NCBI GenBank assembly: GCA_013823625.1
Contig: PNMM01000001.1
Coordinates: forward strand, 992,001 to 1,056,000
Direction of reading: 5' to 3'
Origin: Microbacterium sp.
GTDB lineage: Bacteria; Actinomycetota; Actinomycetes; Actinomycetales; Microbacteriaceae
DNA: 64,000 bases
The notes under the pieces: model-generated
What the model was told of the DNA's origin: nothing
The model's database searches: none
Seen by the model: only the letters and a program-made list of their open reading frames with translations
Position numbers and translations under genes: made by a program
Shown here: positions 1 to 64,000 of the stretch, piece after piece
Position numbering within the stretch: position 1 is the first letter of the stretch
Layout of the letters: each line of letters begins with the position of its first letter

Positions 1-2
1 CG

Positions 3-1217
3 CTCTTGCACTCGGCCGAGGTCGCCGACGCGGCGCGTGACGCCGCGAAGTTTGGCGTCAAGGCCACGCTCGAGGGCATCGACGTTCCGGCGGTCATCCA
101 GTACCGCGAGGGCATCATCGCGAGCAAGTACAAGGGCCTGCAGGGTCTCATCAAGGCGCGCGGCATCACGATGGTCGAGGGCGAAGGCCGTCTGACCTCC
201 CCCACCACCGTTCAGGTGGGCGACAGCACCATCACCGGCAAGAACGTCATTCTTGCCACCGGTTCGTACTCGCGCACGCTTCCCGGTCTGGAGATCGGCG
301 GGCGAGTCATCACCTCAGAGCAGGCCTTGCAGCTCGACTACGTGCCCAAGAAGGTTGCCGTGCTTGGCGGCGGCGTCATTGGCGTCGAGTTCTCGAGCGT
401 GTGGCGCTCGTGGGGCTCCGAGGTGCACATCATCGAAGCTCTGCCGCACCTCGTGCCGATGGAAGAAGAGTCGATCTCGAAGCAGTTCGAGCGTGCCTAC
501 CGCAAGCGCGGCATCGAGTTCACGCTCGGCGTGCGCTTCCAGAGTGTGACGCAAAACGATCAGGGTGTTGTCGTCACTCTCGAGAACGGCGCGACCATCG
601 AAGCTGACCTGCTTCTTGTCGCCGTTGGTCGTGGCCCCGCCACCGCCAACCTTGGCTTCGAAGAAGTTGGCGTGGCAATGGACCGCGGATTCGTGCTCAC
701 GAACGAGCGACTCGAGACGAACATCCCGGGCCTCTACGCCGTTGGCGACATCGTGCCGGGCCTGCAGCTCGCCCACCGCGGTTTTCAGCACGGCATCTTC
801 GTCGCCGAAGAGCTTGCCGGGCTCAACCCTGTCGTCATTAGCGATGTGAACATTCCCAAGGTCACGTACAGCGAGCCCGAGGTTGCCTCGGTGGGCCTCA
901 GCGAAGCCAAGGCCAAAGAGCAGTACGGAGACGCGGCGATCGCGAGCTACGACTACAACCTCGCGGGCAACGGCAAGAGCCACATTCTCGAGACGGCCGG
1001 GTCGATCAAGGTCGTGCGCGTCGTCGATGGGCCCGTCGTGGGCGTGCACATGATCGGTGCACGCGTCGGTGAACTCATTGGCGAAGCGCAACTGGCCGTC
1101 AACTGGGATGCCCACCCCGAAGACATTGCGCCGCTGCTGCACGCTCACCCGACGCAGAACGAGGCTCTCGGCGAAGCCTTCCTCGCTCTCGCGGGTAAGC
1201 CCCTGCACGCGATGTGA
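3..1217 (+). CDS. lpdA: dihydrolipoyl dehydrogenase (5' truncated by window edge)
   Basis: Reading frame open to the window start; GGGVIGVEFSSVW NAD-binding motif, LYAVGDIVPGLQLAHRG, C-terminal HAHPTQNEALGEA. Confidence 0.95.
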   Translation, partial: LLHSAEVADAARDAAKFGVKATLEGIDVPAVIQYREGIIASKYKGLQGLIKARGITMVEGEGRLTSPTTVQVGDSTITGKNVILATGSYSRTLPGLEIGGRVITSEQALQLDYVPKKVAVLGGGVIGVEFSSVWRSWGSEVHIIEALPHLVPMEEESISKQFERAYRKRGIEFTLGVRFQSVTQNDQGVVVTLENGATIEADLLLVAVGRGPATANLGFEEVGVAMDRGFVLTNERLETNIPGLYAVGDIVPGLQLAHRGFQHGIFVAEELAGLNPVVISDVNIPKVTYSEPEVASVGLSEAKAKEQYGDAAIASYDYNLAGNGKSHILETAGSIKVVRVVDGPVVGVHMIGARVGELIGEAQLAVNWDAHPEDIAPLLHAHPTQNEALGEAFLALAGKPLHAM

Positions 1218-1273
1218 CCCTGACCCCACAACTAGGCTAGATACCCACCACAGGTTTCGAAGGAGCACTACTG

Positions 1274-2635
1274 ATGAGCGAATCCGTCAACCTCCCGGCG
1301 CTCGGCGAGAGCGTCACCGAGGGAACGGTCACCCGATGGCTGAAGAACGTCGGCGACCGTGTCGAGGTCGACGAGCCGTTGCTCGAAGTCTCGACTGACA
1401 AGGTCGACACCGAGATCCCGTCGCCCGTCGCCGGCATCGTCGAAGAGATCCTCGTTGCCGAAGACGAGACCGTTGAGGTGGGCACTCCCCTCGTGCGCAT
1501 TGGCACCGGTACGGGCGCGAGCGCTCCCGCCGCCGCTCCTGCTCCTGCGGCCGCGCCTGAGCCTGTTGCGGCACCGGAACCGGTTCCCGCTCCTGCTCCC
1601 GCACCGGCACCGGCACCCGAACCTGTAGCGGCCCCGGCGCCCGCAGCCGCTCCTGCGGCCGCACCTGCTCCGGCAGCTGCACCCGCTCCGGCAGCTGCAC
1701 CCGCTGTCGCAGCGCCGGCTGCTGCGTCGCCAACCAACGCGGCTTACATCACGCCGCTTGTACGCAAGCTCGCCGCCGAGCACGGCGTCGACCTCGCTCG
1801 CGTTACGGGCACAGGTGTGGGTGGCCGCATCCGCAAGCAAGACGTCGTCGCTGCCGCTCGCCCGTCGAGCGGTGCAGGCGCTGCCCCCGCGGCGCCGCGC
1901 GTCGCGCTCGAGACCTCGCCGCTGCGGGGTACGACGGCCGCGATGTCGCGTTTGCGCAAGGTCATTGCCGAGCGTGCCGTGATCTCGATGCAGTCGACCG
2001 CCCAGCTCACCACGGTCGTCGAGGTCGACGTGACGAAGGTCGCGGCGTTGCGCAATGCCGTCAAGGGCGACTTCGAGAAGGCCACCGGCACCAAGCTGTC
2101 GTTCTTGCCGTTCTTTGCCAAGGCCGCCACCGAGGCACTGCGCGCGTTCCCGATCATCAACGCCACGGTCGACGGCGACTCGATCGTCTACCCCGACACC
2201 GAGAACCTCTCGATCGCGGTCGACACCGAGCGCGGCTTGCTGACTCCGGTCATCCGCAACGCTGGCGACCTGTCGATCGCCGATCTCGCACGCGAGATTG
2301 CTGACCTTGCCACGCGCACGCGCGACAACCAGCTCAAGCCCGACGAGCTCGCCGGCGGCACCTTCACGCTGACGAACACGGGTTCGCGCGGTGCGCTGTT
2401 TGACACGCCCGTCGTCTTCCTTCCGCAGGTCGCGATTCTCGGCACGGGCATCGTGAGCAAGAAGCCCGCGGTTATCCAGGTTGACGGCTCTGACGTCGTG
2501 GCTGTTCGGTCGATGGTCTACTTCGCGCTGTCGTACGACCACCGCATTGTCGACGGCGCCGACGCCGCGCGCTTCCTGAGCGCAGTCAAGGCGCGCCTCG
2601 AAGAGGCCGACTTCGACGGTGACCTCGGAATCTGA
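1274..2635 (+). CDS. sucB: dihydrolipoamide acyltransferase E2 (2-oxoglutarate/pyruvate dehydrogenase complex)
   Basis: Single lipoyl domain ([13 protein letters not shown]), long Ala/Pro linker, E3-binding domain, catalytic [16 protein letters not shown]. Confidence 0.95.
1519..1735 (+). repeat. low-complexity Ala-Pro-rich linker coding repeat in E2
   Basis: Repeated [26 protein letters not shown]... between lipoyl and E3-binding domains. Confidence 0.8.
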
Positions 2636-2647
2636 GGTACCGCTCGA

Positions 2648-4381
2648 CTAGTCATCGAGCACGTCACGCACACGCCAGCCGGCCTCGCTTCTCACCACGA
2701 GAAGCGAGGCCGCTGTCGTTGCCGGAGACGTCGTTGCGGGAGAAGGCGTTGCGTTCATCGACGTCTCTGAGGCCGAGGCTGTCGACCTGACCAGGTCGAC
2801 GAGCGCGGCACCGCCCATGCGCTCGACGACGACGACTTCTCCGCCCTGCGCCCGCCACGTTTCGAGAGCTTCATGGCGGGCGTCATCAACACTCAAGAGT
2901 CGCTCCGCTGCTGAACCGGCGTGGGCAACCGTGAAGGAGCACGAGACGTTCTCGCTCCGCTCAAGCGCCGGAGTTGTCGACCCAGAGGCATGGGCCGCTC
3001 GACACTCGACCCACCGGTTGACCAGCTCACCGACGATCGCCGTCCACTCATCCGGCTCGGGGTCGACAGCCGACTCGGGAGACGTGGCCCCTGACGAAGG
3101 CCCCTCGAAGCTGGAGGGCGGCGCGGTGGGGGTCATCGTGGGCAGGGTTGCCGGCTGCTGCCCTGCCGCGACAGTGTCGGTCGCACGCTCAGCGGCGGCA
3201 GGAACCGCGACTTCGGATCCCGCACCCGAAGTCACGACCAGCGCAGCAACCAGGGCGATCGCTCCCCCGACACCCGCGAGCACGAATCGTGGGCGCACAG
3301 TGCCGATTCGTCGCCACGGCGCCTCTGTCACTGCGGTCACGAGCGCCTCTCGTGCCGCACTGAGACGCGTGACCGTAGCCTGCACGCGCTCGACCACCGA
3401 TGGCGGAAGACCGAGAACGCGCAGCGTCTCGACTAGTGAGTCGGCCCAGGCCCCCTGCCGTGGGGCAACGGCCTTCGCCGTGGTTGTCGTAGCGTCAACC
3501 GCACCCGCGGCCGCCACCTGCACTCGTGTTACCGCGTCTGCGCCCGCGCCAACATCGACCGGCAGCTCACGGGGTGCCCCTGGCAGTGACGGTGACAGTG
3601 CCGGTGACGGCACCGTCTGAACAGCAACCGCGCGGAACTCGACGGGCACGGGGGTGGCGAGATCGAAGAGCGCGGCCGACACTGATCGACCTCGTGCCGC
3701 GGCACCGAGGGCCGCGAGGAGCGCCGGTCGCTCCGACGGCGAGACCGCCGCCGCGACGGCGGCCCCGAGGTGCTCGAGCATGGCCGAGTCGCGAGCGTAG
3801 GCCGGCTCGAGGGCGCGAAACCTCTCAGGCAGCACCGGGCCCGCGTGGGCATCCGTCATGCGAACGATCGTGGGCGCGCCGGCAGCAGTGAAGCGCACGC
3901 TGGCGGGGTGCGGGTCTAGGCCCGTGAGGCCGACCGCGTGCCCGGCGTCGATGGCATCAATGAGGGGCGCAAGAATCGTGACGGCTTCACCCAGCTGGAG
4001 GCCGTCGCCACGCATCGCGAGCACGTCACTGAGCGCCGGGCCCGCGACATGGTCGACGATGAGCGCCAGTCGCCCGTCATCGAGCGTGACCAGGTCGTCC
4101 AGCGTCACGACGTGGTCACGCAGCACGGGGTTGGAAGAAGCAATGCGATCGAAAACGGAGACGGCAGCATCAATGTCGGCATCGGAACACGATCGCGAGA
4201 AGATGCGAGCGACACGCGTTTCGTTCGATGCGAACACGACCGCCGTGAGCGCGTGGGCAGAGCGCGACAGCAGACGCACAACGCGGTAGCCGCCGAACTC
4301 ACTGGGCACCCCGTCATCGTCGAGTGCTGGATCGTCAACGGGCAGCCCCGCTGGGTTGAGCGCCGTGGGTTCGTGAGTCAC
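2648..4381 (-). CDS. protein kinase-like (pseudokinase) membrane protein
   Basis: Kinase-like N-lobe (GGYRVVRLLSRSAHALTAVVFASNETRVARIF) and helical region, catalytic residues replaced; one TM segment (FVLAGVGGAIALVAALVVTS) and a C-terminal domain. Start proposed at GTG 4381; the ORF is open to 4507. Confidence 0.65.
   Translation of the reverse strand: MTHEPTALNPAGLPVDDPALDDDGVPSEFGGYRVVRLLSRSAHALTAVVFASNETRVARIFSRSCSDADIDAAVSVFDRIASSNPVLRDHVVTLDDLVTLDDGRLALIVDHVAGPALSDVLAMRGDGLQLGEAVTILAPLIDAIDAGHAVGLTGLDPHPASVRFTAAGAPTIVRMTDAHAGPVLPERFRALEPAYARDSAMLEHLGAAVAAAVSPSERPALLAALGAAARGRSVSAALFDLATPVPVEFRAVAVQTVPSPALSPSLPGAPRELPVDVGAGADAVTRVQVAAAGAVDATTTTAKAVAPRQGAWADSLVETLRVLGLPPSVVERVQATVTRLSAAREALVTAVTEAPWRRIGTVRPRFVLAGVGGAIALVAALVVTSGAGSEVAVPAAAERATDTVAAGQQPATLPTMTPTAPPSSFEGPSSGATSPESAVDPEPDEWTAIVGELVNRWVECRAAHASGSTTPALERSENVSCSFTVAHAGSAAERLLSVDDARHEALETWRAQGGEVVVVERMGGAALVDLVRSTASASETSMNATPSPATTSPATTAASLLVVRSEAGWRVRDVLDD
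2680..2712. terminator. 14-bp perfect inverted repeat, likely bidirectional terminator for convergent genes
   Basis: cggcctcgcttctc-accac-gagaagcgaggccg, about 45 nt after the sucB stop and inside the 3' end of the convergent ORF. Confidence 0.65.
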
Positions 4382-4483
4382 GACGGCATCATGATTCGGC
4401 GCGAGTAGGGTGGCCAGCGCGTTCTTGCGAGACGGGGACGAAGAGTGCAGCACGTACGGCGGTGAGGAGCCGAGCACTGCCCC

Positions 4484-4489
4484 TATCCT
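4484..4489 (+). promoter_or_regulatory. -10 hexamer TATCCT, 7 nt from ATG (predicted leaderless)
   Basis: TATCCT-ggtaagc-ATG. Confidence 0.55.
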
Positions 4490-4496
4490 GGTAAGC

Positions 4497-5207
4497 ATGG
4501 CCCGCACTTCCGCTCAGAAGCCCCCGAAAGAACCCGGTCGCATGAAGCAGATGTGGCAGGTGTTCCAGATGACGCGGCGCATGGATCCGCTCGCCCCCTG
4601 GGTCATGCTGCTCGTCTTCTTGCTGCCGATTCTCGCGAGCGTTCTGCTCGCCGTCTTTGCAACGCCGGGTGACGTGCTCGCGGGTATCTTGTGGGTTGTC
4701 ACCGGTGTGCTGCTCGGCATTCTGCTCGTGCTGATTGTGCTGGGCCGTCGCGCCGAGCGAGTGGCCTACCGCCAGATTTCGGGCCAACCGGGTGCCGTCG
4801 GTGCGGTTCTCAAGTCGTCGCTGCGCCGCGCATGGCAAGCGAGCGAAATGCCCATCACGGTCAGCCCCAAGACGCAAGATGCCGTCTATCGCGCGATCGG
4901 CAAGCCCGGCGTCGTGATCATTGGCGAAGGGCCGCAGTCACGCACGCGTCGCATGATGGAAGACGAGCGTCGTAACGTCAGCCGAATTGTGCCGAACGTT
5001 CCCGTTCACTTCATTTTCGTGGGCCCTGACCTCGAGAGCGTCAAGCTCGAGAACCTTGCTCGCACGCTCAACAAGCTCAAGCGAACGCTCACCAAGGCCG
5101 AGGTCTACGCCGTCAGCAATCGCTTGACCTCGCTCAGCAAGTCGAGCCTGCTCCCGATTCCGAAGGGAATCGACCCCCTCAAGGCACGGGCGCCCAAGCC
5201 GCGCTAG
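4497..5207 (+). CDS. DUF4191-type integral membrane protein
   Basis: Two TM helices after MARTSAQKPPKEPGRMKQMWQVFQMTRRMDP; family-typical C-terminal part; ATG 4497 preferred to the ORF-track start. Confidence 0.8.
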   Translation: MARTSAQKPPKEPGRMKQMWQVFQMTRRMDPLAPWVMLLVFLLPILASVLLAVFATPGDVLAGILWVVTGVLLGILLVLIVLGRRAERVAYRQISGQPGAVGAVLKSSLRRAWQASEMPITVSPKTQDAVYRAIGKPGVVIIGEGPQSRTRRMMEDERRNVSRIVPNVPVHFIFVGPDLESVKLENLARTLNKLKRTLTKAEVYAVSNRLTSLSKSSLLPIPKGIDPLKARAPKPR

Positions 5208-5220
5208 ACCTGAGGTTCGC

Positions 5221-5628
5221 CTAGCGGCGCAGCAAAATCGTGCCCGCAGCTCGGTCGTGCAATCCCCGCTGGTTCTCGTCAAAGAGCAGCGCGGGAATCA
5301 CCAGAGCGATCAAGAGCGCGCGCACGACGGGTCGCCAGACGCCCAGCAATCCGCCCGCCATGGGCACGACGCGCATCCCCAGCAGAGCGTGGCCGAGGCT
5401 CGCATTGATGACGATCGTGAAGAGCACCTGCAGGGCAACGAAGATCAGCAGCGTCGCGATCGAGTCGTACGAGAAGAACGCGGCCGAGATCGCAACGGCC
5501 ACGCCCCAGTCGATGACGATCGCGGCGATGCGACGACCCAGTCGAGCGACCGAGCGCGAGCCACTCTCGGGAAGGCCGAGACGCTGCCCCGGCCAGTCGG
5601 GCGATGAGACGTCAGGTGTGTCGGTCAC
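5221..5628 (-). CDS. RDD family membrane protein
   Basis: [41 protein letters not shown]-terminus; GTG start at 5628. Confidence 0.9.
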
Positions 5629-5634
5629 ACCCTC

Positions 5635-5640
5635 AGCCTA
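5635..5640 (-). promoter_or_regulatory. -10 hexamer TAGGCT, 6 nt from GTG of RDD gene
   Basis: Minus strand TAGGCT-gagggt-GTG. Confidence 0.55.
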
Positions 5641-5657
5641 GAAGGCTCACTCGGGCG

Positions 5658-5663
5658 TACACT
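5658..5663 (+). promoter_or_regulatory. -10 hexamer TACACT, 6 nt from GTG of lipB
   Basis: TACACT-gagcgc-GTG. Confidence 0.55.
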
Positions 5664-5669
5664 GAGCGC

Positions 5670-6344
5670 GTGATCGACTACGTCGTCACGGGGCTAAGCG
5701 CCAACTCCGTGCCGTATTTGTCGGGTCTCGAGCAGCAGCGTGCCCTGCATTCTGCCGTCGCCGAGAGCCGGGCGCCCGATACCATCATGCTTCTCGAACA
5801 CGAGAGCGTCTACACGGCGGGCAAGCGCACCGAACCACACGAGCGGCCCGTCGACGGCACTCCCGTCATCGAGGTCGACCGCGGCGGCAAGATCACCTGG
5901 CATGGTCCGGGTCAGCTGGTCGGGTATCCGATCATTCGACTTGCCGACCCCATCGATGTCGTGCAATACGTGCGCTGCCTCGAAAGCATGCTCATCGCCG
6001 TGCTCGACGACCTGGGCGTTGAGGGTGCGGGTCGCGTCATTGGTCGCAGCGGAGTGTGGATGCGCGGCACCGACAAGATCGCGGCCATCGGCATTCGCGT
6101 GGCCCAAGGCGTGAGCATGCACGGCTTCGCCCTCAACTGCTCGAACACCTTCGACGCCTACGACTCCATCGTCGCGTGCGGGCTCTCTGACGCCGGCGTC
6201 ACCTCGGTGAGCCGTGAACTCGGCCGCACCGTGACGCCCGAGCAGGTCATCCCCCTCATTGAGCGGCACTTCGGCCCGCTCGTCCACGATCTCGTCGGCG
6301 CTACTCGGTCGCTGACCACCGTCTCGCAAGGAGCATCCGAATGA
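5670..6344 (+). CDS. lipB: lipoyl(octanoyl) transferase
   Basis: [42 protein letters not shown]; directly followed by lipA. Confidence 0.95.
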
Positions 6345-7363
6345 CCATCCTTCCCCCCGCCTCGTCAACGCCAGCGACCCATCCCGCCGAAGGCCGCAAG
6401 CTCTTGCGCCTCGAGGTGCGCAACGCGCAAACGCCCATCGAGAAGAAGCCCGAGTGGATCAAGACGCGCGCCAAGATGGGGCCCGAGTACACCGCGCTGC
6501 GCTCTCTCGTCGGCGAACAGCAACTGCACACCGTGTGCCAAGAGGCCGGATGCCCGAACATCTACGAGTGCTGGGAAGACCGTGAGGCGACCTTCCTGAT
6601 CGGCGGCAGCCAGTGCACGCGTCGGTGCGACTTCTGCCAGATCGACACGGGCAAGCCCGCGGACTATGACACGGACGAACCGCGCCGCGTCGCCGAGTCG
6701 GTCGTGCAGATGAACCTGCGGTACGCGACCGTCACGGGCGTGGCCCGCGATGACCTGCCCGACGAGGGTGCGTGGCTGCACGCCGAGACCGTGCGCATGA
6801 TCCACGAGCTCAACCCCGGAACCGGCGTCGAACTGCTCGCGACCGACTTCTCGGGCGACCCCGACCTGCTGCGCGTGGTCTTCGAATCGCGCCCCGAAGT
6901 CTTTGCGCACAATGTCGAGACGGTGCCGCGCATCTTCAAGCGCATCCGCCCCGCATTCCGCTACGAGCGCTCGCTCGACGTCATCACTCAGGCTCGCGAC
7001 TTCGGGCTCATCACGAAGTCGAACCTCATCCTCGGCATGGGCGAGACGCGCGAAGAAGTGTCGCAAGCCCTGCGCGACCTGCACGAGGCGGGCACCGACA
7101 TCGTTACGATCACGCAGTACTTGCGCCCGAGTTCGCGCCACCACCCGATCGACCGCTGGGTCAAGCCCGAAGAATTCGTCGAGCTCAAGGCCGAGGCCGA
7201 AGAGATCGGATTCTTGGGCGTGCTCGCGGGTCCGCTCGTGCGCTCGAGCTACCGTGCTGGCCGCCTGTGGGCGCAGTCGATGGTCGCCAAGGGACGCGAG
7301 ATTCCCGAGTCGATGCGCGGGTTGGCCGACGCGTCGGCGGGATTCGCGCAAGCGGTCGGCTGA
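6341..7363 (+). CDS. lipA: lipoyl synthase
   Basis: [14 protein letters not shown] and radical [13 protein letters not shown] motifs. Confidence 0.97.
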
Positions 7364-7401
7364 GCATCCATCGACAGCGTGTTTCGTCGGTAGCCAGCGC
7401 C

Positions 7402-7439
7402 GTAACATCCCCGAAACAAAGGGGACACTGACGGGAAAT
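7402..7439 (+). promoter_or_regulatory. tandem GlnR-type operator upstream of glnA1
   Basis: GTAAC-n6-GAAAC-n6-GACAC-n6-GAAAT, matching the gTnAC-n6-GaAAC a/b-site architecture with exact 6-nt spacing. Confidence 0.75.
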
Positions 7440-7509
7440 GCCCTGCGCCTAGTCTCAACTCAAGGCTGCGACTGCAGTCGTCCGGTACCAAGCTCAGGAG
7501 ATCTGTCAC

Positions 7510-8934
7510 ATGTTCAGTGATTCTTCCGAGGTGCTGAAGTTCATCAAGGACACGGATGTCAAGTTCCTCGACATTCGCTTCACCGACCTTCCCGGTGTCC
7601 AGCAGCACTTCAACATCCCCGCCTCGACCGTCGATGAAGACTTCTTCACGGTCGGCCAGCTGTTCGACGGCTCCTCGATCCGAGGCTTCCAGTCGATTCA
7701 CGAGTCCGACCTGCAGCTGATCCCGGACGTGTCGACCGCGTACGTCGACCCCTTCCGCACCGAGCGCACGCTCATCATGGTGTTCGACATCTACAACCCG
7801 CGTAACGGCGAGATCTACGCTCGCGACCCGCGCCAGGTGGCCAAGAAGGCCGAGAAGTACCTCGCCTCGACCGGCATCGCCGACACCGCATTCTTCGCCC
7901 CCGAAGCCGAGTTCTACATCTTCGACGACGTTCGCTACGAAGTGAAGCAGAACATGTCGTACTACTCGGTCGACTCGAGCGAGGCCGCGTGGAACACCGG
8001 TCGCGTCGAAGAGGGCGGCAACCTCGCCAACAAGACTCCCTACAAGGGCGGCTATTTCCCCGTGAGCCCGGTCGACCAGCACGCCGACCTGCGCGACGAC
8101 ATCGTCGTGAAGCTCATGGAGGTCGGCCTCGAGGTAGAGCGCAGCCACCACGAGGTCGGCACCGCCGGCCAGGGCGAGATCAACTACAAGTTCGACACGA
8201 TGGTCTCGGCCGCCGATGACATCTTGAAGTTCAAGTACATCGTCAAGAACACCGCCCTCGAGTGGGGCAAGGTCGCGACCTTCATGCCCAAGCCCCTCTT
8301 CGGTGACAACGGCTCGGGCATGCACACCCACCAGTCGCTGTGGAGCGAGGGCAAGCCGTTGTTCTACGACGAGGCGGGCTACGGCGGACTCAGCGACATC
8401 GCGCGCTGGTACATCGGCGGCATCCTCAAGCACGCTCCGGCGCTGCTCGCGTTCACGAACCCTTCGTTGAACTCGTACCACCGCCTGGTCAAGGGCTTCG
8501 AGGCTCCCGTCAACCTGGTCTACTCGGCCGGTAACCGCTCGGCGGCTATCCGCATCCCGATCACGGGCACCAACCCCAAGGCCAAGCGCATTGAGTTCCG
8601 CGCGCCTGACGCTTCGGGCAACCCGTACCTCGCGTTCGCGGTGCAGCTCATGGCTGGTCTCGACGGCATCATCAACAAGATCGAGCCGCACGAGCCCGTC
8701 GACAAGGACCTCTACGAGCTTCCCCCCGAGGAGGCCAAGGGCATTCCCCAGGTTCCCGGTTCGCTCGAAGAGGCGCTCGTCGCACTCGAGAACGACCACG
8801 AGTTCTTGCTCGCGGGCGGAGTCTTCACCAAGGACCTCATCGAGACCTGGATCGACTTCAAGCGCACGAACGAGATTCTGCCGGCCGCCCAGCGTCCGCA
8901 CCCGTTCGAGTACGAGCTCTACTTCTCGGTCTAG
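7510..8934 (+). CDS. glnA: type I glutamine synthetase
   Basis: [80 protein letters not shown]. Confidence 0.98.
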
Positions 8935-8968
8935 GCCTCAGCCTCTACCGAGTTAGCCACCACAGCAG

Positions 8969-9002
8969 CGCGGGCCTCGCTCCTTCGGGAGCGGGGCCCG
9001 CG
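8969..9002 (+). terminator. intrinsic terminator of glnA1
   Basis: 15-bp stem cgcgggcctcgctcc / ggagcggggcccgcg with TTCG loop followed by TTGTTGTGTG. Confidence 0.85.
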
Positions 9003-9074
9003 TTGTTGTGTGCGCGTGTGCGGAGATCGCCTGGGTGTGATCTCTTGTGTGTGGTCGACGGATGCTGTGCCCGC

Positions 9075-9170
9075 CTAGGGCGTGCCGTAGAAGCCGCGCT
9101 CGAACACCATGCGGGTGAGGCGGTTCGGGCGACTAGCTTCCTGATCGAGCCATGACGCGCTCTCGGCGGG
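9075..9170 (-). pseudogene. remnant of a glnE 3' end (GlnE C-terminal 31 codons plus stop)
   Basis: Translates to PAESASWLDQEASRPNRLTRMVFERGFYGTP*, gapless versus PAGGASRLEEDYLRTTRLARQVFERGFYGTP* of intact glnE; preceded by an in-frame TAG at 9171-9173. Confidence 0.85.
9079..9108. repeat. 30-bp direct repeat, left copy (insert boundary)
   Basis: ggcgtgccgtagaagccgcgctcgaacacc, identical to 11706-11735. Confidence 0.9.
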
Positions 9171-9201
9171 CTAAGCATTCGTCATGCAAGAAAGGGAAGA
9201 A

Positions 9202-9225
9202 GCCCTGACAGATGACCGTCAGGGC
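9202..9225 (-). terminator. terminator downstream of the tRNA-like gene
   Basis: Minus strand gccctgac-ggtcatct-gtcagggc followed by TTCTTCCCTTTCTT. Confidence 0.7.
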
Positions 9226-9232
9226 CCCCCCA

Positions 9233-9307
9233 AATACCCGGTGGGATTCGAACCCACGACCTCTCCACCCTCAGTAGAGCGCTCTAACCAGACTGAGCTA
9301 CGAGCAG
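9233..9307 (-). tRNA. tRNA-like gene, anticodon GAG, class I variable loop; identity uncertain
   Basis: ctgctcg ta gctcagtctggttagagc g ctcta ctgaggg tggag aggtc gtggg ttcgaat cccac cgggtat t: all four stems form; only the 1-72 pair is mismatched. Confidence 0.65.
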
Positions 9308-9419
9308 TCAACCAGCCCGAAGGCCGTGCGCAAACACTATCGAAGATGCCTCATGAGAGCAACGCGTTTCCGGTCTGAAGCCGCAAAGGCAAAGCGCCCC
9401 TCAGATTGGGTACCGAGGC

Positions 9420-11480
9420 TCAGTCGACTGGGTCGGTGATGCTTTCGTGACGCCAGCCGGTCAGGTATCGCTTTGCCAGCGATACCAGCTCCGACTCCCC
9501 GTCAACTGACTGAAGCACCTCTACGGCTCTGCGAAGATCGTGTTCAGTCCCATAGATTTCGATCAGATAATCCCAAGAGTAAGTCGCCTGGGTTTCGATG
9601 TGGCGTGACTCCGTTGACTGCGCGGTTCTGTGGCCTTGTACGGAGCGGAGCATGGCTCGAGTGACATCAGGATCGTCGAGAACTGCGAGTTGGACGGGAG
9701 CTCCTGTCTTCTCCATGACAAAGTGATACACGCCAGCGAGCGCCCACTCCTTTTCGACATCCGGAGGCGGGTTCGTGAAAGTCGCCAAGATTGCCGCGTC
9801 GAGCTCGTCCGCGACCTCGGTTGAAACAAGGTTCGGGGCTCGCTCACGCCGGCCGACGCTTTGCACGAAGTCGACCTTCGAGGAAAACGTGTTCGTCAGT
9901 TCGAAGATTTCCCTTGCAACATCCTCTCGCTTGGATGCGTCGTCGAACTGTTCAAGCATCCGTAGGACGGGCCGGATCACGATCACTGAAGGACGCACAG
10001 TGAAACCGGCGACCTGGGCCGGGCGCACTCGATGGGTCTGGTTGAGAATCGCAGCGGAGGATGTCGCTATTTGCTCTTCAGGAAAGTCGCCTTTGAATGA
10101 CTCGAAAGCGGCGAGGGTGTCCGGAAGCTCGTCGCTTGGGATGGAAGCGAGTCGCTCCTCAAGGCCCACTGGATTCGACATAGCGGACAGGAGTCCTTCA
10201 GCTTGCCGGAAGGCCATGAGTGAGGTCGGCGCCACTCGATCGAAGTAAATGCCAAGAAAGTCCTGATGCGCAAGACGATGCTCTTTGCGCCAGATTGGTT
10301 TCCACTCTGGTCCATAAGAGTAGTTCTCGATTTGGCGCTGAGCGGCCGGAAACACGCGACGGATAAGCGACTTTACGACCTCGGAATCTACGCCGGCAGT
10401 GGTCAAGAGTGCCTCAACTCGTTTCTTCTTGACAGGCGTCTCCTGAGCGCCGAACCCCGGAGCAGTTTCGGTGAGAACAGCCGAGAGCGCTCGAAGCTGC
10501 GCGAATAGCTCGGGGCGAAAAACACGGATGGCCTCGATTGCTAACAAATCCGCCGACTCAACCTCGGCGGCTAGAGCGACGAGCGTTGGCCGAACCGATG
10601 CGGCGAAGCGCACGACGTCGCGCATGTTGCCGATCAAGGGCTCGATCACCTCGAAGTAGATGTCCGGCCAGCGGGAAGTAGAGAAACGAGCTTCGCTGTG
10701 AAGGCTGGCGAAGATCGAGTCCAACGCCGCATAAACCTGCGAGCGAATCACCCCAGCGGGTGCGGCGGGCAGATCAAAGCTCACTTGAAGGATTTTCTCC
10801 AGGTACGCCCTGCCTTCGATACCCGGCTCTGTGAGTGCTTGTTCGACTCTCGCGCGGTCGAATGCGAGCAAGTAGATAACGTTCGGAAAGCTTGCCGTAA
10901 GTCGGACCAGCTTGAACACGTCGCGAATCTCATCGGAGGTGAGTCGGTCTATGTCGTCGATGACGACCACGATCGGCTGCGTTGCCTTCGCGAGGTGTTC
11001 GGATGCCTTCCGGTACTTGTCGCGCGCGCCCCTCTGGCGACTCATGCCCTTAGCGCCGCCACGAAAGATTGCTGCACCCAGAACGCCAAGTGGCCCGAGT
11101 AGACCAGCTACTGAGCTGATGGACTCACCGTACTGTTCAACCAGACTTCCAGCGGCCCTCAGCGATGGATCCTTGAGCTTCTTGAAACGTAACGCAAGCT
11201 CATCAAAGAAGTGGTCGATCAACTGCGGGGTTCCAGAGAACATCCAAGGGTTGAAGTCGATTACTACTAGCTCTGGCGCAGCGGCGAACTCCTCGCGCAT
11301 GAGGTTGATGAACGAACTCTTTCCGTGTCCCCACGGGCCGAGCACACCAACAACTGCACCGTGCGAGGCGTCGATCGTCCGGATGCTCTTGGCGAAGTCG
11401 CGAGCAAGCGGGGCCCGCCCGAGCAAGTCCTGCGAGGCAGAATCGATCGGGTTGTCGACCGGTGCAGTTGAACTAGCCAT
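9420..11480 (-). CDS. KAP family P-loop NTPase
   Basis: Walker A GPWGHGKSSFINLM, Walker B IVVVIDDIDRLTSDEI, KAP-type layout; visibly lower GC than flanks. Confidence 0.85.
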   Translation of the reverse strand: MASSTAPVDNPIDSASQDLLGRAPLARDFAKSIRTIDASHGAVVGVLGPWGHGKSSFINLMREEFAAAPELVVIDFNPWMFSGTPQLIDHFFDELALRFKKLKDPSLRAAGSLVEQYGESISSVAGLLGPLGVLGAAIFRGGAKGMSRQRGARDKYRKASEHLAKATQPIVVVIDDIDRLTSDEIRDVFKLVRLTASFPNVIYLLAFDRARVEQALTEPGIEGRAYLEKILQVSFDLPAAPAGVIRSQVYAALDSIFASLHSEARFSTSRWPDIYFEVIEPLIGNMRDVVRFAASVRPTLVALAAEVESADLLAIEAIRVFRPELFAQLRALSAVLTETAPGFGAQETPVKKKRVEALLTTAGVDSEVVKSLIRRVFPAAQRQIENYSYGPEWKPIWRKEHRLAHQDFLGIYFDRVAPTSLMAFRQAEGLLSAMSNPVGLEERLASIPSDELPDTLAAFESFKGDFPEEQIATSSAAILNQTHRVRPAQVAGFTVRPSVIVIRPVLRMLEQFDDASKREDVAREIFELTNTFSSKVDFVQSVGRRERAPNLVSTEVADELDAAILATFTNPPPDVEKEWALAGVYHFVMEKTGAPVQLAVLDDPDVTRAMLRSVQGHRTAQSTESRHIETQATYSWDYLIEIYGTEHDLRRAVEVLQSVDGESELVSLAKRYLTGWRHESITDPVD

Positions 11481-11701
11481 CTGGGTTACCGCCTAGTAGC
11501 TCTTGGGCAATCCGCAAGACACAACCCCATTCAGACTCGATCCCGACGGCGAAATCATCAGCGACATGTTCGACACCCAGTGGACCTTCATGCTCAGTTT
11601 CGTCATCCTCCATCCGGGAGTAGCTTGGGCGCCCCACGGGCGCCGACCACATCTCGTGCTCGTAATGCGAGCGTCTGTCATGTGCTCAGTGTTTCACAGG
11701 T

Positions 11702-14632
11702 TCACGGCGTGCCGTAGAAGCCGCGCTCGAACACCTGGCGGGCGAGGCGCGTGGTACGCAAGTAGTCCTCCTCGAGCCGCGACGCTCCCCCGGCGGGGTA
11801 GCCCATGAGGCGCGCGAGACCCTCCAACTGCGGGCGGTCAACCGGGAGCACATCCGCGGTCTTCGCGCTCCACAGCGTGAGCGCTGAGCGCGCACGAGAA
11901 GCGATGAGCCAGGCGGCACGGAGGCGCTCGGCGTCGACGGGGAGCACGAGCTCAGCATCCGCGGCCGCTGTCAACGCGTCGAGCGTCGAGGTCGTGGCGA
12001 GAGCGGGCACCGTCGCGGCGTGCTGCAATTGCAACAGCTGCACGAACCACTCGACGTCACTGAGCGAGCCGCGGCCGAGCTTGAGGTGTCGGGCGGGGTC
12101 GGCCGCTTGTGGCAATCGCTCGGCCTCGACGCGGGCCTTGATGCGGCGCACCTCGCGGGCGTCGGCCTCGGGAAACGCGTCCGGGTACCGCACGGTGTCG
12201 GCAAGGGCGGTGAAGTCGGTCATGAGCGACCCGTCACCCGCGACCGCACGCGCGCGCAGCAGCGCTTGCGCCTCCCACGTGAGCGACCAGCGCTCGTAGT
12301 AGGCGCGGTACGAATCGAGCGAGCGCACAATCGCTCCGTTGCGCCCTTCGGGCCGCAAATCGATGTCGAGGTCGAGCGGCAGGCGCAGGTCTTCGGTGAG
12401 GCGCTTGAGCTCGTGCACGATGTGCTCGGCGCGCGGTTGCGCGTGCTCCCCCGCCCCCGCGTCGCGATAGACGTACATCACGTCGGCATCCGAACCGAAG
12501 CCCAGCTCGGCGCCGCCGTAGCGACCCATTGCGACAATCGCGAACTCGATGCCATCGCCATAGCGGTGCACGAGCGACAGCACACCCGTGAGCACCGCGG
12601 TGTTCACGTCGCTGAGGGCTCGGCCGAGCTCGTCGACCGTGATGACATCGAGGATGCCCGCGAGGGCCAGGCGCAGCACCTCGCGTCGGCGTGCCGTGCG
12701 CAGCGCCTTCGCGGCCGCATCGATGTCGCCCTCGTAGCGGTCGACCGTCGCGCGCGACTCGTCGAGCAAGGCCGCGAGCGGGCGTGGGCGAAGCTCTTCT
12801 TCGTTCTCGAGCCACGCGGCACCCTCGGGAATGCGCTCGAACAACCCGCCCACATAGCGTGATGCCGTGAGCACGTTGGTGAGACGCTGCGCTGCGCCAC
12901 TCGAGTCGCGCAGCATGCGCAAGAACCAGTGCGTCTCACCGAGGTCGTCGCTCAAGCGTCGAAAGACGAGCAAGCCATAGTCGGGGTCGGCGCCTTGCGC
13001 GAGCCACTGCAGAATGACCGGCAAGAGCGTGCGCTGAATCTGCGCGCGCCGCGAGACTCCGCTCGTGAGCGCGGCAATGTGCCGCAGCGCACCCTTCGGG
13101 TCGGTGAAGCCAATCGCCGCGAGGCGGTCTTCAGCCTGGCCGCTGGTGAGGGCAAGGCCCGCATCAGGCAGGGCCGCCACTGCCGAGAGCAACGGACGGT
13201 AGAAGAGCTTCTCGTGCAGCGAGCGCACGGCGATCTTGGTCTGTTGCCACCGCTCGGTGAGCTCGTCGGCCGTGGTCGCGAGGCCCGTGGCACGCGCGAG
13301 CACGCGCAAGCGATCGACGTCGCGCGGCATGAGGTGCGTGCGCGTCATGCGGTCGAGCTGTACGCGGTGCTCGATGACCCTCAACAGTCGATAGTCGCGC
13401 GAGAACGAGGCAGCTTCTTCGCGACCGATGTAGCCGTGCTGCGCGAGGGCCGCGAGAGCCCCGAGGGTATCCCGCTGCCGCACTCGGTCATCGCTGTGAC
13501 CGTGCACGAGCTGCAACAGCTGGATGGTGAACTCGACGTCGCGCAAGCCGCCCGGGCCGAGCTTGAGTTGAACATCCACTTCGTCCGCGGGAATGTGCTC
13601 GGTGACCCGTTCGCGCATGCGCTGCACCGAGTCGACGAAGCCCTCGCGCTGCGAGCTGGCCCAGACGAACGGATGCACCGTCTCGCAGTAGCGCTCCCCC
13701 AGCTCGGCGTCTCCGGCCAGGGGTCGCGACTTCAGCAGCGCCTGAAACTCCCACGATTTCGCCCAGCGTTCGTAGTAGGCGCGGTGCGAGTCGATCGTGC
13801 GCACGAGGGCGCCGTCTTTGCCTTCAGGACGCAGGTTGGCATCAACTTCCCACAGCGGAGGTTCGATTCCCGGCTCTTGGATACCCCGCGCGGTCTCAGC
13901 CGCGAGGCGCGTGGCGATCTCGACGGCGCGCGCGTTGTCGAGCTCATCAGCCCCTTCGGCGACGTAGATGACGTCAACGTCGCTGATGTAGTTGAGTTCG
14001 CGAGCGCCCGCCTTGCCCATGCCGATGATCGAGAGCCGCGTGCGGGCCACCTCCTCAGCCGGGAAGGTGCTGACCGCTCGCGCGAGCGTCAGGCTCGCGT
14101 CGAGCGCTGCCCCGGCCAGGTCAGCGAGGGCCGCCGCGACGAGCGGCAGGGCCTCGACCGCGTCGGCGTGCTCAAGATCCCACGCGGCAATGCGTAGCAG
14201 CCAGCGCCGGTAGCGCACGCGCAGGGCCGTGCGAGCCTGCTCGACCTGGGCCGGCGAGGCTGCGGCGGTGCTGCCCTCCACGGCGGCCGCGAGGTAGCGC
14301 CGCAATTGCTCAGCGCTCGGCAGGGTGCGGAGCGGCTCGCGCAATGCCGCGAGCTCGGCCGGCCGGCGCCGCAGAAAGTCGCCCAAGCCTTCACTCGCGC
14401 CGAGCACCACGATGAGGCGCGCCGCCCAGGCGGGGTCGGCGAGCACGGGGCGGAGGGCATCCGGATGCTGCTCCTGCAGCCGCACGAGCAGCCGCAGCGC
14501 GCGGTCCGGGTCGGCAGCCGCACCGAACGCCTCGATGCGCTCGGCCCATTCGCCGAGCGCATCGCGAGCCGCGCCCAGCTCGGCAAAGCCGAGTCGGGCG
14601 AGTTCAGTCAGCGTCGACGGTTGTCGCGACAT
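11702..14632 (-). CDS. glnE: bifunctional [glutamine synthetase] adenylyltransferase/deadenylase
   Basis: Two nucleotidyltransferase modules (GMGKAGARELNYISDVDVIYV and AMGRYGGAELGFGSDADVMYVYR); adjacent to glnA2. Confidence 0.97.
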   Translation of the reverse strand: MSRQPSTLTELARLGFAELGAARDALGEWAERIEAFGAAADPDRALRLLVRLQEQHPDALRPVLADPAWAARLIVVLGASEGLGDFLRRRPAELAALREPLRTLPSAEQLRRYLAAAVEGSTAAASPAQVEQARTALRVRYRRWLLRIAAWDLEHADAVEALPLVAAALADLAGAALDASLTLARAVSTFPAEEVARTRLSIIGMGKAGARELNYISDVDVIYVAEGADELDNARAVEIATRLAAETARGIQEPGIEPPLWEVDANLRPEGKDGALVRTIDSHRAYYERWAKSWEFQALLKSRPLAGDAELGERYCETVHPFVWASSQREGFVDSVQRMRERVTEHIPADEVDVQLKLGPGGLRDVEFTIQLLQLVHGHSDDRVRQRDTLGALAALAQHGYIGREEAASFSRDYRLLRVIEHRVQLDRMTRTHLMPRDVDRLRVLARATGLATTADELTERWQQTKIAVRSLHEKLFYRPLLSAVAALPDAGLALTSGQAEDRLAAIGFTDPKGALRHIAALTSGVSRRAQIQRTLLPVILQWLAQGADPDYGLLVFRRLSDDLGETHWFLRMLRDSSGAAQRLTNVLTASRYVGGLFERIPEGAAWLENEEELRPRPLAALLDESRATVDRYEGDIDAAAKALRTARRREVLRLALAGILDVITVDELGRALSDVNTAVLTGVLSLVHRYGDGIEFAIVAMGRYGGAELGFGSDADVMYVYRDAGAGEHAQPRAEHIVHELKRLTEDLRLPLDLDIDLRPEGRNGAIVRSLDSYRAYYERWSLTWEAQALLRARAVAGDGSLMTDFTALADTVRYPDAFPEADAREVRRIKARVEAERLPQAADPARHLKLGRGSLSDVEWFVQLLQLQHAATVPALATTSTLDALTAAADAELVLPVDAERLRAAWLIASRARSALTLWSAKTADVLPVDRPQLEGLARLMGYPAGGASRLEEDYLRTTRLARQVFERGFYGTP
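11706..11735. repeat. 30-bp direct repeat, right copy (inside glnE 3' end)
   Basis: Identical to 9079-9108. Confidence 0.9.
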
Positions 14633-14653
14633 GGCGCGGGGGTCGGGGCCGCG

Positions 14654-16012
14654 CTAGAGAATCTCGAGATTGCTCTCGAGCTCGTAGGGCGTGACCTGCG
14701 CGCGGTACGCGGCCCACTCGCGGCGCTTGTTGAGCAGCACGTAGTTGAACACCTGCTCGCCCAGGGTGTCGGCGACGAGCTCGCTGTCTTCCATGAGGCC
14801 CAGGGCGCGGTCAAGGCTCGAGGGCAACGGCTTGTAGCCGAGCGCGCGCCGCTCAGACTCGCTGAGCTCCCACACCGTGTTCTCGGCCTCCGGCGGAAGC
14901 TCGTAGCCCTCTTCGATGCCCTTGAGGCCGGCGGCGAGCAACAGCGAGAACGCCAGGTAGGGGTTGGCGGCCGAGTCCATGCCGCGGTACTCCACGCGCG
15001 CGCTCTGGCCCTTGCCGGGCTTGTAGAGCGGCACGCGCACGAGCGCCGAGCGGTTGTTGTGGCCCCACGTGACATAGCTGGGGGCTTCGTCACCCGTCCA
15101 GAGACGCTTGTACGAGTTGACGAACTGGTTCGTGATTGCCGTGATCTCGGGAGCGTGCGTGAGCAGGCCGGCCACAAACTGGCGGCCGATCTTCGAGAGC
15201 TGGTACTGGCCGGCCGGGTCGAAGAACGCGTTCGTGTCGCCCTCGAAGAGCGAAAGGTGCGTGTGCATTCCCGATCCGGGATGCGCGGCCATGGGCTTGG
15301 GCATGAACGTGGCGTAGACGCCCTGCTCGATGGCGACCTCTTTGACCACGGTGCGGAAGGTCATGATGTTGTCGGCCGTCGTGAGGGCGTCGGCGTAGCG
15401 CAAGTCGATTTCGTTCTGGCCCGGGCCTGCCTCGTGGTGGCTGAACTCCACCGAGATGCCGAGGTCTTCGAGCATGCGCACCGCGCGGCGGCGGAAATCG
15501 TGAGCCGTGCCCCCGGGCACGTTGTCGAAGTAGCCGGCAGCATCCACGGGCTGAGGGCCCTTCGGGCCAACCTTGCTGCTCTTGAGCAAGTAGAACTCGA
15601 TCTCGGGGTGCGTGTAGAACGTGAAGCCGCGGTCGGCGGCCTTCGCGAGCGTGCGCTTGAGCACGTGACGCGGGTCGGCCGCGGCGGGCTGACCGTCGGG
15701 CGTCGTAATGTCACAGAACATGCGCGCGGTCGGGTCGACCTCACCGCGCCACGGCAGAATCTGGAACGTCGTGGGGTCGGGGTGCGCGAGTACGTCGGCC
15801 TCGTAGGCCCGCGAGAAGCCTTCAATTGCCGAGCCATCGAACCCGAGGCCCTCGGCGAACGCGCCCTCGACCTCGGCCGGCGCGACGGCGACCATCTTGA
15901 GCGTGCCGACGACGTCGGTGAACCAGAGGCGCACGAACTTGACCCCGCGTTCTTCAATCGTGCGAAGAACGAAGTCGCGCTGCTTGTCCATGCCACCCAT
16001 TCCGGTGCTCAC
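14654..16012 (-). CDS. glnA2: type I glutamine synthetase, GlnA2 type
   Basis: GVKFVRLWFTDVVGTLKMVAV, GSGMHTHLSLFEGD, WGHNNRSALVRVP; start may be ATG 15991. Confidence 0.93.
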   Translation of the reverse strand: MSTGMGGMDKQRDFVLRTIEERGVKFVRLWFTDVVGTLKMVAVAPAEVEGAFAEGLGFDGSAIEGFSRAYEADVLAHPDPTTFQILPWRGEVDPTARMFCDITTPDGQPAAADPRHVLKRTLAKAADRGFTFYTHPEIEFYLLKSSKVGPKGPQPVDAAGYFDNVPGGTAHDFRRRAVRMLEDLGISVEFSHHEAGPGQNEIDLRYADALTTADNIMTFRTVVKEVAIEQGVYATFMPKPMAAHPGSGMHTHLSLFEGDTNAFFDPAGQYQLSKIGRQFVAGLLTHAPEITAITNQFVNSYKRLWTGDEAPSYVTWGHNNRSALVRVPLYKPGKGQSARVEYRGMDSAANPYLAFSLLLAAGLKGIEEGYELPPEAENTVWELSESERRALGYKPLPSSLDRALGLMEDSELVADTLGEQVFNYVLLNKRREWAAYRAQVTPYELESNLEIL

Positions 16013-16046
16013 ATCTCTCCCTCAAACGACGCGGAAAACCCGCCAT

Positions 16047-16052
16047 TAGGCT
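16047..16052 (+). promoter_or_regulatory. -10 hexamer TAGGCT, 7 nt from ATG of nadE
   Basis: TAGGCT-aacgggt-ATG. Confidence 0.55.
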
Positions 16053-16059
16053 AACGGGT

Positions 16060-17793
16060 ATGCCCCGCCTCCGCTTGGCCCTCGCCCAGTCGAACCCCAT
16101 CGTCGGCGACCTGGTGGGCAATGCCGACCAGATCGTCGCCGCCGCGCACGCCGCCGTCGAGCAGGGAGCCGACCTGCTGGCCCTCGGCGAGATGGCGCTC
16201 ACGGGCTACCCCATCGAAGACCTCGCCTCGCGGCCGTCGTTTCTTGTCGATGCCAGCCAGGCGGTGACCGCCCTCGCCGCGCGTCTTGAGACCGAGGGTC
16301 TCGGCCACCTGCCCGTCGTGGTGGGGCACCCTGATGGCCCGCACGAACCGCGCCTTCTCGGCACCTCGAACGCCCCCACGGCCATCGCGCAGAACTGCGC
16401 GAGCGTGCTGCAGGGGGGCACGGTTGTCGCGCGCTACGCCAAACACCACTTGCCCAATTACGGCGTGTTCGACGAGTACCGCATCTTCATCCCGGGTGAT
16501 GAGTTGCTCGTGCTGCGGCTCAAGGGCGTCGACGTTGCGCTCATCATTTGCGAAGACCTGTGGCGCGACGGTGGCCCGGTGGGTCGCGTTCTCGAGTCAG
16601 ACGCGGGCGTCTTGCTCGTCATCAACGCCTCGCCCTTTGAGCGCGACAAAGACGAAGTGCGCGTGCCCCTCGTGACGCGTCGTGCGACCGAGACGAGCAC
16701 CGTCGTGGCCTATGTCAACATCGTCGGCGGGCAAGATGACCTCGTGTTTGACGGCGACTCCGTCGTCGTCAACGAGCACGGCGAGATCATCGCGCGCGCC
16801 CCCCAGTTCGCTGAGCACCTTCTGGTGGTGGATGTGGATGCGGCCGACGCCACCGATACCGAGCTACCGCCCGCGGTGCGCCGGGTCGAACTCGCGGGCG
16901 GAGGTACCTCGACCGAGCATGCCGCAGCGGCCGACATCGCGCAGTTGCCCGACGACCGCGAACAGCTCTGGAACGCGCTCGTCACCGGAACGCGTGATTA
17001 CGTGCGCAAGAACGGGTTCCGCACTGTCATCTTGGGGCTCTCGGGCGGCATCGACTCCGCCGTGTGCGCGGCAATCGCCGCCGACGCGCTCGGCCCCGAG
17101 AACGTCTATGGCGTTTCGATGCCATCGCGGTACAGCTCAGACCACTCGCGCAGCGATGCCGACGACCTCGCCGACCGCATCGGGCTGAACTTCACGACCG
17201 AGGCGATCGCTGATCTCGTGGCTCCCGTCGAGACCCAGCTCGAGCTCGACGGCGTGGCTGCCGAAAATCTGCAGGCGCGCGTCCGGGCAATCATCTTGAT
17301 GGGCCTGTCGAACATGCACGGTCACCTCGTGCTCACGACGGGCAACAAGACCGAGCTCTCGGTGGGCTACTCGACGATCTATGGTGACTCGGTCGGTGGG
17401 TTCGCGCCGATCAAAGACGTGCCGAAGCTGCTCGTGTGGGAGCTCGCGCGCTGGCGCAACGAGCACGCCGAGGGCCGCGGCGAGACCCCGCCGATTCCGG
17501 AGAACTCGATCGCCAAGCCGCCGAGCGCCGAACTGCGGCCCGGCCAAGTCGACCAAGACACCCTTCCGCCCTACGAAATGCTCGACGCGATCCTCGACGC
17601 CTATGTGGGTCGCGAACTCGGCCGCGACGACGTGGTTGCACTTGGCTTCGCGCCCGAGACCGTCGACTTCGTGACACGTCTCGTCGACCGCTCCGAGTGG
17701 AAGCGGCGCCAAGGCGCGATCGGGCCGAAGATCTCGGGCATGGCGTTTGGGCGCGACCGGCGGTTGCCGATTACGTATAGGCCGACCAAGTAG
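16060..17793 (+). CDS. nadE: glutamine-dependent NAD+ synthase
   Basis: N-terminal nitrilase/amidase domain (LICEDLWRDGG) and C-terminal SGGIDSAVCAAIA PP-loop. Confidence 0.96.
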   Translation: MPRLRLALAQSNPIVGDLVGNADQIVAAAHAAVEQGADLLALGEMALTGYPIEDLASRPSFLVDASQAVTALAARLETEGLGHLPVVVGHPDGPHEPRLLGTSNAPTAIAQNCASVLQGGTVVARYAKHHLPNYGVFDEYRIFIPGDELLVLRLKGVDVALIICEDLWRDGGPVGRVLESDAGVLLVINASPFERDKDEVRVPLVTRRATETSTVVAYVNIVGGQDDLVFDGDSVVVNEHGEIIARAPQFAEHLLVVDVDAADATDTELPPAVRRVELAGGGTSTEHAAAADIAQLPDDREQLWNALVTGTRDYVRKNGFRTVILGLSGGIDSAVCAAIAADALGPENVYGVSMPSRYSSDHSRSDADDLADRIGLNFTTEAIADLVAPVETQLELDGVAAENLQARVRAIILMGLSNMHGHLVLTTGNKTELSVGYSTIYGDSVGGFAPIKDVPKLLVWELARWRNEHAEGRGETPPIPENSIAKPPSAELRPGQVDQDTLPPYEMLDAILDAYVGRELGRDDVVALGFAPETVDFVTRLVDRSEWKRRQGAIGPKISGMAFGRDRRLPITYRPTK

Positions 17794-17853
17794 CTGTCTG
17801 TCGCGGCGGCCCGCCGGCCCCCGCGCCTATCGGCCCACGAAGTAACCCAGGGC

Positions 17854-17859
17854 TAGGCT
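17854..17859 (+). promoter_or_regulatory. -10 hexamer TAGGCT, 7 nt from ATG of panB
   Basis: TAGGCT-tgccgcc-ATG. Confidence 0.55.
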
Positions 17860-17866
17860 TGCCGCC

Positions 17867-18715
17867 ATGGCTGAGGCACCGAAGCGCGTTCGCACCCGAC
17901 ACTTCGCGCGGGCGAAAGAGCAGGGCATCAAGATCACCGGACTCACGTCGTACGACGTGTTGACGGCACAGATCTTCGACGAAGCGGGAATCGACTTCTT
18001 GCTCGTGGGCGATTCGGCGGGCAACACCGTGCTCGGCTACGACACGACGCTGCCCGTCACGATTGACGACCTGATTCCGCTCACGCGCGGCGTCGTGAGC
18101 GGCGTGAAGCGCGCGTTCGTCGTCGCCGACATGCCGTTCGGGTCTTATGAGACCGGCCCCGAAGAGGCCTTGCACACGGCGTTCCGGTTCATGAAAGAAA
18201 CGGGAGCTCACGCCGTGAAGCTCGAAGGCGGGGTGCGGTCGGCCAAGCAGATTCGGCGCATCGTGTCGGCGGGCATCCCGGTCATGGCCCACATCGGGTT
18301 CACGCCGCAAAGCGAGCACGGTCTCGGCGGCCACGTCATTCAGGGGCGCGGCGAAGCGGCCGAGCAGTTGCTCGCCGACGCGCACGCGGTCGAAGAGGCT
18401 GGCGCCTTCGCGGTCGTGCTCGAGATGATTCCCGCCGAGGTCGCCCAGCGCATCACCTCCGAACTCACCATCCCGACGATCAGCGTCGGCGGCGGCCCCC
18501 ACTGCGACGGCCAACTCGTCGTTTGGACCGACTGGGCGGGCCTCACGGCCGGGCGCATCCCCAAGTTCGTCAAGCAATACGCCAACCTTCGCCAGGTGCT
18601 GACGGATGCTGCGCTCGCCTTCAAGGCCGACGTCGAGTCAGGCGCCTACCCCGACGAGGCGCACAGCTACAGCGACGCGACCGCCGAGCAAGCCCTGCAG
18701 GAGCGCGCGAACTAG
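17867..18715 (+). CDS. panB: 3-methyl-2-oxobutanoate hydroxymethyltransferase
   Basis: LTSYDVLTAQIFDEAGIDFLLVGDSAGNTVLGYDTTLPV, AHIGFTPQSEHGLGGHVIQGR. Confidence 0.96.
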   Translation: MAEAPKRVRTRHFARAKEQGIKITGLTSYDVLTAQIFDEAGIDFLLVGDSAGNTVLGYDTTLPVTIDDLIPLTRGVVSGVKRAFVVADMPFGSYETGPEEALHTAFRFMKETGAHAVKLEGGVRSAKQIRRIVSAGIPVMAHIGFTPQSEHGLGGHVIQGRGEAAEQLLADAHAVEEAGAFAVVLEMIPAEVAQRITSELTIPTISVGGGPHCDGQLVVWTDWAGLTAGRIPKFVKQYANLRQVLTDAALAFKADVESGAYPDEAHSYSDATAEQALQERAN

Positions 18716-18727
18716 CCCAGCTCCGAG

Positions 18728-19039
18728 CTAGTCGGCGCCGCCGGACTCTTCGTCCTCCAGCTGTGCCGCCAGCTCGCGGTCGTAGAGAGTGCGCCCCTTG
18801 TAGACCCGCACGGCGACGAGCACGAAGAACGTGTGCAGCGCTGCGCCGATCGCGATGAACATGATGAAGAACGGCTGAAAGTTGGTGGCTGCGCCGATCA
18901 GTCCCGAGACCAGCAGAATGCCGCTCGCCACGGCATTCACGATCGAGCCCAGAAGACTAAAGGGGCCTAGTTGGTACATCTGGTGGCCGAACCGGTCAGC
19001 CATCATGCTCTCGAAGTGATCGAGAAAGCGTTCGATCAC
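18728..19039 (-). CDS. small membrane protein, uncharacterised
   Basis: Two to three TM segments; GTG start at 19039 ([30 protein letters not shown]). Confidence 0.6.
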
Positions 19040-19041
19040 GC

Positions 19042-19221
19042 CTACTCCTCTTCGTCGGCCGCCCACGCGCGAGCACGCTCGCGAGCGATCTCGGGTGCCC
19101 GACGGGCGTCGGCCTCGGTCGCGTAGGGGCCGTCGCGGTCACTGCCGAGCGACTGAGGGCCGTATTCGACGTCACCGGTCTTGTGGTTGAACCACCACTG
19201 TTGCGTCTCTTCGTCGGCCAT
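19042..19221 (-). CDS. small hydrophilic protein, SPOR-like (59 aa)
   Basis: [59 protein letters not shown]. Confidence 0.65.
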
Positions 19222-19262
19222 GAGCCGCTCCTCCCCCGAACCGAGGCGCGTGCGCGGCTCGA

Positions 19263-19268
19263 TAGACT
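19263..19268 (+). promoter_or_regulatory. -10 hexamer TAGACT, 7 nt from ATG of map
   Basis: TAGACT-tgaccct-ATG. Confidence 0.55.
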
Positions 19269-19275
19269 TGACCCT

Positions 19276-20142
19276 ATGCCCCGCGACGCCTCCGGTCACC
19301 TCGTTGCCGGAAGACTGTCAGCGCAGCGAACGGTGCAGTCGAGCATCCCGCGCCCCGAATATGTGGGCAAGGCGGGGCCATCACCGCACGTCGGCGGAGA
19401 CGTCTACGACGCCGAGACGATCGAGCTCATTCGGCACAGCGGCCGCATCGCGGCGCAGGCCGTCGAAGCCGTCGGGGCCGCGATCGCTCCGGGCGTCACG
19501 ACCGACGAACTCGACCGCATCGCGCACGAGTACTTGCTCGACCACGACGCTTACCCCTCAACGCTCGGCTATCGCGGCTACCCCAAGTCGTGCTGCACGA
19601 GCCTCAACGAAGTGATCTGCCACGGCATCCCCGACGACACCGTCATCGCCGAGGGCGACATCGTCAACATCGACATCACCGCCTTCGCAAACGGCGTGCA
19701 CGGCGACCTCAACAAGACCTTCATTGCGGGAGAGGCGAGCGACGACGCCCGCCTCTTGGTTGAGCGCACCCAAGAAGCACTCAACCGTGGCATCAAGGCC
19801 GTCGCGCCCGGTCGAGAGATCAACGTCATCGGCCGCGCGATCGAGGCCTACGCGCAGCGCTTTGGTTACGGCGTCGTGCGCGACTTCACCGGTCACGGGG
19901 TCGGGCGCTCGTTTCACTCGGGGCTCATCGTGCCGCACTACGACGCGGCGCCCGACTACTCGACGGTGATGCAACCGGGCATGGTGTTCACGATCGAGCC
20001 CATGCTCACGCTCGGCGACATTGCGTGGGACCTGTGGGCCGACGACTGGACCGTCACGACGAAAGACAAGTCGCTCAGCGCCCAGTTCGAGCACACGCTC
20101 GTCGTCACCGAGCGTGGCGCCGAGATTCTGACCCTCCCGTAA
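19276..20142 (+). CDS. map: type I methionyl aminopeptidase
   Basis: [44 protein letters not shown]. Confidence 0.96.
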
Positions 20143-20171
20143 CCCCCGCACCAGCCCGACAGGAGACCCGC

Positions 20172-20921
20172 ATGACGCTCGCCATTGGCATCGACATCGG
20201 CGGCACCGGCATCAAGGGCGCTGTCATTGATCTGGATGCGGGCGACATCGTCGGCGACCGCATCAAGCACCCGACTCCCGAGGGCGGCGAGCCCGACGAC
20301 ATCATCGCGACCGTCGCCCAGCTCGTCGGCGAGCTCGGCACGGAGGGCGTCGAGCACATTGGCGTGTGCTTCCCGGCCGTCGTCGTCAACGGCCGCACGA
20401 TGTCGGCCGCGAACGTGAGCGAGCGCTGGATTGGTCTGGATGCCGACACGGCGTTCGGCGAAGCCCTCGGCCGCGACATCCACTTCGTCAATGACGCGGA
20501 TGCGGCCGGCTATGCCGAAGCCATGTCAGGCGCCGCACGCGGGCAGCGCGGCCTCGTCATCATGACGACGCTCGGTACGGGCATCGGCAGCGCCCTCATC
20601 AACGACGGCGTTCTCATCGCGAACTCTGAGCTCGGGCACCTCGTGCTCAACGGGCGAGACGCCGAGTCATGGGCAGCGAACTCCGCCCGCGAGCGCGAAG
20701 AACTGAGCTTTGCCGAGTGGGCCGAGCGCTTGACCGAGTACTACCGCTACGTCGAAGCCCTGCTGTGGCCCGAGCTCTTCGTCATCGGCGGCGGCATCTC
20801 GAAGCAGCACAACGAGTTCATTCCGCTCATTGATGTGCGCACGCCCATCGTGCCCGCCGAGCTGCGCAACAACGCCGGAATTATTGGCGCTGCCGCGCTG
20901 GCTCAACGCTTCTCGCGCTGA
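20172..20921 (+). CDS. ppgK: polyphosphate glucokinase, ROK family
   Basis: IGIDIGGTGIKGAVIDL, TTLGTGIGSALI, SELGHLVLNGRDAE. Confidence 0.88.
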   Translation: MTLAIGIDIGGTGIKGAVIDLDAGDIVGDRIKHPTPEGGEPDDIIATVAQLVGELGTEGVEHIGVCFPAVVVNGRTMSAANVSERWIGLDADTAFGEALGRDIHFVNDADAAGYAEAMSGAARGQRGLVIMTTLGTGIGSALINDGVLIANSELGHLVLNGRDAESWAANSAREREELSFAEWAERLTEYYRYVEALLWPELFVIGGGISKQHNEFIPLIDVRTPIVPAELRNNAGIIGAAALAQRFSR

Positions 20922-20928
20922 CGAACGG

Positions 20929-22035
20929 CTAGCTGCGCTTGAACTGATTGACGAGCGGGCAGTCGAAGGGGTCGCGCGCCGAGAGGCCGACGCGGTTCAA
21001 GTAGTCGATGACGATGCCGTACGAGCGAAAGACGCCCGTCTCGGTGTACGAGATGCCCATCGACCGCGAGTATTCGCGCACGATCTCGCGAGCACGGCTG
21101 AGCGCGGGGCGGGGCATGTTCGGGAACAAGTGGTGCTCGACCTGGTGGTTGAGCCCGCCGAACAGCACGGTTGCCCACCAGCCGCCCTTGAGGTTGCGCG
21201 AGGTGAGAATCTGGCGGTGCAAGAAGTCGAGTGAGGTGTCGTTCTCGAGAATCGGCATGCCCTTGTGGTTGGGGGCGAAGGATGCTCCCATGTAGACCCC
21301 GAAGACCGCGAGCTGCACGCCCAAGAACGCGAACGCCATGCCGAGCGGCAAGAACCAGAACAGCACCGCGACGTAGAGCGAGAGACGCAAGCCGATGAGC
21401 GCGAGCTCGAGGTAGCGGTGCTCAACGCGACCCTTGTCGAAGAGGCTCAGGATCGAGCGGAAGTGAAGGTTGATGCCCTCGAGCGTGAGCAGCGGGAAGA
21501 ACAAGTAGCCCTGGCGGCGCGTGATGAGGGCGAGGAATCCGGTCGACTTCTCGGCGTCGGCCTCGGTGAAGACGATCGTGTCGGGCTCGATGTCGGGGTC
21601 GGCCCCGAGTTGATTGGGCTTGGCGTGGTGGCGCGAGTGCTTGTGCATCCACCAGTGATAGCTAATGCCCACGACGGCGGTCGCGAGAATGCGACCGACC
21701 CAGTCGTTGACCTTGCCCGAGGCGAAGATCTGGCGGTGCGAGGCCTCGTGCGTGACGAAAGCAATCTGCGTGAGAACGATGCCGAGCGCTCCGGCCATGA
21801 GCAGCTGGAACCAGCTGTCGCCGAGCAAGAGCATGCCCGTGATGACGCCGCCCAGAGCAACAGCGAGACCGCCGAAGACGGCGTAGTAGAAACCTTCGCG
21901 ACGGCGAAGCAGACCACCGTCACGCACCGTGCGCATGAGCGCCGAGTACGAGGCCGTGAGCGGCACAGCGTTGGGGTCGCGAGGAGTCGTGGGGCGCACG
22001 GAGCCGAGGCTGCCGGAGGAGGCGAGAGAGGTCAT
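20929..22035 (-). CDS. membrane fatty acid desaturase
   Basis: Histidine boxes HEASH, HSRHH and QVEHH; multiple TM segments. Confidence 0.92.
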   Translation of the reverse strand: MTSLASSGSLGSVRPTTPRDPNAVPLTASYSALMRTVRDGGLLRRREGFYYAVFGGLAVALGGVITGMLLLGDSWFQLLMAGALGIVLTQIAFVTHEASHRQIFASGKVNDWVGRILATAVVGISYHWWMHKHSRHHAKPNQLGADPDIEPDTIVFTEADAEKSTGFLALITRRQGYLFFPLLTLEGINLHFRSILSLFDKGRVEHRYLELALIGLRLSLYVAVLFWFLPLGMAFAFLGVQLAVFGVYMGASFAPNHKGMPILENDTSLDFLHRQILTSRNLKGGWWATVLFGGLNHQVEHHLFPNMPRPALSRAREIVREYSRSMGISYTETGVFRSYGIVIDYLNRVGLSARDPFDCPLVNQFKRS

Positions 22036-22207
22036 GAGGCCTTCGGAGTCGGAATGCGACTTCCCAGCCGACGCGAGTCGCAGGCCCATGCCTGCCAGAT
22101 GTTCTGACTCTACGCACGTGTGTATGCCGAACGCGGAATGACAGGCCGATTCATAGCCCAGGCTTGCCTTGCTTGATGGTGGAGGAGTCACGGAGTTGAC
22201 TGGGGAC

Positions 22208-22945
22208 ATGACCGAGCACTCGAGCGCTGCCGCCCACACCCCCCATGATGCTGAACCGCACGATCGCGGGGCCTTTAGTGACGGGCTCAACAAGCTGCGC
22301 GCGGGAGTGCTGGGGGCGAACGATGGCATCGTCTCGGTCGCCGCTGTCGTGGTCGGCGTTGCCGGCGCCACGAGCGCGATGGGACCCATCGTGACGGCCG
22401 GCGCCGCAGCCGTTGTGGGTGGGGCGATCTCGATGGCCCTGGGCGAGTACGTCTCGGTCGCGAGTGCTCGCGACAGCCAAACGGCACTCATCGCAAAGGA
22501 ACGCCGCGAGTTGGCCGAGATGCCCGAGCAAGAACTCGCGGAACTCGCGAGCATCTACCAGGCCAAGGGGCTCACCCCCGAAACCGCGCAGAAGGTAGCC
22601 GAAGAACTCACCGCTCACGACGCGCTCGGCGCCCACCTCGAAGCCGAACTGCACATCGAGGAGAACGAGGTGCTCAAGCCCTGGCAGGCCGCCGTGGCCT
22701 CGGGTGTCGCGTTTCTCGCGGGCGCCGTGCTTCCGATGCTCGCCATTCTGTTGCCGCCCCCCGAGCTGCGCATTCCCATCACCTTCGTGGCAACACTTGT
22801 GGCCCTCGGCATCACGGGCGCACTCGGGGCGATTCTCGGCAAGAGCCATTGGCTGCGGCCGACCGTACGCGTGCTTGTCGGCGGTGGGCTCGCCCTCGCT
22901 GTGACGTTTGGCATCGGGGCGCTGCTGGGCACTCAGATCGCCTAG
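22208..22945 (+). CDS. VIT1/CCC1 family Fe/Mn transporter
   Basis: LRAGVLGANDGIVSVAAVVVGVAGA, GAISMALGEYVSVASARDS. Confidence 0.92.
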   Translation: MTEHSSAAAHTPHDAEPHDRGAFSDGLNKLRAGVLGANDGIVSVAAVVVGVAGATSAMGPIVTAGAAAVVGGAISMALGEYVSVASARDSQTALIAKERRELAEMPEQELAELASIYQAKGLTPETAQKVAEELTAHDALGAHLEAELHIEENEVLKPWQAAVASGVAFLAGAVLPMLAILLPPPELRIPITFVATLVALGITGALGAILGKSHWLRPTVRVLVGGGLALAVTFGIGALLGTQIA

Positions 22946-22982
22946 CGCGCGAGGAGCGCCCGCGCGCCGGGTACCCTGGCGT

Positions 22983-24458
22983 GTGCCTTCTGATCAGCCC
23001 GTGCCCGGTGACTCTGCCGGTATCGACCCCGCTGACCTCGAGACGACGCTGCGCGTGCTGAGCACGCTGCACGAACTAGACCACGAGCATCCCGACTTCG
23101 TCGCGGTGCGCCACGCGACGGCCCACATGTTCCGCGCCGTCAAGGTGCACCGGCGGCTCACCAAGCGCGCCGAAGTGCTCGCCGCCGACAAAGCCGTCAT
23201 CGAGGCAACCGCAACCGGTTCGCCCGACCGCATCGACGACGAAACCCGCGGCGTCGACATCTCATCGTCGACCGACGCGCCCTTTGCCGGCGAACTCACG
23301 CGCCCGCAGTCGTGCTACATCTGCAAGAAGCCGTACACGCTCGTCGACGCGTTCTATCACCAGCTGTGCCCCGACTGCGCGCGCCTGAACCACGCGAAGC
23401 GGGATGCCCGCACCGACCTCACCGGACGCCGCGCCCTGCTCACGGGCGGCCGCGCCAAGATCGGCATGTACATCGCGCTGCGGCTGCTGCGCGACGGCGC
23501 CCACACGACCATCACGACGCGGTTTCCGCGGGATGCCGTGCGCCGCTTTTCGGCACTCCCCGACGCGGCCGACTGGATCGACCGCCTGCGCATCGTCGGC
23601 ATCGACTTGCGCGACCCTGCCCAGGTCATCGGTCTCGCCGAGTCGGTTGCCGCGGCCGGGCCGCTCGACATCATTATCAACAACGCGGCGCAAACCGTGC
23701 GCCGCTCCCCCGGCGCGTACCAGCCACTCATCGAGGCCGAGCTTGCTCCTCTGCCTGACGGGCCACTGCCCGAGTTGGTGACGTTTGGCCACACGATGGA
23801 TCCCCACCCGCTGGCTTTGGCCGAGTCGGTCGCGGCCCACCCGATTCTCTCGGCAGCCGCGGCGAAGGCCGAGCAGCTGACGCAAGCGGCGATGACTGCT
23901 GGCAACGCATCCATCGAACGCCACAAAGCGGGAACCGCGATCGATGCCGGCGGACTCGTGCCCGATCTGGACGACGTCAACAGTTGGACGCAGGCCGTCG
24001 GTGCGGTTGAGCCGCTCGAGATGCTCGAAGTGCAGCTGGCCAACTCGATCGCGCCGTTCATCCTCGTCGACCGCTTGCGTCCCTCGCTCGCCGCCTCGCG
24101 GTTCGCGCGCACCTATGTCGTCAACGTGAGTGCGATGGAGGGCGTGTTCGGCCGGGGATACAAGGGGCCGGGGCATCCGCACACCAACATGGCGAAAGCG
24201 GCGATGAACATGCTCACGCGCACGAGCGCGCGCGAAATGTTCGAGACCGACGGCATCTTGATGACGAGCGTCGACACGGGCTGGATCACCGACGAGCGCC
24301 CGCACCCCACCAAGCTGCGCCTGGCCGAAGAGGGCTTTCACGCTCCGCTCGACCTCGTCGATGGGGCTGCGCGGGTCTACGACCCGATCGTGCGGGGCGA
24401 AGCCGGCGACGACCTGTTCGGCGTCTTCTTGAAGGACTACGCGCCCTCACAGTGGTGA
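22983..24458 (+). CDS. SDR oxidoreductase with N-terminal CxxC...CxxC module
   Basis: CYICKKPYTLVDAFYHQLCPDCARLNHAKRDARTDLTGRRALLTGGRAKIGMYIALRLL; IIINNAAQT; C-terminal SDR helix region. Confidence 0.85.
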   Translation: MPSDQPVPGDSAGIDPADLETTLRVLSTLHELDHEHPDFVAVRHATAHMFRAVKVHRRLTKRAEVLAADKAVIEATATGSPDRIDDETRGVDISSSTDAPFAGELTRPQSCYICKKPYTLVDAFYHQLCPDCARLNHAKRDARTDLTGRRALLTGGRAKIGMYIALRLLRDGAHTTITTRFPRDAVRRFSALPDAADWIDRLRIVGIDLRDPAQVIGLAESVAAAGPLDIIINNAAQTVRRSPGAYQPLIEAELAPLPDGPLPELVTFGHTMDPHPLALAESVAAHPILSAAAAKAEQLTQAAMTAGNASIERHKAGTAIDAGGLVPDLDDVNSWTQAVGAVEPLEMLEVQLANSIAPFILVDRLRPSLAASRFARTYVVNVSAMEGVFGRGYKGPGHPHTNMAKAAMNMLTRTSAREMFETDGILMTSVDTGWITDERPHPTKLRLAEEGFHAPLDLVDGAARVYDPIVRGEAGDDLFGVFLKDYAPSQW

Positions 24459-24472
24459 TGGGGCGCTACTGA

Positions 24473-24868
24473 GGCAAGTGGGCCGGCCGATACGCCGGGT
24501 TCTGTTCCAGGAATCGCTTCCCTTCGACGGCCATCTCTCTCGGGACTACGTTGCCGCAGCCCTCTAGCGGTCTACCCGACACCTCGGCGAGCAGCGTTAA
24601 CGGTGTCTGTCTGACCTTGCTCCGGGCGAGGTTTACCTAGCGAGCCCGATCACTCGGGCCCCTGGTGGTCTCTTACACCACCGTTTCACCCTTACCCCGG
24701 GCCGAAGCCCGTGGCGGTCTGCTCTCTGTTGCACTGTTCTCGCGCATTGCTGCGGGTGGGTGTTACCCACCGCCCTGCTCTGTGGAGCCCGGACGTTCCT
24801 CGGCGAAGTCGTTCCCCTCGCGGGGCGTGCCTTCGACGCGACCGTCTGGCCGGCCCACTTGCGTCACT
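24473..24868 (-). ncRNA. rnpB: RNase P RNA, type A
   Basis: Minus strand GAGGAACGTCCGGGCTCC, AGGGTGAAACGGTGGTGTAAGAGACCACC, GTAAACCTCGCCCGGAGCAAG, GAACCCGGCGTATCGGCCGGCCCACTTG. Confidence 0.95.
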
Positions 24869-24872
24869 CAGG

Positions 24873-25295
24873 TTAGCGTTGGAATGACGCGCGAGCATCC
24901 ATCGCATCGTTGGCGCACTTGTCGGCGCGCGAGTTCTGGAGTCGTGGCACCCACTCGAACCGCACGGGCGTGCCGGTCAGGGCCTGCCGCGCTTCGGCAG
25001 CGAGCTCAGCCATAGCGGGGTGCTTGATCTTCCAGCGACCCATCATTTGCTCAACGACGAGCTTCGAATCCATGCGGATCGTGAGCGAGGCATCCGGGTC
25101 GAGCTCGAGAGCGCGACGCACTCCGGCGAGCATTCCGCTGTACTCGGCGACGTTATTGGTCGCAACCCCTACCCACACGCCCACCTCGGCAATGACCTCA
25201 CCCGTGGCCGGGTCGATGACGACTGCGCCACCGGCGGCAGGGCCGGGGTTTCCGCGCGATCCGCCGTCGGCCTCGACGAGAAGCTCTCGGCTCAC
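24873..25295 (-). CDS. rnhA: ribonuclease HI family protein
   Basis: LLVEADGGSRGNPGPAAGGAVV, NNVAEYSGMLAGVRRAL, LTIRMDSKLVVEQMMGRWKIKH; GTG start 25295. Confidence 0.9.
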   Translation of the reverse strand: MSRELLVEADGGSRGNPGPAAGGAVVIDPATGEVIAEVGVWVGVATNNVAEYSGMLAGVRRALELDPDASLTIRMDSKLVVEQMMGRWKIKHPAMAELAAEARQALTGTPVRFEWVPRLQNSRADKCANDAMDARASFQR

Positions 25296-26032
25296 AGTCC
25301 GCTCTCGTCGGTGCGCACGAGGATGGCGTTGGAGTCGGGACACAGCAGCACCGCATCGGGCGCGGCCGCGCGAACGGCCGCAAGGTCGCTGCCCGTCAAC
25401 TCGACCCCGCTCGCACTCGAAATGCGCGCGCGCAAGTGTGACGCACCGACGCCATAGCGCTCACGCTGCTTCTCATAGAGCGCCATAAGGTCGGCAGGCA
25501 CAGTCGCCACGATGGCCGCGCGCTGCGAGCGAGCCGCATCGGTCTCGCTCGCAATCACGCCGAGTGCGGCATCGCGCGCCGCCTGGGCCTCAGAGAGCTT
25601 CTGCTGGTGCTCGTCGAGCGAGGCCGTCGCCGAGGCGAGTTCGGTTTCGATCGCGTCGACCTTCTCCATCACAGCGAGTTGGATCTCTTCGAGGTCGTTG
25701 AGGCGACCGCGCAACGACTCGAGCTCGTGCTCGAGCCCCTGAATGTCTTTGACCGACGAGCTCGATTGCATGCGCTCGCCATCGCGAGCGATGCGCGACT
25801 GCACCACCGCAACATCGCTTTCGACGCGCCCCAGCTCGAGCCGGGCATCGTCGAGCTCGCCCCGGCGCTGAATCGCAAACTCGCGCATGACATCGGCTTC
25901 GGCGGCGAGGGCATCGACGGTGGCGCGCTCGGGCAACGACCGCTCGCGGTGGGCCAGCTGCTGCAGCGTTGTGTCGAGCGCTTGCACGTCGAGCAAGACG
26001 CGCTGGGCGTCGGGGCTAGCGGTCAGGGCCAT
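25292..26032 (-). CDS. coiled-coil/zinc-ribbon family protein (CT398-like) with degenerate ribbon
   Basis: Long coiled coil (LEHELESLRGRLNDLEEIQLAVMEKVDAIETELA) and C-terminal DAVLLCPDSNAILVRTDESGL. Confidence 0.8.
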   Translation of the reverse strand: MALTASPDAQRVLLDVQALDTTLQQLAHRERSLPERATVDALAAEADVMREFAIQRRGELDDARLELGRVESDVAVVQSRIARDGERMQSSSSVKDIQGLEHELESLRGRLNDLEEIQLAVMEKVDAIETELASATASLDEHQQKLSEAQAARDAALGVIASETDAARSQRAAIVATVPADLMALYEKQRERYGVGASHLRARISSASGVELTGSDLAAVRAAAPDAVLLCPDSNAILVRTDESGL

Positions 26033-26116
26033 GCGGGGCTCACCTGGTCTCTCGTCAGTTGCGTGCGGCTCGGTCGTTGCGTGTCGGGGCTCCGCCGCAA
26101 GTGGCGGGGTGCGCCC

Positions 26117-26929
26117 CTACTGTACGACGACGAAGTCCCACGGGTCGGTGCGCAGGTCACTCACGATGACCTCGACATCAGGAAGAGCCGCGCGCAACTC
26201 ATCGCCGGCCGTCTCGAGCCACAACCACTCGCTCGCCCAGTGCGACACGTCGATGAGCGCGGGGCCGCCCGCGACGCGCGCCGTCTCAACGGCTTCGCTC
26301 GCCGGGTGATGCCTCAGATCTGCCGTGACATAGACATCGGCGGCACGCACCGCGGGCTCTGACAGCAACGAGTCGCCCGCTCCCCCGCACACGGCAATCG
26401 TTCGCACGCTGCGGTCGAACTCCCCCGCCACCCGCACACCCGTCGCAGTCGGGGGCAGGATGCCCGCGAGACGCCGCGCTAAGGCTCCAAGGGTCGTGGG
26501 CTCGGGTAACGCGCCCACGCGGCCCAGGCCGACTCCTGGCGCGGTCTCGACGATCGGGCGAGCATCCGTCAGCCCCATGAGGTGGGCGAGGCGGGCGCTG
26601 GTTCCGGTGGCGACGATGTCGGCGTTGGTGTGGGCTGCGATAAGGGCACATCGACCACGGATGAGTTGAGCGATGAGTGAACCCTTTGCCGTCGATTCGG
26701 CGACGGTCGTGACGCCCCGCATCAGGAGCGGGTGATGAACGAGCAAGAGGTCGGCCTTGAGCTCGATCGCTTCGCTCACGGTCGCGTCGACGGCATCGAC
26801 CGCGAGAACGATGCGCGATACCTCGGCTGCGAGATCACCGCTCACGATGCCGGGGGCATCCCACGGCTCGGCGCCACTGACGGGCCAGAGCCGCTCGACC
26901 GCATCGGCGACGGTTGCAAGAGTGCTCAT
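26117..26929 (-). CDS. Nif3-like dinuclear metal center protein
   Basis: WDAPGIVSGD, LLLVHHPLLMRGV, LIAAHTNADIV, CGGAGDSLL, DLRHHPASEA, DVSHWASE. Confidence 0.9.
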   Translation of the reverse strand: MSTLATVADAVERLWPVSGAEPWDAPGIVSGDLAAEVSRIVLAVDAVDATVSEAIELKADLLLVHHPLLMRGVTTVAESTAKGSLIAQLIRGRCALIAAHTNADIVATGTSARLAHLMGLTDARPIVETAPGVGLGRVGALPEPTTLGALARRLAGILPPTATGVRVAGEFDRSVRTIAVCGGAGDSLLSEPAVRAADVYVTADLRHHPASEAVETARVAGGPALIDVSHWASEWLWLETAGDELRAALPDVEVIVSDLRTDPWDFVVVQ

Positions 26930-29900
26930 GCGGGCGACGCGTCGAGCGGCGCGGCCACGGCAGGGTCGTCGCCTTCGTGCACGGCGCGGGCGGCACCCTC
27001 TTCATCGGCGACATTCTCGGCACCGGCCGCACTTTCTGCTTCGGCAGCGGCTTTCTCTGCCCGCTGAAGGCGTCGCAAGGCAGGGATGCCCATGATGATC
27101 GGCGTGAGAAGGCCCAGAACGAGAGCGACGAAGACGCCGGGATCGCTCGAGGCGAGCGCGCTGTCGGGATCGACACCCAGCGCAGTGAAGATGTAGCCCT
27201 GCCACTGCAGACCAACGAGTGCTGCGGTGCTCATGCCCCACCCGACCCCGGTGATGAGCAGCAACATGATGAGGTTGACCCATCGAACGGCCGGGTAGAC
27301 GCCACCCGATTGCACGAGCGACGGCGAATGCACTCGTCGCGAGCGAATCATGGTCTCGGCACCGAAGATGCCCGCCCAGGCCGCGACAGGAACTGCGAGA
27401 GTCGTGACGACATCGCGGAAGAGCGCGGCCGTATCAGGAACGATCACGAGCAGCACGGCGACGAGCGCGCCGGTCACGATGATCGAGAAACCCACGGAGC
27501 CCGGCCGCGACGCGCGAACGCCCATGGCGAGTACGGCGAAGCCCCCGGAGTACAGGGCGAGGGCGGCAGCGCTGATGAGCGAGAGGGCGATGGCCGCAAT
27601 GAGCGGAATCGGGTACCAGAGCGGCAGCAATCGCGACACCAGGTCAAGCGGGTTCTCGGCGAGACCCTCAGCGAGCACAGGGTTCGAGGCGGCCAAGATC
27701 GCGCCCCAGCAGATCACGACGAACGCCGGAATCGTCGCTCCGAATGCGCTGAACAACACTGCCGAGCCGCCCAGTGTTCCCTTGGCTTGGTAGCGCGCCA
27801 CATCGCCACTGCTGTTCGCCCACGCTAGGCCCACGACACTAAAGACGAGCACCGCCCCGCTCAGGAGCAAGGCCCAGTCGCCATCGGGCAGAGCGAGCGC
27901 CGCCTCAATGTCGACGTACGACGCCGTGAGCACCACAAGTCCGACGACGAGAACGACCGAGATGATGCTCACGATTGCGCTCACGACGGCGATGAGGCCG
28001 AACCCGAAGCCCGCGACAAGAGCCGCGATCACGAGACCGATCGACGCGGTCACGATAGCGATCTCGAGGCGCCCCACCCCGGGCACGAGCCCCGAGCCGA
28101 TGAGAACTTCGGCGACACCGATGCCGAGCATCCACAGCAAGGCGGCTGCCCACGCAAGGCGTGTGAAGACGGCCACCAACGCGGGAATCGCGTTGCCCGC
28201 CGTGCCAAAGGTCGAGCGCGAAACAACCATCGTCGGCTGCCCACTGCGCTTGCCCGCGAGCGTGCCCAACCCGAGCGGGAGGAACGAGAGCGCGACACCC
28301 AACAGCGTCGCCATGACCGCCTGGCGGAGGCTGACACCCAGTCCGAGAATGACGGCACCCAAGGCGATGCTCACGACCGAGGAGTTGACGGCAAACCACA
28401 GCCAGAACAATCGGATCGAGCGCCCGGCGCGCTTCTCGGCCGGAGTCGGTTCGAGGGCAGCCTTCTCAACGTGACCGGCCCGCGGCCCGACGGGCACCGC
28501 GAGCTCTGCGCTCGAATCGGAGTCGACGTCCGGCGGGATCGTCGCACCCTCCGGCTCAGCGAAGTGACCGGCGAGAAGATCGAGGCCCGTCTGCTCGGCA
28601 GAGTCAGATCGCGCTGCGTCAACCGATGCCGGGTCGGAGGAGACACCAGCAAAAGGGTCACCGCCGAGGCTCGCACTGACCGCCGCATCGGGTTCAACGG
28701 GCTCACGCAGCAGCTCGTCGAAGAACGACCCCCCCACGGCGGGAGCGGCTGCGAACGCTGCGGGTTCGACGACAGCAGGCGCAAACGCGGGGGCGTCGAA
28801 TGCGGGCGTTTCGACCGCGGCCGGTTCAAACGCAGGAGTTTCGAACGCAGTCGTTTCGAACGCAGTCGCTTCAAACGCAGTCGCTTCAAACGCAGCCGAT
28901 TCAAACCCGACTGGCTCGGGCTGGCTCGGCTCAATAAGCGGTGCGGGCGCGACAAAGACGGGCTCGGGGCCGTCGTCGGTCGGTGCCGGTACCGAGAGTG
29001 GCGGCGCGACGGCCGCCGAGGGCACGATGCCGTAGGGCGGCGGAGCATCGGCCAGGGCGAGGTCAATGATCGGCGCCGCAGGCGGCACCACAACGGGCGG
29101 CACCACAACGGGCGGCGGTGCCGCGGGCGGTGGTGCGGCGGGCGGCGGCGCTGATGCGAGCTGCTCTGCGACAGAGAGCCCACCCGCGGCGAGCGGAGGC
29201 TCGCTTGCCGCCGGAATGACGGGCACAACTCCCGTGAATCGTTCGCGCACTTGCGTGACGATCTCATCGGCTTCGGGAGCCGCGGTTGCACGAACTTGCT
29301 TCTCCCACTCAGCGAGGCGTTGGGCCTCGATCTGCCGAAGAACAAGCTCACGCTCGACGAGATCGAGCAACGACGATGTGTCTTGATGGGGGTCATCGAT
29401 ATTGGCAGCTTGCAACAACTCAGCATCAGTCAGGGAGAGCCGCTGCGGAGGGGGCGGAAGCGTTGACGCTGGCTCGGGGGCAACCGCAAAGTCAGGTTCG
29501 GCTGAGCCAGCCATCCCAGCCTGCGAGAGGTCGTACACGATCGGCTGCGCAGGCGCTTCTGGCACGGGCTCGCTCCAGAAGGAGTCTGCGGGCGGGGCCT
29601 GCACTGCGTCGACGAGGGATGCGTCGACGGCGCTCTCGGCAGGCGGTTGCCAGGGAGCGGGCTCCCATGCTTCTGGCTGCCAGGCTGATTCGCCGGGCGA
29701 GGCAGGCTCGCTCGCCACCGGCGCCGCCTGAAAGGTTTGTGCCGCGTCGGGCGCGAATTCGGCCGGAGGCTCAGTCACCGGATCGTTGGCGACAACGGGC
29801 GTCGCCGGGGCAGGCGGCACCCAGCGCTCAAACTGCTCCGAGAGCGCACCCGCAAGGGCGTCGTCATCCGTCGCTGACGGGTCATACGCGGCATCAGCGG

Positions 29901-29985
29901 GAGGGGGTGTGAACGTCGAGCGTCGGGGACCTGACGGAATCGCCGGTTCGGCGTTATCGTTCGTCGGCTGTTCGTCGTCGACCAT
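26926..29985 (-). CDS. NCS1-type (purine/cytosine permease-like) transporter with ~500-aa low-complexity N-terminus
   Basis: C-terminal ~480 aa with multiple TM helices (FWLWFAVNSSVVSIALGAVILGLGVSLRQAVMATLLGVALSFLPLGLGTLAGKRSGQPTMVVSRSTFG); N-terminus Ala/Pro/Glu-rich and acidic. Confidence 0.8.
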   Translation of the reverse strand: MVDDEQPTNDNAEPAIPSGPRRSTFTPPPADAAYDPSATDDDALAGALSEQFERWVPPAPATPVVANDPVTEPPAEFAPDAAQTFQAAPVASEPASPGESAWQPEAWEPAPWQPPAESAVDASLVDAVQAPPADSFWSEPVPEAPAQPIVYDLSQAGMAGSAEPDFAVAPEPASTLPPPPQRLSLTDAELLQAANIDDPHQDTSSLLDLVERELVLRQIEAQRLAEWEKQVRATAAPEADEIVTQVRERFTGVVPVIPAASEPPLAAGGLSVAEQLASAPPPAAPPPAAPPPVVVPPVVVPPAAPIIDLALADAPPPYGIVPSAAVAPPLSVPAPTDDGPEPVFVAPAPLIEPSQPEPVGFESAAFEATAFEATAFETTAFETPAFEPAAVETPAFDAPAFAPAVVEPAAFAAAPAVGGSFFDELLREPVEPDAAVSASLGGDPFAGVSSDPASVDAARSDSAEQTGLDLLAGHFAEPEGATIPPDVDSDSSAELAVPVGPRAGHVEKAALEPTPAEKRAGRSIRLFWLWFAVNSSVVSIALGAVILGLGVSLRQAVMATLLGVALSFLPLGLGTLAGKRSGQPTMVVSRSTFGTAGNAIPALVAVFTRLAWAAALLWMLGIGVAEVLIGSGLVPGVGRLEIAIVTASIGLVIAALVAGFGFGLIAVVSAIVSIISVVLVVGLVVLTASYVDIEAALALPDGDWALLLSGAVLVFSVVGLAWANSSGDVARYQAKGTLGGSAVLFSAFGATIPAFVVICWGAILAASNPVLAEGLAENPLDLVSRLLPLWYPIPLIAAIALSLISAAALALYSGGFAVLAMGVRASRPGSVGFSIIVTGALVAVLLVIVPDTAALFRDVVTTLAVPVAAWAGIFGAETMIRSRRVHSPSLVQSGGVYPAVRWVNLIMLLLITGVGWGMSTAALVGLQWQGYIFTALGVDPDSALASSDPGVFVALVLGLLTPIIMGIPALRRLQRAEKAAAEAESAAGAENVADEEGAARAVHEGDDPAVAAPLDASPA
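28788..28912 (-). repeat. 15-bp tandem repeat encoding AFEAT/AFETP-type pentapeptides
   Basis: ttcgaacgcagtcg/ttcaaacgcagtcg units; protein FESAAFEATAFEATAFETTAFETPAFEPAAVETPAFDAPAF. Confidence 0.85.
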
Positions 29986-30907
29986 GACCCCGATGATAGG
30001 GCGGTCTGGGCGCGGAAGGCTGTTGCCGAGCCGAGGAAAGCACGAAGACCCCCATGAGAATCAGCGCGAGCCCGATCCACCCGACCACATCGAGCCGCTC
30101 ACCGACAACGAACACGGCAAGCAGAGTCGCCACCAGTGGCTCGAGCAAGGTGATGACGGTGACGGTGCTTGAGGCGAGAGCGCGAACGCCCACCGCGAAG
30201 AACAAGTACGCCACAAACATGGGCCCAATGGCCAAATACAGCGCGATTCCGATGGCGCCCGGAGTCGCAATGATGGGGGCTCCCACAACGAGCAGCACGG
30301 CCCCGAGCGGAAGCGCCGCGAGGCCAAAGGCGGCGCCCATCGTTGCGCGCCCCGCGTGTCCGCTGCGGATCACGGCCCCCGACGCGAAAGTGAAGAGCGC
30401 GTAGCCAGCTCCGGCGATGAGGCCGAACACGACGCCGGCGGGGATGCCCGCCGCATCAACCGGCGAATCGTCGCCGTGCCCGCCCGCCACGAGCAGAGCC
30501 ATGCCGGTGATCGCGATCGCGGCGCTCAGCATCCACCGCGCACCGAGTCGGCTGCGCGACACCCGCCATTCGAGCAGTGCCGCGAAGATCGGCCCCGACC
30601 CGAGGGAAATCACGTTGCCGATAGCAACCCCGGCAAGGTCCATCGAGGTGTAGAACGCGAGCGGGTACGCGACCATGCCGAGCGCGGCCGCGATCAACCA
30701 GCCGCGAACCGAGCGATCGCGAATGACGGCGACCGCACCCCGTCGACTCGCTGCGAACAGCAAGATGCCGCCGAGCGTGATGGTGCTCGCACCAATCGCG
30801 AGGGGGCTGACCGCGTCGGGCATGAACGATGCCGCGGTTCCGGTCGTGCCCCACAGCACGCATGACGCGACGAGCGCCCACACTGCTGGTGACACGGGGC
30901 TCCTCAC
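29954..30907 (-). CDS. EamA/DMT family transporter
   Basis: About ten TM helices, SCVLWGTTGTAASFMPD, LLEPLVATLLAVFVVGERL. Confidence 0.88.
   Translation of the reverse strand: MRSPVSPAVWALVASCVLWGTTGTAASFMPDAVSPLAIGASTITLGGILLFAASRRGAVAVIRDRSVRGWLIAAALGMVAYPLAFYTSMDLAGVAIGNVISLGSGPIFAALLEWRVSRSRLGARWMLSAAIAITGMALLVAGGHGDDSPVDAAGIPAGVVFGLIAGAGYALFTFASGAVIRSGHAGRATMGAAFGLAALPLGAVLLVVGAPIIATPGAIGIALYLAIGPMFVAYLFFAVGVRALASSTVTVITLLEPLVATLLAVFVVGERLDVVGWIGLALILMGVFVLSSARQQPSAPRPPYHRGHGRRRTADER
29993..29998 (-). promoter_or_regulatory. -10 hexamer TATCAT, 7 nt from ATG of NCS1-like gene
   Basis: Minus strand TATCAT-cggggtc-ATG. Confidence 0.55.
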
Positions 30908-30935
30908 GATCAAGTAGGCGACGTACAGTGTGCGC

Positions 30936-31307
30936 ATGACCGAGAACGAACTGATCGCCCACTGGACTCGCGCACGCTGGCACATCATTGTCTCTCAGCT
31001 CGCGCCCACCTTTTTGCTCGCCGTAACGGTGTGGATGCTCATCAACGGTCTCGCCGAGACCCCGCTCCCCGTGCGGCTCGCCGCCACGGGCATTCTGCTG
31101 GCCTCGGGCGTGCTCGGCGCCGCCGCCCAGTTCGCTGCCGCGCAAGAAGGACTCGCCGTCATCGACGAACTCAAGGCGCTGCCCGAGACCTCGGCAATCG
31201 GGCGCCGCATTGTCGCGAGCGCACGCGGTGTTGATGTGGTGCGCTTCGTGGGGCCGGCGATTTTCGTGGCTACGTTTGCCGCACTGCTGTGGGCGTTGTT
31301 CCTCTAA
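30936..31307 (+). CDS. small membrane protein, uncharacterised
   Basis: Three TM segments; TACAGT-gtgcgc-ATG predicted leaderless start. Confidence 0.65.
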   Translation: MTENELIAHWTRARWHIIVSQLAPTFLLAVTVWMLINGLAETPLPVRLAATGILLASGVLGAAAQFAAAQEGLAVIDELKALPETSAIGRRIVASARGVDVVRFVGPAIFVATFAALLWALFL

Positions 31308-32199
31308 CGACGCGATCCGGGGCGGGGCGCCGGTACGCCTGCACGAGCAGGTGACCACGCACGTCACCCATGCGATCGATCATGAGGTCAACGGCCGCGC
31401 CCGAGACTCCGGCGACGACGATGTCATCACGGCTCAACGCTCGCAACGGCTGGCAGCGCAGCCGAATGACGCTCCAGCCGACCTCGGCCAGCAACTGATC
31501 TTTGCGACGATCGGCGCGTTCACGGCGACCCACGTGCTCATCGCCATTGCGCCCCACCGTGTCGAACTCGATCGCGATCGCCAGCTCGGCAACGATGATG
31601 TCGGGCCAGACCTCGAGGCGACCGAAGAACGGTGTCTTCACGCGAACGGCCGTCGCGCCCAGATCCACCGCCAGCCGTTCGGCAATGAGCGCGCGGAGGC
31701 GAGCTTCGGTGGCCGACGTCGCTCGCGAGGCACGGTCGCTGCAGAATGCCTCGCCGGGGCGCACGTCGTCGGCTGAGCGGCTCTGAGCGGCGGTTGCACG
31801 GGGTGAGGCTGGGTCGATGGGTCGCACGAGCATCCATCGCCCGCCCGTGGCTGTGCCCGTGCGTTGCTGCGTTGGCCACTTCGAAACCGACGGCAGCAAC
31901 GACGGAGTGGAACACACGGGGCACCACGACCGCGACGATCGAGTGCGACCCGGCCGCCCGCGCTGTTCAGCGGGCGTCGCGACAAACTCGTGGCCGACCG
32001 AGCACACCCAGACGAGATAGACGTCACCGGCCGGCGGAATCTGCGAGAGCACTAGGCCGTGATTGCGATCAGGGCGGTATTGCTCTACCAAGGCCGTGAA
32101 TGGCGCCCAGGCGTCGCGAAAACGACCGACGGGGCTTGGTACCTCGAGGCCCGTGACCCGCTGACGGCGGCTCCACCACTGGTCGACACTCTGCGGCAC
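31270..32199 (-). CDS. zinc-ribbon plus PD-(D/E)XK/Vsr-like nuclease-domain protein
   Basis: VWVCSVGHEF...WCPVC ribbon; C-terminal FGRLEVWPDIIVAELAIAIEFDTVG...RKDQLLAEVGWSVIRLR. Confidence 0.65.
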   Translation of the reverse strand: MPQSVDQWWSRRQRVTGLEVPSPVGRFRDAWAPFTALVEQYRPDRNHGLVLSQIPPAGDVYLVWVCSVGHEFVATPAEQRGRPGRTRSSRSWCPVCSTPSLLPSVSKWPTQQRTGTATGGRWMLVRPIDPASPRATAAQSRSADDVRPGEAFCSDRASRATSATEARLRALIAERLAVDLGATAVRVKTPFFGRLEVWPDIIVAELAIAIEFDTVGRNGDEHVGRRERADRRKDQLLAEVGWSVIRLRCQPLRALSRDDIVVAGVSGAAVDLMIDRMGDVRGHLLVQAYRRPAPDRVVRGTTPTAVRQT

Positions 32200-32267
32200 G
32201 CACCTACGCTACGAACGACCGCCGACACGCGGGCGAACAACGCCGCGCGTCGGTGGTCGAGACACGG

Positions 32268-32340
32268 TGGGCCCTGAGGGACTCGAACCCCCGACATCCT
32301 CGGTGTAAACGAGGCGCTCTACCAACTGAGCTAAAAGCCC
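32268..32340 (-). tRNA. tRNA-Val (TAC)
   Basis: GGGCTTTTAGCTCAGTTGGTAGAGCGCCTCGTTTACACCGAGGATGTCGGGGGTTCGAGTCCCTCAGGGCCCA. Confidence 0.96.
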
Positions 32341-32371
32341 GTGCGCGTCAATGGTACCGGCGCGAAGCAGC

Positions 32372-32842
32372 TCAGAGTGCGGCAATCGCGTCGCGATAGG
32401 CAGCGATCGGGCGGGCTTCGCCCGGTGCCACGGCGAAGGATGCTCGCACGACGCCCTCGGCATCCACCAGCACGGTCGCGCGCGCCGCAAAACCCTTCTC
32501 GTCGAGAAAGGCCCCGTAGCGACGAGCAACCTCACCGTGCGGCCAGAAGTCGGCCAGGAGCGAGAAGTCGTAGCTCTCGCGTTCGGCAAAAACCCGCAGC
32601 GTGGCCGTGGAGTCGACGGAGATCGCGAGCAGGCGAACCCCGGCGGCAGCGAACATGGCGAGGTTGTCGCGCAATTCGCACAACTCCCCCGTGCACGTGC
32701 CCGTGAACGCGAGCGGGAAGAACACGATTGCCACGGCGGTCTCGCCACGAAGGGTGCTGAGAGTGACGGTCTGCCCGAATTGATCACGCAGCGTGAAGTC
32801 GGGGGCGAGGCTGCCCACCACGGGAAGAGTGGGTGTCTGCAC
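32372..32842 (-). CDS. peroxiredoxin (AhpE/Bcp type)
   Basis: GSLAPDFTLRDQFGQTVTLSTLRGETAVAIVFFPLAFTGTCTGELCELRD. Confidence 0.9.
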   Translation of the reverse strand: MQTPTLPVVGSLAPDFTLRDQFGQTVTLSTLRGETAVAIVFFPLAFTGTCTGELCELRDNLAMFAAAGVRLLAISVDSTATLRVFAERESYDFSLLADFWPHGEVARRYGAFLDEKGFAARATVLVDAEGVVRASFAVAPGEARPIAAYRDAIAAL

Positions 32843-32990
32843 GGTCGGCTCCTGGCGCAATCGGGCTCGCACCGAGGGGTGCGGAGGGGGTGACTAGACT
32901 CGACAGCGCTCGTGCGATTTGCCCAGCGCCGCAACCCGGCGCTCGAATACGCGCCGACACACTCTGTCTATCACCAGGAAGAGGTCAAGG

Positions 32991-35717
32991 GTGACGGTCA
33001 ACGACCAAGATCCGTACTCGGTCAGCCACGTCGATTCCGATCCGGATGAAACCGCCGAATGGAACGAATCGCTCACCGCGGTCGTTCACGAGCGGGGCGC
33101 CGGTCGCGGCCGCGACATCATGCTCAGCCTGCTGAAGCGTTCGAAAGAGCTTCACCTCGGCGTGCCCATGGTGCCGACGACGGATTACCTCAACACCATC
33201 GCACCCGAGAACGAACCGGAGTTTCCGGGTGATGAAGAGCTCGAACGCCGTTACCGCGCGTGGATCCGCTGGAACGCCGCCATTACGGTGCACCGCGCAC
33301 AGCGTCCGGGCATCTCGGTGGGTGGCCACATCTCGACCTACGCGTCGAGCGCTGCTCTCTACGAGGTCGGTCACAACCACTTCTTCCGCGGTGCCGACCA
33401 CCCGACGGGTGGCGACCAGATCTTCTACCAGGGCCACGCGTCGCCCGGTATGTACGCCCGCGCCTTTCTTGAAGGCCGTCTGACCGAAAACCAACTCGAC
33501 GGCTTCCGTCAAGAGAAGTCGCACGCGGGCGGCGGGCTCTCGAGCTACCCGCACCCCCGACTGATGCCCGACTTCTGGCAGTTTCCGACCGTGTCGATGG
33601 GTCTCGGGCCCATCAACGCCATCTACCAGGCTCAGCTCAACAAGTACGTGACCAACCGCGGCATCGCGCAGGCCGACGACACCCAGGTGTGGGCCTTCCT
33701 CGGCGATGGCGAAATGGACGAGGTCGAGAGCCGTGGCGCCCTGCAGCTCGCCGCCAACGACGGTCTCGACAACCTCAACTTCGTCATCAACTGCAACCTG
33801 CAGCGCCTCGATGGCCCTGTTCGCGGCAACGGCAAGATCATTCAAGAGCTCGAGAGCTTCTTCCGTGGCGCCGGCTGGAACGTCATCAAGGTCGTCTGGG
33901 GCCGCGAGTGGGATGCCCTGCTCGCGCAAGACACTGACGGCGCACTGCGCGACCTCATGAACCGCACTCCCGACGGCGACTACCAGACCTACAAGGCCGA
34001 GTCGGGCGCGTTCATTCGCGAGCACTTCTTCGGTCGCGACCCGCGTACGGCAGCAATGGTGGCCAACTACACCGACGACGAGATCTGGGGTCTGCGTCGT
34101 GGTGGCCACGACTACCGCAAGGTCTACGCGGCATTCAAGGCCGCCAGCGAGCACAAGGGCCAGCCGACCGTCATCCTGGCCAAGACGGTCAAGGGCTACG
34201 GCCTCGGCCCGAGCTTCGAGGGCCGCAACGCGACCCACCAGATGAAGAAGCTCACGCTCGACAACCTCAAGCAGTTCCGCGATGAGATGCGTATCCCGAT
34301 TACGGATGCTCAGCTCGAGGCCAACCCGTACCAGCCGCCCTACTACCACCCGGGCCAGAGCGACCCCGCGATCGAGTACTTGCAGCAGCGCCGGCGCGAG
34401 CTCGGTGGCTACGTGCCCGAGCGTCGTTCGAAGTACACGCAGGTCTCGTTGCCCGATGCCGCCACGTACGACGTGGTCAAGAAGGGCTCGGGCAAGCAAG
34501 AGGTCGCCACGACGATGGCCTTCGCGCGTCTGCTGAAAGACCTGCTGCGCTCGAAAGACTTCGGTCACCGCATCGTGCCGATCATTCCGGATGAGGCGCG
34601 CACATTCGGTATGGACGCCTACTTCCCGACGTCGAAGATCTACAACCCCAACGGTCAGCACTACACGAGCGTCGACCGCGAACTGCTGCTTGCCTACAAG
34701 GAGAGCCCGCAGGGTCAGATCATCCACACGGGCATCAACGAAGCGGGCGCGGTTGCCGCGTTCACCGCCGTGGGAACCAGCTACGCCACCCACGGTGAGC
34801 CGCTCATCCCGGTCTACGTCTTCTACTCGATGTTCGGCTTCCAGCGCACGGGCGACGCCTTCTGGGCGGCTGGCGACCAGATGACGCGCGGATTCATCAT
34901 CGGCGCGACGGCCGGCCGCACAACCCTCACGGGTGAAGGCCTCCAGCACGCCGATGGCCACTCGCCGTTGCTCGCGAGCACCAACCCCGCGGTCATCACG
35001 TATGACCCGGCCTTTGGCTATGAGATCGGCCACATTGTGCGCGCCGGACTCGATCGCATGTATGGCGGGGCGCATCCTGACCCCAACGTCATGTACTACC
35101 TCACGGTCTACAACGAGCCGAATGTGCAGCCCGCTGAGCCCGAGAACCTCGACGTCGACGGCCTGCTGCGCGGCATCTACCTGCTCAAGGCGGGCACCAC
35201 GCTCGGCCCGAAGGCGCAGATTCTGTCGTCGGGCGTCGCCGTGCCGTGGGCTCTCGAGGCGCAGCAGTTGCTCGCTGACGACTGGAATGTCTCGGCCGAC
35301 GTGTGGAGCGTCACCTCCTGGAATGAGTTGCGTCGCGACGGCCTAGCCGCCGACGAGCACAACTTCTTGCGACCGACCGAAGCGCCGAAGGTGCCCTACG
35401 TCACGACCAAGCTGCAGGCAGCGGAGGGGCCGTTTATCGCGGTCACCGACTTCATGCACGCGGTGCCCGACCAGATTCGCCCCTTCATCCCGGGCGACTA
35501 CGCCACGCTCGGCGCTGACGGCTTCGGCTTCAGCGACACGCGACCCGCGGCTCGCCGCTTCTTCACCATCGACGGTCCGTCAATCGTGGTGCGCACGCTT
35601 CAGCAGCTCGCGCGTCGCGGTGCCGTCGACCCGAGCGCGGTTGCGGCAGCAATCGAGAAGTACCGCCTCTACGACGTGACGGCCGGTACCACCGGCTCGG
35701 CCGGCGGAGAGTCCTAA
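32991..35717 (+). CDS. aceE: pyruvate dehydrogenase E1, homodimeric type
   Basis: [76 protein letters not shown] start 32991. Confidence 0.97.
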
Positions 35718-35727
35718 CACCGAGAAT

Positions 35728-35753
35728 GGGTCCGCGCGGTGACGCGCGGACCC
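35728..35753 (+). terminator. GC-rich hairpin after aceE
   Basis: gggtccgcgc-ggtgac-gcgcggaccc, 10-bp perfect stem. Confidence 0.7.
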
Positions 35754-35775
35754 CTCGCTTCACCGAAGGAGCACG

Positions 35776-36972
35776 GTGGCAGAGCTGACGAAAGCGCAGA
35801 CGCTGCAATGGCTGCGCAACATTTCGGGCGAGCTAGCGACGGCGACGCTCAAGCGCCTCGACGACACGTTGCCCTGGTACGGAACGATGCCGCCGAGCAG
35901 GCGCTCGGCCGTGGGTCTCGTTGCGCAAGCCGGCATCACCTCGTTCATCAGTTGGTATGACGACCCGACCTCGCAGCCGTGGATCGCCGCTGACGTGTTC
36001 GGCGCCGCGCCTCGCGAACTGCTCCGCTCTGTCAGCCTGCAACAGACGCTGCAGCTCATCCGCGTCGTCGTCGAGGTCGTCGAAGAACGGGTACGCGATC
36101 GCGACGAGAACCTGCGCCACGGAATCTTGCTCTACAGCCGAGAAATCGCATTCGCGGCTGCCGACGTCTATGCCCGTGCCGCCGAAGCGCGAGGGCTGTG
36201 GGATGCCCGCCTCGAAGCCCTCGTGGTCGACAGCATCCTCAGCGGCGAGTACGACAACGAGTTGCCCAGTCGCATCGCGGCACTCGGGTGGAACGGCCAT
36301 GGCGAGGTGTGCGTGCTCGTCGGCACGACGCCGCGCATTGTCGATGTCGATCAGATTCGGCGCACGGCGCGCCACGTCGAAGCTGATGTCTTGATCGGCG
36401 TGCAGGGCAACCGCCTCGTGGTCGTGATCGGTCGAGCAACTCCGCGCACCGATGACGAGCTGCCGCAACCCGAACCGTCGCACACTTTTCAGCAGATCGC
36501 AGAGGCCCTCGAGCCCAGTTTCGGCACCGGCAATCTCGTGCTCGGGCCCGAGGTTCCCGACGTGGTCGAAGCAGGCAAGAGCGCCAAGGCCGCACTCGCC
36601 GGCTTTGCCGTTGCCAAGTCGTGGCGTAACGCACCGCGACCAACGCTCGCCGATGACCTGCTGCCCGAGCGAGCGCTCGCGGGCGACCCCATCGCGCGGG
36701 GAACCCTCATCAACCGCATCTACCGCCCGCTCAAGGCCCACAACCCCGAGTTGCTCATCACCCTGTGGGCCTACCTCGATAACGGCCGCAGCCTCGAAGC
36801 CACCGCGCGCGAACTCTTCGTGCACCCCAACACCGTGCGGTATCGCTTGAAGCGCATCAGCGAGGTCATTGGCTGGGATGCCACGGGAGCTCGCGAAGCC
36901 CTCATTCTGCAGTGCGCCTTGATCGTCGGCTCCATCGCCGAGCCGGAGGGCGGCTCTCGCCGCGCACTGTAG
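35776..36972 (+). CDS. fasR: PucR/CdaR-type helix-turn-helix regulator, FasR-like
   Basis: C-terminal LLITLWAYLDNGRSLEATARELFVHPNTVRYRLKRISEVIGWD; directly upstream of fabD. Confidence 0.8.
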   Translation: MAELTKAQTLQWLRNISGELATATLKRLDDTLPWYGTMPPSRRSAVGLVAQAGITSFISWYDDPTSQPWIAADVFGAAPRELLRSVSLQQTLQLIRVVVEVVEERVRDRDENLRHGILLYSREIAFAAADVYARAAEARGLWDARLEALVVDSILSGEYDNELPSRIAALGWNGHGEVCVLVGTTPRIVDVDQIRRTARHVEADVLIGVQGNRLVVVIGRATPRTDDELPQPEPSHTFQQIAEALEPSFGTGNLVLGPEVPDVVEAGKSAKAALAGFAVAKSWRNAPRPTLADDLLPERALAGDPIARGTLINRIYRPLKAHNPELLITLWAYLDNGRSLEATARELFVHPNTVRYRLKRISEVIGWDATGAREALILQCALIVGSIAEPEGGSRRAL

Positions 36973-37051
36973 ATCTACGACAAGGTCGTTGTACGTTTGT
37001 GCACGACATCCCCACCACCACCCCGCACCGCCCCTTGGGAGGATGAAACTC

Positions 37052-37966
37052 ATGATTGTCGTCGTGGCACCCGGCCAGGGATCGCAGACCCCCGGCTTCT
37101 TGGAGCCCTGGATCGCCGAGCCCGGCCATCGCGAGCGTCTCGAACGCTATTCCGAGGCCGCCGGAATCGACCTCATCGCGCACGGTACGGTCTCTGACGC
37201 CGACACCATTCGCGACACCGCGATCGCCCAACCCCTCATCGTTGCCGCGAGCCTTTTGAGCGCTGCGGTGCTGCTCGAGGGTCGCCTCGACCGCGTGAGC
37301 GCGGTTGCCGGGCACTCGGTGGGCGAGTTTGCCGCGGCCGCGATCGCGGGCGTGCTGAGCCACGACGACGCGCTGCGCCTCGTGCGCGAACGCGGGCTCG
37401 CGATGGCTGACGCCGCAGCCATTGTGCCCACGGGCATGAGCGCTGTACTCGGTGGCGATGAGGATGCTCTTGCCGCCCGTCTCGCCGAACTCGGTCTCTC
37501 ACCCGCCAACATGAACGGCGGGGGGCAGACCGTCGTCGCGGGCGAGTTGCCCGCGCTCGCGGCGCTCGCGGCCGAGCCTGTGCCCGGATCCCGGGTCATT
37601 CCCCTGCAGGTCGCTGGCGCTTTTCACACCCACTACATGAGCCCGGCGGTCGACCGGTTGCGCGCCGCGGTGGCCGGGGTCGAGGCACACGACCCGAGCA
37701 TCCGTCTGTACACGAACCGCGACGGGTCTGTCGTGACTTCTGGCTCGGCTGCTGTCGAGTTGCTCGTCGGTCAGGTGTCATCGCCCGTTCGCTGGGATCT
37801 CTGCATGCAGTCGTTTGCTGACGACACTGTCACGGGCATTATCGAATTGCTGCCCGCCGGGGCCCTCGTGGGCCTCGCCAAGCGGGCCCTCAAGGGCGTG
37901 CCGACCGTGGCCGTCAAGACCCCCGACGACCTCGCGGCCGCCATTGAGATGCTGGAGAACGCATGA
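37052..37966 (+). CDS. fabD: malonyl CoA-ACP transacylase
   Basis: APGQGSQTPGFL, GHSVGEFAAAAIAGVLS, GAFHTHYMSPAV. Confidence 0.95.
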   Translation: MIVVVAPGQGSQTPGFLEPWIAEPGHRERLERYSEAAGIDLIAHGTVSDADTIRDTAIAQPLIVAASLLSAAVLLEGRLDRVSAVAGHSVGEFAAAAIAGVLSHDDALRLVRERGLAMADAAAIVPTGMSAVLGGDEDALAARLAELGLSPANMNGGGQTVVAGELPALAALAAEPVPGSRVIPLQVAGAFHTHYMSPAVDRLRAAVAGVEAHDPSIRLYTNRDGSVVTSGSAAVELLVGQVSSPVRWDLCMQSFADDTVTGIIELLPAGALVGLAKRALKGVPTVAVKTPDDLAAAIEMLENA

Positions 37967-38970
37967 CCGAGCCCACCCTTCACCAGTCCGTTGGCGTGCC
38001 CTTCACGCGCATCTACTCCGTCGGAGCCGCGCGCGGTGACCTCACGGTGACGAACGACGACATCGCCGGCCCCATCGACTCGAGCGACGAGTGGATTCGC
38101 CAGCGCACCGGCGTCATCACCCGCAAGCGCGCCTCGAGCGCGGTGCAAGCGATTGACCTTGCCGAGGCCGCATCGCGCGAAGCCATCGAAAAGGCCGGCA
38201 TTTCGCCCAGCCAGATCGGCGCTGTGATCGTGTCGACGATTAGCAACGCGGTGCAGACGCCGTCGCTTGCTGCGCTACTCGCAGACCGCATTGGCGCAAC
38301 GCCTGCCCCGGCGTATGACGTGTCAGCGGCTTGTGCCGGCTACACCTACGGCATTGCGCAGGCCGACGCGTTCATTCGTGCCGGTCTCGCGGAATACGTG
38401 CTCGTCGTCGGCGCTGAGAAGCTCAGCGACTTTGCGAAGCCCACCGACCGCACGATCTCGTTCTTGCTCGGCGACGGAGCGGGAGCCGCGATTGTCGGCC
38501 CCAGCGACACGCCGGGAATCGCCGCCACCGTGTGGGGCTCTGACGGGTCAAAGTGGGACGCCGTCGGTATGGATCGACCGTTCAAAGAGGCCTTCGATGA
38601 CCCGGACGGCGAGTTCCCGACGCTGCGTCAAGAAGGCCAGACGGTGTTTCGCTGGGCGGTCTGGGAGATGGCCAAAGTGGCGCAGCAGGCTCTGGATGCC
38701 GCGGGCGTCACGTCTGAGCAACTCGCGGCGTTCATCCCCCACCAGGCCAACATGCGCATCATCGACGAGTTCGCGAAGCAACTGAAGCTGCCCGAGAGCG
38801 TCATCATCGCGCGTGACATTGCGACGACCGGAAACACCTCGGCCGCCTCGATTCCGCTCGCGACTCACCGCCTGCTCGAAGAACACCCCGAGCTCAGCGG
38901 CGGGCTCGCCCTGCAGATCGGCTTTGGCGCCGGTTTGGTCTTCGGCGCACAGGTCGTGCGCCTGCCCTAA
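37963..38970 (+). CDS. fabH: beta-ketoacyl-ACP synthase III
   Basis: SSDEWIRQRTGVITRK, YDVSAACAGYTYGI, FIPHQANMRIID, TGNTSAASIPLA. Confidence 0.96.
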   Translation: MTEPTLHQSVGVPFTRIYSVGAARGDLTVTNDDIAGPIDSSDEWIRQRTGVITRKRASSAVQAIDLAEAASREAIEKAGISPSQIGAVIVSTISNAVQTPSLAALLADRIGATPAPAYDVSAACAGYTYGIAQADAFIRAGLAEYVLVVGAEKLSDFAKPTDRTISFLLGDGAGAAIVGPSDTPGIAATVWGSDGSKWDAVGMDRPFKEAFDDPDGEFPTLRQEGQTVFRWAVWEMAKVAQQALDAAGVTSEQLAAFIPHQANMRIIDEFAKQLKLPESVIIARDIATTGNTSAASIPLATHRLLEEHPELSGGLALQIGFGAGLVFGAQVVRLP

Positions 38971-39057
38971 CGCCACCCGACCCCGGCATCCCTGCGGGCA
39001 ACGCCCCACCGCCCTAGGATTGTGCACGGTCATTCGACACCCTCAAGGAGAAAACAC

Positions 39058-39306
39058 ATGGCACTGTCCACCGAAGAAGTTCTCGCAGGTCTCGCCGAAC
39101 TCATCAACGACGAGACGGGCATCGCCACCGACTCGGTCGCTCTCGACAAGTCGTTCACCGACGACCTCGACATCGACTCGATCTCGATGATGACGATCGT
39201 CGTCAACGCTGAAGAGAAGTTCGACGTGAAGATCCCCGACGACGAGGTGAAGAACCTCAACACCGTCGGTGACGCCGTCACCTTCATCGTGAACGCCGCG
39301 GCGTAA
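39058..39306 (+). CDS. acpP: acyl carrier protein
   Basis: LDKSFTDDLDIDSISMMTIVVNAEEKFDVKIPDDEVKNLNTVGDAVTFI; Ser in DIDS. Confidence 0.96.
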   Translation: MALSTEEVLAGLAELINDETGIATDSVALDKSFTDDLDIDSISMMTIVVNAEEKFDVKIPDDEVKNLNTVGDAVTFIVNAAA

Positions 39307-39333
39307 CGCCGCCTCACGATGCCCGCAGCGTTC

Positions 39334-39357
39334 GGGGCCGGCCACCTGGCCGGCCCC
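39334..39357 (+). terminator. hairpin between acpP and fabF
   Basis: ggggccggcc-acct-ggccggcccc perfect stem. Confidence 0.55.
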
Positions 39358-39401
39358 GGCGCTGAGCGGACGAACCACAACCCCTGCAGAGAGTTGACGT
39401 A

Positions 39402-40637
39402 ATGACCACCATCGTCGTCACCGGTATCGGTGCCACCTCCCCCATCGGCGGAACCGCCCGCGAGAGCTGGGATGCTCTGCTGCGGGGCGAGTCCGGAACA
39501 CGCTCGCTCACTCACGAGTGGGTTGCGCAGCACGACCTGCCCGTCACCTTCGCCGCAGAGGCCAAAGTGCGGCCCGAAGAGGTGCTCGAACGGCAAGAGA
39601 TCAAGCGCCTCGACCCTTCGGCTCAGTTTGCCCTGATCGCCGCTCGCGAAGCGTGGGCCGACGCCGGCTCGCCCGACGTTGCCCCCGAGCGCATTCTCGT
39701 CGACTACGCCACCGGCATCGGCGGCCTCTGGACGCTTCTCGACGCCTGGGATGTGCTCAAGGAGAAGGGCCCCCGTCGGGTTCTTCCCATGACAATCCCC
39801 ATGCTCATGCCGAACGCTGCCGCCGCCGCCATCAGCATGGGCCTCGGCGCCCGCGCGGGCGCTCGTACCGTTGTGTCGGCCTGCGCCTCGGGTACCGAAG
39901 CCATCGCCAACGCCTACGAGCACCTTCAGCTCGGGCTTGCCGACATCGTCGTCGCCGGCGGCACGGAAGCCGTTGTGCACCCCCTGCCGATCGCCGCCTT
40001 CGCGTCAATGCAGGCGCTGTCGAAGCGCAATGACGACCCCGCCGCCGCCTCACGGCCCTACGACGTTGATCGCGACGGGTTCGTGCTCGGTGAGGGCGCG
40101 GCCGCGATTGTGCTCGAAACCAAAGAGCACGCGCTCGCTCGCGGTGCCCGCATTTACGCAGAACTCGCGGGCGGCTCGGTGACGAGCGACTCGTACCACA
40201 TCACTGCTCCCGACCCCGAGGGATCGGGTGCGGCTCGTGCTGTGCTGGCTGCCCTCGCTCAGGCGGGCGCCACTCCCGACGATGTGTCGCACATCAACGC
40301 GCACGCCACCTCAACCCCGGTCGGTGACATCGCCGAGTACAACGCGTTGTACAGGGTCTTCGGCGAGCGGGTGAAGAGCATCCCGGTGTCGGCCACGAAA
40401 GCGTCGACGGGCCACTTGCTCGGCGGCACCGGGGCACTCGAGGCTGTCTTCACGATCCTCGCCCTCCACGAGCGCACGGCGCCGCCCACGATCAACCTCG
40501 ACAATCAAGACGAGGCTATTCCGCTCGACGTCGTCACGAGCCCGCGGGCTCTCGGTGACGGTCCGCTACTCGCCATCTCGAACTCGTTCGGATTCGGCGG
40601 CCACAACTCGGTCGTCGCGTTCCGCACCGTCGACTAA
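39402..40637 (+). CDS. fabF: beta-ketoacyl-ACP synthase II
   Basis: VTGIGATSPIGGTARESWDALL, VSACASGTEAIANA, NAHATSTPVGD, SNSFGFGGHNSVVAF. Confidence 0.96.
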   Translation: MTTIVVTGIGATSPIGGTARESWDALLRGESGTRSLTHEWVAQHDLPVTFAAEAKVRPEEVLERQEIKRLDPSAQFALIAAREAWADAGSPDVAPERILVDYATGIGGLWTLLDAWDVLKEKGPRRVLPMTIPMLMPNAAAAAISMGLGARAGARTVVSACASGTEAIANAYEHLQLGLADIVVAGGTEAVVHPLPIAAFASMQALSKRNDDPAAASRPYDVDRDGFVLGEGAAAIVLETKEHALARGARIYAELAGGSVTSDSYHITAPDPEGSGAARAVLAALAQAGATPDDVSHINAHATSTPVGDIAEYNALYRVFGERVKSIPVSATKASTGHLLGGTGALEAVFTILALHERTAPPTINLDNQDEAIPLDVVTSPRALGDGPLLAISNSFGFGGHNSVVAFRTVD

Positions 40638-40654
40638 ACCGCGACCGGGAAGCC

Positions 40655-40675
40655 CGCCACGCGACTCACGTGGCG
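40655..40675. terminator. bidirectional hairpin between convergent fabF and DUF3145 gene
   Basis: cgccacg-cgactca-cgtggcg. Confidence 0.45.
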
Positions 40676-40677
40676 TG

Positions 40678-41211
40678 TCAGCCCGCGCGGTGCAACCACA
40701 CGACGCTCGATCCGTCTCCGGCGTGCCGGAACGGCTCGAGTTCGTCGTCCCAGGCCTGACCGAGAGCGAGCCGAAGCTCGCGGTGCAACTCGAGCGTGTT
40801 CGAGCCCGCAACCTCCATGGCGTAGCGAATGCGATCTTCAGGAATCACGGTGTTACCGAGGGTGTCGGTCTGCGCGAAATAGATGCCGAGGTCGGGAGTG
40901 TGCATCCAGCGCCCGCCATCGGTGCCGAGACCCGCGTCTTCTGTGACCTCGTAGCGCAAGTGCTCCCAACCTCGCAGGGCACTCGCGATCTTCGCGCCGG
41001 TGCCGCGCTCGCCTTCCCAGACAAACTCGGTGCGCAGGGTGCCCTTGAGCACGGGCTGGTCGATCCACTCGAAGTTCACGGCGCGATCGATGGCGCGGCC
41101 CGCCGCCCACTCGATGTGGGGGCTCAAGGCACGGGGAGCTGAGTGCACAAACAGCACTCCGCGCGCCGTCGCCGAAACAGCGGTGCTCATGCCCGCGGTG
41201 TCATTAGCCAC
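40678..41211 (-). CDS. DUF3145 domain protein
   Basis: RGVLFVHSAPRALSPHIEWAAGRA, TRTEFVWEGERGTGAKIASALRGWEHLRYEVTED; expected FAS-II neighbour in actinobacteria. Confidence 0.85.
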   Translation of the reverse strand: MANDTAGMSTAVSATARGVLFVHSAPRALSPHIEWAAGRAIDRAVNFEWIDQPVLKGTLRTEFVWEGERGTGAKIASALRGWEHLRYEVTEDAGLGTDGGRWMHTPDLGIYFAQTDTLGNTVIPEDRIRYAMEVAGSNTLELHRELRLALGQAWDDELEPFRHAGDGSSVVWLHRAG

Positions 41212-41326
41212 TGTTCACTCCGTTTCGTTCAGATGCGACTTCCCCATCGATCTGAAACACAGAGTGCGTAGCGTTTTCAATTGGCGCGGTTTCCCGACTG
41301 ACAGAAGTATGACGCAGAACCGACGC

Positions 41327-41360
41327 GAATGACAAGGCTGGAATCACAGGCTTGTCATTC
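41327..41360. promoter_or_regulatory. 10-bp perfect inverted repeat, candidate operator
   Basis: gaatgacaag-gctggaatcacagg-cttgtcattc in the divergent intergenic region. Confidence 0.45.
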
Positions 41361-41418
41361 ACACAGACTGTGCGACACGGCGTGTGAGCAAATAGTCACC
41401 ACGCATGCATACGACGCA

Positions 41419-41424
41419 TAGTCT
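41419..41424 (+). promoter_or_regulatory. -10 hexamer TAGTCT, 6 nt from ATG of padR-like gene
   Basis: TAGTCT-tgcgcc-ATG. Confidence 0.55.
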
Positions 41425-41430
41425 TGCGCC

Positions 41431-41985
41431 ATGAGCTTGCGGCACTCCCTCCTCGCAGTGTTGACCCTCGGGCCCGCCTATGGCTATCAACTGCACGCTG
41501 AGGTGGTCGAGCGCACTCGCCGCGATGCGCCGCTCAACGTTGGCCAGGTCTACTCAACGCTCGACCGCCTTCGTCGCGACGGTCTCATTGAAGACGCCGG
41601 CAGCACCCCCGACAACCTGCCGCTGTATGCCTTGACCGATTCGGGAGCGATCGAAGCGCGCATGTACCTCACCGAGCCCGACGTCGCCGACTGGCACGAC
41701 ATGGTCGAACGCGTGCTGCTCGCACTCTCGCTGCCGGGCGACCACGTTCCCGTGCTCGTGCACAACTATCGACGACTCTGGACCCCGCGGCGCGGCGCGA
41801 GCGACGAAGTCATCGACCCGACTGGCGGGGCCGCGCAAGCGACCGCGCTTCACGCGTCACGGCTGTTGCGGTCTGCGGCATTAGCGTGGCTCGACTCGCT
41901 GCCCGAGCTGGAATCGTGGATGCTGCGCACCGATCGGCGCCGCCGCGGGCGCCGATCGGCCGACGCCGTGCATCCACTCGTCTGA
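41431..41985 (+). CDS. PadR family transcriptional regulator
   Basis: LAVLTLGPAYGYQLHAEVVERTRRDAPLNVGQVYSTLDRLRRDGLIED. Confidence 0.9.
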   Translation: MSLRHSLLAVLTLGPAYGYQLHAEVVERTRRDAPLNVGQVYSTLDRLRRDGLIEDAGSTPDNLPLYALTDSGAIEARMYLTEPDVADWHDMVERVLLALSLPGDHVPVLVHNYRRLWTPRRGASDEVIDPTGGAAQATALHASRLLRSAALAWLDSLPELESWMLRTDRRRRGRRSADAVHPLV

Positions 41986-41988
41986 CCG

Positions 41989-43611
41989 CTACTTGGCGTC
42001 GCTGTAGCGCTGCACGGCAGCCACCGTGACCGGAAAGCTCACTGGGGTGTCTCCGAACACCACGCGACCGGCGTCGGCGGCCGCCGCGGTCAGAGCCTGC
42101 TGCACCTCGTCGACCCGATGGAGAGGGCTGTGCACGATGAGCTCGTCGTGCACGAAAAACACGAGGTGGGGCTGCGCCTCGAGAGGAGTGCCGTCATTCG
42201 TCCACAACCGCCGTCGTACGCCCGCCATCCACGCGAGCGCCCACTCGGCCGCGGTTCCTTGAACGACGAAGTTGCGCGTGAATCGGCCCCACGAACGCGC
42301 GGCCGAGCGCGCTGCGCGACCCTCGGCCTCGCCCGAGCCTTCTGATGACGCGAGCTCTTGGCCTTCGCGCCACGACCGTGACGGGGCAGGAGACGTGCGG
42401 CCGAGTCTCGTGCTGACGCGCTCTCCACGTTCTCCCGCTCGGGCTGCAGCCTCGACGAAACCAATCGCCTGCGGAAACGACCGTGCAAGTCGAGGGAGAA
42501 CTTGCGCGCTCACCCCGGTCGTACCGCCATACATCGCCCCGAGCATCCCGACCTTCGCGTGTTCGCGCGTGGCAACCGCGCCGCTCGCCACGATGCCCGC
42601 ATAGAGGTCGACACCCGCCCCAGCCCGCGCCATCGCGGCGTCGCCCGACAGCGCGGCAAGGATGCGCGGCTCCAGCTGCGCCGCATCGGCCACCACGAGC
42701 GCCCAGCCCTCGTCGGCCTGCACGGCACCACGCACCTGTCGCGGCAACTGCAGGGCCCCACCACCGTCCGATGCCCAGCGGCCGGTGACGACGCCGCCGG
42801 GCACGAACGTGGGCCGAAAACGGCCATCGTGCACCCACTCATCAAGCCAGTTCCAGCCATTGGCCGTGTGGAGTCTGCTGAGGCTCTTGTACTCCAGCAA
42901 CGGCGCGATGGCCGGGTGATCGATGCGCTTGAGTTCGCTCGAGCGCGTCGTGGCAACCTCAATGCCGGCGCGGCGCAAGGTCGCGACAAGCGCGGGCGGC
43001 GAGTCAATCGGCACCGGGCCCACGCCGAGCAGCCGTTCAACCTCGGCGGCGAGCTCATCGAGTCGGGCAGGGCGCGCACCGGCGGCCGGTCGTGAGCCGA
43101 GCAGCTCAGTCAGAAGAGAATCGTGTGCTGTGGCACTCCACGGCAGGCCGGCACACTGCATCTCGACGGCAGTCAGCGCGCCGGCCGACTCGGCGGCCGC
43201 CAGCAGGGTGAGTCGAGCGGGGTCGGCGTGCGCCGCCATGGCCGCGCGCTGCTGCGCCCAGATCGTGGGGGCTGCGAGCTGCGGCGCCGCATCCGTCGCC
43301 CCATCGAGCTCGAAAAGCGTGTCGCCACGCGGCGCGGCGGGAGCACGCCCCCACTCACGGCGCGCCGGTCGGCCGGCGATGGCCGCCAACAGGGCGTCGA
43401 CGAGGCGCAGGTCATGGCACCGCTCAACCCGCACGCCACCCCGTAGCAACGGCGGGTACCACTGTGCGGTATCGGTCCACACCCAGCGCGGATGCTCGAC
43501 CTCACGCTCGCGCACAGCCTGCGCCAGTGACGCCTCGGCTACGAGCTCGACCGCCCCATCGTCATCGATCAGCGCGACCCCGTCGGGGCGCCGGTCGACA
43601 ACGATGTGCAT
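41989..43611 (-). CDS. family A DNA polymerase-like protein lacking a 5' nuclease domain
   Basis: Motif A-like VVADAAQLEPRILAALS, motif B-like REHAKVGMLGAMYGG, motif C VFFVHDELIVHSP. Confidence 0.85.
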   Translation of the reverse strand: MHIVVDRRPDGVALIDDDGAVELVAEASLAQAVREREVEHPRWVWTDTAQWYPPLLRGGVRVERCHDLRLVDALLAAIAGRPARREWGRAPAAPRGDTLFELDGATDAAPQLAAPTIWAQQRAAMAAHADPARLTLLAAAESAGALTAVEMQCAGLPWSATAHDSLLTELLGSRPAAGARPARLDELAAEVERLLGVGPVPIDSPPALVATLRRAGIEVATTRSSELKRIDHPAIAPLLEYKSLSRLHTANGWNWLDEWVHDGRFRPTFVPGGVVTGRWASDGGGALQLPRQVRGAVQADEGWALVVADAAQLEPRILAALSGDAAMARAGAGVDLYAGIVASGAVATREHAKVGMLGAMYGGTTGVSAQVLPRLARSFPQAIGFVEAAARAGERGERVSTRLGRTSPAPSRSWREGQELASSEGSGEAEGRAARSAARSWGRFTRNFVVQGTAAEWALAWMAGVRRRLWTNDGTPLEAQPHLVFFVHDELIVHSPLHRVDEVQQALTAAAADAGRVVFGDTPVSFPVTVAAVQRYSDAK

Positions 43612-43662
43612 GCCCCCAGTCTGCCGGTGCGCGGCGACACTCGCCGCCGCGCACCGCGCGGG

Positions 43663-44343
43663 TCAGCAGTCGTAGTAGAAGTAGGCGGGAGCGCTGAACT
43701 GCACGATCGCCCCGCTTTGCGCAAAGCTGCTGACACCCCACGCTTCAGGGTCGTCAACGCTCGCTACTTGCAGGTCTGAGTAGACACTGATCCATCCGCC
43801 GTTGTCGACGGTCGACACCCCTCCGAGCGCCGCGACGCTGGCAATCGCGTCGCCCACCGAAAAACCGGCGCTCGCGACGATCGGAATACCGCCCGTTGTG
43901 CTCGCCCCGTCGACTGTCATCAGGAACATCGCTCCCGGACCAGCGGCAAAGCCCGGCGGGTCATAGAGGTGCATTCCCCCCCAACTCGACACCGTGGTCT
44001 CTGCCGAACACACGGTTCCGGCCTCAACCAGCGCCGTGGGTGTCTCTCCCAGTGCCTCAGAGAGCTGGGTGAGGGCCGTATCAGGGTCGACGGAATACGC
44101 CAGTTGCAGCAAAACCACTCCGTCGGTGTCGGTCACGGTCACACCCGTCGCGGCGACGGTGATGAGCGCCGCCGGTGCGGGCTCGGGAGTCGGAGTCGGA
44201 GCCGCCTCCGCGCTTGCCGTCGGCGTCGCGTCAGCGGCGGGCGTCGCAACCGGCGTGGGCCCCGCACACCCCGCGATCACGAGCGTCGAGAGCACGATCG
44301 ACAACAGGGCAGGCGCAGTACGCAGTGCAGGGGTTCTGGTCAT
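43663..44343 (-). CDS. putative lipoprotein
   Basis: Signal peptide with lipobox VIAGCAGP; TAACGT-cgcgtc-ATG promoter/start. Confidence 0.65.
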   Translation of the reverse strand: MTRTPALRTAPALLSIVLSTLVIAGCAGPTPVATPAADATPTASAEAAPTPTPEPAPAALITVAATGVTVTDTDGVVLLQLAYSVDPDTALTQLSEALGETPTALVEAGTVCSAETTVSSWGGMHLYDPPGFAAGPGAMFLMTVDGASTTGGIPIVASAGFSVGDAIASVAALGGVSTVDNGGWISVYSDLQVASVDDPEAWGVSSFAQSGAIVQFSAPAYFYYDC

Positions 44344-44416
44344 GACGCGACGTTATCGACGAACGCGCGTCACGTCTATGGGTGCCCTCGAGGTGCTGGG
44401 CACCAACAAATGAGGT

Positions 44417-45244
44417 CTAGTGAAGCAGGCTTCCATCCTCCGCGAGCACGTTCTTCTCCCCCGCCTCAACCCGGAACGGGAAACGGTTTTGCTTCGGGGG
44501 CAGCGGGCAGTTGAAGGCGTAGCTGAAGGCACACGGCGGCAAGATCGCCGTGTTGAAATCGAGAGTGATCGAACCGTCGGGGTTCGGGGCCAGAAACAAG
44601 AATCGGCCAACGCTGTAGGTGTCATCACCGTTCGTGGCATCCGCGAAGACGAGTTGTAGCGCACGCCCTGACTTGAAGGCGGCGATATCGTATTCGACGC
44701 CGTCATGCGTGAAGCGAATCTCGCCCGGCACCACTTCGCCGCGCGTCTTGCCGTCATCTTTCAAGTGCTCAAAACCCACAACGGTGCCGCCCTCGATCTC
44801 GCGGAAGGTTCCCGTGACGACCCACTCGGGCGCGTAGTCGAAGGCATCGATTCCGCCGAAGTTCTCGATGCCCTCGCTCTTCGCATCCCACACGCGCAAG
44901 GCATAGAGCCCGTCATCACCGGCAATGACAAAGCCCGTCGTGTGCTCGCTGAAGACGATCGCACTCGGATTGGGGTCGTCTTTGCCGCGAACAAGCACGG
45001 TGCCGTCAACAAGCGAGCCATCAACGTGGATGCCCTCCGCCGCCTCTGCCGTCACGAGCAGTCCGCTCGTTCCGACGGGCGCGGGCGCCCAGCGGCCGGG
45101 CACTCCCCACACCGTTTGCTCATCGGCAACCCACTGGGTGTTGACGAGCGCGAGCGGCCCTTGGGGCTGAACAGCGGCGAGCGCTCGGCGCTCGCGGAAG
45201 ACGGCGTAGCGTTCGGCGGGGGTGGCGGGGGCGGCGTCGGTCAT
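44417..45244 (-). CDS. DUF1684 domain protein
   Basis: NFGGIDAFDYAPEWVVTGTF, LDFNTAILPPCAFSYAFNCPLPPKQNRFPFRVEAGEK. Confidence 0.88.
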   Translation of the reverse strand: MTDAAPATPAERYAVFRERRALAAVQPQGPLALVNTQWVADEQTVWGVPGRWAPAPVGTSGLLVTAEAAEGIHVDGSLVDGTVLVRGKDDPNPSAIVFSEHTTGFVIAGDDGLYALRVWDAKSEGIENFGGIDAFDYAPEWVVTGTFREIEGGTVVGFEHLKDDGKTRGEVVPGEIRFTHDGVEYDIAAFKSGRALQLVFADATNGDDTYSVGRFLFLAPNPDGSITLDFNTAILPPCAFSYAFNCPLPPKQNRFPFRVEAGEKNVLAEDGSLLH

Positions 45245-45329
45245 GTGTCCATCCTGGCGGTCTCTGAGCGGTGAATAGTGCAACCGACGCCGTGGCGGGG
45301 CGATTCCCGCTGCCGCACGGTCGGACGCG

Positions 45330-46070
45330 CTAGAAGAGCGCTGAAGGCCGCGCGAGGCCGACGACGAGCACGAGCAATGCCACGCCGTTGGCGATCGTCA
45401 GGACCGTGTGCAGAGCATCCGTTCTCGCGTAGGACTGCACGCCCAGTTGCCAGCGACGCTCGACAAGCCACATCGCGGCTGCGAGCAACAAGATCACGAT
45501 CGTGAGCACGCGCACAATCGGCGCGGGCGGCGCAGAGATCACGATGCCGACCACCTGGTACAGCGCCACCACACCCCACGGAACAATCGCGAGAGCCGCT
45601 GCGAGGCTGTACGGCCAGGCGGCCGCCCGGTGATCTGCCGAACCGCGCCCCTGAACCCACAGCAGGCCGACAGACGCCGCGGCAACGGCGTAGAGCACGA
45701 TGAGGGTGCCCGCCTCGGTGATGCCATTGAGTCGCGCAATGAGGAACATCGTGATGCCGGCAATCTGCGATAGCTCGAGCATTCGCACGAGGCGATGGCC
45801 CTCAATCGAGTCTCCTCGCGCCTCGAGCAAGAGGCTCACGGCTCGGGCGGCGACAGAGACCAGGAGCACTACACCCGATGCGGACGCGAGATCAACCGCG
45901 GCAAAGGCTCCCGGTCCGCCCGCTGGATGAGTGAGTGTCACCGTCACGACAATCGACGCTCGGTTGAGGGCCACGACGAACAACGCGATCGCGATGACGA
46001 GATGAACGGCGACGGCTGCTGTCGCGAGCAAGCGCGCCCGCGACGCAACGGTGAGGGGGGTGGACGTCAT
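45330..46070 (-). CDS. integral membrane protein, uncharacterised
   Basis: Multiple TM segments; RBS aaggGAGcatcATG. Confidence 0.6.
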   Translation of the reverse strand: MTSTPLTVASRARLLATAAVAVHLVIAIALFVVALNRASIVVTVTLTHPAGGPGAFAAVDLASASGVVLLVSVAARAVSLLLEARGDSIEGHRLVRMLELSQIAGITMFLIARLNGITEAGTLIVLYAVAAASVGLLWVQGRGSADHRAAAWPYSLAAALAIVPWGVVALYQVVGIVISAPPAPIVRVLTIVILLLAAAMWLVERRWQLGVQSYARTDALHTVLTIANGVALLVLVVGLARPSALF

Positions 46071-46105
46071 GATGCTCCCTTCGAGCCGGCACCGCGCCGT
46101 GCCCG

Positions 46106-46179
46106 TAGGGCGGACGGGACTTGAACCCGTGACCGATGGATTATGAGTCCACTGCTCTAACCAGCTGAGCTACCGCCCC
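46106..46179 (-). tRNA. tRNA with CAT anticodon (probably Ile2 or elongator Met)
   Basis: GGGGCGGTAGCTCAGCTGGTTAGAGCAGTGGACTCATAATCCATCGGTCACGGGTTCAAGTCCCGTCCGCCCTA. Confidence 0.93.
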
Positions 46180-46241
46180 GCGCATCGCGCACGATCCCGT
46201 CTCACGATGCAGCCCCACTCTATCGAGTGGTACTCGCCGAA

Positions 46242-47477
46242 TCAGGTCGTGACAGCAGTGGGCTCGTCGTCGATCGGGTCGATGACCGTCTCGCCGCGAT
46301 AGAGAGCTTCGAACGTGTCGAGCGTGCGATTGATGTCATGGCCTTGAACGATGCGCAGGCTCTCACGCTTGAGTTCGACCAACTCGTCGTGCGACATCGT
46401 GAAGACGCGCGTCAGCAACGCTGCGAACTGCTCGACGTTGCCGGGCTCATACAAGAAACCGTTCTCGCCGTCGTGAATGAGGTGCGGAAGGGCCATCGCG
46501 TGGGCACCAATGACCGGTAATCCGGATGCCATGGCCTCCATCGTCGCGATCGACTGCAGCTCGGCGCGCGAGGGCATGGCGAAGACGGATGCCCGCGTGA
46601 GTTGCTGACGCAAGTACGACTCGGGCGCGTGCCCGGCGAAGTGAACGCGGTGCGAGATGCCGAGTTGCGCGGCTAGGCGTTCGAGGGCCGGACGCTGCTC
46701 ACCATCACCGATGATTTCGACCTTGACGTCGAGCGAAGCATCGATTTTTGCCGCCGCCCGCAGCAATTCTTCGATGTGCTTCTCAGCCTCGACCCGGCCA
46801 ACGAAAAGCACGAGGTTCTCATGGCGGGGCTCGAAGTTCGGCGTGTAGTGATCGATGTGCAGGCCGCAACTGATCGGGTGAACGTCGGTGACCTCGGTGT
46901 ACTTCTCCAAGTAGTCGGCGGCCTTGCGCGTCGGCGTCGTGACAGCCTCGGCGAGCCCGAACGTTCGGCCGGCGGCCTTCCACGCCATGCGAATCGCTGG
47001 CTCTCGCAGTGCCCCCACGAACGGCGTGAACTGCAAGGCGTTCTCGGGCATGAAGTGATTGGTGCCAATCACCCGAATGCCTCGCTTGACCGCTTGGCGC
47101 GCGAGCCCCCGACCAATAACGATGTGCGACTGAAAGTGCACGACATCGGGCTTGACGACGTCGAGAATGCGCGCCGCGTTTTGCTCAATGCGCCACGGAA
47201 GGGCGTAGCGCAACCACGGGTGTGAATACCAGCGCCACGAACGAAGGCGGTGCACGGTCATGGGCTGATCTTCGTGCACCTCGGTGCGCGTGACATTGGG
47301 GCCGCTCTCGGTACCGGGGGCCACGATGTGCACGTCGTGGCCGCGCTCAACGAGTCCAGCCGCCAGCCGTTCGGCGAACTTGGCGGCACCGTTGACGTCG
47401 GGGCCAAACGTGTCGCCGCCGATGAGAACGCGGAGGGGACGGCTCGGTGAACTGCCGTCGTGCGGAGCGTCAGGCAC
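46242..47477 (-). CDS. glycosyltransferase family 4 protein
   Basis: GPDVNGAAKFAERLAAGLVERGHDVHIVAPG, FVGRVEAEKHIEELL, PSRAELQSIATMEAMASGLPVIG. Confidence 0.9.
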   Translation of the reverse strand: MPDAPHDGSSPSRPLRVLIGGDTFGPDVNGAAKFAERLAAGLVERGHDVHIVAPGTESGPNVTRTEVHEDQPMTVHRLRSWRWYSHPWLRYALPWRIEQNAARILDVVKPDVVHFQSHIVIGRGLARQAVKRGIRVIGTNHFMPENALQFTPFVGALREPAIRMAWKAAGRTFGLAEAVTTPTRKAADYLEKYTEVTDVHPISCGLHIDHYTPNFEPRHENLVLFVGRVEAEKHIEELLRAAAKIDASLDVKVEIIGDGEQRPALERLAAQLGISHRVHFAGHAPESYLRQQLTRASVFAMPSRAELQSIATMEAMASGLPVIGAHAMALPHLIHDGENGFLYEPGNVEQFAALLTRVFTMSHDELVELKRESLRIVQGHDINRTLDTFEALYRGETVIDPIDDEPTAVTT

Positions 47478-47603
47478 AGTGGTGGTGATCCTTGCTTCTC
47501 AGTGGTGGGCGGTGCTCGACAGTGCACGCGAGCGCGCCAGGGAGAGGAATACCTAGCCCCTACGCTACCGCAGGAGTGCACGTGAACGGCCTGCGAACAC
47601 TCG

Positions 47604-48521
47604 TCAGCGGTGCGTTTGCGGATGATGCTTAGCGAGCTGCAATACGCCCACGATCGCCACCGCTCCGGCGATCACGGCCGTGATCATGAACGCTGGCGGA
47701 ATGAGCGACGCTTCTCCGAGCACGATGACACCGATCAGCACCGCCACAAGTGGGTCTACGACCGTCAGCCCCGCAATGACGAGGTCGGGCGAACCGACCG
47801 AGTACGCGGTCTGCACGAAATAGCTGCCAAGAGCCGCCGAGGCCAGCAAAGCGACGATCGCCACGACCGTGAGCCACTCGAAGTTGTTGTTGAGAATGCG
47901 GTTGATCACGACTTTCGCGAGCGTCGCGACGAAGCCGAAGAGCACCCCGGCTCCAACGATGTAGAACATGGCGCCCACGTAACGACGGGCGAACGCGAAC
48001 GCCACAGCGAAAGCGGCAAGAATCAGGCCCAGAATGCCCAAGATCACGAGCAACTGCACTTCAGTGATCTCTTGCTCGATGGCATAGACCGCGGCAATCG
48101 CCACGAAAATGCCCACGCCGCTGACGCACATCGCGATTGCTCTGATCGCATGGCGATCGAGCTTGATCTTCGAAATGCGGGCGTTGAGCACCGCCGTGAT
48201 CACGAGGGCAACGACACCGAGAGGCTGCACGACGATGAGTGGGGCAAAACCGAGGCTCGTGAGCTGAAAGAGAATCGCGAGACCGAGCAACAGTGTGCCG
48301 ATAACCCACGACGGCCGGGCCATGAGCTGCATGAGCTGACGGATGCTGAGGCCGGCCTTCTCGCCGTCACCGTGCGTCACCTCAACCCGAGTGACCCCCT
48401 GGTGCTGAAGTTGCGCACCAATCGAGAGAAACACGGCGCCGACGAGGGCGATGGGAACGCCGATCGACTGGTAGGGAGTGAGCGTGATCTGCTCAGTCAG
48501 GTCAGTCAGCTCGGGCGGCAC
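47604..48521 (-). CDS. DMT-type multidrug/metabolite transporter
   Basis: Nine or ten TM segments; GTG start 48521. Confidence 0.75.
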   Translation of the reverse strand: MPPELTDLTEQITLTPYQSIGVPIALVGAVFLSIGAQLQHQGVTRVEVTHGDGEKAGLSIRQLMQLMARPSWVIGTLLLGLAILFQLTSLGFAPLIVVQPLGVVALVITAVLNARISKIKLDRHAIRAIAMCVSGVGIFVAIAAVYAIEQEITEVQLLVILGILGLILAAFAVAFAFARRYVGAMFYIVGAGVLFGFVATLAKVVINRILNNNFEWLTVVAIVALLASAALGSYFVQTAYSVGSPDLVIAGLTVVDPLVAVLIGVIVLGEASLIPPAFMITAVIAGAVAIVGVLQLAKHHPQTHR

Positions 48522-48527
48522 CCGGTC

Positions 48528-48533
48528 AATCTA
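48528..48533 (-). promoter_or_regulatory. -10 hexamer TAGATT, 6 nt from GTG
   Basis: Minus strand TAGATT-gaccgg-GTG. Confidence 0.55.
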
Positions 48534-48549
48534 CCCCGCACGACGCCGA

Positions 48550-48555
48550 TATTCT
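48550..48555 (+). promoter_or_regulatory. -10 hexamer TATTCT, 6 nt from ATG of def
   Basis: TATTCT-ggatga-ATG. Confidence 0.55.
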
Positions 48556-48561
48556 GGATGA

Positions 48562-49128
48562 ATGGCCGCCCTTTCGATTTGCATCACCGGCGAGCCGGTT
48601 CTTCACTCGGTCGCCGCTGAGGTCGAGGTCATCGACGATGCACTTCGCGCGCTCGTCGCCGACATGTTCGAGACGATGGAAGCCGCTCCCGGGGTTGGCC
48701 TTGCCGCACCGCAGGTGGGAGTCGATGCCCGCGTTTTCGTCTTCGATTGGACCGACGACGACGCTGTGCGCTGGCGGGGCGTGGCAATCAACCCCGAATT
48801 GCTCGTCAGCCTGCCGCCCGTCGGCGACGCCGACGAAGAGAGCGACTCAGAGGGCTGCCTCTCGGTGCCCGGCGAACGCTACCCGCTCGTGAGATCAGAT
48901 CGAGCTCTGCTTCGCGCGATCGATCTCGACGGCGAACCGTACGAAATCGATGCCACCGGCTGGCTCGCGCGCATCTTCCAGCACGAGTACGACCACCTGG
49001 ATGGCGTGCTCTACGTCGACCGTTTGGCACACCCCCACGACCGCGCTGCGGCCAAAGCGATCCGCAAGCGCTCGTGGGGCTCTCCGGGGCGTAGCTGGCT
49101 CCCGGGCCGCGATCAGCTCGACGGCTAG
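48562..49128 (+). CDS. def: peptide deformylase
   Basis: GVGLAAPQVGV, EGCLSVPGE, IFQHEYDHLDGVLYVDR. Confidence 0.96.
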   Translation: MAALSICITGEPVLHSVAAEVEVIDDALRALVADMFETMEAAPGVGLAAPQVGVDARVFVFDWTDDDAVRWRGVAINPELLVSLPPVGDADEESDSEGCLSVPGERYPLVRSDRALLRAIDLDGEPYEIDATGWLARIFQHEYDHLDGVLYVDRLAHPHDRAAAKAIRKRSWGSPGRSWLPGRDQLDG

Positions 49129-49146
49129 ATCACGGGGGCGACAGCG

Positions 49147-49458
49147 CTATTGCCAGCCCAGTGCCCGCAACCCCGCCGCAGTGGCAGCAGCACCAATGAT
49201 CACGAGAATGAACGGCACTCGGAGTGCGAAGAGCACGGCGGCCACCCCAAGCGCGGGCAATCGGGCATCGATCACGACGCCCTGACCGTCTCCGATGGTC
49301 TGCACGACGATGAGCGCCGAGAGCAACGCCACGGTGGTGAGTTCGGCCGTACGCGAGGCCGTGGGCGTCTCGAGCACGCGCGGAGGAACCACGTAGCCCA
49401 AAAGCTTGATGCCGAGCACCAAGATCGACGCGAGCAGGATGATCTGCCAAATGGTCAC
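49147..49458 (-). CDS. azlD: AzlD domain protein (branched-chain amino acid export)
   Basis: About 100 aa, three or four TM segments; overlaps azlC by 4 nt. Confidence 0.85.
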   Translation of the reverse strand: MTIWQIILLASILVLGIKLLGYVVPPRVLETPTASRTAELTTVALLSALIVVQTIGDGQGVVIDARLPALGVAAVLFALRVPFILVIIGAAATAAGLRALGWQ

Positions 49459-50165
49459 GACTCACCACCCTCGGCCGCGCGCGGACGGGCGGCAAAAAGG
49501 TTGGGCACTCCGACCACCACGGCAACCAGCGCAGCGACGAGTACCGGCACGCCCTGCGGAAGCACGGGCAGGAGAACAGCAGCAACCACCGCGGCTCCGA
49601 CGGCGACGGCGACCGGTTGCAGGGCGCGCAGGCGGGGCCACACGAGGCCGAGGAAGGCCGCCCCGGCGGCCGCATCCAGCCCAAACTGACGCACATCGCC
49701 GAGCAAGTCGCCGAGCACGGCGCCCAGCAGCGTCATGAGGTTCCACCCGACGTAGATGATCACGCCCGTCGCCCAAAAGCCCACGCGCTGGCCCACGAGC
49801 GTGGGCTGTGCCGTGGCGACAGCGGTGGACTCGTCGATCGTCAGGTGGCCGGCGAGCAAGCGTTTGGCCCACCCTGGGCCGATGATGGGCGATACGCGAA
49901 TGGCGTAGAGACCGTTGCGCAAGCCCAACAGCGTTGCGCCCGCAATGGCCGCGGGGCCTGCCGCGACTCCCCCGCTGGCGAGCACGCCAATGAGCGCGAA
50001 CTGCGAGCCGCCCGAAAACATGATGAGGCTCAAGACGCACGCCTGAGCGATCGTGAGACCCGATGCGACCGCCAACGCACCGAACGATATGCCGTACGCC
50101 GAGACCGCCAGACCGACCGCGAGAGACGCGCGCCAGGCGGTGCGACGCTCAGCCTCGAGGCTCAT
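49455..50165 (-). CDS. azlC: AzlC family permease
   Basis: GLAVSAYGISFGALAVASGLTIAQACVLSLIMFSGGSQFALIG. Confidence 0.92.
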   Translation of the reverse strand: MSLEAERRTAWRASLAVGLAVSAYGISFGALAVASGLTIAQACVLSLIMFSGGSQFALIGVLASGGVAAGPAAIAGATLLGLRNGLYAIRVSPIIGPGWAKRLLAGHLTIDESTAVATAQPTLVGQRVGFWATGVIIYVGWNLMTLLGAVLGDLLGDVRQFGLDAAAGAAFLGLVWPRLRALQPVAVAVGAAVVAAVLLPVLPQGVPVLVAALVAVVVGVPNLFAARPRAAEGGES

Positions 50166-50583
50166 GATCTGCTGGCGTCGCCGCGGCTGCTGCGCGCACG
50201 ATTTCGAGCAGGGCTTCGGGCTCGACGTCTTTGTAGACCACCGCGAAGACTCCCGCGCGTGCGGCGTCGGCAACGTGATCGTCAAGGTCGAGCGCGGTCA
50301 CTAACACGATGCGCGGCGCGGGCCCGAGCTGCTTCACCATGGCGTCACTCGTAATGCGAGTGCTTGCCGCCAGGCCGTTAACGCGGGGCATGTGCAGGTC
50401 GAGCACGACGACATCGGTCGGTTCGCGCCGCACGATGGCCAGCGCGCGAGCACCGTCGCCCGCCTCGCCGACGATCTCGATGTCGGGCTGCGACTCGAGA
50501 ATCATGCGCCACCCTGCGCGCTGCTGTGGGGAGTCATCGGCGATGAGCACGCGAATCGTCGGAGCGATGGCACGGGCCGTCAC
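50149..50583 (-). CDS. receiver-only response regulator
   Basis: VLIADDSPQQRAGWRMIL, VVVLDLHMPRVNG, RIVLVTALD, YKDVEPEALLEIV; stops without an HTH domain. Confidence 0.9.
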   Translation of the reverse strand: MTARAIAPTIRVLIADDSPQQRAGWRMILESQPDIEIVGEAGDGARALAIVRREPTDVVVLDLHMPRVNGLAASTRITSDAMVKQLGPAPRIVLVTALDLDDHVADAARAGVFAVVYKDVEPEALLEIVRAAAAATPADHEPRG

Positions 50584-51491
50584 GAGCGGTCCAGCTTCAC
50601 CCCGTGCACGCCATTGTGAAACCGAAGGGCCGGGAAGACGACCGACAGCGAAAAGCCCACGCCCGGAACCGTGGAGGCCGTCAGGATGCCGCCGTACAGG
50701 TCGGCGCGCGCCCGCATCTCACGGATGCCGAGGCCGGTCGGCTCGTCTGTGAGCGCCTTGAGATCGTCATCGATGGTGTAGCCGACGGTCGACGCATCAT
50801 TGGGGTCAAGGCCCTCACGCCGTGCAGACGATCGGATGCCGTCATCGTCGACCTTGACGTGCAAGCCTTCAGCGCCCCACGTGAAGCTCACGCGAGCCTC
50901 CGTTTGCGGGCCACCGTAACTGAGCGCGTTCGCGAGAGCCTCTTGCAGAATGCGGTAGATGGCCAGTTCGGCGCCCTGCTGCAGATCGAACGGCTCACCC
51001 GACTCTTCGAAGACAACATCGAGCCCGCTGTCGCGCATGACCGCGAAGAGCTCACGCGTCGACTTCAATCGAGGTTGCGGCGAGACGCTCGCCTCTCCTT
51101 CGCGGGCGAGGCCCATCACCCGGCGCAAGTCGCCGAGCGTCGACCGCGCTGACTCGGCAATGACCGCGGTTGCGCGGCCCGCCGCCGAGGGGTCGGCCGT
51201 CGCTGCATAGCGAGCGCCATCGGCCTGGCTGATGATGACCGAGAGCGAATGTACCGACACTTCATGCAGCTCACGAATGATGCGCAAGCGACCGGTCTGC
51301 TCGGCAAGGTCGAGTTCAAGATCGATGCGCTGGCGCTCAGCTGCGGCACGATCGAAGGCCGTGCGTCGAGCAAGCGCCCGAGAGCGACGCCACGCCACGA
51401 ACAGCACGGCACTGATCGCGACCAGCACGACGGTGGCACTCATGAGGGCAACCGTGAGCATCATCGCGTTTGCGCTCACCCAGGCTTCCAT
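50580..51491 (-). CDS. sensor histidine kinase (HisKA_3 type)
   Basis: IIRELHEVSVHSLSVIISQADGARYA, LQEALANALSYGG, GLGIREMRARADLYGG; one N-terminal TM. Confidence 0.9.
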   Translation of the reverse strand: MEAWVSANAMMLTVALMSATVVLVAISAVLFVAWRRSRALARRTAFDRAAAERQRIDLELDLAEQTGRLRIIRELHEVSVHSLSVIISQADGARYAATADPSAAGRATAVIAESARSTLGDLRRVMGLAREGEASVSPQPRLKSTRELFAVMRDSGLDVVFEESGEPFDLQQGAELAIYRILQEALANALSYGGPQTEARVSFTWGAEGLHVKVDDDGIRSSARREGLDPNDASTVGYTIDDDLKALTDEPTGLGIREMRARADLYGGILTASTVPGVGFSLSVVFPALRFHNGVHGVKLDRS

Positions 51492-51557
51492 CGCGGGTTC
51501 CTCCCAAGCGAAAGGTGGAGCGCGAGGGCCGCGAAGGCCTGCGCGAATTGAGGGAGA

Positions 51558-51633
51558 TGGCTCCCCGACTTGGACTCGAACCAAGAACCTGCCGGTTAAC
51601 AGCCGGCTGCTCTGCCAATTGAGCTATCGAGGA
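51558..51633 (-). tRNA. tRNA-Asn (GTT), CCA encoded
   Basis: TCCTCGATAGCTCAATTGGCAGAGCAGCCGGCTGTTAACCGGCAGGTTCTTGGTTCGAGTCCAAGTCGGGGAGCCA. Confidence 0.96.
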
Positions 51634-51685
51634 TCGCTGAAACAGCGTGTCTAACGTACCAGAATCGCGCAGGGTGTTCTGCGCC

Positions 51686-52735
51686 TCAGTAGCCAGCAAC
51701 AGGGTCGACGATGCCGACGAATCGACCGTCGCCGAGGAACGCCCGAACGTTCTCGGTGATGCGACGTGCCAGCAACGGTGCGGTCATCTCGGGTGTGTCG
51801 GCAGAGTGCGAGGTGATGAGGCATCTCGGCTCGCTCCACAGAGCGTGGTCGGCGTCGAGCGGCTCGGGCGTCGTCACATCGAGACCCGCGCCCAGCAGCC
51901 GCTGCTCGCGCAGGGCGATCGCGAGGGCATCCTGATCGACGAGGGCCCCCCGAGCGATATTGACGAGCGCTGCGGTGGGCTGCATCAGAGCGAGCTCTTC
52001 GGTTCCGATGAGCGCACGAGTTTCGACGGTCGAGGCGGCAGCGAGGATCACGACGTCAGCCAGCGGCAGAGCGCCGTGCAAGGCCTCGACGGTCACCGTA
52101 CGATGCGCTCCGGGCATGTCTCCTGCCGTACGCCGCACGACGGTGATCGTTGTGCGATACGGCTCGAGCAGCCGAATGAGCTCGGCCGAGATTCCTCCGG
52201 CCCCCACGATCACCACGTGTCGCCCATAGAGCGACAGCCCTGAACGTACGGGCGCCCACTCGGCCGTGCGGGCTTTCGGGGCGAACTCGCGCAGCACCGC
52301 CTGAGCGAGCGCCACGGCGTGCTCGGCGACTGGCTCAGAGTACGCACCCTTTGCGCTCGTGAAGAGCGGCCCGCCGCCATCGGCGTAGCGCGCGAGCACG
52401 TCAGCAAATCCGTCAACCCCGGCCCACGGCAACTGCACCCACCCGATCGACGGATGCGCCTGAAGTATCTCGGCGAGCTCGTTCGCGCGCTTCTCGCTCA
52501 ACCACACGAGCCCGCGAGTGTTCGCGCCGACCTCGCTCATGACGCCACCGCCGGCGGTCACGGCCTGGGAGAAAAACGGAGAGGCCATGGGTGCGACGGC
52601 GATCTCACCCGGCTCGGGTCGCCGGTTGGGCAACCGCCCCTGCCCCGACAGAGGGTCGCGGTGCTGGTCGGCGATCGAGAAGACCGCTCCCGCGGCGAAC
52701 TCTGCAGAACGGCTCATGCGGTCACTCGTCGTCAC
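51686..52735 (-). CDS. D-isomer-specific 2-hydroxyacid dehydrogenase family protein
   Basis: VVIVGAGGISAELIRLLEPY, ALVNIARGALVDQDALAIAL, GLDVTTPEPLDADHALW; start uncertain. Confidence 0.85.
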   Translation of the reverse strand: MTTSDRMSRSAEFAAGAVFSIADQHRDPLSGQGRLPNRRPEPGEIAVAPMASPFFSQAVTAGGGVMSEVGANTRGLVWLSEKRANELAEILQAHPSIGWVQLPWAGVDGFADVLARYADGGGPLFTSAKGAYSEPVAEHAVALAQAVLREFAPKARTAEWAPVRSGLSLYGRHVVIVGAGGISAELIRLLEPYRTTITVVRRTAGDMPGAHRTVTVEALHGALPLADVVILAAASTVETRALIGTEELALMQPTAALVNIARGALVDQDALAIALREQRLLGAGLDVTTPEPLDADHALWSEPRCLITSHSADTPEMTAPLLARRITENVRAFLGDGRFVGIVDPVAGY

Positions 52736-52774
52736 GCGAGATCCTCGTTTCAGGATGGGTTTGGGCAGTCGCTG

Positions 52775-53578
52775 TCACGCACGAACGCGCGAGATTTCAG
52801 CGAGGCGTTGCACATAGGCATGCGTGGGATCGTTCAGTACTTCGTCGATGCCGCCCATTCCGACGATCGTGCCGCGATGAAGCACCGCAAGCCGCTGCGA
52901 GAGTCGCCGTACTTCACCGATTTCGCTACTGACGATGAACGCCGCGAAGCCGCGACGACGTTGAACCTCAGCGAGGTGGCCGAGAATCGTGCCCCGAACC
53001 GTCGCGTCAATGCCCGCAGTGGCTTCGTCGGCAACAAGCAGATCGGGGTCGAGAACGAGAGCGCGTGCAATCGCGACGCGCTGGCGTTGCCCCCGGCTGA
53101 GCTCATGCGGGTACTTCGGAATAGTTGCGAGCGTGAGGTGCATGGCATCGATGGCTTCGGCGACGATTCCGCCCGCGAGCGTTTTGGAGAACGAGCGTTC
53201 GCGTTGAAACAGCGGAACCGCCACGTTTTCGCCCACCGTGAGGTGAGGATCGAGCACAAGACCGGCATCTTGCGGCACATACCCGACACGCAAGGCGAGC
53301 ACATCATCGTCGTGACGGCCGAGGCGTCGAACATCAACGCCGAGAACCTCGAGCGCTCCGCCCACAATCTCGACGCCGCGCGGCACGCTGCGCGACGTGT
53401 AGCCCGCGATAGCTCGAGCGAGCGTGCTCTTGCCGCTTCCGGCATCGCCGATGACGGCGAGCGTCTCGCCTGGTGCGATGTCGAGGCTGAGACCCGTGAC
53501 GGCCTGCACGGGCTTGCTTCCGCCTCCGCCGCGATACCTCAGCGTGAGGTCGCGGGCACGTACGGCGGCATCAGTCAC
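52775..53578 (-). CDS. ABC transporter ATP-binding protein (peptide/nickel-type), orphan
   Basis: Walker A GDAGSGKSTLA, signature LSRGQRQRVAIARAL, LLVADEAT; TAGGAT-ctctcgc-GTG start. Confidence 0.88.
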   Translation of the reverse strand: MTDAAVRARDLTLRYRGGGGSKPVQAVTGLSLDIAPGETLAVIGDAGSGKSTLARAIAGYTSRSVPRGVEIVGGALEVLGVDVRRLGRHDDDVLALRVGYVPQDAGLVLDPHLTVGENVAVPLFQRERSFSKTLAGGIVAEAIDAMHLTLATIPKYPHELSRGQRQRVAIARALVLDPDLLVADEATAGIDATVRGTILGHLAEVQRRRGFAAFIVSSEIGEVRRLSQRLAVLHRGTIVGMGGIDEVLNDPTHAYVQRLAEISRVRA

Positions 53579-53588
53579 GCGAGAGATC

Positions 53589-55499
53589 CTAGTCTCCGCG
53601 CACGCGGCGTCGTTCAGCCTCGAGGTCGACGAGCTCGCGTTGAAGAGTGCGGTATCGCTCGGGCTCGGCGGCAGAATCGGTGCGTTGCAGGGCGCCGAGA
53701 AGCTCAGTCTTTCGCCGGAGCAGATCGCGTTCGATGAGCGACGTCGTGACCCCCTGGCAGTACTCTGCCGCGTGCCCCTCGCGAATCGGCAAGGGAGCGA
53801 TCGCCAACTGCGTGACGAGCGCGGTGAACGCACCGGGCGACTCGTCGGTCACGCGTCGAGCCCAATCACTCGAGCCGTAAGCCTCGATCGACGCGAGCAT
53901 GGCATCGCGAACGGTCGCGAGTGCTGGCTGACTAAAGCTGGTGTGCAGGGCGCGCTGGGCGACATCGAGGGGAATCTCACCGGGATGCTGCAAGAGCGCC
54001 ATCAGCAGTTCACGTTCAAGTCGAGCAACGGGATCGTTGGGCAACTGCGCAATGCCCATCGCGGGCGCGACGCTGTCAGCGGGTGCTGGTGCATCGTCGA
54101 CCGGGATGCCCGGCGCAGCCTCTGAGCCGGCCGCAGCCGCCGGGCGCGCGGTCGGGGGCCGGGCGGGCGCACGCCGCGCGGCACGCACCGCCTGCGCAAC
54201 CTCGGTGGGCTCCATGCCGATCCATCCGGCGAGCGTTCGGGTGTAGCCGATCGACAGCGACTCGTCGCGAATGCCCGCGACGATCGGAGCCGTCGACCTC
54301 AGCGCGGCAACTCGACCTTCGACCGTCTCGAGATCGTAGAGGTCGAGCTGCCGGCGCACCATGAACTCGTACATCGGTTTGCGGCTCTGCACGAGCATCC
54401 GCACCGCGTCATCGCCGCGCTGAAGACGCAAGTCGCACGGGTCGAGGCCATCGGGCGCCACGGCGACATAGGTCTGCGCGGCAAAGCGCTGTTCATCGGC
54501 GAACGCTCGGCTCGCCGCCTTCTGCCCGGCTTCGTCGGGGTCGAACGTGAAGATCACCTCGCCCAGACCGTGCGAGTCGCGATTGTCGACGTCACCCAAG
54601 ACCCGCCGGATGATCGTGATGTGGTCACTACCGAACGCCGTGCCACACGTAGCCACCGCCGTCGTGATGCCCGCGAGATGACACGCCATGACGTCGGTAT
54701 AGCCCTCGACGACGACGACCTGCTTGCCGCGCGCGATGTCACGCTTGGCAAGGTCGAGCCCGTAGAGCACCTTCGACTTGCTGTACACGGGCGTCTCGGG
54801 AGTGTTGAGGTACTTGGGCCCCTGATCGCTCTCGAGAAGCTTGCGCGCGCCGAACCCCAGGGTCTGGCCCGTCACGTCTTTGATCGGCCAGATCAGGCGA
54901 CCACGAAAACGGTCATAGGGCTTGCGGTCGCCCTGGCCCTGCAACCCCGACGCAAGAAGTTCTTCTGCCGTGAACCCTTGGCCGCGCAGGTGATCGCCGA
55001 GCGCATCGTACGAGTTGGGGGCAAAGCCGATCGAGAAGCGCTCGGCGGCCGAGGCATCGAAGCCACGTTCGCCGAGAAAACGGCGAGCTGGCTCTGCATC
55101 AGGCGTGCCGAGCTGAGCACGAAAGAACTGCTCGGCTGCAGCGTTTGCGGCGAGCAGTCGACTGCGATTTCCCTGGTCAGCGGCGGGTCCGCCGTCTTCG
55201 TAGTGCAGGGTGTAGCCCAGGCGACCAGCGAGTCGCTCGACGGCTTCACTGAACGTGACGTGGTCCATCTTCTGCAAGAAGGTGAAGACATCCCCGCCTT
55301 CGCCGCAGCCGAAGCAGTGATAGAACCCGACTTGAGGGCGCACGTGAAAACTCGGGCTGCGTTCGTCGTGAAAAGGGCACAGGCCCTTCATCGAGCCAAC
55401 GCCCGCACTCTTGAGCGTGACGTAGTCACCGACGATGTCGGCCAGATTCGTGCGCGACCTGACCTCGTCGATGTCGCTTCGTCGAATCAGGCCTGCCAC
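53589..55499 (-). CDS. dnaG: DNA primase
   Basis: CPFHDERSPSFHVRPQVGFYHCFGCGEGGDVFTFLQ zinc domain, TOPRIM VVEGYTDVMA. Confidence 0.97.
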   Translation of the reverse strand: MAGLIRRSDIDEVRSRTNLADIVGDYVTLKSAGVGSMKGLCPFHDERSPSFHVRPQVGFYHCFGCGEGGDVFTFLQKMDHVTFSEAVERLAGRLGYTLHYEDGGPAADQGNRSRLLAANAAAEQFFRAQLGTPDAEPARRFLGERGFDASAAERFSIGFAPNSYDALGDHLRGQGFTAEELLASGLQGQGDRKPYDRFRGRLIWPIKDVTGQTLGFGARKLLESDQGPKYLNTPETPVYSKSKVLYGLDLAKRDIARGKQVVVVEGYTDVMACHLAGITTAVATCGTAFGSDHITIIRRVLGDVDNRDSHGLGEVIFTFDPDEAGQKAASRAFADEQRFAAQTYVAVAPDGLDPCDLRLQRGDDAVRMLVQSRKPMYEFMVRRQLDLYDLETVEGRVAALRSTAPIVAGIRDESLSIGYTRTLAGWIGMEPTEVAQAVRAARRAPARPPTARPAAAAGSEAAPGIPVDDAPAPADSVAPAMGIAQLPNDPVARLERELLMALLQHPGEIPLDVAQRALHTSFSQPALATVRDAMLASIEAYGSSDWARRVTDESPGAFTALVTQLAIAPLPIREGHAAEYCQGVTTSLIERDLLRRKTELLGALQRTDSAAEPERYRTLQRELVDLEAERRRVRGD

Positions 55500-55506
55500 A
55501 GCGCCG

Positions 55507-55512
55507 ATTCTA
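55507..55512 (-). promoter_or_regulatory. -10 hexamer TAGAAT, 7 nt from GTG of dnaG
   Basis: Minus strand TAGAAT-cggcgct-GTG. Confidence 0.55.
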
Positions 55513-55550
55513 GGCCCGGGCCGCTGGCGGCGTTCTGCAGACCAACGAGG

Positions 55551-56804
55551 CTACGGAACAAGGCGCTCGTGCCAGGCCATCGCGCTCTGATCAGTGAGCG
55601 ACGCCACTTGGTCGACAATCACCCGTCGACGACTCGCGTCGTCGGTCGCCTCGGCGAAGTCATCGGCAAACGCGCGGTCGAGGGCCGCCGGGCCGATGTG
55701 CCACAGGGCGTCGGCAAGCTCGGCGAGCACGGCCCGTTGGCGCGCGTAGATGGGCTGCCGCGCGTTTGTCGACATGACGTTGGCCGCGACGATTCCCTTG
55801 AGAACCGCGATCTCGGCTTGCGTCTCGAGCGGAACCACGACATCCGCCCCGAATCGTGCGAGCAGGGCTTGTGGATGCGCCGCGCGCGTCGCGTGCACGG
55901 CCTCGTGCGCGAACCGCCCGATCAGCTGGCTCGTGAGGTTCTTGAGCCGTGCGAGGTCGCGCCGCGAACCATCCCACGAGTCGATCCAGGCGTCGAGGTG
56001 ATCCAGTCGGTCGAAAGCCGCGATGAGCTCGTCGTGGCTGATCTCGCCGCCGATCCACTCGAACATCGAGTCGACGAGAGCGTCGTGGTCAACGCGCTCC
56101 CCCAGGGCCGGCACGTCGAGGTAGCCGTTGACGATGGCGTCTTCGAAGTCGTGGACGCTATAGGCGATGTCATCGCTCAAGTCCATGACCTGCGCCTCGA
56201 TGCAGCGCACGCGCGCGGGTGAGCCAGCGCGCATCCACTCGAAGGCGGCCGCGTCGTCGTCGTAGAAGCCGAACTTGCTGCGCCCACTGGGGTCGGGGAT
56301 GCCCTGCGACTGCGGCCACGGATACTTCGTGCTCGCGTCAAGGCTCGCGCGCGTGAGGTTGAGGCCGAAGCTGCGCCCGTCAAGGCCGAAGACCTTCGGT
56401 TCGATGCGGGTCAGAAGGCGAAGGGTTTGCGCATTGCCTTCAAAGCCGCCGATGTCGGCCGCCCAGTCATTGAGCGCGCGTTCGCCATTGTGTCCGAACG
56501 GCGGATGCCCCAGGTCGTGCGCGAGGCACGCCGTGTCGACGACGTCAGGGTCGAGCCCCAGACTCGTGGCGAGCTCACGCCCGACCTGGGCCACTTCGAG
56601 CGAGTGGGTGAGGCGGTTGCGCGCAAAATCGAGCCCCGCGGTGGGACTCAGTACTTGCGTCTTGGCAGCCAGGCGACGCAACGCGCTCGAGTGCAGCAGG
56701 CGCCCGCGGTCGCGCGCGAAGTCACTGCGGCGACTGCTGTGCTCTTCGGGCAGCCAGCGCTCGGCATCGGCCGACGAGTAGCCGGGCGTGAAGTCGTCGT
56801 GCAC
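55551..56804 (-). CDS. dgt: dGTP triphosphohydrolase-like HD protein
   Basis: RNRLTHSLEVAQVGREL, ACLAHDLGHPPFGHNGERAL, DLSDDIAYSVHDFED. Confidence 0.95.
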   Translation of the reverse strand: MHDDFTPGYSSADAERWLPEEHSSRRSDFARDRGRLLHSSALRRLAAKTQVLSPTAGLDFARNRLTHSLEVAQVGRELATSLGLDPDVVDTACLAHDLGHPPFGHNGERALNDWAADIGGFEGNAQTLRLLTRIEPKVFGLDGRSFGLNLTRASLDASTKYPWPQSQGIPDPSGRSKFGFYDDDAAAFEWMRAGSPARVRCIEAQVMDLSDDIAYSVHDFEDAIVNGYLDVPALGERVDHDALVDSMFEWIGGEISHDELIAAFDRLDHLDAWIDSWDGSRRDLARLKNLTSQLIGRFAHEAVHATRAAHPQALLARFGADVVVPLETQAEIAVLKGIVAANVMSTNARQPIYARQRAVLAELADALWHIGPAALDRAFADDFAEATDDASRRRVIVDQVASLTDQSAMAWHERLVP

Positions 56805-56807
56805 CGG

Positions 56808-57974
56808 TTACCCGCCCGAGTGGTGCAGTTCGGCGGCCGTCACTTCGGCGCGGCTCGCGCCAGTGAGTTCGCGGCTCTCGAGCCAGCGATCCGGCAACGA
56901 GGGCTTCTTGGGGGTACCCGCCCGACCGCGCTGACCTTCGGCGGCCTCACCCGGGTAGGGAGCGTCTCGGTCGAGTTCGCCGAGCAGATCATCCATGTGT
57001 TGCAGGCTTTCGACGGCCGCGAGGCGCGCCCGCAGCTCGCCACCGACCGCGTAGCCCTTGAAGTACCAGGCGACATGCTTGCGAATGTCGCGGCATGCCT
57101 TGGCCTCGTCGTCGAAGAACTCGACGAGCAGTTCGGCGTGGCGACGGAAGGCGTCGGCGACCTCGCCGAGGCCCGGCTGAATGCGCACGTGGCGCTCAGT
57201 AAAGGCTGCCGAGAGGTCTCCAAAGAGCCACGGCCGGCCCAGGCAGCCACGCCCGACCACGATGCCGTCGCAGCCCGACTGCTCGACCATGCGCAGGGCG
57301 TCTTCGGCCGACCAAATGTCGCCGTTGCCGAGCACCGGAATGCTCGAGATCGACTCTTTGAGCTTTCCGATCGCGTCCCAGTCGGCGTTGCCGCTGTAGA
57401 AGTCAGCGGCCGTGCGAGCGTGCAGGGCAACCGCCGCGACTCCGGCGCCCTCTGCCGCCTTCGCGGCCTCGAGGTAGGTCAAGTGGTCAGCGTCGATGCC
57501 CTTGCGCATCTTGACCGTCACGGGAATGTCGCCGGCAGCCTTCACGGTCGCCTCGACCACGCGACGGAAGTGCTCGAGCTTCCACGGCAGGGCGGCTCCC
57601 CCGCCCTTCTTCGTGACCTTGGGAACGGGGCATCCGAAATTCATATCGATGTGGTCGGCAAGGCCCTCGCCCGCGAGAAACGCGGCCGCCTCGCCCGCCG
57701 TCGTCGGGTCGACGCTGTAGAGCTGGATGCTGCGCACCGTCTCGCTCTCGTGGTGCGTGATGAGACGAAGGCTTTCGGGCGTGCGCTCGACAAGCGCCCG
57801 GCTCGTGATCATCTCGCTCACGTAGAGCCCCGCACCGTACTCACGACAGAGTCGCCGGAACGCCGTGTTCGTGATGCCCGCCATCGGCGCGAGCACGACG
57901 GGCACGCTCAGTGGAATCGGCCCAATGCTGAGGGGCGCGGCCTGTGGCGCTGCGGGAAGGGTGGCGGTCGACAT
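56808..57974 (-). CDS. dusB: tRNA-dihydrouridine synthase
   Basis: VVLAPMAGITNTAFRRLCREYGAGLYVSEM, DMNFGCPVPKVTKKGGGAAL, GNGDIWSAEDAL. Confidence 0.95.
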   Translation of the reverse strand: MSTATLPAAPQAAPLSIGPIPLSVPVVLAPMAGITNTAFRRLCREYGAGLYVSEMITSRALVERTPESLRLITHHESETVRSIQLYSVDPTTAGEAAAFLAGEGLADHIDMNFGCPVPKVTKKGGGAALPWKLEHFRRVVEATVKAAGDIPVTVKMRKGIDADHLTYLEAAKAAEGAGVAAVALHARTAADFYSGNADWDAIGKLKESISSIPVLGNGDIWSAEDALRMVEQSGCDGIVVGRGCLGRPWLFGDLSAAFTERHVRIQPGLGEVADAFRRHAELLVEFFDDEAKACRDIRKHVAWYFKGYAVGGELRARLAAVESLQHMDDLLGELDRDAPYPGEAAEGQRGRAGTPKKPSLPDRWLESRELTGASRAEVTAAELHHSGG

Positions 57975-58054
57975 GGTGCCTCTAGTCTCCCAGGTCGCGC
58001 TGGCTCGGGCGTAACCGAAGCGAGGTGAACCGCGACGCGCGAGATACTGGCGAT

Positions 58055-58600
58055 ATGTCTACTGTCTCTCGGGCGGCGCTGGGGTTCGACGACATCCCCA
58101 TGCAATGGCACTGGGGCGAGGGACCAGCCTCGTTCCGCTCCCCCACCGTCGATGGCCGCACTCTGCAAGACGTTCTCACTCCGCTGTATGCGACGCGACA
58201 CAGCGATGAACTCGACATCGCCTACCCACTGACGAGCTTGTTCGAGCCCCATGAGCAGGTTGCCTGGTTGACCTCGCTTACGGGCGGGCCATCGCTCACC
58301 GCGCTCGAACCGGGCCGTACCGCTATCGCCTACTGTCCCCAGTGCTTCAGCGACACCGACGGATGGGTACTGGCGTGCCGGATCAGGACGACCGACACGA
58401 CCGTCACGTGGGACCGCTTCGGCATCGACAACGACACCGACAACTTCGGGAGGTACGGGAGGCCTGGTCGGGTGGCTCCGCCGCCGAGCGGATGGTTCGA
58501 AGAGTGCTTCAGCGGCGACTTCTCGATTGTGTTCAGCCGCAGTCAGTACGCGGGTGCGGTTGCCGTCGAGATCTCTCGGCTCGAGAGTGCCACGCCATAG
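58055..58600 (+). CDS. conserved hypothetical protein
   Basis: MSTVSRAALGFDDIPMQWHWGEGPASFRSPTVDGRTLQDVL; GATACT-ggcgat-ATG upstream. Confidence 0.7.
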   Translation: MSTVSRAALGFDDIPMQWHWGEGPASFRSPTVDGRTLQDVLTPLYATRHSDELDIAYPLTSLFEPHEQVAWLTSLTGGPSLTALEPGRTAIAYCPQCFSDTDGWVLACRIRTTDTTVTWDRFGIDNDTDNFGRYGRPGRVAPPPSGWFEECFSGDFSIVFSRSQYAGAVAVEISRLESATP

Positions 58601-58618
58601 CGGCCGTGCGGTGTTCGG

Positions 58619-59665
58619 TCAGCGGGCGTTGAGGGCGTGGGCCTGCTCGATGATGCGCACGGTCTCGAGGGCGTGGCGGGCATCCACCGGAACCGGGGCA
58701 CCGTCGCGGATGCTCGCCGCGACCTGTTCGTAGAAGTCGGGGTAGCCGCCCGCCTCGGTAGGTACGGGCACGAGGGGTTGTTCGCCGTTGTCAACGCCGA
58801 GCAGGCCCCACTCGGCCTTCGGCGTCTCGCCGTACCCTTCAGCTCCCGGCCAGCGGCCCACCTTGAGGTCGGGCTCTTGGCCGTCGAGGCCGTAGACGCT
58901 GTAGCCGCTCGCGTCGCCGAGCACGCGAAACCGCGGCCCGCTTTGCGCCGCGACGCGGCTCATCGTGAGGTGGCTGCGCACACCGCTGTCGTGGCGCAGC
59001 GACACGAACGCATCGTCTTCGCTGCCGAGGCCCTCGCGCACGGCGCGCAGTTCGGAGACCTCGAGAGTCGCGGGGCCGAAGAGCGTGAGCGCCTGGTCGA
59101 TCAGGTGACTGCCGAGATCGAAGAGAATGCCGCCGCCCTGAGCGGCACTGATCTGGCCCTGCCACTGGTCGCGCTTCGGGGCACCGAAGCGCTCGAACGT
59201 CGACTCGAAGCGGTGGACCGTGCCAAGCGCGCCACTCTGCACGAGCCGCGTGACCGTGCGAAAGTCACCGTCCCACCGGCGGTTCTGGAACACGGTGACC
59301 GGGCGACCGGCCTTCCCGGCGGCCGCGATGATGGCCTCGGCATCGGCAACCGTCGGCACGAAGGGCTTGTCGATGATGACGGCGGCTCCGGCCTCGAGTG
59401 CCGCAATGGCTTGCTCGCGGTGAACGTGCGGCGGCGACGCGAGCACGACAAGGTCGAGGTCGGCGGCCTGGGCGAGCAGGGCATCCGTCGACATGATCTG
59501 AGCATCGGGGTGTGCGGCGGCAGCCTGCGCGGCACGGTCGGCATCACTCGTGGCGATCGCGGCGATCGTGAAGGCCGGATTCGTGGCGAGGAAGGGGGCG
59601 TGAAAGACTCGACCCGCGAGTCCGAAGCCGATGATTCCCGCTCTCAGGGGTGCGCCATTGCTCAT
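58619..59665 (-). CDS. Gfo/Idh/MocA family oxidoreductase
   Basis: GIIGFGLAGRVFHAPFL, VIIDKPFVPTVADAEAII, GGGILFDLGSHLIDQAL. Confidence 0.93.
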   Translation of the reverse strand: MSNGAPLRAGIIGFGLAGRVFHAPFLATNPAFTIAAIATSDADRAAQAAAAHPDAQIMSTDALLAQAADLDLVVLASPPHVHREQAIAALEAGAAVIIDKPFVPTVADAEAIIAAAGKAGRPVTVFQNRRWDGDFRTVTRLVQSGALGTVHRFESTFERFGAPKRDQWQGQISAAQGGGILFDLGSHLIDQALTLFGPATLEVSELRAVREGLGSEDDAFVSLRHDSGVRSHLTMSRVAAQSGPRFRVLGDASGYSVYGLDGQEPDLKVGRWPGAEGYGETPKAEWGLLGVDNGEQPLVPVPTEAGGYPDFYEQVAASIRDGAPVPVDARHALETVRIIEQAHALNAR

Positions 59666-59690
59666 GGGCTCAGCCTAGATTGCGAAGGGG

Positions 59691-60179
59691 TTGACCATGA
59701 CGCAGGGCGGACGCGAGCGCGTAGCGGCCGACGCAGCGGCCCGCGGGCTCGAGGTCGAATTCATCGAACGGATGCGCGCGAACTCGCTCGAGGAGGCCGC
59801 CGAGATTCTCGGCATCACCCCGGCCGACATCGTGAAATCGCTCGTCGTCAAGCGCAGTGACGGCACGTTTCTCTTCGCGCTGATTCCCGGCGACCGGCAG
59901 ATCTCGTGGCCGAAGTTGCGGGCTCTCGTCGGGGTCAACAAACTGCAGCTGCCAGCACCCGAGCTCGCGCTCGAGGCCACGGGGTACGAGCGCGGCACGA
60001 TCACTCCCCTCGGCTCAACGACAGCGTGGCCCGTCTATGCCGATGCGGGCATGGTGGGGCGCCGCGTCTCGATGGGCGCGGGCGAACACGGCTACTCGCT
60101 CTTCGTCGAGGCCAATGAGTTGCTGGCTTCTCTCGCCGCCACCATTGCCGATATCAGCGAGCCGCTCGCCCCGCGCTGA
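59691..60179 (+). CDS. YbaK/EbsC-type aminoacyl-tRNA deacylase
   Basis: SLEEAAEILGITPADIVKSLVVKRSDGTFLFALIPGDRQISWPKLRAL. Confidence 0.88.
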   Translation: MTMTQGGRERVAADAAARGLEVEFIERMRANSLEEAAEILGITPADIVKSLVVKRSDGTFLFALIPGDRQISWPKLRALVGVNKLQLPAPELALEATGYERGTITPLGSTTAWPVYADAGMVGRRVSMGAGEHGYSLFVEANELLASLAATIADISEPLAPR

Positions 60180-60196
60180 CACGCGCTCCTCCGCGA

Positions 60197-60820
60197 TTAC
60201 TCGATCGGGACGGTGCACCAGGCGGGTTGTTCCATGACCGTCACCGTGAACGTCATGGTGTCGTCGAACCGAGCCAAGTCACCGTTGGCATACGACAGCT
60301 CACCCTGACCGGTGCCGGACCCTCCCGTCACCACGCCATTGCTGTCGCGGGTGACGGTCATCGAGCCGTTGGGAACCTGCCAGTAATCGCCCTTGCCGCC
60401 GACCCCGTCGAAACGATCGGCATACCACTGGTCGTCACCGAAGTTGAGCGTGATGCTGTTCGGGTCGATCTCGTAGGCGCTGACCCCATCCCACTCATCC
60501 CCCGGCCCGCCATTGCTCTCGAGCAAGATCGACGGGCACTCGGAGTTCTCGAACAAGAGGTCATCGTCGGCACAGATGCGAGCCGAGCCCGTGACGAAAG
60601 TCGTCTGCCCCTCAATGAGCCACCCGATGGGTTCGTCGGGCGTCGCCTCGTCGTCGCCTGCGGAGGCCGCGCCAGAAGCCGATGCGCTCGGGTCGGGCAC
60701 GGGCATCGACGTGGCGTCGGTGGCCGGCGCGGTGCACGCGGTGAGTGACACGAGCACCGCACACAGCGTCACGCTGAGGCCGGTGCCGAGCAACGCGCGC
60801 TTCGGGGTCATTCCGGTCAT
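60197..60820 (-). CDS. putative lipoprotein
   Basis: Signal with lipobox LTACTAP; TACACT-cacgtc-ATG upstream. Confidence 0.65.
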   Translation of the reverse strand: MTGMTPKRALLGTGLSVTLCAVLVSLTACTAPATDATSMPVPDPSASASGAASAGDDEATPDEPIGWLIEGQTTFVTGSARICADDDLLFENSECPSILLESNGGPGDEWDGVSAYEIDPNSITLNFGDDQWYADRFDGVGGKGDYWQVPNGSMTVTRDSNGVVTGGSGTGQGELSYANGDLARFDDTMTFTVTVMEQPAWCTVPIE

Positions 60821-60866
60821 GACGTGAGTGTACGTCGACTCGCGAACGAGGTGGAAGAGGAACGAG

Positions 60867-60989
60867 CTACGGCTGCGCCTCGGCCGGCACCGTCGCAGCA
60901 GCGGGAATCAGGCAGACGTCGCCCTCACAGGCCTCGGCGGCGGGGTCGCCGAGCATCGCGAAGGGCTTCGGTGCCGCATCCGTCGTCAT
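60867..60989 (-). CDS. 40-aa small protein with CX4C pair, coupled to dsbA/frnE-like gene
   Basis: MTTDAAPKPFAMLGDPAAEACEGDVCLIPAAATVPAEAQP*; ATGA overlap with the upstream stop (60986-60989); below ORF-track size limit. Confidence 0.65.
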   Translation of the reverse strand: MTTDAAPKPFAMLGDPAAEACEGDVCLIPAAATVPAEAQP

Positions 60990-61651
60990 GAGGCCTCGAC
61001 CGGAACGTCATCGCGCTCGGCAGCGGCCTGACGCAAAGCGGCGACGAAGGTGGCCGTCTCTTGAGCGCCCGAGATTCCGTAACGGTCGTCGATGACAAAG
61101 AACGGCACGCCCTGGATGCCATACGCGACCGCTTGCGCCATGTCAGCCTTCACGTCGGGCAAGTAGGTGTGCTCGGCGAGTGCGGTTGCTGCGGCGTCGC
61201 GGTCGAGCCCGACGTCGGAGGCGAGCTCGGCGAGGTCGTCGGCGCGGCCGATGTGGCGCCCCTCGGTGAAGTAGGCGCGCAAGAGGCGCTCTTTCAGCTC
61301 GACTTGCTTGCCGTGCGCTTTCGCGAAGTGCAGGAGTTCGTGCGCCAGCACCGTGTTGGTCTGGTGGATGCGGTCGTAGTGGTACTCGAGGCCCACCGAC
61401 TCGGCGATGCCACTCACGCGGTCGACCATCATCTGCGCCTGCTCGGGGCTGATGCCCTTGCGCTGGCTCAAGTAGTCAACGGGCGAGCCCTCGAAGTCGA
61501 CCGGAGTATCGGGCGCGAGCTCGAAGCTGCGATAGGTCACGCGCACCTCACCCGGATACTGCTCGACGGCAGCCTCGAACTTGCGCTTGCCGATGTAGCA
61601 CCAAGGGCACTGCACGTCAGACCAAATCTGCACGTCGATGGGGTTACTCAT
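60986..61651 (-). CDS. DsbA family oxidoreductase (FrnE-like)
   Basis: IWSDVQCPWCYIGKRKFE (CPWC), GIQGVPFFVIDDRYGISGAQ. Confidence 0.93.
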   Translation of the reverse strand: MSNPIDVQIWSDVQCPWCYIGKRKFEAAVEQYPGEVRVTYRSFELAPDTPVDFEGSPVDYLSQRKGISPEQAQMMVDRVSGIAESVGLEYHYDRIHQTNTVLAHELLHFAKAHGKQVELKERLLRAYFTEGRHIGRADDLAELASDVGLDRDAAATALAEHTYLPDVKADMAQAVAYGIQGVPFFVIDDRYGISGAQETATFVAALRQAAAERDDVPVEAS

Positions 61652-61685
61652 GCTGAGGTCAACGCCCTAACGTGCGCCGTATTCC

Positions 61686-63071
<1,386 letters not shown>

Positions 63072-63171
63072 GAGGGGTTCTCCTGTTCTGGCCGAGCTGG
63101 ATGCCCGGCGCCGAGTTACGCAATGCCGAGAAGTCTAGTGATCACGAGTCACGGCGCCGCGCGCCACCGGG

Positions 63172-63966
63172 CTACGCGGAGGGAGCATCCACTGCCCCGC
63201 CGAAGCGGCGGTCTCGGCTCGCAAAGTCTTCAATCGCGGCCCACAAGTGCCGGCGCCGGAAGTCGGGCCACAGCGTGTTGAGAAACACCATCTCGGCGTA
63301 GGCGCTCTGCCACAGCATGAAGTTGCTTGTGCGCTGCTCGCCGCTCGACCGCACGAAGAGGTCGACGTCGGGCTGGTCGGGCTCGTAGAGGTGCTTCGCG
63401 ATCGATCGCTCGGTGATGCGGGCGGGGTCGACGCGACCGGCCTTGACGTCGGCGGCGAGGGCGCGCACGGCATCCACGAGCTCAACGCGGCCGCCGTAGT
63501 TGACGCACATCGTCAGGGTGAGGCCCGTGTTGCCGGCCGTGCGGGCTTGCGCCTCTTCGAGCTCGCTGATGACGCTGCGCCACAGGCGCGGACGACGCCC
63601 CGCCCAGCGGATGCGCACGTTCCAGGCATCGAGCTGGTCGCGGCGGCGGCGCAACACTTCGCGGTTGAAGCCCATGAGAAAGCGCACCTCATCAGGACTT
63701 CTGCTCCAGTTTTCGGTGCTGAAGGCGTAGACACTGAGGTGCTGCACACCGATCTGCACCGCGCCCGCGACGACATCGAGCAGGCTCGCTTCGCCCGCGC
63801 GGTGGCCCTCAACGCGCGTGAGGCCCTGCCGGTTGGCCCAGCGACCGTTTCCGTCCATGACGATCGCGACGTGCTGCGGCACGGCCTCTCGCCGAAGCTC
63901 GGGGGGATGCTCGCCCGTCCAGTCGAGCGGACGCAGCGGTTCGGGGTTACGCACATCTCTGCTCAC
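63172..63966 (-). CDS. uppS: isoprenyl transferase (undecaprenyl/decaprenyl diphosphate synthase)
   Basis: [72 protein letters not shown]. Confidence 0.96.
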
Positions 63967-64000
63967 GCTGACTCCTCCGTCGTGGCAGCCGCTGCGGCGG

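Follow-up and report, generated by a model that had tools for sequence, protein, structure and literature searches.

How did a block of DNA come to lie at the stop codon of glnE in this Microbacterium genome while leaving the gene whole? In the window, the 64,000-nucleotide stretch of DNA analysed here, an intact glnE (11702..14632, minus strand; PF03710, 6.4e-84) converges with glnA1 (7510..8934, plus strand; PF00120). An insert of 2,627 bp sits precisely at the glnE stop codon, bracketed by 30-bp repeats. The initial annotation took it for an element that had entered by integrase-like recombination in the glnE 3' end and had restored the gene in doing so.

The nearest relative, a congener termed G007 whose GlnE is 98% identical, carries the site uninterrupted. 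Its glnE and glnA1 are 135 bp apart, and the repeated core occurs there once. When the window is compared with this empty site, host DNA is seen to run from glnA1 up to and including the core in the left flank, and from the core onward into glnE in the right flank. The gap between the two genes measures 72-156 bp in 15 genomes of the genus (G007 and 14 others), and the insert is seen in this genome only. The initial annotation had called for this comparison across relatives, and had named as evidence against its reading an arrangement common to all of them, or a left copy belonging to an unrelated conserved gene. Neither was found. The precise site, the restoration of the gene and the displacement of its old end are borne out by G007 and the 15 short intervals, and the site-specific integrase is the part of that reading that remains presumptive.

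The repeat pair is exactly as first reported. A direct repeat of 30 bp is identical at 9079-9108 and 11706-11735, both read on the minus strand, and a longer alignment keeps 41/44 positions. The right core (attR-like) lies in the last codons of intact glnE. The left core (attL-like) is followed by a host stop codon, TAG (9075-9077), and then by host downstream sequence; the bases after this TAG, GCGGGCACAGCATCCGTCGAC, are close to those 3' of glnE in G007. The peptide encoded on the minus strand by the left copy, PAESASWLDQEASRPNRLTRMVFERGFYGTP, aligns with native PAGGASRLEEDYLRTTRLARQVFERGFYGTP without gaps and shares 19/31 positions, a count that was reproduced. A blastn comparison of the left segment with the glnE end agrees (95 bp, 78%, E 3e-15), and a whole-genome search with GlnE recovers the segment at E 6.7e-4. 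Outside the core, the left copy shares 40/63 bases with glnE, where 63-mers drawn at random from the window share 18 +/- 3.6 (maximum 29 of 200). This excess and the blastn score dismiss a chance origin.

The initial annotation saw in the left copy a foreign or old glnE end. Its derivation from glnE stands, and a foreign coding end does not. Mismatches between the left copy and native glnE fall on codon positions 1, 2 and 3 in the ratio 8/5/9, whereas those of the genuine glnE genes of relatives fall mainly on position 3 (1/0/8 in G012 and 1/1/10 in G016). Two residues that are invariant in 25 GlnE C-termini, Tyr25 and Thr29, are missing. This spread and these losses argue that the 62 bp adjoining the left core (9109..9170, minus strand) are, to judge from their substitutions, glnE-derived, decayed and non-coding, not the working end of a foreign glnE.

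Because this diverged arm adjoins a perfect core, it appears to have arrived already diverged, with the exchange having taken place inside the core. Could the copy instead have decayed where it stands? An old insertion might have kept its core by gene conversion while relatives lost the insert through the repeats, and a 30-bp direct repeat could indeed mediate precise deletion. However, with about 35% decay in the flank some 10 changes would be expected in an unconverted core, and none is observed. The cargo gene described below is absent from all other members of the genus, so that many losses would be needed. We regard an old insertion as very unlikely; a core matching at 30/30 positions beside a flank that is ~65% identical favours recombination within the matched core over uniform decay.

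The other end of the insert has a different history. Its right arm (11664..11705, minus strand) holds the end of the last glnE codon, the stop TGA and bases that match the junction of glnE with the start of a lipoprotein gene in two relatives. Right arm and core together align with G012 over 72 bp (89%, E 1.7e-20) and with G010 over 68 bp (83%, E 2.7e-11), and the match runs ~41 bp past the stop. In these genomes and in G017, a lipoprotein gene of ~390 codons occupies the interval between glnE and glnA1 in place of the short spacer. Since the left copy continues as G007 does and the right as G012 and G010 do, the left copy is, on sequence comparison, the displaced end of the host gene, and intact glnE appears to take its last bases and its stop codon from the insert. 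The same match indicates that the attachment segment of the insert is chromosome-derived. As a circle, the insert would hold 62 bp of decayed glnE, the core and ~41 bp of lipoprotein-type arm, an attachment segment of ~135 bp in all. Dyad symmetry within the core is weak when judged by eye.

The lipoprotein-type junction start that still stands 3' of glnE in the window is also what would be seen had the lipoprotein arrangement been ancestral here, the cargo gene having replaced the lipoprotein gene and the short interval of G007 being derived. The left copy speaks against such a history, since it joins the glnE end directly to short-type downstream sequence like that of G007; from this the host was short-type before the insertion. 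A further remnant of the lipoprotein gene was looked for and none was found. We consider this replacement highly improbable. The lipoprotein genes directly 3' of glnE (L037, L038 and L039, in G010, G012 and G017) share 52-59% identity with one another. The gene is patchy among sister species, and full-length copies are confined to the glnE-glnA1 locus.

On balance, we favour a reading of the insert as a small, integrase-less genomic island with att-like flanks, which entered as a circle through one crossover in the core. The circle would have carried an attachment segment of ~135 bp, derived from the 3' end of a glnE gene together with what lies downstream of glnE in relatives of the lipoprotein type. 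A single crossover within the 30-bp core common to the circle and the glnE 3' end would have placed it in the chromosome. Host glnE would have been kept whole, with the island supplying its last bases and the TGA, and the original end of the gene would have moved to the far side. A site-specific recombinase presumably acted on this circular intermediate.

The main rival dispenses with that recombinase. A circular donor bearing a fragment with a glnE 3' end and a lipoprotein 5' end could have integrated by homologous, RecA-type single crossover. The 62 bp of glnE-like and ~41 bp of lipoprotein-junction sequence on the two sides of the core are chromosomal, which is also what homologous recombination needs and to that extent counts against an island. 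In favour of this route, the interval is highly variable across the family (75 genomes, with lengths between 12 bp and 12 kb), and its short and lipoprotein alleles are patchy between sister species. Against RecA-type exchange, perfect identity is limited to 30 bp, one flank is only ~65% identical, and the crossover falls right at the end of the gene. A 30-bp identity with such a flank is a poor substrate for RecA-type exchange. We think this route unlikely, while giving it more weight than an old insertion or a replaced lipoprotein gene.

The sole long open reading frame of the insert is an intact gene for a KAP-family P-loop NTPase of 686 amino acids (9420..11480, minus strand; PF07693, 2.7e-45). 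The protein is PifA-like. The PADLOC PifA model (1.8e-66) matches residues 6-461 of 686 over model positions 5-486 of 720, leaving the C-terminal third unmatched, and the match to QatA is far under the cut-off for that family. The Walker motifs of the KAP P-loop domain, GxWGHGKSSF and VDDIDR, are conserved in six homologues. The gene is foreign to its surroundings. Its region has a GC content of 57-59%, as against 60-75% in the flanks, and no relative occurs in 25 other genomes of the genus. Homologues, mostly 35-47% identical, are scattered over many phyla of bacteria and archaea, with full-length examples at 40-47% in five Microbacteriaceae. By eye, some of their neighbourhoods look like defence loci. 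From its family and setting, the KAP NTPase is probably a phage-defence gene. PifA of the F plasmid shares with it the KAP P-loop domain; they differ in the C-terminal third of the insert protein, which is unmatched. In E. coli, PifA has a narrow target range (PMC8594841).

Relatives of this gene can travel with tyrosine integrases. In Leifsonia TF02-11 (L105), a KAP gene is grouped with genes for a tyrosine integrase and a relaxase-like protein next to a tRNA-Lys gene, and in G136 an integrase-like gene adjoins the KAP gene. None of 73 KAP loci has glnE beside the KAP gene. Neither IMG/VR viral contigs, queried with the KAP protein, nor phage records, searched for KAP, gave a match, and no solved structure related to the protein by sequence was found.

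The remainder of the insert is modest. A tRNA-like gene (9232..9308, minus strand; ARAGORN, and Rfam RF00005 at 52 bits) has the nominal anticodon GAG, a short variable arm, an imperfect acceptor stem and no CCA, and it is a copy of none of the host tRNAs compared. A functional tRNA-Leu was rejected here, given the short variable loop despite a leucine anticodon and an acceptor stem that contains a mismatch and G-U pairs; the gene is degenerate, as far as its predicted fold allows a judgement. Used together as a DNA query, the element end and the tRNA matched ordinary tRNAs only. A possible terminator hairpin, read from GCCCTGAC and GTCAGGGC and a T-rich run, lies 3' of the tRNA-like gene (9186..9225, minus strand). 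At the other end of the KAP gene, a putative open reading frame of 59 amino acids (11473..11652, minus strand) overlaps its start codon, and relatives of this frame were not found upstream of other KAP genes.

The open reading frames, Pfam and PADLOC reveal no integrase, transposase, relaxase or transfer gene between 9109 and 11705, where only the KAP gene, the tRNA-like gene and small open reading frames occur. The initial annotation was right that no integrase is left in the insert. A transposon is rejected in the lack of a transposase and of any listed inverted repeat pairing the ends of the insert. Nor does the insert qualify as an integrase-bearing island or prophage at a gene 3' end, for it encodes no integrase. 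With no integrase or transfer gene inside, the island would be either a relic of a larger element or a passenger mobilised in trans by the integrase of another.

Elsewhere in this genome (G000), another island is suggested by a tyrosine integrase of 377 codons at G000:C2:699397-700700 (L004, L191), which has a weak and possibly truncated match to a tRNA ~0.7 kb away. Two adjacent tyrosine-recombinase-like frames of 901 and 548 codons at G000:C1:335210-338521 (L003, L005) perhaps form a multi-recombinase element.

Integrases do occur on the other side of the interval. In G013, of the same genus, a phage-like element of 8.3 kb (L040:8559-16871) that encodes major-head/capsid and scaffold proteins as well as a tyrosine integrase is inserted at the glnA1 3' end, which is repeated around it (22 bp exact, 24/25 over 25); the integrase adjoins the glnA1 stop. 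In G074, a member of another genus (L266), an element of ~10.9 kb occupies the interval between exact 28-bp copies of the glnA1 3' end. Its integrase is 61% identical to that of G013 and likewise adjoins the glnA1 3' end. An integrase C-terminal remnant beside the glnA1 stop in G101 (L217:6510-6743) is perhaps a third, decayed case. By virtue of these glnA1-side integrases, the glnE-glnA1 interval is a target of site-specific integration, with the documented cases entering through the glnA1 wall. The elements of G013 and G074 resemble the insert in occupying the same interval and in having direct repeats of a gene 3' end. They differ in using the opposite gene, in carrying an integrase and, in G013, in having capsid and scaffold genes. 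Similarity between the glnE and glnA1 cores has a random-window p of 0.0025-0.014, too weak a signal to claim one integrase for both.

A more speculative extension is that the interval is a two-sided hotspot in Microbacteriaceae. One family of tyrosine integrases would act at the glnA1 3' end, and the 3' end of glnE would be served by a different, unseen recombinase that swaps short cargo, such as the defence NTPase and perhaps the patchy lipoprotein gene, along with the last bases of the gene. We offer this tentatively and think it has a modest chance of being correct.

Searches for further cases on the glnE side weigh against the island reading, as do the lack of an integrase within the insert and the weak dyad symmetry of the core; the glnE site has been seen in a single genome, and no integrase or second glnE end was found at other surveyed glnE genes. 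Among 400 genomes of the family, a pattern search found two copies of the core in this genome only, and the left copy used as DNA was likewise recovered here alone among 198 genomes of the order. A GlnE C-terminal profile gave no convincing second glnE end in ~300 Microbacteriaceae; a second match in G188 was rejected, since it spans 18 residues close to where the model begins and lies in a different frame and on a different contig. The initial annotation had suggested a search for integrases beside duplicated glnE C-terminal codons; 80 further genomes yielded none next to a glnE 3' end, and 0/80 intervals of up to 13 kb contained a KAP gene, another glnE end or a glnE-side integrase. Patterns of the glnE end were not found in IMG/VR viral contigs.

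The anatomy of the insert is consistent with a circle that integrated through a single crossover and restored the gene, as occurs at tRNA, tmRNA and some protein genes. Phage 21 and e14 integrate in the 3' end of icd, where an element-borne version replaces the end of the protein gene. The insert is alike in this replacement; these elements differ in their target and in carrying integrases and phage genes. That islands settle at the 3' ends of genes is well established, and in a limited literature search nothing relevant was found on glnE or glnA as an attB site. Reconstruction of the target gene is seen with many islands (PMC12884075). A close structural parallel is provided by the ssrA islands of Dehalococcoides, which are bounded by the 3' end of the tmRNA gene and a short direct repeat and also hold a pseudo-tRNA (PMC3146451); the insert likewise lies between the 3' end of its target gene and a short repeat of that end, and holds a tRNA-like gene. 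There, however, the target is tmRNA, the islands are many and in tandem, and a serine recombinase has been identified, whereas here a protein gene harbours a single island with no recombinase.

In its organisation the insert also resembles a cis-mobilizable element, or CIME (defined in PMC5704250). It is flanked by attL- and attR-like repeats, one of which completes the target gene, it lacks genes for integration and transfer, the target gene is whole, and close relatives have an empty site. The genomes surveyed yielded no related ICE or IME that shares its att sites, so that the insert is described as CIME-like and not as a CIME. It is a clean example of a one-gene, probable defence island with an empty site, and its attachment segment can be followed back to an allele in the chromosomes of relatives. 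In G013 and G074, the integrases directed at glnA1 lend themselves to direct testing. With these cases, a nitrogen-regulation gene pair joins the protein genes whose 3' ends take islands and stay intact.
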